A stretch of 47,884 bases of DNA from Actinomycetota bacterium (GTDB lineage: Bacteria; Actinomycetota; Rubrobacteria; Rubrobacterales; Rubrobacteraceae). Below the pieces are notes generated by a model. That model had not been told where the DNA came from, made no database searches, and was given only the letters and a program-made list of their open reading frames with translations. This document shows, one piece after another, positions 1-47,884 of this stretch (its first letter is position 1; every line of letters begins with the position of its first letter). A program made the translations under genes and the position numbers. The stretch spans positions 1-47,884 of the forward strand of contig SIRX01000191.1 of assembly GCA_004563715.1 (NCBI GenBank), in the 5' to 3' direction.

Positions 1-3
1 AAC

Positions 4-32
4 TATGTGTAGAATCTACTTATATATACACA
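4..32. promoter_or_regulatory. AT-rich inverted-repeat region upstream of the phaQ-like gene
   Basis: This AT-rich patch in a GC-rich background holds the heptamer TATGTGT (4-10), a perfect short palindrome GTAGA-A-TCTAC (9-19), and TACACA (27-32), which pairs with TGTGTA (6-11). The same heptamer TATGTGT begins the palindrome upstream of phaE at 8245. It could be a distal operator for the PadR-type repressor encoded at 218. Only the repeats are seen; the regulatory role is inferred. Confidence 0.3.
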
Positions 33-163
33 AGTTCTCCAACAACCCGGCCGCCCGGCCAGAAGATACCTGGCCTGCGAAGCGCAAAGTGTTACAATGT
101 TGAAAGAGATGCAATCAACGATTTCCGGGCCTGCAGAGACCGCTCGTAGGTGGCCGGGCTGGC

Positions 164-198
164 TTGACAAGCCAACACTTATATGTAGACTTCACATA
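164..198 (+). promoter_or_regulatory. Putative promoter and operator of the phaQ-like gene
   Basis: A perfect -35 hexamer TTGACA (164-169) is followed after 16 nt by TAGACT (186-191), a moderate -10. The palindrome TATGT-N7-ACATA (182-198) overlaps the -10 and lies about 20 nt before the start codon. PadR proteins typically bind ATGT...ACAT palindromes, so autorepression is a natural reading. The -10 is imperfect and the spacer is at the short end of normal. Confidence 0.45.
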
Positions 199-217
199 GA
201 ATATGGAAGAGAGACGT

Positions 218-643
218 ATGAGCGAAGAACCGGGAAAGAAAGACGAGAGGGCTCCCAAGCCCGAGGGGCGGGGTCTCGAGGCGCGCCCGAGAAACTGGCT
301 GGTGCCGGTGATACTGCTGTCGTTGCGGGACTGGAACTCCTACGGCTACGAGTTGATGGAGCGGGCCACGACGTTCGGGTTCGAGGCGATGAACCCGGGG
401 ACGCTGTACCGGACGCTGCGGCAGATGGAGAAGGACGGCATCGTGAAGTCCACGTGGGAGACCTCCAAGGGGGGACCGGCGCGCCGGATGTACTCCATTA
501 CGGACGCCGGCAGGTCTTATCTGGACTTCTGGGCCAACTCCCTGCAGCAGTATCAGAAGACCATGGACACTTTCTTCCGGATGTACACGGGCCGTCCGAT
601 GCCCAAAGAGCCGGGAGAGAGTGAGGAAAAGGGAAAGAAGTAG
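218..643 (+). CDS. phaQ: PadR-family PHB-responsive repressor (PhaQ-like)
   Basis: This 141-residue winged-helix regulator contains the PadR core: NWLVPVILLSLRDWNSYGYE, then NPGTLYRTLRQMEKDGIVKS (recognition region) and GGPARRMYSITDAGRSYLDF. It closely resembles the Bacillus megaterium PhaQ type, which represses PHA granule genes and is released by PHA. A charged N-terminal tail (about 25 residues) and a Lys/Glu-rich C-terminus flank the domain. ATG at 218 is preferred over the in-frame ATG at 203 because GGAAGAGAG lies just upstream of 218. A phasin-like gene and thiolase follow, and phaEC lies 6 kb away, all fitting PHA control. The family call is firm; the PHA-responsive role is inferred from similarity and context. 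Confidence 0.85.
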   Translation: MSEEPGKKDERAPKPEGRGLEARPRNWLVPVILLSLRDWNSYGYELMERATTFGFEAMNPGTLYRTLRQMEKDGIVKSTWETSKGGPARRMYSITDAGRSYLDFWANSLQQYQKTMDTFFRMYTGRPMPKEPGESEEKGKK

Positions 644-677
644 CTTCCCGAGAACCTTTCACGGCAGAGAAGCGCGC

Positions 678-713
678 GAGGGACCTCTGTAAAGGAGGTC
701 CCTCGTTTTTGTT
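678..713 (+). terminator. Rho-independent terminator after the phaQ-like gene
   Basis: Perfect 10-bp stem GAGGGACCTC (678-687) / GAGGTCCCTC (695-704) with a 7-nt loop, followed by GTTTTTGTT. It separates the repressor transcript from the next gene. Confidence 0.9.
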
Positions 714-740
714 ATGATAAGCCCGTAGTGGGACATGTCC
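713..740 (+). promoter_or_regulatory. Putative -10 and palindrome before the phasin-like gene
   Basis: TATGAT (713-718) matches the -10 consensus at five of six positions. A perfect 10-bp palindrome GGACATGTCC (731-740) lies near the expected transcription start. It contains the ACAT/ATGT halves favoured by PadR proteins but has no spacer, unlike the palindromes at 182 and 8245. No convincing -35 is seen, since that area is taken up by the preceding terminator. Confidence 0.3.
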
Positions 741-758
741 GGGGAAAGGAGACCCAGC

Positions 759-1094
759 ATGGACGATCAGCAAACAAAGCGGGTAAACGAGGCAGCCCAG
801 AAGTTCGCCGAAGCGGTCCGGGAGTCCCTCGAGACCGTGTCGAACCGCTCGGTGGAGGCGCAGGAGCGTTCCCGGGCGCTGACGCAGAACTTCTTCGAGT
901 CCGTGATCAGCGAGCTGGAGGCCCAGGCCCAGAGCAGCCAGCAGATGTCCGAGGAGTTGATGGAGCAGTCCCGGAGGCAACAGGAGGCGTTCCAGCAGCT
1001 CTCCGAAGAGTCCATGAACGCTTACAAGGAGTTCCTGGGCTCTATGTCCTCCTACTACCAGATGAACATGGAGCGGGCGCAGAGAAACCGTTAG
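759..1094 (+). CDS. Small coiled-coil protein, probable phasin-like granule protein
   Basis: This 111-residue, highly polar protein is rich in Gln, Glu and Ser and is predicted mostly helical, with heptad-like spacing (for example EAQAQSSQQMSEELMEQSRR). It has no signal peptide or membrane segment. ATG at 759 is chosen because GGAAAGGAG lies 8-9 nt upstream; the in-frame ATG at 735 lacks this. It sits between the PhaQ-like repressor and a thiolase, each transcript separated by its own terminator, as phaP neighbours phaQ in Bacillus. Small amphipathic helical proteins in such loci are usually phasins coating PHA granules. No phasin signature is recognised with certainty, so the function comes from context. 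Confidence 0.6.
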   Translation: MDDQQTKRVNEAAQKFAEAVRESLETVSNRSVEAQERSRALTQNFFESVISELEAQAQSSQQMSEELMEQSRRQQEAFQQLSEESMNAYKEFLGSMSSYYQMNMERAQRNR

Positions 1095-1142
1095 AAGCGT
1101 TAGAGGAAACAGGCGGGTCGGATAATTTGTAGGGGTTCCCCG

Positions 1143-1175
1143 GGACTGGAGCGTTAGCTTCGGTCCTTCTTTTTT
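1143..1175 (+). terminator. Rho-independent terminator after the phasin-like gene
   Basis: Stem GGACTGGAGC (1143-1152) / GCTTCGGTCC (1157-1166), 10 bp including two G-U pairs, with loop GTTA and tail TTCTTTTTT. Confidence 0.85.
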
Positions 1176-1221
1176 CGGGTATCCTGAGCAAAAGACGGGT
1201 CAACACGTCGGAAGGAGGAGC

Positions 1222-2448
1222 ATGAGCTTCGGTAATGGAAACGGTAACGGCGGCGAGGTAATAATCTCCACGCCGCTGAGGACGGCGATAGGAACGTTCG
1301 GCGGGATGCTCAAGGACACACCGGCTGTCGAACTGGGCGCCACCGTCGGCAAAGAGGTCCTCTCCCGGGCCGGTGTCGAGGGGGATCAGGTCGACCAGGC
1401 GATAATCGGGAACATCCTGCAGGCCGGCCAGGGCATGAACCCCGGACGCCAGGTCGGGATGAAGAGCGGGCTGCCGGTCGACTCCCCCGGGATGACGCTC
1501 AACCGGATGTGCGCGTCGGGGTTGCAGGCCATCGTGTCAGCGGCCCAGGAAGTCGCGCTCGGGGACGCGGAGGTGATCCTGGCCGGCGGCATCGAGAATA
1601 TGGACCAGGCGCCGTTCCTGCTCCCCAAGGGGCGCTACGGCTACCGGATGGGGATGCCGGACGGCAAGATCTACGACCACATGGTCTACGACGGCCTGTG
1701 GGACGTCTTCAACGACTACCACATGGGCACCACCGCCGAGAACGTGGCCGAGAAGTACGGCGTGAGCCGGGAAGACGCCGACGCCTACGCCGTGCGGAGC
1801 CACCAGCGGGCGGCCAAGGCCATAGAGGAGGGGTACTTCGACGACCAGATCGTGCCCGTCGAGATCAAGCAGAAGAAGGAGACCGTCGAGTTCACCAAGG
1901 ACGAGCACGTCCGGCCGAACGCCTCGATGGAGGGCTTCGCCAAGCTCAAGCCGGTCTTCAAGCGGGACGAGAGCGCTACCACGACCGCCGGTAACTCCAG
2001 CGGCATCAACGACGGCGCCGGGCTTATGCTCGTCTCCAACAAGAGCAAGGCCGAGGAGCTCGGGCTCCCGATAGACGGCATCCTGGTCTCGGCGGCGGTC
2101 TCCGGCGTGGACCCGTCGGTGATGGGGGCCGGCATGATCCCCTCCTCCCAGATGGCCCTCAAGCGGGCCGGTCTCTCCGTCGACGACATCGACGTGGTGG
2201 AGGCCAACGAGGCGTTCTCCACCATAGCGGTGACCGTCGAGCGGGAGCTGGGCGTGCCGGAGGAGAAGATGAACCCGCTGGGCGGCGCGGTGGCCCTCGG
2301 CCACCCGATAGGCGCGACCGGCGCCATCCTGACCGTGAAGATCCTGCACGAGCTGAAGCGCACCGGCGGCCGGTACGGCCTGGTCACCCTCTGCGTCGGC
2401 GGCGGCATGGGCATCGCGGCCATCTTCGAGAACCCGAACGCCTCTTAG
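1222..2448 (+). CDS. phaA: Acetyl-CoA C-acetyltransferase (thiolase)
   Basis: This 408-residue thiolase condenses two acyl-CoA (usually acetyl-CoA to acetoacetyl-CoA) or cleaves 3-ketoacyl-CoA. The acylated cysteine is in NRMCASGLQA (Cys97). The histidine is in ALGHPIGATGA and the second cysteine in LCVGGGMGIA, so all three catalytic motifs are intact and length is normal for the family. The N-terminus has a short Gly/Asn repeat (GNGNGNGG) before the fold begins at EVIISTPLRT. The RBS GGAAGGAGG precedes the ATG. Its place after a PhaQ-like repressor and phasin-like gene suggests it feeds PHA synthesis (PhaA), but a beta-oxidation or degradative role cannot be excluded from sequence. No phaB is nearby. 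Confidence 0.9.
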   Translation: MSFGNGNGNGGEVIISTPLRTAIGTFGGMLKDTPAVELGATVGKEVLSRAGVEGDQVDQAIIGNILQAGQGMNPGRQVGMKSGLPVDSPGMTLNRMCASGLQAIVSAAQEVALGDAEVILAGGIENMDQAPFLLPKGRYGYRMGMPDGKIYDHMVYDGLWDVFNDYHMGTTAENVAEKYGVSREDADAYAVRSHQRAAKAIEEGYFDDQIVPVEIKQKKETVEFTKDEHVRPNASMEGFAKLKPVFKRDESATTTAGNSSGINDGAGLMLVSNKSKAEELGLPIDGILVSAAVSGVDPSVMGAGMIPSSQMALKRAGLSVDDIDVVEANEAFSTIAVTVERELGVPEEKMNPLGGAVALGHPIGATGAILTVKILHELKRTGGRYGLVTLCVGGGMGIAAIFENPNAS

Positions 2449-2483
2449 CGGCTTTCGGAACATAGCAACGGCGCTGAGTACGC

Positions 2484-2520
2484 GGGGGCCGGGCTGTACA
2501 GCCCGGCCCCCATGTTTCTT
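2484..2520 (+). terminator. Terminator after the thiolase gene
   Basis: A near-perfect GC palindrome, GGGGGCCGGGCTG (2484-2496) / CAGCCCGGCCCCC (2499-2511), is followed by ATGTTTCTTT. It separates the thiolase from the convergent GNAT gene. Confidence 0.8.
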
Positions 2521-2536
2521 TGCCAAAAGCTTTCTC

Positions 2537-3112
2537 TCAGGCCGCCGCTTCGGGCCGGATGTCTATGTCTATGTGCTCCAGGCCGTCCTCCCAGCGCACG
2601 CGCTCGGGCAGGCCCAGGCTCCGTAGCAGGTGGAGCATCTCGCGGTTCTCGGGCATCACCAGGGCGTAGAGGCGCCGGATGCCGCGTTCTCTCGCGGCGT
2701 CGATCAGGCACCGCGTCAACCCGATACCCAAACCGCGGCCCTGCATCCGGTCCTCCACCACGGCGGCGTACTCGGCGGCGTCCGAAGCTCCCTCCCGCTC
2801 GTAGCGCACCACGGCCACGACCTCGTCTTCATCCTCCGGGTCCAGGGCCACCAGCGCGAACCGGTTCCAGCCGTCCAACTCGGCAAAGTAGCGGGCCTTT
2901 TTCTCCGACAACCCCTTCATGGGACCGAAGTAGCGCATGTGAACCGACCGCTCGCTGAGCCGCCCCACGAACCGCCGCAGCGCCGGGGCGTCCTCCGGCC
3001 GTACCTCGCGGACCGGTACGAAAGTACCGTCCCGCAGCGTCAGAACCCCACCCGTAGCCACGGCCGTCACAGCTCCCTGGTGCCCGAAGGTCGAATTATA
3101 TGCATGTTGCAC
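2537..3112 (-). CDS. GNAT-family N-acetyltransferase
   Basis: Up to 191 residues with a GNAT fold. The acetyl-CoA-binding motif A is visible as VEDRMQGRGLGIGLTRCLID, followed by ARERGIRRLYALVMPENREM. The N-terminal part (VREVRPEDAPALRRFVGRLS...RYFG) resembles the GNAT domain found fused to ADP-forming acyl-CoA synthetases and in protein lysine acetyltransferases of the Pat type. The start is uncertain: GTG at 3112, or GTG about 14 codons downstream with AGGGA before it. It is the third gene of a minus-strand set after the acyl-CoA dehydrogenase and an unknown protein, so it might acetylate a metabolic enzyme. The substrate is unknown. Confidence 0.8.
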   Translation of the reverse strand: MQHAYNSTFGHQGAVTAVATGGVLTLRDGTFVPVREVRPEDAPALRRFVGRLSERSVHMRYFGPMKGLSEKKARYFAELDGWNRFALVALDPEDEDEVVAVVRYEREGASDAAEYAAVVEDRMQGRGLGIGLTRCLIDAARERGIRRLYALVMPENREMLHLLRSLGLPERVRWEDGLEHIDIDIRPEAAA

Positions 3113-3168
3113 ATAGTAGAGAGTTTACAGGGCCGGGCGTTCTGGACAAGCCGGGTGTGTGTGCTGGC

Positions 3169-3600
3169 TCACTTTGGGTGGGGGAGGTCTCCTCTGCCAC
3201 GGGTTGTTTTCGGCCGGGCAAGCTCCAGGAACTGGTTTTCGGAGACTTCGAGGAACCCGGAGGCCTGCTGCGGGCTCATGCGCCCGGTCATGGCCTGCCG
3301 GAGGAACTCCCGGTTGGTCTGCAGCAGCTCCAGGGCCCGCTGGTAGTCGTCTTCGAGGGAGCCGGTCCAGCGTTCGTCGGCTTTTTCGAGGGCTTTGTCG
3401 AAGTCCAGCCCTTCGAGCACCAGGGCGGCGAGCTCCGCGGCCCTGTAAGTAGCGGTCGCCAGGCGCCGCTCCGTGGGGGAGACGAGGCCGACGGTGGTAT
3501 TGAGGCTTATGGCGTAGCGGAGCAGGTTCGCCAGGTGCCGGGCTTCCTCGACGGTGATCTGGAGCCGGGCGTGGCGGTTCTCGTCGCGCGGGCCGGTCAT
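3169..3600 (-). CDS. Conserved-looking protein of unknown function, coupled to the acyl-CoA dehydrogenase
   Basis: This 143-residue soluble helical protein is not recognised. The N-terminal half reads as two helices (LQITVEEARHLANLLRYAIS and TERRLATATYRAAELAALVL). A middle acidic/aromatic segment follows (DERWTGSLEDDYQRALELL). The C-terminal part, TGRMSPQQASGFLEVSENQF, looks like a small helix-turn-helix (an XRE- or MerR-like helix pair is possible but not convincing). Its ATG overlaps the stop of the upstream dehydrogenase by 4 nt (ATGA at 3597-3600), implying translational coupling. There are no cysteines, signal peptide or membrane segment. Confidence 0.7.
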   Translation of the reverse strand: MTGPRDENRHARLQITVEEARHLANLLRYAISLNTTVGLVSPTERRLATATYRAAELAALVLEGLDFDKALEKADERWTGSLEDDYQRALELLQTNREFLRQAMTGRMSPQQASGFLEVSENQFLELARPKTTRGRGDLPHPK

Positions 3601-4847
3601 GGTCTCTGCTCCGTCTGTTCCTCGGCGCGGCGGGGGGTGGGAGCCGTGGTGGGCGCGAACGCCTTGTGGCCGGTGATGGCCTGGCCCACGATCAGGGTGT
3701 TCACGTCGTGGGTGCCCTCGTAGGAGTAGACGCCCTCGATGTCCGCCATGTGCTCCATGACCCGGTAGTCGAGCAGGATGCCGTTGCCGCCGAGGACGTC
3801 ACGGGCCAGGGCGGCGACCTCGCGCGCCCGGGCGACGCTGTTCATCTTGAACAGCGAGACCAGCGGGGGCGTCAATTCCCCGGCGTCCTTCAGGCGGCCC
3901 GCGTGGATCGAGAGCAGCCTGCAGAGGGAGACCTCGCTCAACATGCGCACCAGCTTCTGCTGCACGAGCTGGAAGGCGGCGAGCGGGTGGCCGAACTGCT
4001 CCCGCTCCCCGGCATAGGCGAGCGCCGTCTCGTAGCAGTCCGTTGCCTGCCCCAGGCCGTCCCAGCCAACGCCGTAGCGGGAGTGGGTGAGCACGGAGAG
4101 CGTCGAGCCGAGGCCCGTCGCCCCCGGCAGGCGGTTCTCCGCCGGGATGCGGCAGCCTTCGAGCTTTATGTGGGCCTGCCAGACGGCCCGCTGGGCGCCC
4201 TTGCGGGGGATTATCTCGGGGTTGAAGCCGGGGGTGTCGCCCTCGACCAGGAAGCCCGCTATCTTGCCGTCTCCGGTACGGGCCCAGATCACGGCCACGT
4301 CCGCGAAGGTGGCGTTGCCGATCCAGCGTTTCTCCCCGTTCAGGACGTAGCCGCCATCCTGTTCCGCGGCGGTCGTGCGCATGGAGCCGGGGTCGCTGCC
4401 GGCTTCCGGCTCGGTGAGGCCGAAGCAGCCGACCTTCTCACAGCGGGCCAGGGCCGGGAGCCAGCGCCGCTTCTGCTCCTCGGAGCCGAGGTCGTGGATG
4501 GCGGCCATCGCCAGCCCGCTCTGGACGTGCAGGAAGGTGGAGAGACTCCCCGAGCCGCGGGCGAGCTCCGCCACCGCCAGGCCGTAGGCGACGTTGCTCA
4601 TGGACGAGCCGCCGTACTCCTCCGGGTAGGTACCGCCCATGACGCCCAACTCGCCCAGTTGCGGCAGCAACTCGAACGGGAACTCGGCCCGGTCCCAGTA
4701 GCCGGCGGCGTCCGGAATCACCTCCCGGTCCACAAATTCTCGGACCCGGTCGCGGACCTCTAGCTCCTCCGCGGTGAGTAGCGTGTCGGCGTTTACGAAG
4801 TCCTGCTGCTGCGTCGCGCGCCGCGCGGCGTCCGGCGTGATGGTCAT
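3597..4847 (-). CDS. Acyl-CoA dehydrogenase, glutaryl-CoA dehydrogenase-like subgroup
   Basis: This 416-residue FAD enzyme has the standard acyl-CoA dehydrogenase order: helical N-domain, beta middle domain (CFGLTEPEAGSDPGSM) and C-terminal helical domain (DVLGGNGI...). The catalytic Glu lies in VYSYEGTHDVNTLIVGQAIT, which with ITGHKAF is typical of glutaryl-CoA dehydrogenases. However, the arginine that contacts the glutaryl carboxylate in the human enzyme (mature Arg94, in GYRSAMSVQ) aligns here with Ser in GSLSTFLHVQ, so glutaryl-CoA may not be the substrate. RBS AGGGAGAGGAA precedes the ATG. It is the first gene of a minus-strand operon and is divergent from the aldo/keto reductase. Family is sure; substrate is open. 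Confidence 0.9.
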   Translation of the reverse strand: MTITPDAARRATQQQDFVNADTLLTAEELEVRDRVREFVDREVIPDAAGYWDRAEFPFELLPQLGELGVMGGTYPEEYGGSSMSNVAYGLAVAELARGSGSLSTFLHVQSGLAMAAIHDLGSEEQKRRWLPALARCEKVGCFGLTEPEAGSDPGSMRTTAAEQDGGYVLNGEKRWIGNATFADVAVIWARTGDGKIAGFLVEGDTPGFNPEIIPRKGAQRAVWQAHIKLEGCRIPAENRLPGATGLGSTLSVLTHSRYGVGWDGLGQATDCYETALAYAGEREQFGHPLAAFQLVQQKLVRMLSEVSLCRLLSIHAGRLKDAGELTPPLVSLFKMNSVARAREVAALARDVLGGNGILLDYRVMEHMADIEGVYSYEGTHDVNTLIVGQAITGHKAFAPTTAPTPRRAEEQTEQRP

Positions 4848-4987
4848 ACGTTCCTCTCCCTGGCCGCCTGCCTTCCGGGTAGTTTACACGGCGGCGGGAT
4901 TTTCGGGTTCGCTTGTGAGATCGTGGCGCACCCGGGGTTGGTAAGCTGCTCGCATAGAAGACAGATATTCGAACCGGAGGAGGCAGA

Positions 4988-5992
4988 ATGGAGTACAGGA
5001 GGCTCGGTAACACGGGGACGCTGGTCTCGGAGCTGTGCCTGGGCACGATGACCTTCGGACGCGAGCTGGACGAGGCGGGCTCGCGGGAGATCCTGGCCCG
5101 CTTCTTCGAGGCCGGCGGGAACTTCGTGGATACCGCCGACGTGTACGAGGCGGGGCTCTCGGAGGAGATCACCGGCCGCGCGCTCGAGTCCGCCGGCATA
5201 GAGCGCGAGGACGTGGTGCTCGCTACCAAGGTCCGCTTTCCGATGGGCGACGGCCCCAACGACGCCGGCCTCTCCCGCAAGCACATAGCCGCCGGTTGCG
5301 AAGCCTCCCTGCGGCGCCTCGGCACGGACTACATAGACCTCTACCAGGTCCACCTCTGGGATTCCGTAACGCCGCTGGAGGAGACGCTGTCGGCGCTCAC
5401 GGACCTGGTGCGCTCGGGCAAGGTCCGGTATATCGGGTGCTCCAAATACACGGCCTGGCAGTTGATGAAGGCGCTGTGGGTCAGCGATAGTCGAGGCTTC
5501 GAGCGGTTCGTGACGCTGCAGCCGCAGTACTCGCTCGTGGAGCGCAACGTAGAGCGGGAGTTGCTACCGGCGTGCGTGGCGGAGGGCGTCGGGGTGCTGC
5601 CGTGGGGGCCGCTGGGCGGCGGGTTCCTCTCGGGCAAGTACCGGCGCGGCGAGGAGCCGCCCGAGGGCTCGCGCATCGCGGGCGTGCCGGACGAGTTCGA
5701 GGAAGCGTGGCACAGGCGCAACGTCGAGCGCAACTGGCGCGTCCTCGACGTCGTGGAAGAGGTCTCGTGGGAGACCGGGAAGAGCTACCCCCAGATTGCT
5801 TTGAACTGGCTGCTCCGGCAGCCGGGGGTGACGGCCCCGATCCTCGGCGCCCGGAGGGTCGAGCAGCTGGAGGACAACCTCGGGGCGACGGGCTGGGAGC
5901 TGACCGGGGAGCAGGTCCGGCGGCTCTCGGAGGCGGGCGCCATCGAGGAAGTGTATCCCTACAGCATGATCGAGGGCGCCCAGAGGGCCTGA
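4988..5992 (+). CDS. Aldo/keto reductase
   Basis: This 334-residue NADPH-dependent (beta/alpha)8 oxidoreductase is of the YajO/YrpG or Kv-beta-like group. The catalytic tetrad is visible: Asp and Tyr in [11 protein letters not shown], Lys in VLATKVRFP and His in DLYQVHLWD. The C-terminal cofactor segment is [19 protein letters not shown]. The RBS CCGGAGGAGG precedes the ATG. It stands alone between two hairpins and divergent from the acyl-CoA dehydrogenase. A carbonyl-reducing role is certain at family level; the substrate cannot be inferred. It is not a PhaB-type short-chain reductase. Confidence 0.92.
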
Positions 5993-6000
5993 ACCACACG

Positions 6001-6034
6001 AGAAGGGGGACGGGGTTTTTCCCGCCCCCCTTCT
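6001..6034. terminator. Hairpin between convergent aldo/keto reductase and phaC
   Basis: AGAAGGGGGACGGG (6001-6014) pairs with CCCGCCCCCCTTCT (6021-6034) with one A-C mismatch around a GTTTTT loop. It lies in the 62-nt gap between converging genes and probably terminates in both directions. Neither side has a good T-tract beyond the stem. Confidence 0.6.
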
Positions 6035-6054
6035 ACTCGAGCCTGTATACCCCT

Positions 6055-7122
6055 TTAGTCCGAGCGGGTGGAGAGCCACTCGTCGAGCTTGGGCCAGAGG
6101 CCCTTTTTGGCGCCGCGGCCGGTCATGAGGCCGACGTGGCCGGCATCCAGGACGAAGAACTCCTTATCCTCGCTGGAGACGAGGTCCATCGTGGCCTCGG
6201 CCTGCGGGAGGGTGCAGATGTGGTCCTTTTTGGCGGCGATGTTCAGCAGCGGCGTGGTGATATTAGAGAGGTCCACGCGCCGGCCGCGCAGCACGATCTC
6301 GCCCTTTACCAGCTTGTCGTCGCGGTAGAAGTCGTTGATCCACTGCTTGAACGCCTCGCCGGGGAACGGGGGACCGTCGTTGACCCACTTGTTCATGGCG
6401 AGCCAGGTCTCCATCGGCTTCTCGTCGAAGATGCGCTCCCACATGCTGACGTAGGTGCCAACGTAGTTGGTGACGGGCTTGAGCATCCGGTTGCCGGTGT
6501 CCACCATCTCGCCGGGGATGTTCCCGAAGGCGTCGGATAGTACCTCGACGTCGAGGTACTTGTCGTCCGTGAAGAGCTTGTAGAGCCCGATCTCCTCCCT
6601 CGGGAAGGACACGGGGGTGGTCATCAGGACCAGGTTCTTGAGGTGCTCCGGGAAGAGGGAGGCGTACATGGCGCTCATGGTGCCGCCCATGCAGTAGCCG
6701 AAGAGGGTGATCTCCTCGGCCCCGGAGTGCTTGAGCACCTTGCGCACGGCCCGCGGGAGGTAGTCGAGGACGTAGTCCTCGAAGGTGAGGTCCTTGTCCT
6801 CGGGCCCGGGGATGCCCCAGTCGAGCATGTACACGTCGTAGCCCTGTTCGGTGAGGTACTCGATCAGGCTGTTGCCCGGGATGAGGTCGAGGACGTAGGG
6901 CCGGTTGATGAGGGCGTAGATGATGAGGATCGGGGTCCGGTACTTCTTCTCTTTGCCCGGCTGGTAGTGGTAGAGCCTGGCCTTGTTCTTGGTCCAGACG
7001 GTCTCCTTGGGCGTCTGGCCCGTCTCGGCCTGGGCGCCCTCGGTGACGATCCTCAAACCCTGCTGGTACTTGTCCAGGAAGCTCTCGACTTCCCTCGGCA
7101 TTACGCTGCTCTGCTCGGTCAT
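6055..7122 (-). CDS. phaC: Class III poly(3-hydroxyalkanoate) synthase subunit PhaC
   Basis: This 355-residue catalytic subunit polymerises (R)-3-hydroxyacyl-CoA into PHA at the granule surface. The lipase-box variant FGYCMGGT carries the nucleophile Cys144. Asp300 (AAKKDHI) and His329 (DAGHVGLM) complete the triad, almost the same numbering as Allochromatium vinosum PhaC (149/302/331). The short length with no 200-residue N-terminal extension also marks class III. The ATG at 7122 abuts the phaE stop with no gap, and AAAGGGGAG inside the phaE end is its RBS, so the two subunits are translationally coupled. It is transcribed with phaE from the 8.2 kb promoter. Confidence 0.97.
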   Translation of the reverse strand: MTEQSSVMPREVESFLDKYQQGLRIVTEGAQAETGQTPKETVWTKNKARLYHYQPGKEKKYRTPILIIYALINRPYVLDLIPGNSLIEYLTEQGYDVYMLDWGIPGPEDKDLTFEDYVLDYLPRAVRKVLKHSGAEEITLFGYCMGGTMSAMYASLFPEHLKNLVLMTTPVSFPREEIGLYKLFTDDKYLDVEVLSDAFGNIPGEMVDTGNRMLKPVTNYVGTYVSMWERIFDEKPMETWLAMNKWVNDGPPFPGEAFKQWINDFYRDDKLVKGEIVLRGRRVDLSNITTPLLNIAAKKDHICTLPQAEATMDLVSSEDKEFFVLDAGHVGLMTGRGAKKGLWPKLDEWLSTRSD

Positions 7123-8142
7123 CTAGCTCTCCCCTTTCTTGCGAACGTCGCCGATCGTGATCAGGCCGTCCGACCCGGTGCCTTCGACTTCGGCGAGGTC
7201 CACCCCGAGCTCCTGCGCCTTGCGTCGGGCCGCGTCGGTGGCCCTCACCTCCCGCGCCGGCTCGCTCTGCTCAGCCGGAGCTTCGGCGCTCTCGGTGCTC
7301 CCGGCGCTGCCGTTGGCCGAGATACCTTCGACGGCGGTGAGCAACTGGTCCAGCTTGCACTCGACCCGGCTGATGCGCTCTTCCAAAGCCTCGATGCGGC
7401 TCGTGCTGGCTTCCATGCCTTGGTCCAGACGCTTTTCGAGGGCCCCGATGTCCTCCGTGGTTGCCGGCTCTTTGTAGCCGTACTCGAACTCCTCGAAGGT
7501 CTCCTCCAGACGGTCCACCTTGTCCTCCAGCGCGACGATGAGGCCCGCCACGCGGGTGATGTCCGAGCGGGCGGGCATCTGGAGGTTGTGCAGGTACTCC
7601 TCGGAGTTGCGGCCGAAGATCTTGTACAGGCTCGCGTAGTTGCGCATGAAGCGGCTAGAGACGTCCAGGAACTCTTCCCGCTCGATAACGTCCTGGACGA
7701 ACTCGGAGACCGGGCCGCTGGTGGCGTTGTACCACTGCACCGCGAGCTCCAGCGGGTCCTTGGGGAAGGTCCGCTGGCTCAGGAGGTTCTGCCGCGCCTC
7801 GTCCATCATCTGCATCCAGCGCGGGGTCATGCTGAGCATCTCGGTGCCGATCCCGGCGGCCTTCTGCCAGCCTTCCAGGGTGGCGTCCACCCACTTGCTC
7901 CAGGCCTCCTGCGGGTCCATGCCGCCCGGCACCGCCGCGGTCCCGGCCTCGGAGGCGCCCGCCAACTGGCTCCGCATCTGCTCGGCGCTCTCGAACCACT
8001 GGCGGTAGAGCCCGTGAGGGTCCACGTAGCTCTCCTGGGTCCCGCGCATGACCTCCGACCACATCTTGGAGCCCGTCTCGTACCACTGGGTCCAGAGCTC
8101 GGTCGGGTCTACTCCCGCGCCTATCCTGCTCTCTTCCGTCAC
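7123..8142 (-). CDS. phaE: PHA synthase subunit PhaE with a C-terminal E3-binding-like domain
   Basis: This 339-residue partner subunit is required for class III PhaC activity. Residues 1-220 are PhaE-like: Trp-rich helices (ELWTQWYETGSKMW, EAWSKWVDATLEGW), then the diagnostic LQMPARSDITRVAG and a coiled coil. A second coiled coil follows at 230-272 and an Ala/Ser/Glu/Pro linker at 273-296. Residues 297-336 (VRATDAARRKAQELGVD, VEGTGSDGLITIGDV) match the peripheral subunit-binding (E3-binding) domain of 2-oxoacid dehydrogenase E2 chains, an unexpected addition. GTG at 8142 has the strong RBS GAGAAGGAGG. The domain may tether another protein to the synthase or granule; its partner is unknown. 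Confidence 0.92.
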   Translation of the reverse strand: MTEESRIGAGVDPTELWTQWYETGSKMWSEVMRGTQESYVDPHGLYRQWFESAEQMRSQLAGASEAGTAAVPGGMDPQEAWSKWVDATLEGWQKAAGIGTEMLSMTPRWMQMMDEARQNLLSQRTFPKDPLELAVQWYNATSGPVSEFVQDVIEREEFLDVSSRFMRNYASLYKIFGRNSEEYLHNLQMPARSDITRVAGLIVALEDKVDRLEETFEEFEYGYKEPATTEDIGALEKRLDQGMEASTSRIEALEERISRVECKLDQLLTAVEGISANGSAGSTESAEAPAEQSEPAREVRATDAARRKAQELGVDLAEVEGTGSDGLITIGDVRKKGES

Positions 8143-8223
8143 CCGGAAAACCTCCTTCTCAAACGTTCAAACATAACTCTCGTTTACGACCCAAAGAAGA
8201 TCATACGACCTTTCTCCAATGAC

Positions 8224-8263
8224 ATTATACTAGCAAAAAGGACTTATGTGTGATTGACACATA
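8224..8263 (-). promoter_or_regulatory. phaEC promoter -10 and overlapping operator palindrome
   Basis: On the minus strand a perfect -10 TATAAT occupies 8229-8224, about 80 nt before the phaE GTG. Instead of a -35 hexamer, the upstream position holds a 19-bp palindrome, TATGTGT-GATTG-ACACATA (8245-8263). The ATGT...ACAT half-sites resemble PadR operators, and the heptamer recurs at 4-10 near phaQ. The palindrome also faces the divergent transhydrogenase gene and could control both. Sequence is certain; the regulator's identity is inferred. Confidence 0.6.
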
Positions 8264-8358
8264 CTGTGGGGATGTTGGGGATGTTCGAGGTTGCCGCTGT
8301 GCGGCGGCCGGTATACATTGTCTGCGGGGGCAGAGGCTTGAGCGTGAGAGGGGCTGGC

Positions 8359-9642
8359 ATGCAGGGGAACGGTTCGGACCGCGAGACAGTCTTCACGATG
8401 GAGGCGACGCCCATAAAGTACGGGCCGGGCGCGGCCGAGGAGGTCGGCTGGGAATTAAAGCGGCTGCGGGTGGGCCGGGTGATGCTCGTCACCGACCCGG
8501 GGGTCGTGAGGGCGGGGATCGCGGGTCGCGTGCGGGAGTTGATCGAGGCCGAGGGCGTAGAGGTCGAGGTGTGGGATAAGGCCCGGGTGGAACCCACGGC
8601 GGACTCCTTCCAGGAGGCGGCGGACTTCGCCGTGGAGGGAGACTTCGACGGCTTCGTTGCGGTCGGAGGCGGGTCGAGCATAGACACCACGAAGGTCTGC
8701 GACCTCATCGCCACGCACGGCGGCGAGATCCTGGACTACGTCAACTCGCCGATCGGCGGCGGCAAGAAGCCGCCCGGCCCCTTGAAGCCGCTGCTCGCCG
8801 TGCCGACCACGGCGGGCACGGGGGCCGAGGCGACGACCGTGGCGATCCTGGACATCCCGGAGCAAAGGGTGAAGACCGGCATCTCGCACCAGTACCTCCG
8901 GCCGAACCGGGGCGTGGTGGACCCGCTCTTGACGATGAGCCTGCCCTCGGAGGTCACCTCCTCCTGCGGCCTGGACGTGGTCTGCCACGCGGCCGAGTCC
9001 TACCTCTCCAAACCCTACGACACCCGCCAGAAGCCCGGGAGCCCGGACGACCGGCCGCCCTACCAGGGGGCCAACCCGATAGCGGACATGTGGAGCGCCA
9101 AGGCGCTGGAGTACGGCGGGAAGTACCTGCGGCGCGCCGTGGAGAACGGCGAGGACGTGGAGGCGCGGGGCGCGATGATGCTCGGCGCCTCGCTCGCCGG
9201 GGTGGGCTTCGGGTCGGCGGGCGTCCACATACCGCACGCCTGCGCCTACCCGATAGCCGGCCTCAAGCACGAGTACGAGCCGCCGGGCTACCCGCAGGAC
9301 CACCCCTTCGTGCCGCACGGCTGGTCGGTCATCGTCACGGCCCCGGCGGCGTTCCGCTTCACCTACGAGTCGCAGCCCGAACGCCACCGCTACGTGGCCG
9401 AGCTGCTCGCGGGCGAGAAGATAGAGCAGGCCGACGAGAACACGCTGCCGGAGATACTGATACAGCTAATGAAGGACGCCGGCGCCCCGAGCGGCGTGCG
9501 GGAGCTGGGCTACGGCGAGGACGACATAGACGACCTGGTGGACGGTGCGATGAAGCAGCAGCGGCTCCTGGTGCTCGCACCCCGGGAGGTCACGGAGGAC
9601 GACCTGGCGGACATCCTGCGCGAGTCCATGGAGAACTGGTAG
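8359..9642 (+). CDS. Hydroxyacid-oxoacid transhydrogenase (iron-containing alcohol dehydrogenase family)
   Basis: About 427 residues of the iron-dependent group III alcohol dehydrogenases, closest in pattern to mammalian ADHFE1/HOT: KARVEPTADSFQEAADFAV, DRPPYQGANPIADMWSAKAL and GFGSAGVHIPHACAYPI all align. HOT oxidises 4-hydroxybutyrate to succinic semialdehyde while reducing 2-oxoglutarate to D-2-hydroxyglutarate. Nucleotide loop VGGGSSIDTTK and metal ligands Asp and His (LDVVCHAAES), His (VHIPHA) and His (FVPHGWS) are present. Start ATG 8359 follows GAGAGGGG; an in-frame TTG at 8254 lies inside the palindrome and is unlikely. It is probably co-transcribed with the lactonase 62 nt downstream. 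A plain 4-hydroxybutyrate dehydrogenase is the main alternative. Confidence 0.85.
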   Translation: MQGNGSDRETVFTMEATPIKYGPGAAEEVGWELKRLRVGRVMLVTDPGVVRAGIAGRVRELIEAEGVEVEVWDKARVEPTADSFQEAADFAVEGDFDGFVAVGGGSSIDTTKVCDLIATHGGEILDYVNSPIGGGKKPPGPLKPLLAVPTTAGTGAEATTVAILDIPEQRVKTGISHQYLRPNRGVVDPLLTMSLPSEVTSSCGLDVVCHAAESYLSKPYDTRQKPGSPDDRPPYQGANPIADMWSAKALEYGGKYLRRAVENGEDVEARGAMMLGASLAGVGFGSAGVHIPHACAYPIAGLKHEYEPPGYPQDHPFVPHGWSVIVTAPAAFRFTYESQPERHRYVAELLAGEKIEQADENTLPEILIQLMKDAGAPSGVRELGYGEDDIDDLVDGAMKQQRLLVLAPREVTEDDLADILRESMENW

Positions 9643-9703
9643 GAGAGCCAGGCTTTCAGCTTTTTTCCGACCGATTGATCGACATCGACCGAAGGGAGAC
9701 AAA

Positions 9704-10495
9704 GTGGCGGACGACCTGCGGCTGTACTTTCTGGAGTGCGGCAGCCTCAAGACTCAGGTTCAGTACATCAAGATGAACCAGGGGCTCGGGGACCCGTACG
9801 AGATCCCGGTTCCCTTCTTCCTGATCTCGCACCCCAGGGGCAACGTCCTCTACGACGGCGGCAACGCCCTGGAGGTCGCCCGGGACGCCCGCGGCCACTG
9901 GGACGCCGTCGTGGACGCCTACGAGCCGGTGATGGACGAGGAAGACTTCGTCGTAAACCAGTTGGAGAGGATGGACGTGGACCCGGCCTCGGTGCGCTAC
10001 GTGATCCAGTCACACCTGCACCTCGACCACTCCGGGGCCATCGGCCACTTCTCGAACGCCGAGTACGTCGTCCAGCGCCGGGAGCTGCAGTACGCCTATA
10101 CCCCGGACTGGTTCCAGAAGCCGGCCTACATCCGGCCGGACTTCGACCGGGACGTGCGCTGGCTCTTTCTCGACGGCGAGCATGACGACGGTTACGACCT
10201 CTTCGGCGACGGAGCCATAAAGACGCTCTTCACCCCGGGCCACGCGCCGGGCCACACCTCCGTCGTCGTGGACCTGCCCGGAGAAGGGCCGATGGTGCTC
10301 ACCGCCGACGCGTGTTACACGATGGACCACTACAATGAGACAGCACTACCCGGCCTCATACACTCCGCCGCCGACGTGGCCGCCTCGACGCGCAAGGTCC
10401 GCCGGACGGTGGAGTCCCTGGACGCCACCCTTGTCACCGGCCACGACCCCGAGGAGTGGCCGAAGTTCAAGAAAGCGCCGGAGTACTACAGCTAG
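9704..10495 (+). CDS. BlcC/AttM-type lactonase (metallo-beta-lactamase fold)
   Basis: This 263-residue di-metal hydrolase has the HLHLDH motif (residues 104-109), the downstream GHAPGH and Asp in LTADACYTMDH, and the terminal GHDPEEW. Several stretches match Agrobacterium BlcC/AttM closely (IKMNQGLGDPYEIPVPFFLI and FKKAPEYYS at the C-terminus). BlcC opens gamma-butyrolactone to 4-hydroxybutyrate and also hydrolyses N-acyl homoserine lactones. GTG at 9704 has GAAGGGAG upstream. Because the gene follows a 4-hydroxybutyrate-oxidising enzyme, catabolism of gamma-butyrolactone is more likely than quorum quenching. Cytoplasmic; no signal peptide. Confidence 0.9.
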   Translation: MADDLRLYFLECGSLKTQVQYIKMNQGLGDPYEIPVPFFLISHPRGNVLYDGGNALEVARDARGHWDAVVDAYEPVMDEEDFVVNQLERMDVDPASVRYVIQSHLHLDHSGAIGHFSNAEYVVQRRELQYAYTPDWFQKPAYIRPDFDRDVRWLFLDGEHDDGYDLFGDGAIKTLFTPGHAPGHTSVVVDLPGEGPMVLTADACYTMDHYNETALPGLIHSAADVAASTRKVRRTVESLDATLVTGHDPEEWPKFKKAPEYYS

Positions 10496-10516
10496 GCGGA
10501 GTTCGGCGGCTCTTGG

Positions 10517-12058
10517 TTACGCGGTGGCGAAGCGGCCGACGTTCTTTTTCGGCCGCACGTCGCCCAGGTGCTCGGCGAAGATGCGATAGTAGGCTAGCTC
10601 CTCGCGGGTTCGCAGCGGCGGGTCAACCGCATGGCGCTCGCGCTCGAACTCCTCCTCGGTGACGCTGTTCTCCATGCGCTCCTTCAGGACGGAGGCGGCG
10701 CCGGAGCCGTCGCCGAACTGGGCCTTCTTGCGCCAGAGGAAGTCGTCCGGGAGCCAGCCGTCGAACGCCTGGCGGAGCAAGCGTTTCTCGGGCTGGTCCT
10801 TTCCGGCCAGCTTCCAGCCGGCGGGGAGGGCGAGGCCCAGCCGGATCATGCCCAGCTCCAGGAACGGGACCCGGGCTTCGAGGCCGTGGGCCATCGTGAC
10901 CCGGTCGCCCCGCTGGAGGTTCAGGTTGTGGAGCCCCTCGATGCCCCGGATCAGCTCCTCGTGCAGATCCTCTTCGGTCTTGAAGTCCTCGTAGTACTCG
11001 TAGCCGGCGAAGATCTCATCCGCCCCCTCGCCGGTGAGCACCACCTTGACGTGCTTGGCGGCGAACTCCGCGAGGATGTAGTTGGGCACCGCGCTCCGCA
11101 CGAGCGAGGGGTCGAAGTTCTCGATGCTCCGCACCACCTCGGGCAGCACCCGCACGGCGTCTTCCTGGGTGTAGACGGTCTCGTAGTGCTCGGTATCCAG
11201 GTGCTCGGCCACGGCGCGGGCGGCCAGCAGGTCCGGGGAGTCCTCCAGGCCGACAGCGAAGGTCTTCAGGCGGGTGCCGTTACGCCGCGCCCAGCGGGCG
11301 GCGATGGCGGCGATGAGGCTGGAGTCCAGGCCGCCGGAGAGAAAGACGCCCACGGGCACGTCGCCCATCATCTGGCCCTCGACGGTCCGGATCAACTCCT
11401 CGCGCACCTTCGTCAGGATCTCGTCGGGGATTGGGGCACCGGGTTCTGAGGGGCCGTCGAAGAGGTCCAGGCTCTCCGGGTCTCGCGGCACGGCGTGGGC
11501 GAAGCGCACCAGCCCGTCCTCGGGGGTCCAGTAGTGTCCCGGTGGGAAGGCCTCGGCCGCGGCCTGCCAGTCGCCCTCGTAGGCCCGCAGCTCCGAAGCG
11601 AAGAGGATCTGGCCGTCCCGGCGGGACCAGTAGAGCGGCTTGATGCCCACGGGGTCGCGGGCGGCCACAAAGCGGCCGTCCTCGCCGGCGATGATGAACG
11701 CGAACATCCCGTGCAGCTCGGAGATCCTTTCCGGCCCCCACTGGTCCACCACGTGCAGCGCGACCTCGTTGTCCGATTTGGTCCGGTATTCGACCCGGGG
11801 CAGCCTCTCGCGCAGCTCCTGGTGGTTGTAGATCTCGCCGTTTCCGACCAGGAAGAGCTTGCCGCCTGACGTGGACTCGGTCACCAGCGGCTGCTTGCCG
11901 CCGCTGACGTCCACGATGGAGAGCCGCCGGTGGCCGAGCCAATTGCCGGCGACCACGACGCTTCCCTCGTCGTCGGGGCCGCGGTGGGCGACCCGGTCCA
12001 GCATCCGTTCGGCTAAACCGCGTTCGGGGCTTCCGTAACCGCCGACTATTCCGCACAT
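10517..12058 (-). CDS. asnB: Asparagine synthase (glutamine-hydrolysing)
   Basis: This 513-residue enzyme makes asparagine from aspartate, glutamine and ATP. Cys2 of MCGIVGGYG is the glutaminase nucleophile. HRGPDDEG and GNGEIYNH complete the class II amidotransferase domain (1-200). The synthetase domain has the PP-loop FLSGGLDSS (about 239-247) and LTGEGADEIFAGYEYY. RBS GAGAGGAGCG precedes the ATG. It ends 22 nt from the convergent lactonase gene with no obvious terminator between them. Length is slightly short for AsnB (E. coli 554 residues), with truncation only at the C-terminus. Asparagine synthesis is most likely, though AsnB-like amidation of another substrate is possible. Confidence 0.93.
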   Translation of the reverse strand: MCGIVGGYGSPERGLAERMLDRVAHRGPDDEGSVVVAGNWLGHRRLSIVDVSGGKQPLVTESTSGGKLFLVGNGEIYNHQELRERLPRVEYRTKSDNEVALHVVDQWGPERISELHGMFAFIIAGEDGRFVAARDPVGIKPLYWSRRDGQILFASELRAYEGDWQAAAEAFPPGHYWTPEDGLVRFAHAVPRDPESLDLFDGPSEPGAPIPDEILTKVREELIRTVEGQMMGDVPVGVFLSGGLDSSLIAAIAARWARRNGTRLKTFAVGLEDSPDLLAARAVAEHLDTEHYETVYTQEDAVRVLPEVVRSIENFDPSLVRSAVPNYILAEFAAKHVKVVLTGEGADEIFAGYEYYEDFKTEEDLHEELIRGIEGLHNLNLQRGDRVTMAHGLEARVPFLELGMIRLGLALPAGWKLAGKDQPEKRLLRQAFDGWLPDDFLWRKKAQFGDGSGAASVLKERMENSVTEEEFERERHAVDPPLRTREELAYYRIFAEHLGDVRPKKNVGRFATA

Positions 12059-12382
12059 GGGATTATCTCGCTCCTCTCAAGCGTACTCCGGACCGGAGAA
12101 CCCGGACCGGCGGGCCACACGCTGCCCGTTTCTGGCTTCTGTTGTTCATACCCGTTGATAGAAATAATATCCTCTCGGCTGGAAACAGGTTTGTCAATCC
12201 TACGCCGGGACAACTGAGGTGCCATAAAGGGCGGAAAATATTCTCCCGGGGGCCGAGGCCGGGAGAACCGTCACGAGCCTAGACTTAACCACAGCTTCTT
12301 CGACCTCTGGTCTCTACCGCGTCGCGATCGCCAGGCCCGGAGTGGAAGGGCTGGCAGCGAACCCGGAAAGGAGGCGAGCAGC
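12059..12382. other. Divergent intergenic region between asnB and the nitrilase-family gene
   Basis: These 324 nt hold no convincing gene. Toward asnB (minus strand) there is TTGACA at 12196-12191 and TATTAT further downstream, but the spacing (about 22 nt) is too long for a standard promoter. A hairpin TTCTCCCGG (12241-12249) / CCGGGAGAA (12259-12267) is followed on the minus strand by TATTTTC, so it would act as a terminator or attenuator in a long asnB leader. On the plus side GGAAAGGAGG is the RBS of the next gene. No riboswitch is recognised. Confidence 0.4.
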
Positions 12383-13366
12383 ATGAAGGTAATCCGCACC
12401 GATGTGACGCCTGGTAGCGCCGATTTTTCTAAGCCGGATGCAGGCCCCGGGCGTACGGGCGAGAGCGGCGAGGTTTTTCTCCACCTCGCCCGCCGGACCG
12501 CGGGCGTGGCCTCCCTCAACCTGAGCCCCCGGCCCGGTGACGTCGAGGGGAACCTGGAACAGGCGGAAGAAGCCCTGACCCGCCTCCGAGGCGAGCACCC
12601 TTCCCTCCGCTGGGTGGTGTTGCCGGAGCTCTTTACCTCCGGGTACACGGGCCTGACCTCGGTCCACCGGTACGCGGAAGACGCCGAAGAGGGGCCGGGC
12701 GCCCGGCGGTTCTGCGAGCTGGCCCGGCAACTCGACCTGTACATAGCCTACGGTTTCGCCGAGCGGCTCCCGGGGACCTCCGGTCCTTCCGGCGTCGCCG
12801 ACAGCGCCAACCTGGTTGGGCCGGAAGGGGTGATCCTGACCTACCGCAAGCACCATCTCGTGCGGGAAACGGGGGAGGACCGGGTCTTCGTTCCGGGGGT
12901 CGAGCTGCCTACCGTAGAAGCGGGCGGCGTCCGGGTCGCGCTGGCTATCTGCTGGGACTTGGGGTTCCCGGAGGTCGTGCGGGGCGCCGCGCTGGAGGGG
13001 GCCGAGCTCATCCTCGCGCCCGCCGGGTGGCGTGAGCCCTACGGTACCCAGTACGATCTGTCGTGCGCGGCCCGCGCCCTGGACAACGGCATCTTCCTCG
13101 CGAGCGCCAACCAGCTCGGTGACTATCCCGAAGCGCATTTCGGTACGCCGGGACACGTGTACGGCCCCAACGGCGACCGCATCTCGGAGCTTACGGGGCC
13201 TGCGGCCGTCGGGGAGTTGGACCTGGAGGTCATCGGCGAGTGGCGCAACTTCTACGGGAGTACGCTGTCCCAGGGTGAAGTCTCGGGCCTGGGTATGCAA
13301 GAAAGGCGTGCGCCGGGAGGCTCCCGGCTACAAGGCCCACCAGAATACATGAGCCTCGCGACCTGA
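12383..13366 (+). CDS. Carbon-nitrogen hydrolase (nitrilase superfamily)
   Basis: This 327-residue amidohydrolase has the full Glu-Lys-Cys triad: Glu82 (VVLPELFTSGY), Lys156 (TYRKHHL) and Cys190 (ALAICWDLGFPE). The alpha-beta-beta-alpha fold begins near residue 42 (VASLNLSPRPGDVEGNLEQA). The first 40 residues are an unrecognised, probably disordered extension, but the start at 12383 is supported by GGAAAGGAGG. The closest groups are aliphatic amidases, omega-amidase/NIT and N-carbamoyl hydrolases; the exact substrate cannot be read. It is divergent from asnB, so an amide-nitrogen role is plausible. Confidence 0.9.
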   Translation: MKVIRTDVTPGSADFSKPDAGPGRTGESGEVFLHLARRTAGVASLNLSPRPGDVEGNLEQAEEALTRLRGEHPSLRWVVLPELFTSGYTGLTSVHRYAEDAEEGPGARRFCELARQLDLYIAYGFAERLPGTSGPSGVADSANLVGPEGVILTYRKHHLVRETGEDRVFVPGVELPTVEAGGVRVALAICWDLGFPEVVRGAALEGAELILAPAGWREPYGTQYDLSCAARALDNGIFLASANQLGDYPEAHFGTPGHVYGPNGDRISELTGPAAVGELDLEVIGEWRNFYGSTLSQGEVSGLGMQERRAPGGSRLQGPPEYMSLAT

Positions 13367-13558
13367 TTAGACTACAATTGCAACGAGCGGCTCGCGGGCC
13401 GCGGCTGAAAGGTCGTCGGGGGCACGAAACAAGCCGATAGCGTCGGCGGCCGGTTTTCTGCTATAGTTCCCGCTTGTGTGGTAAGGCTAAGCTACGTTGA
13501 ATTTCAGCCTGGTGGGCATGTCTACGCAAGGGCACGATCGTAGAGGACTAGGAGCGGT

Positions 13559-14209
13559 GTGGGCTTCGTCGAATATCTGATACAGCGTTGGGACCATCTT
13601 CTGGAGCTAACCATCGAGCACGCGCAGGTGGTTCTGATCTCCCTGCTCATCGCCACCGCCATCGGCATGACCCTCGGCGTGCTCGTCTACCGCAACGAGC
13701 TCGTCATGGGCGTTGTGCTCAACGTAACGAGCGTCTTTATTACCATCCCTTCTTTCGCCCTCTTCGGGCTTCTGGTGCCGATTCTGGGAATCGGCACCCC
13801 GCCGACGATCTTCGCGCTCACGATGTACGCGCTGTTGCCGATCGTGCGCAACACGACCACCGGGCTTCGGGGCGTGGATCCCGCCGTCGTCGAGTCCGCC
13901 CAGGGGATGGGGATGGGAAGGTGGCAGCGTCTGGTGCGGGTAGAGCTTCCGCTCGCCTGGCCGGTAATCCTGGCCGGAATCCGAATCTCCACGTTGCTCA
14001 TCATCGGGATAGCGGCGATAGCGGCGATAGTCAACGGCCCCGGTCTGGGAGGAGACATCTTCTCGGGCCTCGCCCGCATCGGCACCGATCAGGCCCTCTA
14101 CCTAGTACTCAGCGCCACCCTGGGCATCATCGTGCTGGCCGTGATCTTCGACCTGCTCATAACGCTGGTCGGAAAGCTAACGACCTCGGGAGGTCTCAAG
14201 AGTGAGTGA
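13559..14209 (+). CDS. Osmoprotectant ABC transporter permease (OpuCB/OpuCD type)
   Basis: This 216-residue inner-membrane protein has about five or six hydrophobic helices and the BPD_transp_1 coupling loop (VDPAVVESAQGMGMGRWQRL...ELPLAWPVILAGIRIS), typical of glycine betaine/carnitine/choline permeases. The GTG start has AGGAG five bases upstream. It is the first gene of a four-gene operon and overlaps the ATPase gene by 8 nt. The upstream 190 nt contain TATAGT at 13462 as a possible -10 without a good -35. It pairs with the second permease at 15441 to form the channel. Confidence 0.93.
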   Translation: MGFVEYLIQRWDHLLELTIEHAQVVLISLLIATAIGMTLGVLVYRNELVMGVVLNVTSVFITIPSFALFGLLVPILGIGTPPTIFALTMYALLPIVRNTTTGLRGVDPAVVESAQGMGMGRWQRLVRVELPLAWPVILAGIRISTLLIIGIAAIAAIVNGPGLGGDIFSGLARIGTDQALYLVLSATLGIIVLAVIFDLLITLVGKLTTSGGLKSE

Positions 14210-15434
14210 GAAAACCGCGGACGGCGCGAATAACAACCCCACGGACGGCTCCACGGATCACGACGTCATGATCCGGCTGGAGCACCTTGTCAAGCGCTTT
14301 CCCGGCCAGGACGAAGCGGCTGTCGAGGACCTGTCTATGGACATCTACGAGGGCGAGATCGTCGTCCTCGTAGGCCCGAGTGGTTGCGGAAAGACCACGA
14401 CGATGAAGATGATCAACCGGATTATCGAGCCTACGGAGGGCCGGATCATCCTCGAAGGTGACGACGTTACTAACGTCAACCCGGACCAACTGCGCCGCAG
14501 GATCGGCTATGTCATCCAGCAGATAGGGCTTTTCCCGCACATGACGATAGCCGACAACATCGCCACCGTCCCCCGAATGTTGGGCTGGGACAAGCAGCGC
14601 ATCTCCGAGCGCACGGACGAGCTTCTGGAAACGGTCGGGTTGAACTCCTCGTTCAAGAGCCGCTATCCCAAGGAGCTTTCGGGCGGCCAGCGGCAGCGGA
14701 TCGGCGTAGCGAGGGCGATGGCGGCCGACCCGCCGGTGTTGCTGATGGACGAGCCGTTCGGGGCCATAGACCCCATTACGCGCGAGAAGCTGCAGGACGA
14801 ATTCTTGCGCCTCCAGCAGGAGATAAAAAAGACCATCGTGTTCGTCACCCACGACATCGACGAGGCGATAAAGATGGGCGACCGGATCGCCATCCTCCGT
14901 CAGCAGTCCAAAATCGCTCAGTACGACACGCCGGAGAGGATCCTGACCGATCCAACCGACGACTTCGTGGAAGACTTTATCGGCTCTGGAGCCTCGATCA
15001 AACGCCTGAGCCTCAGCCGGGTGTCGGACATAAAGCCCGCGAACTGGCCGGTCGCCGAGATAAGCGAAGGCCACAACTCGGTAAGGGAGAAAATGCGGGC
15101 CGCCGACCGGGAGTACGTGCTGCTGCTCGACGAACGGAGGCGTCCCAAGCGGTGGGTTAGCATGGACGACATAGAGGGGGACGGCGTTCCCCTCGAAGAG
15201 GCCGGCTGGCCCGCCGTGGCGATCGTCGAGGAGAACGCCAGCCTCTACAATACCCTGGACACCATGATCACCTCCTACAAGGGCTCGGCGATCGTGGTGG
15301 ACAGCGAGGGGAGCTACAAGGGCGTGGTCGACTTCGACACGGTGCTGAAGACCATAGATTCCATGCGCCCCCCGGACCAGCGGCTCGGGCATATAAACGA
15401 GGACGAAGCCGACCCGGTCGGCGGGGAGAGGTAG
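14202..15434 (+). CDS. Osmoprotectant ABC transporter ATPase with CBS domains (OpuCA type)
   Basis: This 410-residue ATPase powers quaternary-amine uptake. Walker A is GPSGCGKTT, signature LSGGQRQRIGVARA and Walker B VLLMDEPFGAIDP. C-terminal residues from about 280 form a CBS pair (around VREKMRAADREYVLLLDE and SLYNTLDTMITSYKGSAIVV), which in OpuA/OpuC senses ionic strength. The GTG start lies within the end of the permease gene. The first 20 residues are polar and variable. Regulation by cytoplasmic salt through CBS is known for the family and inferred here. Confidence 0.94.
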   Translation: MSEKTADGANNNPTDGSTDHDVMIRLEHLVKRFPGQDEAAVEDLSMDIYEGEIVVLVGPSGCGKTTTMKMINRIIEPTEGRIILEGDDVTNVNPDQLRRRIGYVIQQIGLFPHMTIADNIATVPRMLGWDKQRISERTDELLETVGLNSSFKSRYPKELSGGQRQRIGVARAMAADPPVLLMDEPFGAIDPITREKLQDEFLRLQQEIKKTIVFVTHDIDEAIKMGDRIAILRQQSKIAQYDTPERILTDPTDDFVEDFIGSGASIKRLSLSRVSDIKPANWPVAEISEGHNSVREKMRAADREYVLLLDERRRPKRWVSMDDIEGDGVPLEEAGWPAVAIVEENASLYNTLDTMITSYKGSAIVVDSEGSYKGVVDFDTVLKTIDSMRPPDQRLGHINEDEADPVGGER

Positions 15435-15440
15435 CCCACC

Positions 15441-16202
15441 GTGACGGTGGACGCTAGAAAAGGAACTTTACTAGGCGGCGTTCCCCGTTGGACGGGGTAC
15501 CTGATCCGGCCCGTGCTGCTCGGGGCGGTGTGCCTGGCGCTCTACCTGTGGGTCAACAGCCTGCAACTAGACAGCATCGAGCAGCGGGTTCTCACCCAGG
15601 GTTACATCGTACAGAGGCTTATAGAGCACGTGTGGTACGCCTTTGCCACCACCGCTATCGTCGTGGTGCTGGCCGTCAGCGCGGGGGTGCTGCTGACCCG
15701 GCCGTTCGCCCGGCGCATAGTGCCGGCGGTGGTCAACGCGGGCAACATAGGTTTCGCGGTCCCCTCGATCGGCGTTCTGGTGCTGTTGGCGATATTCTTT
15801 GGGCTCGGCTTCTACCCGGCGTTGGCGGCCTTCGTCGTCTACGCCTTTCTGCCCGTGCTGCGCAACACTATGGTGGGCTTGCAGCAGGTGGACGACTCGG
15901 TCATCGAGGCAGGACGGGGGATGGGGATGAGCAAGTCGGCGGTCCTGTTCCGCATCGAACTGCCGCTCGCCGTGCCTATCACGCTCGCCGGGATCAGGAC
16001 CGCGCTGGTGCTCGCCGTGGGTACGGCTTCGCTCGCGACGTTTATAGACGGCGGCGCGCTGGGAGATCTCATAGATACCGGCATTCGCCAGAGCCGGGAC
16101 TCCATACTGATCACCGGCAGCGTGCTGACCGCGGTGCTGGCGTTGTTTATCGACTGGCTCGCAAGCATAGCCGAGGACGTTCTACGGCCTAAGGGACTGT
16201 AG
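15441..16202 (+). CDS. Osmoprotectant ABC transporter permease, second subunit
   Basis: This 253-residue integral membrane protein resembles the first permease in its coupling loop (VDDSVIEAGRGMGMSKSAVLFRIELPLAVP) but has a longer N-terminus with an extra hydrophobic segment (YLIRPVLLGAVCLALYLWV). GTG start, 6 nt after the ATPase stop, with GAGAGG upstream. Duplicate, non-identical permeases are typical of OpuC systems. Confidence 0.93.
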   Translation: MTVDARKGTLLGGVPRWTGYLIRPVLLGAVCLALYLWVNSLQLDSIEQRVLTQGYIVQRLIEHVWYAFATTAIVVVLAVSAGVLLTRPFARRIVPAVVNAGNIGFAVPSIGVLVLLAIFFGLGFYPALAAFVVYAFLPVLRNTMVGLQQVDDSVIEAGRGMGMSKSAVLFRIELPLAVPITLAGIRTALVLAVGTASLATFIDGGALGDLIDTGIRQSRDSILITGSVLTAVLALFIDWLASIAEDVLRPKGL

Positions 16203-16255
16203 CCATCCAGAGAAAGGTCGAGTTGTTTGTTAGCTAAAAGGAGGAAGAGCAGATC

Positions 16256-17221
16256 GTGTCGAGAGTGAACAGGTGGATCAGGCTCGCGTTGGTGACCGCG
16301 CTGGCGGTGGTGGTCTTTGCCGGTTGTGGCGGCGACGGCGCGATAGTGGGTGGCGGCGAGGGGAGCCTCGCAGAGGACTATGACCTCTCCGATGCCACGT
16401 TTACCGTAGGTTCCAAGGAGTTCACCGAGCAGGAGATACTGGGTTACATAGCCCTGCAGGCGCTCGAAGAAGCCGGGGCTACGGCAAACGACCAGGTCGG
16501 GCTGGCCGGCACCGAGGCCGTCCGGACCGCGCTCGCCAGCGGCGACATAGACATGTACTGGGAGTACGTGGGCACCGGCTGGATCAACCACCTCGGCGAG
16601 AGCGGCGAGATAGACGGCGAGGACGACTTCCAGACCGTTGCGGAACGGGACCTGGAAGAGAACGGCATCTACTGGATCGGTCCCGCCGGGTTCAGCAACG
16701 GCTACGCTATAGCAACCAACGAGCAGACCACCGAGGAGTTGGACGTCCAGCAGCTCTCGGACATGGGGCGTGTTATCGAGGAGCACGGGGATGAGATCTC
16801 GCTGTTCGTCGGCGCTGAGTTCGCCACGCGCGACGACGGGCTGCCGGGTGTCGAAGAGGCCTACGGCTGGGAGTTCCCGGACGACGCGGTCAGGCGGGTG
16901 CAGGACAGCCTGGTCTACGAGCAGACCGCGGGCGAAGGCTACAACTTCGGCTCGGTGTTCGAGACCGACGGGCGTATTCCCAACCTCGACCTCGTCCTGC
17001 TGGAAGACGACCAGAACTTCTTCCCCTCCTACGCCGGGGCTCTCACCGTGAGGGAGGAGACCCACGAGGAGTACCCGCAGCTCGAGGAGATGTTCACCGA
17101 GATCGGCGATCAGCTCACCATCGAAACCATGCAAGAGCTGAACGCCCGGCGCGACGTGGACGAGGAGTTCCCGGAGGATATCGCCGAGGATTGGCTCCAG
17201 GAGAACGGGTTTATCGGGTAA
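16256..17221 (+). CDS. Osmoprotectant-binding lipoprotein (OpuCC/OsmX type)
   Basis: This 321-residue substrate-binding protein has a signal peptide (RWIRLALVTALAVVVFAGC) and a lipobox with Cys near residue 23, so it is anchored to the outer face of the membrane. The mature domain starts with DATFTVGSKEFTEQEILGYI and contains GDIDMYWEYVGTGW, both characteristic of type II glycine betaine/choline-binding proteins. The GTG start has AAAGGAGG upstream. Last gene of the operon, followed by a strong terminator. Ligand is a quaternary amine by family; which one is not decided. Confidence 0.93.
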   Translation: MSRVNRWIRLALVTALAVVVFAGCGGDGAIVGGGEGSLAEDYDLSDATFTVGSKEFTEQEILGYIALQALEEAGATANDQVGLAGTEAVRTALASGDIDMYWEYVGTGWINHLGESGEIDGEDDFQTVAERDLEENGIYWIGPAGFSNGYAIATNEQTTEELDVQQLSDMGRVIEEHGDEISLFVGAEFATRDDGLPGVEEAYGWEFPDDAVRRVQDSLVYEQTAGEGYNFGSVFETDGRIPNLDLVLLEDDQNFFPSYAGALTVREETHEEYPQLEEMFTEIGDQLTIETMQELNARRDVDEEFPEDIAEDWLQENGFIG

Positions 17222-17249
17222 TAAAGCCCGAGGCCATCTCGCAGACAAT

Positions 17250-17296
17250 GGTGAGGGCCGCGAAGCGTCGTTCGCGGCCCTCACCGGACCTTTTTC
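17250..17296 (+). terminator. Terminator of the osmoprotectant transporter operon
   Basis: Perfect 15-bp stem GGTGAGGGCCGCGAA (17250-17264) / TTCGCGGCCCTCACC (17271-17285) with loop GCGTCG and tail GGACCTTTTTC. Confidence 0.92.
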
Positions 17297-17361
17297 GCCC
17301 CGTAGAAGACCGGAGCCGGTAGACTGTGCCTGGACCCGAAGGCACCAGGGATTGGAAGCGT

Positions 17362-20217
17362 ATGGCGGGTAGTTCTATCTCTCCGGCCGAACGGCTAGTG
17401 GGCGTTCTGGAAGGCAACCTTGACGGCTACCTGAGCACGGACCCCGCTTCCCGGGCGTTGTGGTCTACGGACGCTTCGATCTACCAGCGGCAGCCCGTTG
17501 GGGTCGTGGTTGCCCGCTCCGAGGGCGACGTGGAGCTGGCCCTCCGGGCGGCGCGGGAGGCCGGCATTCCCATTACCGCGCGGGGCGCAGGCACGAGCCT
17601 CGCCGGTCAGGCCACTTCCCCGGGCCTGCTCCTGGACGTCTCCGGGATGGACCGGGCGCTGGAGATAGACCTGGAGGGCGGGCGCTGCCTCGTGGAGCCG
17701 GGGCTGGTGCAAGGCGAGCTGAACGCCCTGGTAGAGCCGCACGGGCTGGTCTTCGGGGCGGATACCTCCACCTCCGACGTGGCTACCCTGGGCGGCATGG
17801 TGGGCAACAACTCGGCCGGCATGCGCTCCATCGTCTACGGCACGACCGCCGACCAGGTCCTCTCCCTGCGCTGCCTGCTACCGAACGGGGAAACCGTCGA
17901 GCTGAAGCCCATGAAGAGAGAGGAGGCAGCCCGGCGAGCCCGCCACGCCGACGCTCTTGCCCGGCTGCTCGGCGGCGCCCTGCGCATCGGGGAGGAATAC
18001 GCCGACGAGATAAAGCGCCGCTACCCGCGCATGATCCGGCGGGTCTCCGGCTACGGCCTCGACGGCCTCGTGGACCCGGAGGTCCTGGACCTCACCCGCC
18101 TGGTCTGCGGTTCGGAGGGTACGCTCGCCGTCGTGACCCGGGCGGAGTTCCGGCTCCAGAGCCTGCCGCCCGCCCGGCAGATGGCTTCCTTCGAGTTCGA
18201 CTCCCTGGCCGCCGCCTCGCGGGCCACGGTAACGCTTCTGGAGATGGAGCCCTCCGCTGTGGAGCTCCTGGACGACGTGGCCATAAACCGCGCCCGGGCC
18301 ACCAACGCCTACCGGGGATCTACCGGCTTTGTTCGGGGAGACCCCCGGGCGCTGCTGCTCGTGGAGTGGAGCGGGACGGAGGAGGCTCTGAACGAACGCT
18401 TCGCGGGGCTCGAAGAGGTCCGGCGGGAGATCGGGGCCTCGGTCGCCGTGCCGCTGCGCGGCAAGGAGGAGATGCAGCAGACGGTGAAGCTCCGCAAGTC
18501 TATCCTGCCGCTTCTCCTGGGCACCACCGAGAAGGCCAAGCCGGTGGCCTTCGTGGAGGACGCCGCGGTCCCGGTGGGCAGCCTGGAGGAGTTCGTGACG
18601 CGCTTCGAGGAGATACTGGACGAGCACGGCACCTGGGCCTGCTTCTACGGCCACGCTTCCGTGGGGACGCTGCACGTGAGGCCGGCGCTGGACACCACGG
18701 AGCCCGGTGACGTGCGGCGGATGCGCCGGATCTCCGAAGAGGTCGCGGACCTGGTGGTGGAGCTCGGCGGTTCCATCTCCGGCGAGCACGGCGACGGCCT
18801 CTCCCGCTCGGAGTTCCTGGAGAAGATGTACGGCAAGAAGATCTTGGCCGCCTTCGAGGAGGTAAAGCATCTCTTCGACCCGGACGGGCTGTTGAACCCC
18901 GGCGTGATCGTGGACCCGGCCCCGATGGACCGCCAGCTCCGTATTGGCCCCGGCCACCGGCGGCGCCCCGTCTCCACGGGCCTGGACTTCTCGGAGCAGG
19001 GCGGCTTCGTAAAGGCCGTCGAGCTGTGCAACGGCTCGGGCTTCTGCCGCAAAAAGACCGGGGGCACGATGTGCCCCTCCTACATGGTGACCCACGATGA
19101 GAACGACACCACCCGCGCCCGGGCGAACCTGCTGCGCAACGTCCTCGACGGCACCCTTCCTCCCGAGGAGCTTACCGGCAAACGCATGAAAGAGGTCATG
19201 GACCTCTGTGTGGGCTGTAAAGCGTGCAAGACGGAGTGCCCTTCCCAGGTGGACGTTGCCTCCATGAAGACCGAGGTCCTCTACCAGATGGGGAAGAGAC
19301 ACGGCTTCTCCCCGCGCCAGAAGGCCGCCGGCCACGTCCGCCGCCAGCTCGCCCTCGCCGCCCTCGCGCCGGCCCTCTACAACGCCGCCGCCGGCACCAC
19401 CCTGGCCCGCCGGGCCGCCGGCCTCTTCGGCATCGATCCCCGGCGCGAGCTGCCGAAGGTCACGGAAAAGACCTTCTCCCGCCGCTTCGCGGGCCTGCCG
19501 CAAGGGACGGGACCAGCGGAGGTCGTCCTGTTCAACGACACCTGGAACGAGTACCAGCGGCCCGAGGTGGGTGAGGGGGCCGTGCGGGTGCTCGCCGCCG
19601 CCGGGGCCCGCGTGCGGCTGCCGGCGGTGGTGTGCTGCGGGCGGCCCATGCTCTCGGAGGGGCTCGTGGACGAGGCGCGGGAGAACGCCCGGCGCAACGT
19701 GGAGTTGCTCTACCCGCTCGTGGAGCGCGGCCTGCCGCTGGTGGGGCTGGAGCCGAGCTGCATCCTCACCCTCCGCGACGACTACAAAAAGCTTCTGCCC
19801 GGCGACGGGCGGGTGGAGAAGCTGGCGGGGGCTGCCCGGCTCTTCGAGGAGGCGTTGCTGGACCTGGACCCGGGACGTATCCCCATGAACGCGGGGCCGC
19901 CGGTCCTGCTGCACGGCCACTGTCACCAGAAAGCGCTGGTGGGCACCGGACCCACGAAGAAGGCGCTCGGCCTCGCGGCCGACGTGGCGGTGGTGGACTC
20001 GGGCTGCTGCGGGATGGCGGGGCTCTTCGGGTACGAGAAGGGTCACTACGAGGTCTCCATGAAGATGGGGGAGCGGGCGCTGTTCCCGGCGGTGCGGGAC
20101 GCCGGAGAGCGGGTCGTCGTCGCACCGGGGACCTCGTGCCGGGAGCAGATCTCGGCTGGCACCGGACGCCACGCCCTGCACCCGGCCGAGTACCTGGCCG
20201 CCCGGCTGGCGGTGTAG
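17362..20217 (+). CDS. Fused FAD-linked / Fe-S 2-hydroxyacid dehydrogenase (YdiJ/GlcD-GlcF type)
   Basis: About 951 residues join a FAD-binding PCMH domain (ARGAGTSLAGQ, TSDVATLGGMVGNNSAGMRS), a FAD-oxidase C-terminal domain (GSISGEHGDGLSRSEFLE), a 4Fe-4S ferredoxin segment (CNGSGFCRKKTGGTMCPS and CVGCKACKTECPS), and two cysteine-rich CCG domains (VVCCGRPMLSEG...PSC; HGHCHQK...SGCCGMAG). Such fusions oxidise D-lactate, glycolate or D-2-hydroxyglutarate and pass electrons to quinone. ATG 17362 has GGAAG nearby; GTG 17326 is the alternative. The patatin gene follows after 9 nt. D-2-hydroxyglutarate is an attractive substrate because the transhydrogenase at 8.4 kb would make it, but this is inference. 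Confidence 0.9.
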   Translation: MAGSSISPAERLVGVLEGNLDGYLSTDPASRALWSTDASIYQRQPVGVVVARSEGDVELALRAAREAGIPITARGAGTSLAGQATSPGLLLDVSGMDRALEIDLEGGRCLVEPGLVQGELNALVEPHGLVFGADTSTSDVATLGGMVGNNSAGMRSIVYGTTADQVLSLRCLLPNGETVELKPMKREEAARRARHADALARLLGGALRIGEEYADEIKRRYPRMIRRVSGYGLDGLVDPEVLDLTRLVCGSEGTLAVVTRAEFRLQSLPPARQMASFEFDSLAAASRATVTLLEMEPSAVELLDDVAINRARATNAYRGSTGFVRGDPRALLLVEWSGTEEALNERFAGLEEVRREIGASVAVPLRGKEEMQQTVKLRKSILPLLLGTTEKAKPVAFVEDAAVPVGSLEEFVTRFEEILDEHGTWACFYGHASVGTLHVRPALDTTEPGDVRRMRRISEEVADLVVELGGSISGEHGDGLSRSEFLEKMYGKKILAAFEEVKHLFDPDGLLNPGVIVDPAPMDRQLRIGPGHRRRPVSTGLDFSEQGGFVKAVELCNGSGFCRKKTGGTMCPSYMVTHDENDTTRARANLLRNVLDGTLPPEELTGKRMKEVMDLCVGCKACKTECPSQVDVASMKTEVLYQMGKRHGFSPRQKAAGHVRRQLALAALAPALYNAAAGTTLARRAAGLFGIDPRRELPKVTEKTFSRRFAGLPQGTGPAEVVLFNDTWNEYQRPEVGEGAVRVLAAAGARVRLPAVVCCGRPMLSEGLVDEARENARRNVELLYPLVERGLPLVGLEPSCILTLRDDYKKLLPGDGRVEKLAGAARLFEEALLDLDPGRIPMNAGPPVLLHGHCHQKALVGTGPTKKALGLAADVAVVDSGCCGMAGLFGYEKGHYEVSMKMGERALFPAVRDAGERVVVAPGTSCREQISAGTGRHALHPAEYLAARLAV

Positions 20218-20226
20218 AAAGCCGGG

Positions 20227-21339
20227 ATGCCGAACGCCCCGGAGAAACGGGTGGACCTGGTCTTCGAGGGGGGCGGGGTAAAGGGCATCGCGCTGGTCGG
20301 CGCGCTCTCCGTGCTGGAGGAGCGCGGCTACCAGCCCCAGAACGTCGCGGGAACCTCGGCGGGCGCGCTCGTAGCCCTCCTGCTCACCGCCGGGTACCCG
20401 GCGGCCGAGATGCGCGACCTCCTGCTCCGGCTGGACTTCGGCCGCTTTCGGGACCGGGACTGGAAGGGTCGCATACCGATTATAGGGGCGGCCCTGAGCC
20501 TGCTGAAAGACCAGGGGGTCTACGAGGGCGAGGCCCTGCTGGAGTACGTGCGCGGTTTGCTGGCGGCGAGGGGCGTGCGGACCTTCGGGGACCTGGCGCA
20601 CCCCGCCTCCGCCGGGCACCCGCGCTACCGACACCGGGCGCAGGTTATCGCCTCGGACCTCACCGCCCGCCGGTTGCTGGTCCTGCCGCGGGACGCGGGC
20701 AGGATCGGCGTCGAGGACGCGGATGCCTTCGAGGTGGCCCTCGCGGCGCGCATGAGCGCGGGCCTGCCGTTCTACTTCAAACCGGTGCGGTTCGAAAACC
20801 CGGCCGCGGGGCGGGAGCACCTGATCGTGGACGGCGGCATCCTCTCCAACTTCCCGGTCTGGATCTTCGACTCCCCCGGGGTGCCGCGGTGGCCGACCTT
20901 CGGGCTCACGCTCGTCGAGCCGGAGCCCCGAAGGCCCGTGTCGGAACGTATCGGCGGGTTCGGAAGGTACAAACGCCGGGTCGAGGTCGCCGTAGACTAC
21001 GTCCGGGCCCTGGTGGAGACCATGCTCGAGGCCCGCGACCGCCTCTACATCGAGACCGCCGACTTCGCCCGCACGATCCCCATCCCGACCCTGGGCGTAC
21101 GCACCACCGACCTGGACCTGTCGCCGGAACGCAGGCTCGCCCTCTACGAGGCCGGCCGGACCGCGGCGGAAGAGTTCCTGGAAAGCTGGGACTTCGAGGC
21201 CTACATCGCCGAGTTCCGGCGGGAAAAGCGCTACTCCCGCCGGGATGCCGTTGCCGGGCAGATGTGCCAAATGATCCGTCAGACCCGGCAACCCCCCGGC
21301 GGCCCGGATGGGTCAATTGACCCATACACAGATGGTTAA
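20227..21339 (+). CDS. Patatin-like phospholipase
   Basis: This 370-residue lipid acyl hydrolase has the glycine-rich oxyanion loop FEGGGVKG, nucleophile Ser44 in GTSAGA and catalytic Asp202 in IVDGGILSN, giving a complete Ser-Asp dyad. No signal peptide or membrane helix is seen, so it is probably cytoplasmic or membrane-peripheral. It starts 9 nt after the FAD/Fe-S dehydrogenase and is likely co-transcribed. The 3' end carries an 18-bp DNA palindrome (21308-21325). The substrate (membrane phospholipid, or PHA-granule lipid) is unknown. Confidence 0.92.
   Translation: MPNAPEKRVDLVFEGGGVKGIALVGALSVLEERGYQPQNVAGTSAGALVALLLTAGYPAAEMRDLLLRLDFGRFRDRDWKGRIPIIGAALSLLKDQGVYEGEALLEYVRGLLAARGVRTFGDLAHPASAGHPRYRHRAQVIASDLTARRLLVLPRDAGRIGVEDADAFEVALAARMSAGLPFYFKPVRFENPAAGREHLIVDGGILSNFPVWIFDSPGVPRWPTFGLTLVEPEPRRPVSERIGGFGRYKRRVEVAVDYVRALVETMLEARDRLYIETADFARTIPIPTLGVRTTDLDLSPERRLALYEAGRTAAEEFLESWDFEAYIAEFRREKRYSRRDAVAGQMCQMIRQTRQPPGGPDGSIDPYTDG
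21308..21325. promoter_or_regulatory. 18-bp perfect palindrome, possible operator
   Basis: ATGGGTCAATTGACCCAT is a perfect palindrome at the 3' end of the patatin gene, about 140 nt before the response-regulator start. Following DNA is AT-richer than the surroundings (GGTTAATTAGCC), as expected of a promoter area. It contains TTGACC, a possible -35, but no good -10 at 16-18 nt. Confidence 0.4.
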
Positions 21340-21462
21340 TTAGCCCGATGACAAATTGGTCCTGTTGCAACATCATCTGTTGGTGGAGATAAGATGGGTT
21401 GGAACCGGTTGCGAGGTTCGCGACGTGCCCCGACGATAGCCGGGGTGTTGTACAGTAGAAGG

Positions 21463-22164
21463 ATGGTTCGACGCGTGGATTCGAAGCCGGAGGCGGGGGA
21501 GAAGATCCGGGTGGCGATAGCCGACGACCAGCAGCTCTTCGCGAGCGGGCTGGCCCGGATCATCAGCGCCCAGCCCGAGGTGGAGGTCGTTGGCGAGGCC
21601 CATACGGGCCGGGAGGCCGTGGAGTTGTGCCTGGAGACCGAGCCCGACGTGGTGCTCATGGACATCTCCATGCCCGAGATGGACGGGGTCACGGCCACGC
21701 GTAAGATCCGGGAGATACTCCCGAGGACGCGGATCCTCATCCTGACGGTCCACACCGACGACGGCCATGTCTTCCAGGGGATCAAAGCCGGCGCCCAGGG
21801 GTACCTGCTCAAGGACTGCACCCCCGAGGACCTGGCGCGCGCGATCCGCACGGTCCACGCGGGGGACACGATCATGGCCCAGGACATAGCCCAGAAAATG
21901 CTGACCACCTTCGAGGGCATCCAGAGCGAAGAGGCGGAGCTCACCCCCCACCTCACCGACCGGGAGCTAGAGGTCATAAAAGCCCTGGCGCAGGGGATGA
22001 GCAACAAGCAGATAGCCCAGTCCCTGCACATCTCCGAGAAGACCGTGCGCAACCACGCCTCGAACATCTACAAAAAGCTGCACATCTACGACCGCACCCA
22101 GGCCGTGATCTACGCTATCCGGCGGGGCCTGGTAGACCTCCATACCCTGGAATCCTCTGGCTAG
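21463..22164 (+). CDS. NarL/LuxR-family two-component response regulator
   Basis: About 233 residues with receiver domain (IRVAIADDQQLFASGLARII) and phospho-acceptor Asp67 in VVLMDISMPEMDG, Lys in YLLKDCTPEDLA, then a LuxR-type HTH (LTDRELEVIKALAQGMSNKQ...HISEKTVRNHASNIYKKL). It binds DNA as a phosphorylated dimer. The start is uncertain: ATG 21463 follows AGAAGG too closely, while GTG 21475 gives about 11 nt spacing. It converges on the multi-PAS kinase with only 9 nt between stops; the NarL-type output and the kinase's HisKA_3 type make a cognate pair likely. Confidence 0.93.
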   Translation: MVRRVDSKPEAGEKIRVAIADDQQLFASGLARIISAQPEVEVVGEAHTGREAVELCLETEPDVVLMDISMPEMDGVTATRKIREILPRTRILILTVHTDDGHVFQGIKAGAQGYLLKDCTPEDLARAIRTVHAGDTIMAQDIAQKMLTTFEGIQSEEAELTPHLTDRELEVIKALAQGMSNKQIAQSLHISEKTVRNHASNIYKKLHIYDRTQAVIYAIRRGLVDLHTLESSG

Positions 22165-22173
22165 GCGCCGGTT

Positions 22174-25100
22174 TCAGCGGGTCCTGTAAGGCACTCGCAC
22201 CTTGACGAGCGTTCCCTTGTCGGGGATGCTCTTTATCTCCAGGTCGCCGGAGAGCTCTTCCACCCGCTCGCGCATGCCCGAGAGGCCCACGCCGCCCGTG
22301 GGCTCCCGGCGGGTGTCGAAGCCCCGGCCGTCGTCGTAGACCTCCATGTGTATTTGATCTCCCTGCCGGCACAGGCTTATGCGGACCGTCCGGGCACCGG
22401 AGTGGTGGCGCACGTTGGCCAGGGCTTCCTGCAGAACGCGCAACAACTCGACGCTGATCTCTTTCTGGATGTCCTGGGAGAAGTCGTCCGTGACGGAGAG
22501 CTTTATCTGGCGTTCGGGGGCCATCTGGCGGTTGAGCTCCACGAGCGCCTCGACCGCCCGGACGAACGGTTCTTCTTTCTCCTTGCGCAGGTCGTAGATG
22601 GCTTCCCGCAAGCCTCCGACGGCGCGCCGGAGGGCCTCGATCTCGGCGTCGAACCCGGCGACCAGGCCGTTTCCGGTGGACTCGACCTCTATAGCCTGCA
22701 GGCCCTGGAGGGCTCCCGCAAGGTCCTGGAGTACCGCGTCGTGCAGGTCGCGGGCGATCCGGCGCCGCTCGGCCTCCCGGATCTCCAGCAGCGAAGCCTC
22801 CGTTTTCTTGCGGGCGGTGAGGTCACGGTTGATGCTCAGCACCGCCGGGCGCCCCCGGTACTCGATCAGGGACGAGTTCACCAGCACGTTTATGGGGCTG
22901 CCGTCGTACCTGCGGTGGACCGTCTCGAAGTCCTCGTAGGAGCCGCGGACCAGCAGGATCTCCAGGTAGCGGCGGGCTTTCTGGCGGTCCAGAGAGAGCT
23001 TTTTCATGGTCATGCCTACAAAGGTATACCGCGGATAGCCGTACATCCTGCACGCGTTCTCGTTTACGTCCAGTATCTCGCGGTTCTGGGGATCGTAGAT
23101 GATGATCGCGTCGTTGGCCAGCTCGAAGAGCCGGCGGTACTCGCGTTCGGAGGTCCGCACGGCCTCCTCCGCCAGCCGCCGCTCGGTTATGTTTTCGTGT
23201 GCGATCACCACCCGCGGGGGATGCGTGTCGGGGAAGCGCGTTACCCGGCCGACGAACCAGCACGGACCCTCGGGACCGTGGCACGGGTACTCCCGGTCGA
23301 ACGACTCCAGGTTGCCGGAGAGCACTTCCCGTATACCCCGCGCAAAAGCCGCGGCGTCCTCTGCTCCGGACTCTGCGGTTCTCGCAGCGGCGTCGCAGAC
23401 TTCGAGGTAGTTGACGCCCTCCATCAGGCCCCCGACCACCGGCGTGTTGGAGCGGGCAAACCTCCGCCACGCTTCGTTGACGTCGATAATGATCCCCGAC
23501 TCGTCCAGTATGGCGATGTGGGCCGAGAGGCTGTTTATCGTGGAGCGGGAGAGAAGCTCGGACTTCCTCAGCGTTTCTTCGGCGTGCGCGCGTTCTATGG
23601 CCGTGGCGAGGACGTTGGCTATCGCCTGGAGGAAATTGATGTCGTCCTCGGTAAACTCCCGGCGGGTGGGCGTGTCCACGCCCAGCACGCCGTAAGGTCT
23701 CTGCTGGCCGTGAACTACCACGCTGGCCCCGCTGGTTATCCCGTGCTCCCGCTGCAGCTGGGAGGCGCTGAAGCGTTCTTCGGCCTGCAGGTCTCCGGTT
23801 ACAGCCGGCTCGCGGGTGAGCAGGGCATAGCCGGCCTGGGAGCTTGTGCCGGCGTTCACCGTGGCCCGCCCGACGTATCCTTTCTTCCAGCCGGTCCCCG
23901 TGCGCAGGAACAGGGTGCCCTCGTCGGAGTGCAGCTCCAGGAACTTGGTGTGCTCGACGCCCAGAGTCTGGGAGACGAGGGTCACGGCTTCGTCCAGGAG
24001 GAGGTGTAGGTCCACGCCGGCCAGCGCCCGCTGTCCCAGGCGGGCGACTATGGCCTGTTGCTGCTCCCGGTTGCGGAGGGCTTCTTCGGCCCGTTTGCGG
24101 TCGGTGATGTTCTCCAGCATGCCGATGGCGAAGTCGGGTTTCCCCTCAGGGGTGCGGATCAGTGAGACGTTCAGCCGGCCCCAGATGACGCGGCCGTCTT
24201 TCTTTACGTAGCGCCTCTCCACCTCGTAGCTCTCACGCTCTCCGGCGGCGAGTTCCCTGTGGAGCGCGGAGGTCTTGTCCAAGTCTTCCGGGTGGGCGAC
24301 GGCCGAGGAGTTCTTGCCCTCCAGTTCCTCCGCGCCGTAGCCCAGCAGCTTCTGCAGCGCGGGGTTGACCTGGAGAAAGCTCCCGTCGAGGCCGAGGATG
24401 GCGATGCCCGCCGCAGACCCCTCGAATATGGCCCGGAAACGGGCCTCGCTGTGCCGGATCTTCGCCAGCGACGCCGTCCGTTCGGCCAGCAGCTTCTTCT
24501 TGGCCTCGAACTCCGCCGTGTGGCTCATGGCGGCGGCGATCAGGCCCGCCATGAGTTGCAGGGTGTGAACGTCCCGGTCGTTGAAGGCGTGCGGCTCTGG
24601 CGAGAACGCGTTCAGCACGCCCACGACCCGCTGGGCGTGGTACAGGGGGACCACGAGCAGCGAGCGGGCGCCGAGCCGGCGGCAGGCTTCGCGGTCCACG
24701 CGCAGGTCTCGCTCTGTGTCGCCGGAGCGCATGATCTCTTTTTTCTGGATGCAAGCCCCGGAGAGGCTGCGGTCCATCTTGAGCCGGAGCCCGTAGTGTT
24801 TGCTCGCGGTTCCGCTACCGGCTTTCTGGACGACCTCGTCGTCCTCGACCAACTCCACGGAGGCTCCGGCGGCCCCCGTGAGCCGCTGCGTACGCTCCGC
24901 GATGAGGTTCATTACCGAGGAAAGGTCCAGGTCTGCGGCGGCGATCTCGTACTGGGTGGAGACGATCTCCGAGAGCCGCCGGGCGGTGTCTTGCAGGTCT
25001 TCCTCCACCTGCTTGCGCTCCGTGATGTCCTGGAGCTGGGCTATGTAGTACAGGGGTTTACCCCTGGCATCCCGAACTATAGAGACGCTCAGCGAGACCC

Positions 25101-26652
25101 AGACCGGAAGACCCTCGGCGTGGACGTAGCGTTTCTCAAGGTTGTAGCTGTCCAACTCGCCGCGTTCTATGCGCCGCGCGTAGTCGCCGCTGATCTCCCG
25201 GTCCTCGGGGTAGGTGAGCTCCATGTAGGTCTTGCCGAGCAACTCATCTTCGGGATAGCCCAGGATTTCGCCCAGCGCCCGGTTTACCTGCAGGTAGCGG
25301 CCTTCGAGGTTTACCAGGGCCATGCCAACCGGCGTGTTGTGGAAGGCGCTCCTGAAGCGTTCCTCCGCCTCACGGAGTTCCTCCTCGGTTCTCCGGCGCT
25401 CGGTGACGTCCCGGAAATAGACCGCCAGCCCGTCCTGGGAGGGGTAGGCGTGAACCTCGAACCAACCGTCCAGCGGCGCGTAGAACTCCTCGAAGTGCGC
25501 GGCCTCCTGGGTCTGTACGGCTTTCAGGTACTTGCGCTGAAACCTCGAGCCGACGATACCCGGATAGGCCTCCCAAACGCTGGTCCCCAGCAACTCTTCC
25601 CGAGGCCGGCGCAGGAGCTGTTCCGCGCGGCTGTTGAGGAACGTGAAGCGCCACTCGCGGTCGAGGGCGAAGAAGGCGTCGGTTATGCTCTCCAGGATGC
25701 TGGAGATGCGTTTGCTGAACTCTTGCAGACGGGCTTCGGCCAGCTTCTGCTCGGTGATGTCGAGTTTTACGCCCTGCCAGTAGCGGGTCCGGCCCTCAGT
25801 GTCCCAGACCAGCACCGCCTCGTCCCGGACCCACACGACCCGTCCGTCCTGGGCGACCATCCGGTACTCGGCTTTGAACGGTTCGCCGGTCCTGGTGGAG
25901 AGCTCTGTTTCATCGAAGACCCGGCTCCGGTCATCGGGGTGGATGATCCTCTCCCAGAGACCCGGGTCCTCCGCGAAGTCCTGTGGAGAGTAACCCAGCA
26001 CCTCTTCTATCTGGGGGCTGACGTACCGGGTGGAGCCCGGTTTGTCCAGGTCTCCCCCCGTGTAGATAATGGCGGGGACCCGCTCGACGAGCGCCTGATA
26101 GCGGTTTTGCGCCTCCCGCAGCTGGTTCTCGGCCCGCCGCCGCCCGGTGACGTCGCGTGAGACGGCCACGATCTCCCGCACCTCGCCGGAGTCCGGGGCC
26201 CGGATCGCACGGCTCGTCGTTTCGAACCACGTGTAGCCGCCGTCCCGGCGCCGGATGCGGTAGCTCACCGTGTACACGTCCGTTCCGGCGAGTATGGTCT
26301 CGTGGGAACGCTCCACGGCCCTCAAATCTTCGGGGTGGAGCAGCTCATAGGCGGAGCGGCCCACAAGCTCTTCGGGGTCGTAGCCGAGCAGGCTGCGGGC
26401 CGCGGGCGAGGCGTATGTATAGACACCCTCCGGGGTGTGGCGTGAGATCACGTCGGTCGCGTTGTCGGCCAGCAGCCGGTAGAGTTCTTCGCTTTCTACG
26501 AGGTCCCGGAGGCTTTTTTTCAGCCCGGCAAAGGAGCCTTCCAGGTCCGGGCAATCCTCGGATATCCGGCTTTCCAGCTCCTCCGCCAGACGCCGGATGT
26601 CCTCCCCGCCTGCCTGGCGGCTCGGGCTCTGGTGCCTCTCTGAGTGCCTCAC
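22174..26652 (-). CDS. Multi-PAS/GAF sensor histidine kinase (NarL-type transmitter)
   Basis: This 1492-residue kinase has no obvious membrane helix. Approximate order: PAS1 55-180, PAS2 180-310, PAS3 310-425, PAS4 425-550, GAF1 550-725, PAS5 730-860, GAF2 860-1030, PAS6 1030-1165, PAS7 1165-1290, HisKA_3 and HATPase_c to the end. Most PAS units end in the PAC signature D(I/V)T(E/G/D)R. The phospho-accepting His is in RRIARDLHDAVLQDLAGALQ, and the ATP lid contains GRGFDTR and GLSGMRERVEE. GTG start with GAGGAG upstream. Seven PAS and two GAF domains imply integration of several cytoplasmic signals; no ligand is evident (no clear haem or flavin motif). Confidence 0.93.
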   Translation of the reverse strand: MRHSERHQSPSRQAGGEDIRRLAEELESRISEDCPDLEGSFAGLKKSLRDLVESEELYRLLADNATDVISRHTPEGVYTYASPAARSLLGYDPEELVGRSAYELLHPEDLRAVERSHETILAGTDVYTVSYRIRRRDGGYTWFETTSRAIRAPDSGEVREIVAVSRDVTGRRRAENQLREAQNRYQALVERVPAIIYTGGDLDKPGSTRYVSPQIEEVLGYSPQDFAEDPGLWERIIHPDDRSRVFDETELSTRTGEPFKAEYRMVAQDGRVVWVRDEAVLVWDTEGRTRYWQGVKLDITEQKLAEARLQEFSKRISSILESITDAFFALDREWRFTFLNSRAEQLLRRPREELLGTSVWEAYPGIVGSRFQRKYLKAVQTQEAAHFEEFYAPLDGWFEVHAYPSQDGLAVYFRDVTERRRTEEELREAEERFRSAFHNTPVGMALVNLEGRYLQVNRALGEILGYPEDELLGKTYMELTYPEDREISGDYARRIERGELDSYNLEKRYVHAEGLPVWVSLSVSIVRDARGKPLYYIAQLQDITERKQVEEDLQDTARRLSEIVSTQYEIAAADLDLSSVMNLIAERTQRLTGAAGASVELVEDDEVVQKAGSGTASKHYGLRLKMDRSLSGACIQKKEIMRSGDTERDLRVDREACRRLGARSLLVVPLYHAQRVVGVLNAFSPEPHAFNDRDVHTLQLMAGLIAAAMSHTAEFEAKKKLLAERTASLAKIRHSEARFRAIFEGSAAGIAILGLDGSFLQVNPALQKLLGYGAEELEGKNSSAVAHPEDLDKTSALHRELAAGERESYEVERRYVKKDGRVIWGRLNVSLIRTPEGKPDFAIGMLENITDRKRAEEALRNREQQQAIVARLGQRALAGVDLHLLLDEAVTLVSQTLGVEHTKFLELHSDEGTLFLRTGTGWKKGYVGRATVNAGTSSQAGYALLTREPAVTGDLQAEERFSASQLQREHGITSGASVVVHGQQRPYGVLGVDTPTRREFTEDDINFLQAIANVLATAIERAHAEETLRKSELLSRSTINSLSAHIAILDESGIIIDVNEAWRRFARSNTPVVGGLMEGVNYLEVCDAAARTAESGAEDAAAFARGIREVLSGNLESFDREYPCHGPEGPCWFVGRVTRFPDTHPPRVVIAHENITERRLAEEAVRTSEREYRRLFELANDAIIIYDPQNREILDVNENACRMYGYPRYTFVGMTMKKLSLDRQKARRYLEILLVRGSYEDFETVHRRYDGSPINVLVNSSLIEYRGRPAVLSINRDLTARKKTEASLLEIREAERRRIARDLHDAVLQDLAGALQGLQAIEVESTGNGLVAGFDAEIEALRRAVGGLREAIYDLRKEKEEPFVRAVEALVELNRQMAPERQIKLSVTDDFSQDIQKEISVELLRVLQEALANVRHHSGARTVRISLCRQGDQIHMEVYDDGRGFDTRREPTGGVGLSGMRERVEELSGDLEIKSIPDKGTLVKVRVPYRTR

Positions 26653-27000
26653 GAGCTCCTCGCGGTGTCTCGCGCGCGAGCCGGACGCCGTGACCCGCTG
26701 TCTTCAGGCAACCCAGCCCTCCTTCCGGCCCCGCAGGTCGTTCGGTGGAAACCAACATTATATTCCCGGCACGAGCTGTCTTCTAGCACCGGGCCGTGTG
26801 ATTGGATCGTGTGATCGGATCACAAGGCCCGGGTCCCCGGGGGCCCGGGCCGGGTTTGGGTAATTTGACCTAAGTGCCATCCCCACATGTTCCGGTGGGC
26901 TCTGGTAGAGGATACAGTATATGGGGCAACCCGGCGACGGAGGGTAGGCTGTGGCCGGGGGGCGAAGGGGATCTGCTTCCGAGCAGGAGGAAGGCGAGTG
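26653..27000. promoter_or_regulatory. Regulatory intergenic region upstream of the histidine kinase
   Basis: These 348 nt separate divergent genes. The minus strand has a perfect -10 TATAAT at 26762-26757, about 105 nt before the kinase GTG, without a good -35. Two tandem 13-bp repeats, GTGTGATTGGATC (26796-26808) and GTGTGATCGGATC (26809-26821), lie upstream, and the second forms part of the palindrome TGTGATC-G-GATCACA (26810-26824). A GC-rich inverted repeat GGCCCGGG (26826-26833) / CCCGGGCC (26844-26851) follows. The TGTGA...TCACA halves recall CRP/FNR sites but the spacer is one base short. No gene is seen. Confidence 0.5.
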
Positions 27001-27312
27001 ATGCGGGTAATCGAGCGGGAACAGGCGCACTACGAGGTGCAGGAAGTTCCCTACGGGAAGGTCTACAGCTGGCGGCCCGAGCGCGTGCTCTTCGAGTGCG
27101 GGTGCGGGGAGCAACTGGTCTGGAAGGGTGGGCGTGCCCGGTGTCGTTGCGGCGCGACCTACGAGGATTTCGGTGAGAAAGAGCCGGAATCGCGGGCGGA
27201 AGAGGTTCTACACCCCTGGTTCAAAGAGTACGAGACCTGGCGGAAGGCGAAACTGGAGAACGGCCTCCGGCACGAGTACTACGGCTTTGTAGGAGTAAAA
27301 AATGGCGGATAA
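27001..27312 (+). CDS. Small zinc-ribbon-like protein of unknown function
   Basis: This 103-residue protein begins at ATG 27001, supported by GGAGGAAGG. Its centre, FECGCGEQLVWKGGRARCRCG, has two Cys-X-Cys knuckles suited to one zinc ion. The rest is polar with an aromatic tail (WFKEYETWRKAKLENGLRHEYYGFVG). The stop lies inside the next gene (11-nt overlap), so the two are coupled. No catalytic motif is seen; a nucleic-acid or protein-binding role would be a guess. Not the same family as the CxxC protein at 47285. Confidence 0.7.
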   Translation: MRVIEREQAHYEVQEVPYGKVYSWRPERVLFECGCGEQLVWKGGRARCRCGATYEDFGEKEPESRAEEVLHPWFKEYETWRKAKLENGLRHEYYGFVGVKNGG

Positions 27313-27697
27313 GGTAGCGGAAGCCCCGTTGGGTGGTGAGCAGTGGCTCACCGGCCACTCGGTGTTCGTGCGGCACCTGATCGCCCGCCGGGACAACAAC
27401 CGGCTCGGCCTGTTGACCCTGCCCACGCACGCTGGAGAGATGCTGCCGGTGTTCAGCACGGAGCTCGAAGCCCGGGCGTTTCTGCGCTTCGGCCTTTTCG
27501 GCGCGGGCTGGCAGGTTCGCGAGTCAACGGCGGGCGAGTTGATCTCGCTGCTGATGGGGCATATCGCGGACGTGGACCTGGTGTCCCTGGACCCGCCCCT
27601 GGCGGTCGCCCTAGATGGAGGCGCCCCGGTCGAGCTCACGAGCAAGAAGGACTTTATAAGCGCGCTCATGCGCGAGCCGCTCTTGATGTCGCTGTAG
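27302..27697 (+). CDS. Unknown protein with SseB-like N-terminal features
   Basis: This 131-residue soluble protein contains LTLPTHAGEMLPVFSTELEA followed by RAFLRFGLFGAGWQVRES, a pattern reminiscent of SseB-type domains (X-LPV-F-T) but too weak for a firm assignment. The ATG lies 11 nt inside the zinc-ribbon gene, implying translational coupling. A terminator follows 35 nt after the stop, so the two genes form a closed bicistron. Function unknown. Confidence 0.7.
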   Translation: MADKVAEAPLGGEQWLTGHSVFVRHLIARRDNNRLGLLTLPTHAGEMLPVFSTELEARAFLRFGLFGAGWQVRESTAGELISLLMGHIADVDLVSLDPPLAVALDGGAPVELTSKKDFISALMREPLLMSL

Positions 27698-27732
27698 CTG
27701 TTGTCGCAGCGTCCGGCCTCCGACTTTTAGGG

Positions 27733-27766
27733 AACGGTCCGGCCTCCTACGCCGGGCCGTTCTTTC
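27733..27766 (+). terminator. Terminator after the zinc-ribbon/SseB-like bicistron
   Basis: Stem AACGGTCCGGC (27733-27743) / GCCGGGCCGTT (27751-27761), 11 bp with one G-U pair, 7-nt loop, then CTTTCC. The U-tract is short. Confidence 0.7.
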
Positions 27767-27895
27767 CGGGCGGCCTTCGGCGGCGCCGTTTCTGTTAACC
27801 TGCACTGACTCGGACACTCTGAAGGACACTCTGAAAGTGCCGGGTTGGCGCTGGATCGCGTCCTTCTGGCGGTCGTAGAGGAAAGGTTTACGCTC

Positions 27896-29317
27896 GTGGA
27901 CGAGTTCGCTTTTATGGATGCCACAGCGCAGGCAACGCTGGTGCGCCGGGGCGAGGTCTCAGCGGAAGAGCTGGTCGAAGCCGCCATACGCACGATCGAG
28001 ACCCTCAACCCGGCCCTGAACGCGGTGGTCGCCACCATGTACGCCGAGGCCCGGGCCGGGTTGAGAACCGGCCTTCCGGACGCCGCGCCTTTCACCGGGG
28101 TCCCGTTCCTGGTCAAGGACCTCCGGGCCGCCTGCGCCGGAACGCCGATGACCTCCGGCTCCCGGTTCCTGCGGGGCTTCGTGCCGGACTACGATTCGGA
28201 GTTCGTCGCCCGCGCAAAGCGCGCGGGGCTCACGGTACTCGGGAAGACCAGCACCCCGGAGCTCGGGATACAGCCGACTACCGAGCCACGGCTGTTCGGG
28301 GCCTGCCGCAACCCGTGGGACCGGGGGCGTTCCCCGGGTGGCTCCAGCGGCGGGTCCGCCGCGGCGGTAGCCTCCGGGATGGTGCCGGTGGCCCACGCGA
28401 ACGACGGCGGGGGATCTATCCGCATCCCGGCCTCCTGCTGCGGCCTCTTTGGCCTGAAGCCCACCCGCGGCCGAACCACCCTCGCCCCCGACGACGACGT
28501 GGGCGGTCTCGTGGCGGAACACGCTGTAACCCGGTCGGTGCGGGACTCCGCCGCCCTGCTGGACGCCGTCTCTGGCCCCGCACCGGGCGACCCGTACTTC
28601 GCGCCCCCGCCGGAGCGCCCTTTTCTCCAGGAGGTTGGTGCGGACCCGGGCGTGCTCCGGGTGGCGTTCTCGGCCGTCGCGCCCCCGGGCGGGCCTCTGC
28701 ACGAGGACTGCGCGGCTGCGGCGCGCGAGGCGGCGGCGCTGTGCGCCGACCTGGGCCACGAAGTGGAGGAGACCGCCCCGGAATTCGACGCCGGAGCCGT
28801 GACGCGGGCCTTCGAGGTCATCTGGGCGGCGGGGGCCGCCGCGGGGGTGGACGGCGCGGCGCTCCTGCTGGGCCGGCGGCCGGAGCCGGACGAGCTGGAG
28901 CCGCTGACGTGGGCGCTCTACGAGAGGGGACGGAGCACGAGCGCCCCGGAGCATCTGCTCGCCGTCGCGACCCTGCGGCGAGCCGCCCGGGGCGTGGCGG
29001 CCTTTTTCACCCGTTACGACGTGTGGCTCACCCCGACGCTGGCCGAGCCTCCCGCGCCCCTGGGGGCCTTCGACACCCCTGAAGACCCCCTGCGAGGCTT
29101 CGAGCGCGGGTCGGAGTACACGCCGTTCGCCGCCGTCTGCAACGTCACCGGGCAGCCCGCGATGTCCGTGCCGCTGTACTGGAACGAGGTCGGGTTGCCG
29201 TTCGGGGTCCACTTCGCGGGTCGCTACGGCGATGAGGGGACCCTGTTCCGGCTGGCCGCGCAGCTCGAAGAGGCCCGGCCCTGGGCCGGGCGGCGGCCGC
29301 CGGACGCGGCGGTGTAG
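27896..29317 (+). CDS. Amidase signature family enzyme (NylA-like)
   Basis: About 473 residues with the amidase signature: Lys in [19 protein letters not shown], cis-Ser and nucleophile Ser within [20 protein letters not shown], and [20 protein letters not shown]. The N-terminal [20 protein letters not shown] resembles 6-aminohexanoate-cyclic-dimer hydrolases and related broad amidases. Start choice: GTG 27896 has GAGGAAAGG 9 nt upstream; TTG 27845 and ATG 27914 are alternatives. It is followed after 3 nt by a RidA-family gene, so the pair may process an amide and a reactive imine product. It is not GatA (no gatCB nearby). Confidence 0.9.
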
Positions 29318-29320
29318 GCC

Positions 29321-29749
29321 GTGCATCACCGGTACAACATAACCAGCGGCACGGAGTGGGAGCGGGTGGTGGGCTACTCGCGGGCGGTGCGGCGCGGGCC
29401 GTTCGTGTACGTTTCGGGGACCACCGCGACCGACGGGACCGGCGGCATCGTCGGGGTGGGGGACCCCTACGCGCAGGCGGTGCAGGCGCTCAACAACATC
29501 CGGGTCGCGCTGCGGGCGGCGGGCGCGGACGTGGAGGACGTTGTCCGGACCAGGATCTACGTGACCGACATCGACGATTGGGAGAAGGTCGGTAAGGCCC
29601 ACGGCGAGATGTTCGGCGAGGTGAGGCCAGCCGCCACTCTCGTCGAGGTCCGGCGGCTTATCCGGCCGGAGATACTGGTGGAGATAGAGGCCGAGGCCGT
29701 GGTGCCCGAAGGGCGCGGCTACCGTTCCGGTGCTTCCGCCCGGCTGTAA
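29321..29749 (+). CDS. RidA (YjgF/YER057c/UK114) family protein
   Basis: This 142-residue trimeric-fold protein has the typical [15 protein letters not shown] start of the sheet, [20 protein letters not shown] helix and [20 protein letters not shown] end. The Arg that binds the substrate carboxylate in deaminase-active RidA (motif R-P-A-R) is Ala here (RPAAT), so imine hydrolysis of the classical kind is doubtful; it fits one of the Rid subfamilies without that Arg. GTG start 3 nt after the amidase stop, so the two are co-transcribed. Confidence 0.88.
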
Positions 29750-29972
29750 GCGCGATACGTGTCTCTCGAATAGGGAACGCGCGGCGAACAACCACGTCCG
29801 TAGCACGGAGAATCGGAAAGAGATGTCCCGGGGAGAGCTTTTCGAGCCAAACGTCCTCCCGGGCACAGCCGGAGCGCGGGTGAATGAGACGCTGCAGCAG
29901 GGGATGGCCGGTCGGAGATAAGACCGGTTTCTGAAGGGCCGGAACTTCGATACAGATCCCGGTCCCCCAACT

Positions 29973-30015
29973 ACGGCTTCCGGACGTTACGCTCGTCCGG
30001 AAGCCGTCCTTTCTT
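29973..30015 (+). terminator. Terminator of the amidase-RidA operon overlapping the end of the DsbA gene
   Basis: Perfect 14-bp stem ACGGCTTCCGGACG (29973-29986) / CGTCCGGAAGCCGT (29994-30007), 7-nt loop, then CCTTTCTT. The last codons of the convergent DsbA-family gene lie in the stem. A weaker hairpin, CCGGTC (29908-29913) / GACCGG (29922-29927), sits upstream; the 223 nt after RidA hold no gene. Confidence 0.8.
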
Positions 30016-30646
30016 CCGAGATGGCGTCGAGCGCCCGGAGGAATGTTCCGGTTGGCTGGGCACCCGAGAGCCCGTAGCATCCGTCGAGGACGTAGAAGGG
30101 CACGCCGCCGATCCCCAGCCGCGCCGCCTCTGCCTGGGCGTCGCGCACCTCGCCTGCTTTGACTGCGCCCGTCAGGAAGGCGCGGGCCTCGTCCGCGTCG
30201 AGCCCGGCTTCCGCGGCCACCGCCGCCAGCTGGCCGGCGTCGTTCAGGTCGGCGCCCCGGGCGAAGTAGGCGTCGAACAGGGCGTTCGCCATCTCCCACG
30301 GACGTCCGCGGTCGGCGGCGAAAAGGATCAGACGGTGCGCGTCGGCGGTGTTGGGGGCGCTGGCGACGCGGCCGAAGTCGAAGCGTATACCTTCCTCCGC
30401 CCCGACCGCCGTCACATGCTGGAACGCCGCCCGGGCGTTCTCCTCGCCGCCGAACTTGCTCCGGGCGAACTCCGTCCACGGCGACCCTTCCGGTGGCATC
30501 TCCGGCCGGAGTTGGAACGGCCGCCAACGGCGTTCGACAGGTAGCTCCGGCCTCTCCGCCAGCGCCCGTTCCAGCCGTTTTTCGCCTATGTAGCACCACG
30601 GACAGACCACGTCAGCGTAGACGTCTAGCGTGACTTTATCTAGCAT
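29987..30646 (-). CDS. DsbA-family oxidoreductase (FrnE-like)
   Basis: This 219-residue thioredoxin-fold protein has an active site CPWC near residue 15 in YADVVCPWCYIGEKRL. The FRPF-like RRWRPFQLRPEMPPEG and GGVPFYVLDGCYGLSGAQP (cis-Pro loop) are typical of cytoplasmic FrnE/2-hydroxychromene isomerase-like proteins. No signal peptide. ATG 30646 is chosen because GGGAGGGGAGA is directly upstream; a frame open to 30760 is a spurious extension. Probable role in disulfide chemistry or oxidative-stress response; FrnE of Deinococcus is the known model. Confidence 0.92.
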   Translation of the reverse strand: MLDKVTLDVYADVVCPWCYIGEKRLERALAERPELPVERRWRPFQLRPEMPPEGSPWTEFARSKFGGEENARAAFQHVTAVGAEEGIRFDFGRVASAPNTADAHRLILFAADRGRPWEMANALFDAYFARGADLNDAGQLAAVAAEAGLDADEARAFLTGAVKAGEVRDAQAEAARLGIGGVPFYVLDGCYGLSGAQPTGTFLRALDAISEERTASGRA

Positions 30647-30846
30647 TCTCCCCTCCCTGCGGCCGGAGCGTGACCTTGCCGAGGGTCGCGCGGCCTTCCG
30701 TGGTCTCCTGCGGACAGATGCGCCTTGGCAGGCCTCGGCGGCGGCTTCGTCAGCTGCCACATGTCCGGTGCCTCCACTCTCTCCGGCCGCAGCATTCCGG
30801 GCCGCCGGGCCCGTGCATCCTCACCGCCCTCAAAGCCTCTCTCCTC

Positions 30847-31476
30847 TCAGTAGCTGATCATTGGTTTCTGTTGCAGGTACGTGTCGTCCTCGACCTGCCG
30901 CAGCATGAAGTCCGCCACGTCGGCCCGCGAGATCCTGGTCCCGCTGTTCTTGCCGACGTACCCGACGCGGTACGCACCCTTTTTCTCTCCCTCGGTGAGC
31001 ATCGGGCCGCGCACGACGACCCAGTCTAGCCCGCTCTTCTCGATAACCCGCGCGTGCCCCTCCGCGTCCTCCAGCACCTCCCGCTGCAACAGCCTGAGGA
31101 GTGCCGTGATCCCCCGGTCAAAGAGTTTGGGCTCGTCCCGCGGGTCCCGCACGCCCGCTCCCGTGAGGCTCACGAGCCGCCGCACGCCGTGCTTTTGCAT
31201 GGCGGCCACGATGTTCTCCGTGGCCGCCGTCTGCATGCCCTCCGGCGAGTCTTTACCGCGCCCTATAACGCTCAACACCGCGTCCGCGCCCGCCACCGCC
31301 CGGTCCACCGCCGCGGGGTCCGTCACGTCGCCCTCGGTCACCGCCAGCCGCCCGTGGTCCACGCCCAGCTTCGACGGGTCCCGGACGAACGCCACGACCT
31401 CGTGCCCCCTCTCCAGCGCCTGCTCTACGAGCGGCCGCCCCGTCCGGCCCGTCGCCCCGAAAACAGCCAGCTTCAT
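30847..31476 (-). CDS. NAD(P)-binding oxidoreductase (NmrA/atypical SDR type)
   Basis: This 209-residue Rossmann protein has the dinucleotide motif [20 protein letters not shown], then [20 protein letters not shown] and [20 protein letters not shown]. This is the NAD(P)H-quinone-reductase-like/YwnB-type group of atypical short-chain dehydrogenases, with no full Tyr-X3-Lys site. RBS GAGAGGAGG precedes the ATG. It is divergent from an HxlR regulator across 129 nt carrying a poly-A tract and operator, the usual arrangement for a regulator and an electrophile- or quinone-responsive reductase. Confidence 0.9.
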
Positions 31477-31521
31477 GACCGCGCCTCCTCTCTAATTTCT
31501 CAGCTTGTAGGTTGCAGAGAG

Positions 31522-31591
31522 AGTATGTACGCTACTAACATAAACGAAAAAAAAAAAAAAAAAAGTGCTATAGTACCCAAAAAGGTACTAT
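31522..31591 (+). promoter_or_regulatory. HxlR operator and A18 tract in the divergent promoter region
   Basis: The operator has perfect 8-bp arms ATAGTACC (31570-31577) and GGTACTAT (31584-31591) with a 6-nt spacer, ending 2 nt before the RBS of the regulator. The TAGTA/TACTA half-sites are what HxlR/DUF24 proteins bind. Immediately upstream is a run of 18 consecutive A residues (31547-31564), exceptional in this GC-rich sequence. A weaker AGTA-N7-TACT pair (31522-31536) lies on the side of the divergent reductase. Autoregulation and control of the reductase are inferred. Confidence 0.65.
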
Positions 31592-31605
31592 TGGAAAGGA
31601 GTGGG

Positions 31606-31965
31606 ATGAAAGGACGATATGAGTGTCCGGTTGAGGCGACGCTGGACGTGATCGGGGGCAAGTGGAAGCCCCTGATCCTGTTCTACCTTCTGGGTGGGAC
31701 GAAGCGGTTCGGGGAGCTGCGGCGCCGGATGCCGGACGTGACCCAGCGGATGTTGACGAAGCACCTGCGGGAGCTGGAGGCCGCCGGGGTGGTTCACCGG
31801 GAGGTCTACCGGGAAGTCCCGCCGCGGGTCGAGTACTCGCTCACGGACCTCGGCCGCAGCCTGGAGCCGGTGCTCCTGATGATGCTGGAGTGGGGCCAGG
31901 AGTACATGCGGCGCACCGGCCAGGAGTGCCCGGAGGCGCAGAGCGTGGCCAGCGTCCAGGGCTAA
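31606..31965 (+). CDS. HxlR-family transcriptional regulator
   Basis: This 119-residue winged-helix protein begins [20 protein letters not shown], where the conserved Cys near the N-terminus is the redox/electrophile sensor in many HxlR (DUF24) members. [25 protein letters not shown] is the DNA-recognition part, and [16 protein letters not shown] the wing. ATG 31606 is chosen because GGAAAGGAG is 5 nt upstream; the open frame further upstream is spurious. It is convergent with the TetR gene with stops overlapping by 4 nt. Confidence 0.93.
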
Positions 31966-32588
31966 CCGCTTCCTTTCAGGCCCTCCAGGACCAGGCGGCG
32001 CATCGCGGCGGTCATGCGCCCACGGTCCATCCCCAGCTCCTGGCGCTGGTACAGGTACAGGTCGATGTTGAGGGGGGCCAGGCTCGCGTCGGCCGCGTAC
32101 TCGGTGTCGAGCGGCGGGATCTCTCGCCGCTCCACCGCTATCTCTAGCAGCATCTTCGCCGTCTCCCGCAGCCACTGGTAGAACGGGTTATGGTACCGCT
32201 CGCGGCGCCGTTCGCCGCCCGCCGCGTCCCGAATGGCCCCCAGAAGCGGCGCGTTCTCCTCGTTGAAGCCCGCCAGCCGCTGCAAGAGGTACATTAGCTT
32301 CTCCAGCGCCGGCCCATCGTCGCCCTCCAGCCGAACCCGGACCTCCTCCGAGAACCGGCCCGCGCTCTCGTGCAGCAGCGCCCCACAGAGTGCCCCCTTG
32401 TGCTCGTAACGCCGGTACAGGGTTCCCTGGCCGACGCCCGCTGCTCGCCCGACCTCGTACATGCTCACCGGCTCGACACCCCGCTCCGCGAACAACGCCC
32501 GCGCCGCGTCCAGGATACGCTGCCGGCTCTCCGCCGCGTCCCGCCGCTCGCCGCAGCACTCGGCCCCCCACGCCTCAGCGTCCAGCAT
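31962..32588 (-). CDS. TetR-family transcriptional regulator
   Basis: About 208 residues. The N-terminal HTH is [20 protein letters not shown] followed by [20 protein letters not shown], and the C-terminal ligand domain is divergent. ATG 32588 has CGGAGG 6-8 nt upstream; an in-frame start at 32663 lies near the divergent promoter and is less likely. It faces a DrrA-type exporter operon across an operator-like palindrome, so it probably represses both itself and the exporter until a toxic ligand binds. A short Cys pair (AECCGER) precedes the HTH. Confidence 0.92.
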
Positions 32589-32644
32589 CGGGAACCTCCG
32601 CTCTTCCTCCGTCTCCTCTCTTACAGAAATTTCGTCCACGCCCC

Positions 32645-32694
32645 TTGATAACCCATTAAACACCGTATAGCATCTCCAAGCGGACAGTTGTCCG
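32645..32694 (+). promoter_or_regulatory. Exporter promoter and TetR operator
   Basis: A well-formed sigma-70-type promoter TTGATA (32645-32650) N17 TAGCAT (32668-32673) points toward the ABC exporter. The palindrome CGGACA-GT-TGTCCG (32681-32694) covers the expected start site, and its flanks add A/T matches. On the other strand the same palindrome would overlap the -35 of a TATACG -10 for the tetR gene. This geometry allows one TetR dimer to shut off both directions. Confidence 0.7.
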
Positions 32695-32788
32695 TTTGAG
32701 TGTAACAGGCGCGTCGGGCAGGAGCAAGCGCACCGGGACCGGGCGGAAGGAGCGGCGAGGTTGGCGATGTTGGCAGAAACGGGCAGTC

Positions 32789-33763
32789 GTGGGGGGTAGC
32801 TTCCGGGGCATCGAGGTCGAGGGGCTGGTCCGGGAGTTCGGCAAGGGCTTCCGGGCGGTGGACGGCGTGGACCTGCGGGTGGAGCCGGGGGAGATCTACG
32901 GCTTCCTCGGGCCGAACGGGGCCGGCAAGTCCACGACGGTGTTGATGCTCACGACGCTCCTGCCGCCGACGGCCGGCGTCGCGCGGGTCGCGGGCTACGA
33001 TGTGGTAAAGCAGGGTGCGGAGGTTCGCTCCACCATCGGGGCGGCGCTCCAGGAGGCGGCGCTCGACCCGTTCCTGACGGGCCGGGAGCATCTCGCGCTC
33101 CAGGCCGCCATGCACGGCATCGGGCGCAAAGAGCGCCGGGGCCGGGCGGTCGAGCTGTTGGAGCGGGTCGGGCTCACCGAGGCGGCGGACCGGCGGGTGG
33201 GCGGCTACTCCGGCGGCATGAAGCGGCGGCTCGACCTGGCGCTCGCCCTCGTCCACGGGCCGCGCATACTCTTTCTCGACGAGCCGACCACGGGCCTCGA
33301 CCCGCAGAGCCGCAGCGCGCTGTGGGACGAGGTCAGCCGGCTCGCCAAAGAAGGGGTTACGGTGTTCTTGACGACGCAGTACCTGGAAGAGGCCGATGCG
33401 CTCGCCGACCGGGTCGGCATCATTGACCACGGCAAGATCGTGGCCGAGGACACCCCCGACGCGCTCAAGGCCGAGGTCGGTCGCTCCAGCATCGAGGCCC
33501 GGCCCGCCGACCCGCGAGACCTTGACGACGTGGCCCGCGTCCTGGAACAGTTCGGGGAGCCCATCGCCGCCGCCAACGGCTCGGCCGCCGTGCGGCTGGA
33601 GGACAAGTCGCAGGGCCTCGCGGACGTGGTGCGGGCGCTGGACAGGCAAGACCTGCGCGTCGCCGGCCTGGAGCTCAACGAGCCCTCCCTCGACGACGTG
33701 TACCTCGCCAAGACCGGCCGCAAGCTGGAGGGTGCGGGGGACCGGGAAGAAGGGACGGCATGA
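32789..33763 (+). CDS. ABC transporter ATP-binding protein (DrrA-like)
   Basis: About 324 residues: Walker A FLGPNGAGKSTTV, signature GYSGGMKRRLDLALAL, Walker B ILFLDEPTTGLDPQ, and the C-terminal extension typical of DrrA (LDRQDLRVAGLELNEPSLDD). It powers export with the two following ABC-2 permeases. Start is uncertain: GTG 32789 is the best internal option though its RBS is weak; TTG 32696 lies close to the expected transcript start. The coding region overlaps the permease by 4 nt. Substrate is likely a drug-like or lipophilic compound. Confidence 0.92.
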   Translation: MGGSFRGIEVEGLVREFGKGFRAVDGVDLRVEPGEIYGFLGPNGAGKSTTVLMLTTLLPPTAGVARVAGYDVVKQGAEVRSTIGAALQEAALDPFLTGREHLALQAAMHGIGRKERRGRAVELLERVGLTEAADRRVGGYSGGMKRRLDLALALVHGPRILFLDEPTTGLDPQSRSALWDEVSRLAKEGVTVFLTTQYLEEADALADRVGIIDHGKIVAEDTPDALKAEVGRSSIEARPADPRDLDDVARVLEQFGEPIAAANGSAAVRLEDKSQGLADVVRALDRQDLRVAGLELNEPSLDDVYLAKTGRKLEGAGDREEGTA

Positions 33764-34530
33764 TCCTCACGCAGGTCTCCCAACTCTCCCGGCGGTCCAT
33801 CGTGCGCCTGCTGCGGCAGCCGGAGGTGGTTGTGCCGGCGCTCCTGTTCCCGCTGCTCATCTTCGGTTTTCAGGCCGCGGGGCTAGGGCCTGCGGCGGAC
33901 ATCCCCGGTTTCCCGGCCGACTCCTACGTGGACTTCCTGCTCGCCTTCCCGCTCGTGCAGGGGACGCTCTTCGCGGCGGTCTCCGCCGGCACCGACCTGG
34001 CCAAGGACATAGAGACCGGGTTTCTCGACCGCCTCTCGATGACCCCGATGCAACCGCTGGCCCTGCTCGTCGGGATGCTCGCGGGCGTCATCTGCCTGGG
34101 GCTCCTGCAGTCCGTGGTGTTTATCGGGGTGGGGCTGCTCGTAGGCGTCAGCTTCCAGGCCGGGTTTCTCGGGGCGCTGGTGCTGGTGCTGCTCACGGCC
34201 CTCACGGCGCTGGGCTTTGGCGGCGTCGGGGCGATACTCGCCCTCAGGACCGGCTCGGGGGAGGCGGTTCAGGGGCTATTTCCGCTGCTGCTCGTCTCGT
34301 TCTTCCTGTCGTCCATCCTGTTGCCGCGGGACCTGATCCAGACCGACTGGTTCCGGGTGGTGGCGACCTACAACCCGGTCAGCTACCTGGTCGAGGGTGT
34401 GCGGAGCCTGATCATCACCGGCTGGGACGTCCAGGCCCTCGCCCTCGGCTTCGCGGCGGCGGCGGGCCTCATCGTGGTCGGGCTCTCGGGGGCCGTGCTC
34501 TCCCTGCGCGGAAGGGTGGCCCGGACGTGA
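33760..34530 (+). CDS. ABC-2 type transporter permease
   Basis: This 256-residue membrane protein has about six hydrophobic helices and a short cytoplasmic N-terminus (QLSRRSIVRLLRQPEVVVPA), with the DIETGFLDRLSMTPM loop and YNPVSYLVEGVR typical of DrrB/ABC-2 permeases. ATG at 33760 overlaps the ATPase stop (ATGA). It pairs with the next permease rather than acting as a homodimer, since both are present. Confidence 0.93.
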   Translation: MILTQVSQLSRRSIVRLLRQPEVVVPALLFPLLIFGFQAAGLGPAADIPGFPADSYVDFLLAFPLVQGTLFAAVSAGTDLAKDIETGFLDRLSMTPMQPLALLVGMLAGVICLGLLQSVVFIGVGLLVGVSFQAGFLGALVLVLLTALTALGFGGVGAILALRTGSGEAVQGLFPLLLVSFFLSSILLPRDLIQTDWFRVVATYNPVSYLVEGVRSLIITGWDVQALALGFAAAAGLIVVGLSGAVLSLRGRVART

Positions 34531-35297
34531 GGAGCTTCTTCTACGTGGCGGGCGCCGTTGCCTGGCGCGGCATCCACAACTTCTTCCTCAACCCGGCGCT
34601 GGTCATACCGGCGCTCCTGTTCCCGCTGTTCTTCCTGGCGGCCTTCGCCGGCGGGCTCTCGCGGGTCGCGGACATCCCGAGCTTCGACTTCCCCGCGGGT
34701 TACACGGCGTTCCAGTTCGTCTGGATACTGCTCCAGACCGTCGCCATCGGCGGGGCGTTCACCGGCTTCGCCATCGCCCGGGACTTCGAGAGGGGCTTCG
34801 CCCGGCGCTACATGCTCGCAGCCCCGCGGCGCGGCGGCATTATCCTCGGTTACGTGGTGGTCTCGCTCGTCCGCGTGACGGTGACGGGCGGGGTGGCGAC
34901 GCTCGTTGCTCTCGTCTCCGGCATGCAGGTGCTGGGGAGCGGGGTGGACCTCTTCGGGCTGCTGGGCCTCGCGCTGCTGGTCAACGTGGCGGCAACGCTG
35001 TTCTCCATCGGGATGGCGATGCTATTGCGCACCAGCTCGGGCGGGTTCCTGATCCAGACGCCCATCTTCGTCGCCACGTTCCTCTCGCCGGTCTTCGTGC
35101 CCCTGGAGCTGCTGGACGGCTGGATAGAGGCCGTAGCCTCCGTGAACCCCGTAACCTTCATCCTCCAGGCCGGCCGCGGCTTTGTGGCCGGAGACCCGAC
35201 CGGGGTAGCCCTCGCCTTTGGCCTCGCTATCGCTCTGGTCTTGGTGATGTTGCCGTGGGCGTTCTTCGGGCTCCGGCGGGCCGAGAAGGCGGGCTGA
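34527..35297 (+). CDS. ABC-2 type transporter permease, second subunit
   Basis: This 256-residue membrane protein is homologous in pattern to the preceding permease (NPALVIPALLFPLFFLAAFA; DFERGFARRYMLAAPRR; SVNPVTFILQAGRGFVAGDP). GTG at 34527 overlaps the upstream stop (GTGA). Equal length (256) and similar order suggest the two arose by duplication and form a heterodimer. A small hairpin TTCTCG (35322-35327) / CGAGAA (35332-35337) follows, without a U-tract. Confidence 0.93.
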   Translation: MRSFFYVAGAVAWRGIHNFFLNPALVIPALLFPLFFLAAFAGGLSRVADIPSFDFPAGYTAFQFVWILLQTVAIGGAFTGFAIARDFERGFARRYMLAAPRRGGIILGYVVVSLVRVTVTGGVATLVALVSGMQVLGSGVDLFGLLGLALLVNVAATLFSIGMAMLLRTSSGGFLIQTPIFVATFLSPVFVPLELLDGWIEAVASVNPVTFILQAGRGFVAGDPTGVALAFGLAIALVLVMLPWAFFGLRRAEKAG

Positions 35298-35401
35298 ACG
35301 GCCGGGAGCCTTGCGGTTCGCTTCTCGGACGCGAGAATTCGAACAGGATTGCCGGAATAGAGTCGACACAGGCCTGACCAATAGCCGGCTCGCCGGAGAG
35401 C

Positions 35402-35614
35402 CTACCTCTCCGGTGCGGTTTCCCAGTAGATGCCCGTGACGTAGGAGCCCGAGGCGTTGTTGGTCGTAGCGCTCACGAGCCGCCACCCGCGGGAGCTGCC
35501 CTCGTCGAGCGCCTCCTGGACCTTGTTCTGGTGGCTCTTTACCCGGTACTCGCCGGCTACTATCTCTACCCGGTAGCGGCCGGTAGGCGTCCTCTCTTCT
35601 CCGCCGCCGAACAC
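35402..35614 (-). CDS. Small DUF4177-like protein
   Basis: This 70-residue protein has the core YRVEIVAGEYRVKSHQNKVQ...RGWRLVSATTNNASGSYVTG, matching the small beta-alpha-beta DUF4177 pattern (aromatic-K-V, long helix, GWRL). GTG start 4 nt after the aminotransferase stop, without a strong RBS, so it is probably translated by coupling. Biochemical role unknown. A hairpin CCGGAGAG (35393-35400) / CTCTCCGG (35406-35413) overlaps the stop codon. Confidence 0.6.
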   Translation of the reverse strand: MFGGGEERTPTGRYRVEIVAGEYRVKSHQNKVQEALDEGSSRGWRLVSATTNNASGSYVTGIYWETAPER

Positions 35615-35618
35615 CGGC

Positions 35619-36707
35619 TCAGAGCAGGCCCGCCAGCCGCTTTACGCCCTCGTCTATCTGCTCCGGGGTGACGGCGCAGAACGGGAGCCGCACGAAGCGG
35701 TCGCCCGCCGCCGGCTCGTCGTCCAGCGGGTCGGCGAAGAACGCCGAGCCGGGGGTGAGCACCAGGTCCACGTCTTTCGCCCGGCCGACCAGGTTCTCCG
35801 TGTTGGCGCCCTCCGGCAGCATCACGCTCACGAAGAAGCCGCCGTCGGGGATGAAGGCCTGGGCGTCGGGCAACTCGCGGCGCACGGCCTCGGCCATCGT
35901 GCTGAGCCGGGGGCTGTACAGCTCTTTCAGGCGCTCGATGTTGGGCTCCAGCCAGCCGCGCTCGATGTACTCGGAGACGGCGGCCTGGGTGGGGAGCACC
36001 GGCGAGAGGTAAGTGTACTCGCCGAGCCGGGTGAGCGCGGAGATCAGGCCCGCCGGCCCGAGGGCGAAGCCCACCCGGATGCCGGGGCTCAAGAGCTTGC
36101 TGAAAGAGCTGATCGTGACCACCCGCGACCCGCCGAACGACCGTAACAGCGGCAGGTCCTCGCCCGCGTAGCGCAGCTTGCGGTACGGGATGTCTTCTAC
36201 CACCCAGAAGCCGTGTTCCTCGGAAAGCTCCACGACCCGCCGGCGCTTCTCCAGCGAGAGCGTCGCCCCGGCCGGGTTCTGGAAGTCCGGCACCAGGTAC
36301 AGAAACGCCGGGACTTCCTTTTCTAGAGCCTCCTCCAGCTTCTCTACGCTGATGCCGTCCTCTTCTAGCGGGATGCCGACGGTGCGCGCCCCGCGCCGCC
36401 GGAAGGTGGCGATAGCCCGGTCGTAGCTCGGCTGCTCGGTAAAGACCGCGCCGCTTGGCGTGATCAGGTGCGCCGAGAGGAGGTCTTGCAGTTGCAACGA
36501 GCCGTTGCCGACCATCACCTCTGACTCCTCGACCCCGTACTCCGCGGCCAGCGCCCGCCGCAGCGGCGGGTAGCCTTGCTGCTGGCCGTACTGGAGGACG
36601 ACGTTGGCGTCCTCGCGAACCGCGGCATCGAAACACTCGCCCAGATCCCCGGTCGGGAACGCTTCCGGCGGTGGTACTCCCCTGGTGAAAACAATCTTTT
36701 CGCTCAT
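35619..36707 (-). CDS. PLP-dependent aminotransferase (class I/II, LysN/AAT-like)
   Basis: This 362-residue fold-type I enzyme has the PLP lysine in TISSFSKLLSPGIRVGF. YLVPDFQNPAGATLSLEKRR and VVEDIPYRKLRY are typical of the 2-aminoadipate/branched-chain (LysN/MocR-core) group. C-terminal FVRLPFCAVTPEQIDEGVKR completes the small domain. There is no N-terminal GntR domain, so it is a free enzyme. ATG 36707 has a weak RBS. Substrate amino acid unknown; a small DUF4177-like gene follows in the same transcript. Confidence 0.92.
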   Translation of the reverse strand: MSEKIVFTRGVPPPEAFPTGDLGECFDAAVREDANVVLQYGQQQGYPPLRRALAAEYGVEESEVMVGNGSLQLQDLLSAHLITPSGAVFTEQPSYDRAIATFRRRGARTVGIPLEEDGISVEKLEEALEKEVPAFLYLVPDFQNPAGATLSLEKRRRVVELSEEHGFWVVEDIPYRKLRYAGEDLPLLRSFGGSRVVTISSFSKLLSPGIRVGFALGPAGLISALTRLGEYTYLSPVLPTQAAVSEYIERGWLEPNIERLKELYSPRLSTMAEAVRRELPDAQAFIPDGGFFVSVMLPEGANTENLVGRAKDVDLVLTPGSAFFADPLDDEPAAGDRFVRLPFCAVTPEQIDEGVKRLAGLL

Positions 36708-37053
36708 GCAAGGCAGCTTCGCACAACACCGGGCCGCAGTGCAAGCCGGGCATGGCTCCCTGAAGGCCGCCCGGAACCGCCGCTACCGGAGGCCCCCGCC
36801 CGATTTTCGCACCCTGTATTTTTCTTCCGCCGCCCGTGCATCTTTTGTGTAACGCAGATTTAACGCAGGCCAGGGAGACGGAAATGGCGGCAAAGGATAT
36901 CTCGACGGCGGGTGCAGAGGCCCGAGACAGGATGGACGTGGCCGCGATGAGAGGATTTTCATATCCCTTTAACCCTTCTTTAACCGGCGTGCAACAAGAT
37001 CGTACGGAGATGCGGACCATGGACAGACAAGCTGAGCGCAGGGGAGGCCGGGC
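36708..37053. other. Intergenic region between aminotransferase and glycosyltransferase cluster
   Basis: This 346-nt divergent region is less GC-rich than the flanking genes in places (TGTATTTTTCTTCC; TTTAACCCTTCTTTAACC near 36970). It should hold the promoter of the glycan cluster, but no -35/-10 pair is convincing. A 57-codon frame (36884-37057) with AGGGAG upstream occupies the right half and is listed separately. Confidence 0.4.
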
Positions 37054-37057
37054 ATGA
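36884..37057 (+). CDS. Possible 57-residue ORF coupled to the glycosyltransferase
   Basis: An ATG at 36884 with AGGGAG 6 nt upstream opens a 57-codon frame (MAAKDISTAGAEARDRMDVA...) whose stop overlaps the next start as ATGA (37054-37057). This is the same coupling style as other genes here, but codon use in the middle (TTT TCA TAT, TTA) is not typical of the neighbours and no domain is seen. It may be a leader peptide or chance. Confidence 0.25.
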   Translation: MAAKDISTAGAEARDRMDVAAMRGFSYPFNPSLTGVQQDRTEMRTMDRQAERRGGRA

Positions 37058-38235
37058 AGATCCTGATGTACTCTCACGACTCGTACGGGCTCGGGCACCT
37101 GCGGCGCACGCTGGCGCTCGCCGAGTCCTTCGCGCGGCGGGAACCGGGGACGAGCGTCCTGATCCTCACGGGCTCCATGGTCTCCGGCGCCTACCGGATG
37201 TCGCGGAACATAGACCTGATCAAGCTGCCCTCGGCGGTAAAGGTGGACCACGGGGTCTACGAGCCGAGCCGGATGGCGGTGAGCTTCGAGGCGCTAAAGA
37301 GGCTGCGCTCCCGGATCATCAAGAGCGCGGCGGAGACTTTCGAGCCGGACGTGTTCCTCGTGGACAAGGCGCCCCTCGGGATGAAGAGCGAGGTGGTCGC
37401 CACGCTGGAGTACCTCCGGCGCGAGCAACCCGGCGCGCTCACCGTCCTGGGCCTGCGCGACGTGATGGACGACCCGGAGCGTGTCCGGCGCAGTTGGCTG
37501 ACGAAGGGCATCAATAAGGCCATCGAGAGGCTCTACGACCTGATCCTGGTCTACGGCCCGCGCGAGGTCTACGATCCCATACCCCTCTACGGGCTCTCCC
37601 CGGAGGCCCTGGCCCGGACCCACTACGTCGGATACGTCGGCAAGGAGATCTCTTCCGGGGAGGCGTCCGGGCTGCCGCTGCCCCCCGGGTACGCCCTCGT
37701 GACCCCCGGCGGCGGCGGCGACGGGTTCGAGGTGGTCAGGAACTACCTCGAAGGGCTCCGGCTCTCCGAGCCGGACTTCGACTCGCTGGTGGTCACCGGG
37801 CCCCTCATGGAGGACGAGGACCGGCGCTCGCTGGAGCGGCTTGCCGAGGGGCTGCGGGTGGAGCTCGTAGACTTCCGGCCGGACATGGAGGCGATCATCG
37901 CCGGCGCGCGGGCGGTCGTGGCGATGGGCGGCTACAACACGACGACCGAGCTGCTGGCCTCGCGTAAGCCGGCGATCATCGTGCCCCGGGTCGAGCCCCG
38001 CGTCGAGCAGCTCATCCGGGCCGAGCAACTGTCACGGATGGGGCTGGTGGACATGATCCACCCCAACTACCTGACGCCGGAAGTGATCCGGACAAAGGTG
38101 GAGGGGGCCATGCGGCGCGGCTCGCACGCCGGGATCTACGTAGACCTCTCCGGAGCCGAGCACGCCGTGGACCTCGTCTACGCGGCCCTGACGAACGAGC
38201 CCCGGCCCGAGCCCCGGCTGGCGGCGGGAGCGTGA
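37054..38235 (+). CDS. MurG-like glycosyltransferase (GT-B fold)
   Basis: This 393-residue enzyme begins with the GT-B signature MYSHDSYGLGHLRRTLALAE and ends with a nucleotide-sugar-binding half resembling MurG/GT28 (FRPDMEAIIAGARAVVAMGG, YNTTTELLASRKPAIIVPR). No membrane helices, so cytoplasmic or peripheral. RBS AGGGGAGG. It is the first of six tightly packed genes (next overlaps by GTGA). It probably acts first on the glycan acceptor. Donor and acceptor unknown. Confidence 0.9.
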   Translation: MKILMYSHDSYGLGHLRRTLALAESFARREPGTSVLILTGSMVSGAYRMSRNIDLIKLPSAVKVDHGVYEPSRMAVSFEALKRLRSRIIKSAAETFEPDVFLVDKAPLGMKSEVVATLEYLRREQPGALTVLGLRDVMDDPERVRRSWLTKGINKAIERLYDLILVYGPREVYDPIPLYGLSPEALARTHYVGYVGKEISSGEASGLPLPPGYALVTPGGGGDGFEVVRNYLEGLRLSEPDFDSLVVTGPLMEDEDRRSLERLAEGLRVELVDFRPDMEAIIAGARAVVAMGGYNTTTELLASRKPAIIVPRVEPRVEQLIRAEQLSRMGLVDMIHPNYLTPEVIRTKVEGAMRRGSHAGIYVDLSGAEHAVDLVYAALTNEPRPEPRLAAGA

Positions 38236-39506
38236 GGGACGTGGTGGAGCTCGCGAACAGCGGGGAGGTCAGACCGGCTCCCGCCACGGACGCTATGAAG
38301 GTCGGGTACGTGCTCAAGCGCTACCCGCGCTACTCCGAGACCTTCGTCGTCAACGAGATCCTGGCCCACGAGGCCGCCGGGCTGGGGGTGGAGATCTTCG
38401 CCCTGCGACCCCCGAGCGACACGCATTTTCAGGACGCCATCTCCCGCGTACGCGCGCCCGTCACCTACCTGCCGGCCTCCGGTATCCGCGCCCCGGAGTT
38501 CTGGGCGGCGCTGGAGGAGGCCGCGGAGCTTCTGCCGGACCTCTGGCCGGAGCTGGAGGCGGCGCGGGGCGCGGAGGGCCGCGACGTCTGCCAGGCCGCC
38601 CTGCTCGCCCGGACGGTGGCCGAGAAGGGCATAACGCACCTGCACGCCCACTTCGGCACCTCGGCGGCCTCGGTGGCGCGCCTCGCCGCCCGCTTCGCCG
38701 GCATCCCCTACACCTTCACCGCCCACGCCAAGGACATCTTCCACGACGAGGTGGACCCCGTAGACCTCGGCCGCAAGCTCCGGGAGGCCGCCGCGACGGT
38801 CACGGTCAGCGACTACAACGTCGAGTACCTGAGAGAGAGGTTCGCAGCGCCCAACCTGCACCGGGTCTTCAACGGCCTGGACCTGGAGAACTTCCCCTAC
38901 CGGCCGGCGGCCGGTAGGCCGCCGAAAGTCCTGGCCGTGGGGCGGCTCGTCGAGAAAAAAGGCTTCGCGGACCTGATCTCCGCCTGCCGCATACTCGCCG
39001 ACCGGGGGGTGGGCTTCTCGTGCCGCATCATCGGGACCGGCGAACTGCAAGAAGACCTGCAGGCGCAAATCGTAGATCTGGGCCTCGAAGGCGTGGTGGA
39101 GCTGGCCGGCCCCCGGCCCCAGCGGGAGGTCGTGCGGGAGATCCAGGGCGCCGCCGCGTTCGCCGCGCCCTGCGTGCTGGGCTCCGACGGCAACCGCGAC
39201 GGCCTGCCGACCGTGCTCCTGGAGAGCATGGCGCTCGGTACGCCGTGCGTCTCCACCAAGGTGACCGGCATCCCGGAGGTTCTCCTGCATGAGAAGACGG
39301 GCCTCATGGTCCCCCAGCACGAGCCGGCCGCGCTCGCGGCGGCGCTGGAGCGCCTGATCCGGGACGAGCTCCTGCGCCTCCGGCTGGCTGAAAACGCCCG
39401 GCGGCTCATAGAGACGGACTTCGACGTGCACCGCAACGCCGCCGCGCTGCGCGAGGTCTTCGCCGCCGCGAGCCGGGACGTCCTGCCGCTGAGCGAGGCG
39501 CGATAG
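38232..39506 (+). CDS. Glycosyltransferase family 4-like protein
   Basis: This 424-residue GT-B enzyme has an N-terminal acceptor half (VGYVLKRYPRYSETFVVNEI, HLHAHFGTSAASVARLAARF) and a donor half (VLAVGRLVEKKGFADLISAC, SDGNRDGLPTVLLESMALGT). It resembles WcaL/AmsK-like exopolysaccharide transferases. GTG 38232 overlaps the upstream stop; ATG 38298 is the alternative, giving a start directly at MKVGYVLKRY. Retaining transferase; sugar unknown. Confidence 0.92.
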   Translation: MRDVVELANSGEVRPAPATDAMKVGYVLKRYPRYSETFVVNEILAHEAAGLGVEIFALRPPSDTHFQDAISRVRAPVTYLPASGIRAPEFWAALEEAAELLPDLWPELEAARGAEGRDVCQAALLARTVAEKGITHLHAHFGTSAASVARLAARFAGIPYTFTAHAKDIFHDEVDPVDLGRKLREAAATVTVSDYNVEYLRERFAAPNLHRVFNGLDLENFPYRPAAGRPPKVLAVGRLVEKKGFADLISACRILADRGVGFSCRIIGTGELQEDLQAQIVDLGLEGVVELAGPRPQREVVREIQGAAAFAAPCVLGSDGNRDGLPTVLLESMALGTPCVSTKVTGIPEVLLHEKTGLMVPQHEPAALAAALERLIRDELLRLRLAENARRLIETDFDVHRNAAALREVFAAASRDVLPLSEAR

Positions 39507-40690
39507 TGGCGCGGCTCACCTACGTCTGCGCGGACCCCGGCGTGCCCGTCTTCGGGCGCAAGGGCTCCTCGGCCCACGTGCAGGAGGTCGTCCGCGCCCT
39601 CATAAACCGCGGCGCGGAGGTGGACCTCTTCGCCGCCCGGCTGGACGGCGAACTGCCCCCCGGTCTGGAGGGCGTGCGCGTCCACAGGCTGCCCCGGCCC
39701 CCGAAAGGCGAGCTGGCCGCCCGCGAGCGGGCCGCCCTCGCCGCCAACCGGGACCTGCGGGCCGCCCTGGAGAGGGAGGACGGCTTCGACGCGGTCTACG
39801 AGCGCTACGCGCTCTGGAGCCACGCCGGCATCGATTACGCGCGGGATCACGGGATACCGGGCCTGCTGGAGGTCAACGCCCCGCTTATCGAGGAGCAGGC
39901 CACACACCGCGGCCTCGCCGACCGGGCGGCCGCCGAGCGGGTGGCCGGGCAGGTCTTCGGCGGGGCTACCGCCATCCTCGCCGTCTCCGGGGAGGTCGCG
40001 GAGTACGTGCGGCGCTACCCAAAGGCCGGGGACAGAGTACACGTCGTGCCCAACGGCGTGGACACCGGGCGCTTCCCGGAGGGCCTGGAGCCGGCGCTCC
40101 CGCGGGAGGCCGGGACGTTCACCGTGGGCTTCGTGGGCACGCTCAAGCCCTGGCACGGGCTCGGGGTGCTGGTCGAGGCTTTCGCGGCGCTGCAACGGGA
40201 GAACGCGGGCGCGCGCCTGCTCGTCGTGGGCGACGGGCCGGAGCGGGAGAACGTGGAGCGGGACCTGGCCGAGCGGGGTCTTCTCGGGGCGGCGCGCTTT
40301 ACGGGCTCGGTGGCGCCAGAGGAGATACCGGGCCTGCTCGCCGCTATGGACGCCGCCGTGGCCCCGTATCCGGTGGGTGAGAGCTTCTACTTCTCGCCGC
40401 TCAAGGCCTACGAGTACCTGGCCGCTGGGCTGCCGGTCGTGGCGAGCCGGGTGGGCCAGCTAGACGGCCTGATCCTGGACGGCGAGAACGGCCTGCTCTG
40501 CCCGCCCGGCGACGCGGGCGCCCTGGCGGACGCGCTGACCCGGCTCCAAAACGACGCCTCCCTGCGAGAAGGCCTGGGGGCTCGCGCCCGCGCGTCCGTG
40601 CTCAGGAAGCATACCTGGGGCGCGGTTGCCCGGCGCATCCTGGAGCTGGCGGGCCTGGAGGTCCCCGAGCCGGTGGAGGTGGGAGGTTAG
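39506..40690 (+). CDS. Glycosyltransferase family 4-like protein
   Basis: This 394-residue GT-B enzyme has a glycine-rich N-terminal loop KGSSAHVQEVVRALINRG, donor half VGFVGTLKPWHGLGVLVEAF, then LLVVGDGPERENVERDLAER and SFYFSPLKAYEYLAAGLPVV. GTG start overlaps the upstream stop by one base. It is similar in layout to the preceding gene but not a close copy. Confidence 0.92.
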   Translation: MARLTYVCADPGVPVFGRKGSSAHVQEVVRALINRGAEVDLFAARLDGELPPGLEGVRVHRLPRPPKGELAARERAALAANRDLRAALEREDGFDAVYERYALWSHAGIDYARDHGIPGLLEVNAPLIEEQATHRGLADRAAAERVAGQVFGGATAILAVSGEVAEYVRRYPKAGDRVHVVPNGVDTGRFPEGLEPALPREAGTFTVGFVGTLKPWHGLGVLVEAFAALQRENAGARLLVVGDGPERENVERDLAERGLLGAARFTGSVAPEEIPGLLAAMDAAVAPYPVGESFYFSPLKAYEYLAAGLPVVASRVGQLDGLILDGENGLLCPPGDAGALADALTRLQNDASLREGLGARARASVLRKHTWGAVARRILELAGLEVPEPVEVGG

Positions 40691-40691
40691 A

Positions 40692-42542
40692 GTGGCGAAG
40701 CGTCCCAAGCAGCTCCAGGAGACCCTGCCGCGGTTTACGAACGTGGTGCGCCACCTGTGGCCGTACATCCGGCAGCACAAGGGCAAGCTGGCGCTCTCGT
40801 TCCTCGCCCTCTTCGCGGAGGTGGCGTTCCGCCTGCTGGAGCCGTGGCCGCTGGCGATCGTGCTCGACTACGTCATAGCGGACAGCGGCGGACAGATCAT
40901 ACCCTGGCTACAGGGCCTCTCGCCGATGGCCCTGCTGAACGTGGCGGCGATCTCGCTCGTGGTCATCGTGGGGCTGCGGGCGCTCTCGGCCTACCTGAGC
41001 ACCATCGGCTTTGCCCTGGTGGGCAACCGGGTGCTGACGGAGGTGCGGGGCCGGCTCTACGACCACCTACAGAAGCTCTCGCTCTCCTACCACGGCAAGG
41101 CCCGCAGCGGGGACCTCACCGTGCGCGTTGTGGGGGACATCGGCAAGCTGCAGGAGATAACCGTCACCGCGGTGATGCCCTTCGTGGGCAACATCTTCAT
41201 CCTGCTCGCCATGCTGGCCGTCATGTTCTTCTTTAACTGGCAGCTGGCGCTCCTGGCCCTCGTCACCCTGCCGCTCTTCTGGCTCCTCTCGGTGCGCCTG
41301 AGCCGCAACATCACGGCCGTCTCCCGCGACCAGCGCAAGCGGGAGGGGGCGATGGCCTCGACCGCCTCGGAGTCCATCGGCGCGATAAAGGTCGTACAGG
41401 CCCTCTCGCTGGAGGACGTGTTCTCCCAGAACTTCTCCGGGGAGAACGCCAAGAGCCTCAAGGAGGGGGTGCGGGCCAAGCGGCTCGCGGCCCGCCTCGA
41501 ACGCTCGGCGGACCTCCTGATCGCGGTCTCCACCGCCCTCGTCCTCTGGCTGGGAGCCCGGCTGGTGATCTCTGGTTCCCTCACCGCGGGCGAGCTGGTG
41601 GTGTTTATCACGTACCTGAAGAACGCCTTCAAGCCGGTGCGGGACTTCGCCAAGTACACCGGCCGCCTCGCCCGCGCCACCGCCGCCGGCGAGCGGGTGA
41701 TAGACGTGCTGGAGGAGGAGCCGGAGATCCGCGACCTCCCCGAAGCCCGGCCCGCGTCCCCCTTCCGCGGGCGGGTGCGCTTCGAGGAGGTCGCGTTCGG
41801 CTACGAGCCCGGAAGCCGGGCGCTGGACGGCATTGACTTCGAGGTCGAGCCCGGCGGCCGGGTGGCGCTCGTGGGGCCGTCCGGGAACGGCAAGTCCACG
41901 ATAGCCAACCTGCTGCTCCGGCTCTACGACCCTCAGGAAGGCCAGGTGATGGTGGACGGCCGCGACGTGCGGGAGTACACGCTGGAGTCCCTGCGCTCCC
42001 AGGTCAGCGTGGTGCTGCAGGACAGCTTCCTGTTCGCGGCCAGCGTGCGGGAGAACATCGTCTTCGGCGCGGGCCGGGAGGTCTCCGACGGGGAGGTCGA
42101 GGCCGCCGCCCGGCTCGCCAACGCCCACGGCTTTATCCAGGCCATGCCCCAGGGGTACGATACCGTCCTCTCCGAGAGGGGTTCCAGCCTCTCCGGAGGG
42201 CAGCGCCAGCGCATCGCCATCGCCCGCGCGGCGATCCGCGAGGCCCCCATCCTGGTACTCGACGAGCCGACCACGGGCCTCGACGAGGAGAACGAGCAGC
42301 AGGTAAACGACGCGCTGGAGAAGCTCTCGGAGGGTAGGACGACGTTCGTGATCACGCACGACCTGCGCTTCGCCGCCCGCTCGGACGAGGTCCTGTACAT
42401 CGAGAACGGCCGCGTGGCGGAGCGCGGCCCGCACGCCGACCTGCTGCGCGTTGGCGGCCGCTACGCGGCACTCTACCAGCTCCAGGCCGCCACGGGCCGG
42501 CTGGACCCGAGAGAGGGGGGACATGGCGCTCTCACCCGCTGA
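40692..42542 (+). CDS. ABC exporter, fused membrane and ATPase domains (MsbA/LmrA type)
   Basis: This 616-residue half-transporter has six transmembrane helices in the first 320 residues and an ATPase domain: Walker A VGPSGNGKSTIANL, Q-loop VVLQDSFLF, signature SSLSGGQRQRIAIARA, Walker B ILVLDEPTTGLDEEN and H-loop VITHDLRFA. GTG 40692 follows GGGAGG. It acts as a homodimer flipping or exporting a lipid-linked or hydrophobic product. Within this cluster the substrate is probably the glycolipid assembled by the three transferases. The next gene overlaps by 20 nt. Confidence 0.93.
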   Translation: MAKRPKQLQETLPRFTNVVRHLWPYIRQHKGKLALSFLALFAEVAFRLLEPWPLAIVLDYVIADSGGQIIPWLQGLSPMALLNVAAISLVVIVGLRALSAYLSTIGFALVGNRVLTEVRGRLYDHLQKLSLSYHGKARSGDLTVRVVGDIGKLQEITVTAVMPFVGNIFILLAMLAVMFFFNWQLALLALVTLPLFWLLSVRLSRNITAVSRDQRKREGAMASTASESIGAIKVVQALSLEDVFSQNFSGENAKSLKEGVRAKRLAARLERSADLLIAVSTALVLWLGARLVISGSLTAGELVVFITYLKNAFKPVRDFAKYTGRLARATAAGERVIDVLEEEPEIRDLPEARPASPFRGRVRFEEVAFGYEPGSRALDGIDFEVEPGGRVALVGPSGNGKSTIANLLLRLYDPQEGQVMVDGRDVREYTLESLRSQVSVVLQDSFLFAASVRENIVFGAGREVSDGEVEAAARLANAHGFIQAMPQGYDTVLSERGSSLSGGQRQRIAIARAAIREAPILVLDEPTTGLDEENEQQVNDALEKLSEGRTTFVITHDLRFAARSDEVLYIENGRVAERGPHADLLRVGGRYAALYQLQAATGRLDPREGGHGALTR

Positions 42543-43830
42543 CACCGACATCGTACGCCGGGACCCGCAGGTCCCCGGCATCGCCACGGTGCTAGACCCC
42601 GAGGCGTTCGCCGCAGCCCTCGAAAAGAAACTGCCCAACGTCGAATTGGAGTTCGTTAAGCCCACCTACGTCCGTTACAAACCGGAGACCAGCTGTCTGG
42701 TCTCCTACGCCCTTCGCTCCTCCGGCGGTGTGACGGCGCGGGTCTACGCCAAAGCCCACGGCCCGGATGCTGGTATCAAGCTCCGCAAAGCCCGCGAGAA
42801 GCCCGCATCCGCCGGGCCCTTCGGTGCCGGGCGGCTGGTACTCGAAGAGGCCGGCGTTGTCGTTTCGTTCTTCCCGAACGACGGCAGGCTCAGGGCGCTC
42901 AGGCGGCTGGCCGAAGATAGTGGAACGTGCAAGCTGCTGAAGGATCTTCTCCCCGACCTCCCGAGACTCTACGGGGGAGACCTGCAAACTCTCCGGTACA
43001 AGCCCGAGCGCCGCTACGTGGCATGTCTGGTATCGGAAGGGCGGCCCGTGGCCACGGTAAAATTCTACGCGGAGCCCGACTACAGGGCGGTAAAGTCCGC
43101 TACGGAAGCTTTCACCGGCTTGCCCGACGTTTCGGGGGCACTGCGGCTGCCGCGGTTGCTCGGATGTTCGGGCAGGTTTCACGCCGTGGCCTTCGAGTGG
43201 GAAAATGGTGTCGCGCTGCGTGAGGCGAGTCCGGAGGCCGGGGAGGCCACGGGCGTGGCTCTGGCCAGGCTGCACGCTGGCGTCCTCGGCGGTAATTCCG
43301 GTGGACTAGAATACGTAACCCGGCAGGAGGAGGCCAACGAACTGCTGGCAGTGGCCAGCGCGGTCGGTTTTACTTGTCCGCGGCTCTCCCGGACGGCGCA
43401 CGACGTCGCGTCCGGGCTCTCGGCCCGGTTGCTGGATCAAACCCCAGAATATCGTCTGACGCACGGCGACTTCTACGACGAACAGGTCCTGGTGGACGGC
43501 GAACGGGTCTCGATCCTGGACCTGGACCGGGCCACGCTGCGGGACCCAGCCTGGGACATCGGGAACTTCGCCGCCCACCTCGAGCGGGCCGCCCTGCTCG
43601 GCCCGCTCTCCCGGGACCGGGCCGAAGCGCTGAAGGCCAGGCTGTTCGTCGGCTATCGCTCGGCCGCCGCGCTCCCGGACCCCGGGCGGATAAGGCTCTA
43701 CACCGCCATCGGGCTGCTCAAGCTGGCCCCGGAGCCCTTCCGGCGCCGGGAGCCCGACTGGCCCGGCAGGACGCGCCGCATCCTGGAGCGAGCCCGCGAG
43801 TTCCTGCCGGGGGCCGCGCTCGCCTCGTAG
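42523..43830 (+). CDS. APH-fold phosphotransferase with an extra N-lobe-like segment
   Basis: This 435-residue protein has a catalytic loop LTHGDFYDEQVLVDG (His314, Asp316, Gln321) and metal loop ILDLDRATLRDPAWDIGNFA. In canonical APH/choline kinases the residue at Gln321 is Asn. The N-terminal half holds two similar beta-strand motifs, RYKPETSCLVSYAL (51-64) and RYKPERRYVACLV (158-170), the second belonging to the kinase N-lobe, so the first looks like a duplicated partial lobe. ATG 42523 has GAGAGGGGGG upstream and lies inside the exporter gene. A sugar or glycolipid kinase is suggested by context; substrate unknown. Confidence 0.82.
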   Translation: MALSPADTDIVRRDPQVPGIATVLDPEAFAAALEKKLPNVELEFVKPTYVRYKPETSCLVSYALRSSGGVTARVYAKAHGPDAGIKLRKAREKPASAGPFGAGRLVLEEAGVVVSFFPNDGRLRALRRLAEDSGTCKLLKDLLPDLPRLYGGDLQTLRYKPERRYVACLVSEGRPVATVKFYAEPDYRAVKSATEAFTGLPDVSGALRLPRLLGCSGRFHAVAFEWENGVALREASPEAGEATGVALARLHAGVLGGNSGGLEYVTRQEEANELLAVASAVGFTCPRLSRTAHDVASGLSARLLDQTPEYRLTHGDFYDEQVLVDGERVSILDLDRATLRDPAWDIGNFAAHLERAALLGPLSRDRAEALKARLFVGYRSAAALPDPGRIRLYTAIGLLKLAPEPFRRREPDWPGRTRRILERAREFLPGAALAS

Positions 43831-43831
43831 A

Positions 43832-44782
43832 ATGCAGGGCGCTTCCGCTATAGACGACCCCGCCATGCCCTTTCTGGCGGACGCCCTGGACCCCGCCCGG
43901 GCCGAACCCGCCCTCCGGCGCGCCCTGCCGGAGAGGGACCTCCGCCTGCGGGAAGCCAGCCTCCTCCGGCACAAACCGGGCCGCCGGGCCCTCGTCTCCT
44001 ACGAGCTGGACCTGGAGGACGGCGGAACGACCACCGTGCTCGGCAAGGCGCGGGCAAAGGGCCTCGACGAGAGAAGCTACCGGGTGCAGAAGACCCTCTG
44101 GAGGGAGGGACAACCGGTGCCGGAGCCGCTCGGCATCGTGCCCGAGTTTTACATGTGGCTCCAGAAAAAGGTGGCCGGCGTCCCGGCTATGGAAAAGCTC
44201 ACCGGGACGGGAGGGAGGGGCCTGGCGCGGAAGGCCGCGGGGCTCGCGCACGGCCTGCACGAAAGCCGCGTCGGGCCGCTCCGGCCCCCGCACGGTATAG
44301 ATAGAGAGCTGGAGATCCTGCACCAACGCCTGCCGCTCGTGGTCGCGGTGAACCCGCGCTGGGAAAAGCGGATAGAGCGGGTCCTGAGGCTCTGTAACCG
44401 GGTGGGAGAGGGTTTGCGGCAACCGGAACTCCGGCCCGTGCACCGGGACTTCTACCCGGACCAGGTGCTCGTAGACGGGGACCGCCTCTGGCTCCTGGAC
44501 CTCGACCTGTACTGCCTGGGGGACCCGGCGCTGGACATCGGGAACTTCGCCGCCCATCTCACGGAGTACAGCCTGAGGACCTTCGGAGACCCGGATGCTT
44601 TGCGAGACCGCGAGGAGGCGCTGGAAGAAAGCTTCGCGGGCGAGGAGGTGTTCCCGAGGGTGCGGGCCTACGCGGCGCTCACGCTCGCGCGCCACGTCCA
44701 CATCAGCACCCTGTTCCCCCAGCGGCGGCCGTTCACCGGGGAGCTGCTGGGGCTGAGCGAGGAGCGGCTGGAATCCCTCTAA
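43832..44782 (+). CDS. APH-fold phosphotransferase, paralogue of the preceding gene
   Basis: This 316-residue kinase-fold protein has one N-lobe motif (RHKPGRRALVSYELD, 46-60), a catalytic loop VHRDFYPDQVLVDG (His204, Asp206, Gln211) and metal loop LLDLDLYCLGDPALDIGNFA. It shares the Asn-to-Gln change and the DIGNFAAHL end with its neighbour, so the two arose by tandem duplication. The start is 1 nt after the upstream stop. Last gene of the cluster; no terminator is visible in the 68 nt after it. Confidence 0.82.
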   Translation: MQGASAIDDPAMPFLADALDPARAEPALRRALPERDLRLREASLLRHKPGRRALVSYELDLEDGGTTTVLGKARAKGLDERSYRVQKTLWREGQPVPEPLGIVPEFYMWLQKKVAGVPAMEKLTGTGGRGLARKAAGLAHGLHESRVGPLRPPHGIDRELEILHQRLPLVVAVNPRWEKRIERVLRLCNRVGEGLRQPELRPVHRDFYPDQVLVDGDRLWLLDLDLYCLGDPALDIGNFAAHLTEYSLRTFGDPDALRDREEALEESFAGEEVFPRVRAYAALTLARHVHISTLFPQRRPFTGELLGLSEERLESL

Positions 44783-44805
44783 CAACCCGCCGGCGGGGCC
44801 GCAAA

Positions 44806-44811
44806 TTATAA
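44806..44811 (+). promoter_or_regulatory. Perfect -10 before the DUF427 gene
   Basis: TATAAT stands out in GC-rich DNA 40 nt before the DUF427 start. No good -35 is seen (the area is GCCGGCGGGG), so it may use an activator or an alternative sigma factor. Confidence 0.4.
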
Positions 44812-44850
44812 TCTCCCCGTACGGACCAGAGACAGGGAGGCTATCTACCT

Positions 44851-45345
44851 ATGAGCCGACAGCGCGTAGAGCCCGGTCCGGGGCAGGAGTCCGTCTGGGA
44901 CTACCCCCGTCCGCCGCGGCTGGAGGACGTGGACGGGCGTGTAAAGGTAGTCTTCGGCGGCGTGACGCTCGCGTACACGACCCGCGCCAAGAGGGTGCTG
45001 GAGACGAGCCACCCGCCGGTCTACTACGTCCCGCCCGAGGACATCAGGATAGAGCACCTCACGCCCGTGGCGGGAACCACGTTCTGCGAGTGGAAGGGCC
45101 GGGCGCAGTACTGGGACGTTTCGACCGAGGAGCGCGAGGAGGAACGGGCCGCCTGGAGCTACCCCGAGCCGACGCCCTCTTTCGCGAGCCTCAAGGACTA
45201 CGTGGCGTTCTACCCGTCGAAGATGGATTCCTGCTGGGTGGCCGGCGAGAAGGTCGAGGCGCAGGAGGGGGATTTCTATGGCGGTTGGATCACCTCTAAC
45301 ATCGTCGGCCCGTTCAAGGGCGCTCCCGGGACCTGGGGCTGGTAG
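44851..45345 (+). CDS. DUF427 domain protein
   Basis: This 164-residue protein has the DUF427 signature: [35 protein letters not shown], then [13 protein letters not shown] and [20 protein letters not shown]. The family is a small beta-barrel of unknown biochemical function, widespread in actinobacteria. AGGGAGG lies upstream of the ATG. pdxH begins 5 nt after the stop, so the two are co-transcribed. Confidence 0.9.
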
Positions 45346-45350
45346 CTCCC

Positions 45351-45986
45351 TTGGACCACGCCGCCCTCCGCCGCGAGTACACCCGGGCCGGGCTCCGCGA
45401 GCCCGACGCCGCCCCGGACCCCCTACAGCAGTTCCGCCGCTGGTTCGACGAGGCGCTAAACGCCGGCCTCCACGAGCCCAACGCCATGACCCTTGCCACC
45501 GCTACCCCCGACGGCCGTCCCTCGGCCCGCGTCGTGCTCCTCAAGGGCTTCGACGGGCGGGGCTTCGTCTTCTACACCAACTACGAGGGCCGCAAAGCCG
45601 GGGAGCTGGAGGCCAATCCGTACTGCGCCCTCGTTTTCTACTGGGGCGAGCTGGAGCGGCAGGTCCGCGTCGAGGGCCGCGCCGACCGCGTTCCGGCCGC
45701 GGAGTCCGACGCCTACTACGCCAGCCGTCCGCGGGGCAGCCAGCTCGGGGCGTGGGTTTCAGAGCAGAGCCGCCCCGCCGGGAGCCGCCGGGACCTGGAA
45801 GAACGCCTGCGGGAGCTAGAGAAAGAGTACGAGGGGCGTGAGATACTGCGGCCGCCCTTCTGGGGCGGCTACCAGGTCGCGCCGGAGAGGCTGGAGTTCT
45901 GGCAGGGACGTGAGAACCGCCTGCACGACCGGCTGCTCTACGACCGGCGGGACGAGGGGTGGCGCATCACGCGCCTGCAGCCTTGA
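45351..45986 (+). CDS. pdxH: Pyridoxamine 5'-phosphate oxidase
   Basis: This 211-residue FMN enzyme oxidises pyridoxine or pyridoxamine phosphate to PLP. Conserved stretches: [69 protein letters not shown] and the C-terminal [19 protein letters not shown] start (45351) gives the expected family length; no better ATG is present. It supplies cofactor for aminotransferases such as the one at 35.6 kb, but no special link is implied. Confidence 0.95.
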
Positions 45987-46125
45987 GGTGTTGATGAGGA
46001 CGGCCAGCGCCTCCAGCCGTAGCGGTTGACCCGGCGGGCGGCAGCCGCGATACTCGGAAAATCCTGGCGGACGCGTGCCGGGTATTTACCCGCGGCGCGA
46101 ACAGCATGTGAAAGAGGGGTTCGGA

Positions 46126-47181
46126 GTGAAGGAGCAAAGCCAGCCCGCAGGGCCGCAAGGTACACCGGTCGACCAGCTCCCGGGCGGCACCGGCCTCTCG
46201 CGCATCGACCCGAACGACCCGGCGGCCCCGAACTACGAGCTGGTCGCGCAGCTGAGAGGGGCGTTATCGCTGCGCGAGATGATGATCGAGCCGGTGCGCA
46301 CGGGCTATCTGGGCCAGGACGAGCACATCGACCCGAAGCTCCTTCCGCCCCCGCCGGATGAGTTGTTCCCGAACGTGGCCGTGGAACAGGCCTATGCGCC
46401 CTCACCGGACGGGCCGATACGTTGCGAGGTCTTCCGGCCGGAGGGTGCGCCTTCGAACCTGCCGGTGATGCTGTACTTCCACGGCGGGGGTTTCATGGTC
46501 GGCAGCTCGGAGGACACGGAGTTCCTGACGCGCAAGATGTGCGTGCAGAACGACCTGGTGGTGGTTAGCGTCAACTACCGCCTGGCGCCGGAGTGGCCGT
46601 TCCCGACCGGCCTCGACGACTGCGTGGCGGCGTACCGCTGGGTGCTGGAGCAGGACGACGCGCTGGAAGACGTGGACAAGAGCCGCATCGTCTTCGCCGG
46701 CGACTCCTCCGGCTCCAACTTCGCGGCGGCCGCGGCGCTCCGGGCCCGCGACGCCGGGCTGCCGCTACCCGCGGCGGTGGTGATGCTCGGGCCGGTATGC
46801 GACTTCAACTTCGAGCAGTACGAGTCGTTCAACCGGCTGGCCCCCAAAGGGATCGTCTACGATTCCGCGTTCGTGGGCTTTCTGCGCGGGGCGTACGTCG
46901 GGCACGAGGACTGGGCGCACCCCCACGTCAGCCCCATCTACGCTGACCTGCGCGGCTACCCGCCGACGATGCTGGTCGTCGGGACCGCCGACCCCATAGT
47001 AGATGGCGCCCACGCCTTCGCCCGGAAGCTCGAAGAGGCGGGGAACAGGGGTGTCGAGCTCTTCGTCAGCGAGGGGATGCCGCACGGGTTCTACTTCTTC
47101 CCGAGGCTCTTCAGGGAGGAGGAAGAAGCCTACGAAGCCGTCGAGAAGTTCCTGAAAAAACACCTGACGGGCGTAGGATAG
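46126..47181 (+). CDS. Alpha/beta hydrolase, hormone-sensitive-lipase family esterase
   Basis: This 351-residue HSL-type esterase has the oxyanion motif LYFHGGGFMVGS, nucleophile Ser in VFAGDSSGSNFAAAAAL, Asp in VVGTADPIVDGAH and His in SEGMPHGFYFFPR. GTG 46126 has AGAGGGG upstream; an extension to 46075 is possible. The N-terminal 80 residues (SREMMIEP-like cap) are family-typical. It is separated from pdxH by 139 nt. Short-chain ester hydrolysis is expected; natural substrate unknown. Confidence 0.92.
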   Translation: MKEQSQPAGPQGTPVDQLPGGTGLSRIDPNDPAAPNYELVAQLRGALSLREMMIEPVRTGYLGQDEHIDPKLLPPPPDELFPNVAVEQAYAPSPDGPIRCEVFRPEGAPSNLPVMLYFHGGGFMVGSSEDTEFLTRKMCVQNDLVVVSVNYRLAPEWPFPTGLDDCVAAYRWVLEQDDALEDVDKSRIVFAGDSSGSNFAAAAALRARDAGLPLPAAVVMLGPVCDFNFEQYESFNRLAPKGIVYDSAFVGFLRGAYVGHEDWAHPHVSPIYADLRGYPPTMLVVGTADPIVDGAHAFARKLEEAGNRGVELFVSEGMPHGFYFFPRLFREEEEAYEAVEKFLKKHLTGVG

Positions 47182-47284
47182 TCCTACGGATCGTTATCCA
47201 GTGTAGTAGCGTACTCAAAGACCTCGTTAATGGACGCTCGATCTCTACGGTGCGCTCGACATACATTGCGCGTTCTCCTTCCCG

Positions 47285-47551
47285 TTACTTCTCTGTTCCT
47301 GCATCTTCCGTTTCCGTGCCATCTTTCGATCCTGGATCTGCACTACCTTCCCGGCCAACTTCACGAGGATCCAGGTGCGACACGACTCCCACCTCCGGAA
47401 GGGAACGTATTTGACGCAGGGTAGTGAAGAATTGCCAGCTCAAAGTGAGGTCACATCTGGTGCAGCGCACCAGAAAGGGATTGATGGCGAGCAGCTCGCC
47501 GGATTCGCACCTGAAACAGAGTACGTGACGGTTATAGTCGTAGGTCGACAT
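47285..47551 (-). CDS. Small CxxC zinc-finger-like protein
   Basis: This 88-residue frame (MSTYDYNRHVLCFRCESGEL...VRCTRCDLTLSWQFFTTLR) has two Cys-X2-Cys pairs 16 residues apart, suitable for one zinc. The C-terminus is acidic and low-complexity. ATG has AGAGAAG upstream. The region is less GC-rich than the rest. Coding status is likely but not proven; function unknown. Confidence 0.5.
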   Translation of the reverse strand: MSTYDYNRHVLCFRCESGELLAINPFLVRCTRCDLTLSWQFFTTLRQIRSLPEVGVVSHLDPREVGREGSADPGSKDGTETEDAGTEK

Positions 47552-47800
47552 CGGCTTCTCTATCTTCGGCGATTGGTTCGTATATAGTGGCCAGGTTCCT
47601 CAACACCTTATGTGCAAAGCGGCGGTCTATAGCCTTGTCTCTTCGAGTATGATTTTCTCCTTTTCTCTACCGTAGAAACGGTGACTCTCGTCCAACCTTC
47701 ATGCTAATGCGTTTTATGCGTCATAAGCTCCCTGTTCCACGAGGCTGCGCACCTGTTGATAGCGTCTGGTAAGTTGTGGGTTGAGTGAGGAGGGAGACAC
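47552..47800. other. AT-richer intergenic region at the right edge
   Basis: About 250 nt without a gene and visibly less GC-rich than the window. It contains TTATG-CGT-CATAA (47714-47726), a short palindrome, and TATATA near 47580 as a possible -10 for the minus-strand CxxC gene. It may mark the edge of an acquired segment. Confidence 0.35.
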
Positions 47801-47884
47801 TTGACCCCGAAACATGAGTTCGAGCGCGACGTGAAGCTGGATGTCGAGACCCGAGTCCGCCAGGGCGTGAAGGCTGTGCTGGAG
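47801..47884 (+). CDS. Partial CDS at the window edge, possibly a transposase N-terminus
   Basis: TTG at 47801 preceded by GTGAGGAGGGAG opens a frame to the end of the window: MTPKHEFERDVKLDVETRVR, then QGVKAVLE. The RQGVKAVLE helix resembles the start of IS256/mutator-type transposases, but 28 residues are too few to be sure. Truncated by the window, not necessarily in the genome. Confidence 0.4.
   Translation, partial: MTPKHEFERDVKLDVETRVRQGVKAVLE

Follow-up and report, generated by a model that had tools for sequence, protein, structure and literature searches.

The PHA-synthase subunit encoded at positions 7123-8142 of the window (the whole stretch of 47,884 nucleotides analysed here, from a member of the Rubrobacteraceae) ends in about 40 residues that match the peripheral subunit-binding domain (PSBD) family, and by profile searches and structure prediction we were able to show that they form a confidently predicted PSBD on a flexible tether. 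Sequence comparison also showed that this domain belongs to a PSBD subfamily of the Rubrobacteraceae that is carried by proteins other than E2. PSBDs are known essentially as docking sites in 2-oxo-acid dehydrogenase complexes. The safest statement is that a lineage-specific docking domain, most likely of E2 origin, is found on a PHA-synthase subunit, on candidate granule proteins and beyond, and its spread through the family is a greater surprise than the single PhaE fusion. A PSBD fixed on the PHA synthase of a whole bacterial family, together with its relatives on ribosomal protein bL20 and on proteins that may coat the granule, would represent a docking domain of metabolism that has left its complex for a new use. 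This gives a concrete, assayable hypothesis on further recruitment to Rubrobacter PHA granules, and such a plug, small and natural, might serve to scaffold enzymes on bioplastic granules.

The phaE-phaC locus

The features of the window that bear on this domain are the following.

735-1094, plus strand: small phasin-like protein (PhaP_Bmeg, E 1.4e-4, under the cut-off)
1222-2448, plus strand: thiolase, candidate for PHA precursor supply (Thiolase_N, E 7e-91)
6055-7122, minus strand: phaC, class III PHA synthase catalytic subunit (TIGR01836)
7123-8142, minus strand: phaE-like gene for the second subunit of the PHA synthase (339 aa), which ends in the PSBD (Pfam and TIGRFAM scans, orthologues)
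7126-7251, minus strand: predicted PSBD (E3_binding), residues 298-339 (Pfam match at residues 301-334, that is 7141-7242; fold and PDB-profile matches)
7252-7311, minus strand: low-complexity Ala/Ser/Glu/Pro linker, residues 278-297 (pLDDT below 50 at 278-296)
7312-8142, minus strand: PhaE/PhaR-like helical core, residues 1-277, including a coiled coil at 229-277 (TIGR02132 match, predicted helices)

The phaE-like open reading frame runs from a GTG start codon at 8142 down to 7123 and is directly abutted downstream by phaC, whose product passed the class III PhaC model TIGR01836 with 404.3 bits (cut-off 365.3). The PhaE-like protein scored below the cut-offs of the PhaE models (PF09712, 9.7 against 25.7; TIGR01834, 17.3 against 154.95) and of the PhaR model TIGR02132 (42.7 against 148.4 bits; E 5.6e-11, residues 129-272). 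The name PhaE is supported by the class III PhaC as neighbour, and judged by position the upstream protein is PhaE-like, with a PhaR-like core region. The same PhaE/PhaR ambiguity was met in a published study of Rubrobacter, in which PHA production was demonstrated and reached up to about half of the dry mass in two species; the passages of that study consulted make no mention of a PSBD on PhaE (PMC8146576). Among the annotated neighbours of the locus no E1 or E3 gene was seen. The phasin candidate of the window carries no PSBD and adjoins the thiolase gene.

Identity and predicted fold of the C-terminal domain

A first-pass annotation of this DNA had placed an E3-binding domain at residues 297-336 of PhaE, behind an Ala/Ser/Pro linker, and this placement proved right within about three residues. 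Indeed, the E3_binding profile PF02817 matched residues 301-334 with 37.1 bits (E 3.7e-9) against a Pfam gathering threshold of 23.7, the motif running from VRATDAARRK, which begins at residue 299, to ITIGDV, which ends at residue 333. A profile built from 20 orthologous PhaE C-termini matched PDB chains of PSBDs at E 4e-16; almost without exception, the other PDB chains among the matches listed were likewise PSBD-bearing proteins. Neither a lipoyl domain nor a 2-oxoacid_dh core domain was present in the Pfam list of the PhaE-like protein.

In the AlphaFold2 model of full-length PhaE, residues 301-339 reached a pLDDT of about 90, with helices at 303-312 and 330-338, and were preceded by the linker, which is disordered at 278-296. 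The last 50 residues modelled alone with an alignment gave a mean pLDDT of 86.7 and were again predicted as an ordered two-helix PSBD. The predicted structure, together with Foldseek and VIA comparison, revealed two short parallel helices joined by a GTGxxG loop, which is the PSBD topology. The best 36 Foldseek matches were all PSBD entries; their E-values stayed above 0.001, which a domain of this size would lead one to expect, and the consistency of the list constitutes the evidence. The credible matches of VIA-align were likewise PSBD structures, among them 2eq7_C, a PSBD crystallised with E3, at 0.8 A over 37 residues. The full-length model had a pTM of 0.28; apart from the C-terminal domain and some stretches of the core its confidence was low, and no fold is claimed here for the core for this reason. 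A chance motif or artefact was ruled out by the Pfam score, the confident predicted fold and the Foldseek list, and also by conservation, since orthologues still keep the domain where overall identity has fallen to about 46-50%. Neither of the two outcomes that the first-pass annotation had named as refuting, a lack of significant E3_binding matches and a disordered prediction unlike the two-helix domain, was obtained.

Distribution of the PhaE domain

Among 60 sampled relatives, a match to the PhaE query was found in 35/35 of the same family, and more than 25 loci were read as full PhaE orthologues with a C-terminal PSBD. In an alignment-based scan of named genomes, relatives were found in Rubrobacter MAGs, in R. 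marinus and in R. taiwanensis (a single-PhaE query recovered none). The linker varies between the orthologues in length and sequence. The nearest outgroup, two PhaE of Ktedonobacterales with 34-36% identity, is without PSBD in both cases, and a survey of homologues as suggested by the first-pass annotation thus finds the fusion conserved across Rubrobacteraceae orthologues and absent from these two. When 198 Actinomycetota genomes were searched with the PhaE profile, the PhaE core was found only within the Rubrobacteraceae. Outside the family the matches fell solely on the domain part of long reading frames; these frames measured at least 414 aa, except for a fragment of 356 aa cut by a contig end, as E2 would give, in a search that a short divergent PSBD carrier could escape.

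A second PhaE-like paralogue was observed in some genomes (G004:C4:2792075-2792995, G014:C220, G011:C543 and G005:C71), in some cases with in-frame stops in the matched stretch. One further phaE locus on a MAG contig (L138:2071-3194) shows an apparent frame shift near the PhaE C-terminus, due to a sequencing error or a pseudogene.

Other carriers of the domain in Rubrobacteraceae

The genome of the window itself encodes a 278-aa protein with three PSBD copies, an adjoining apolipoprotein-like protein of 364 aa with one, and two further carriers with one copy each, of 266 aa and of 137 aa, the latter a coiled-coil protein. Beside phaE-phaC at the locus with the apparent frame shift, a PhaP-like phasin (L138:4191-5087) carries the same C-terminal PSBD; the phasin-like protein of the window shares 42% identity with it over 90 aa. 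Several of the carriers are labelled phasin-like on weak profile scores. Ribosomal protein bL20 bears one or two C-terminal PSBDs in ten Rubrobacteraceae genomes (L086, L088, L091, L099, L101, L104, L107, L110, L113 and L114). Among the full bL20 frames 19/33 are extended, the bL20 of the window's own genome being plain, and presence or absence of the fusion differs between close relatives. On these unrelated non-E2 proteins the usual place of the domain is the extreme C-terminus, and arrays comprise 2-4 PSBDs in a single protein.

The non-E2 PSBDs share 52-67% identity between classes and only 40-46% with the family's E2 PSBDs, and a tree holding all of them together was not rejected (p-AU 0.82), although with 39 columns it is poorly resolved.

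Proteins with E3_binding arrays and apolipoprotein-like proteins with Ala/Glu repeats are encoded together in a conserved cluster (L077:571-2789, L085, L090, L103, L106 and L111), and are possibly granule or lipid-coat proteins. In two of these genomes (L085 and L103) a gene for a ParA-like ATPase lies inside the cluster. A 1171-aa protein at L095:4550-8065 contains four PSBD-like domains, Gln/Ala-rich repeats and, towards its C-terminus, a possible PRC-barrel-like stretch. Small proteins with an N-terminal PSBD-like domain were also observed on IMG/VR contigs (L145:2989-3630, L146:2899-3327 and L147:2956-3327).

Interface residues and candidate partners

Residue numbers in this section follow the published Bacillus stearothermophilus numbering, PDB chain numbers apparently being higher by one, and the E3-contact positions are presumed ones. 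The E2 PSBDs of the family keep Pro132 (33/33), a basic residue at 135 (33/33) and Arg156 (31/33). The PhaE PSBDs, by comparison, have Arg135 in 24/26 and Arg136 in 26/26, with Lys or Arg at 137 in 23/26, so that positions 135-137 of helix 1 hold on average 2.8 basic residues out of 3. The helix-1 proline is absent throughout (0/26), and position 156, mostly Gln, is basic in only 4/26, the Arg156-equivalent thus being lost in 22/26; Arg is retained there in the PhaE of G008 and G019. Judged from these counts, half of the E3-contact pattern survives in PhaE and the remainder is mostly lost. The loss of the Arg156-equivalent would specifically weaken E3 binding. Taken together, the residue counts favour a partner of the PhaE PSBD that has changed, or a relaxed choice of partner, although E3 or E1 would still be compatible with them.

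In bL20 the pattern differs, with Glu at 135 in 16/18 and Arg156 kept in 17/19. We dropped the argument that this Glu disproves E3 binding, because the E3-bound PSBD of 2eq7 also has Glu at position 135 and a single residue is thus not decisive. The mean net charge of the domain is -1.2 in PhaE (-2.6 for its loop), -7.6 in bL20 and +0.2 in the E2s of the family, and since the bL20 domains are so strongly acidic, it is not evident that a single partner would suit all carriers.

Judged by frame length, PhaE is apparently the only non-E2 PSBD carrier in six genomes (G001, G008, G009, G013, G019 and G022), where all other E3_binding matches lie in E2-sized frames of 350-531 aa, some of which were read; the six genomes are spread over three nested groups of the PhaC tree. 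Since the domain is kept where PhaE is the sole carrier, its partner would not be among the other carriers. The candidates that remain are a generic protein such as E3, an E1, PhaC, or PhaE itself, and E3-family proteins were present in the four genomes checked (4/4).

Proposed role and alternative explanations

The domain is probably an E2-derived docking module that has been reused as a plug on PHA-granule proteins. According to this proposal, the PSBD of a 2-oxo-acid dehydrogenase E2 would have become a C-terminal plug on PhaE, which, as assumed from PHA-synthase biology, would sit with PhaC on the granule. The linker would project the domain outward, and at the granule surface the basic helix-1 face of the domain (Arg306, Arg307 and Lys308) might capture a partner protein of acidic character. 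Other candidate coat proteins of the granule (the PhaP-like phasin and the apolipoprotein-like arrays) bear this plug too, as do, away from granules, bL20 and coiled-coil proteins. What PhaE binds is probably a protein of a generic kind that all members of the family possess. E3 or an E1 subunit might be this partner, though we consider it somewhat doubtful, and some other partner of more recent acquisition has at least the same probability, since drift at the E3-contact residues has taken a different course in every protein class. A broader reading, which we hold to be less likely than not, is that a neofunctionalised E2-derived subfamily serves in Rubrobacteraceae as a general intracellular plug on the PHA synthase, on granule-coat candidates and, in some lineages, on bL20 and thus the ribosome, and that it is read by a partner other than E3 or E1, physically linking storage granules to other machinery.

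The PhaE PSBD may instead have kept its classical function and bind dihydrolipoamide dehydrogenase (E3) or an E1 subunit, which would place a 2-oxo-acid dehydrogenase, or just the E3 belonging to it, at the granule. This is consistent with the close structural match of the predicted domain to an E3-bound PSBD, with the conserved Arg pair of helix 1, with the Arg at 156 in two PhaE proteins, and with the generic partner needed in the six PhaE-only genomes. However, it is unlikely in view of the residues that PhaE has lost and the family E2s keep, of the lack of a metabolic logic for the same subfamily on bL20, and of the absence of E1 and E3 genes from the annotated neighbourhood. The first-pass annotation had proposed that the synthase recruits a dehydrogenase or another domain-recognising protein, physically linking acyl-CoA/NADH production to polymer synthesis. 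Its docking part is supported, because the basic residues clustered around helix I, to which a review ties E3/E1 binding (PMC6270654), are retained in PhaE. The specific dehydrogenase-polymer link finds no support, because the same subfamily occurs on many unrelated proteins including bL20 and multi-copy arrays, and because PhaE has lost the Arg156-equivalent and the helix-1 proline.

A stability, solubility or turnover tag without specific partner, spread by domain shuffling, would fit the location at the extreme C-terminus of unrelated proteins and the bL20 fusions that come and go between close relatives, and a comparable case may be the NCBIfam 'sunset domain' variant of L20. The PhaE orthologues, however, share the class-specific invariants R307, R334 and G337 beyond the fold motif, which suggests a selected contact and makes a mere tag improbable. 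Slightly less probable still is homotypic binding within the subfamily, by which PSBDs would tie PhaE to coat proteins and other proteins and so build a scaffold on the granule: arrays of several domains and the sharing of one conserved gene cluster by several carriers would agree with it, but the six PhaE-only genomes leave just PhaE-PhaE contacts, and to our knowledge E2 PSBDs dock other proteins and are not self-associating modules. A nucleic-acid tether, in the manner of the granule-nucleoid tethers PhaM and PhaF or of the Lsr2 C-terminal domain, which has a related fold, might be suggested by bL20 and by the ParA-like ATPase gene in two carrier clusters, but it is very improbable given the net charges of PhaE and bL20 against the family E2s, the Pfam list of PhaE without an Lsr2 family and the credible Foldseek matches, all PSBDs (the absence of Lsr2 from that list being in itself no proof of difference).

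Comparison with known systems

Relative to E2 PSBDs (PF02817; PDB 1EBD, 1W85 and 2EQ7), the PhaE domain shares the fold, the core motif GTGxxG...DV, the flexible linker and the basic helix 1. In contrast to E2, PhaE has neither a lipoyl nor an acyltransferase domain and bears its PSBD at the C-terminus, and the domain itself is without the helix-1 proline, without a hydrophobic residue at 137 and mostly without the Arg156-equivalent. Non-catalytic proteins with an E3-docking-type element are known in E3BP/PDHX (PMC6270654) and in the adaptor MRPS36 (PMC9974300), and PhaE resembles them in this respect; however, E3BP keeps its lipoyl and core domains, MRPS36 replaces a PSBD, and neither is tied to PHA. 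The alpha/beta hydrolase enzyme 202 (PDB 7QJM) is reported to have a PSBD as accessory domain (PMC9772341), a case comparable to PhaE of such a domain outside the canonical E2s; it differs in coming from a PET-hydrolase screen, in being no PHA protein and in showing no family-wide spread. With the PhaE and PhaR of class III and IV synthases the protein shares adjacency to a class III PhaC and a PhaR-like core, below the curated cut-offs, the C-terminal PSBD being additional here.

The literature search found no description of PhaE or PHA with a PSBD, which agrees with the statement of the first-pass annotation that it knew of no described role for the domain in PHA synthases, nor of a bL20-PSBD fusion, and no relevant paper on the 'sunset domain'. 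The bL20 variant of that name (NCBIfam NF051450) likewise has a small shared domain appended to bL20. The bL20 scanned here matches the first 162 of the 219 positions of NF051450 but not its C-terminal end, where PF02817 is matched instead.
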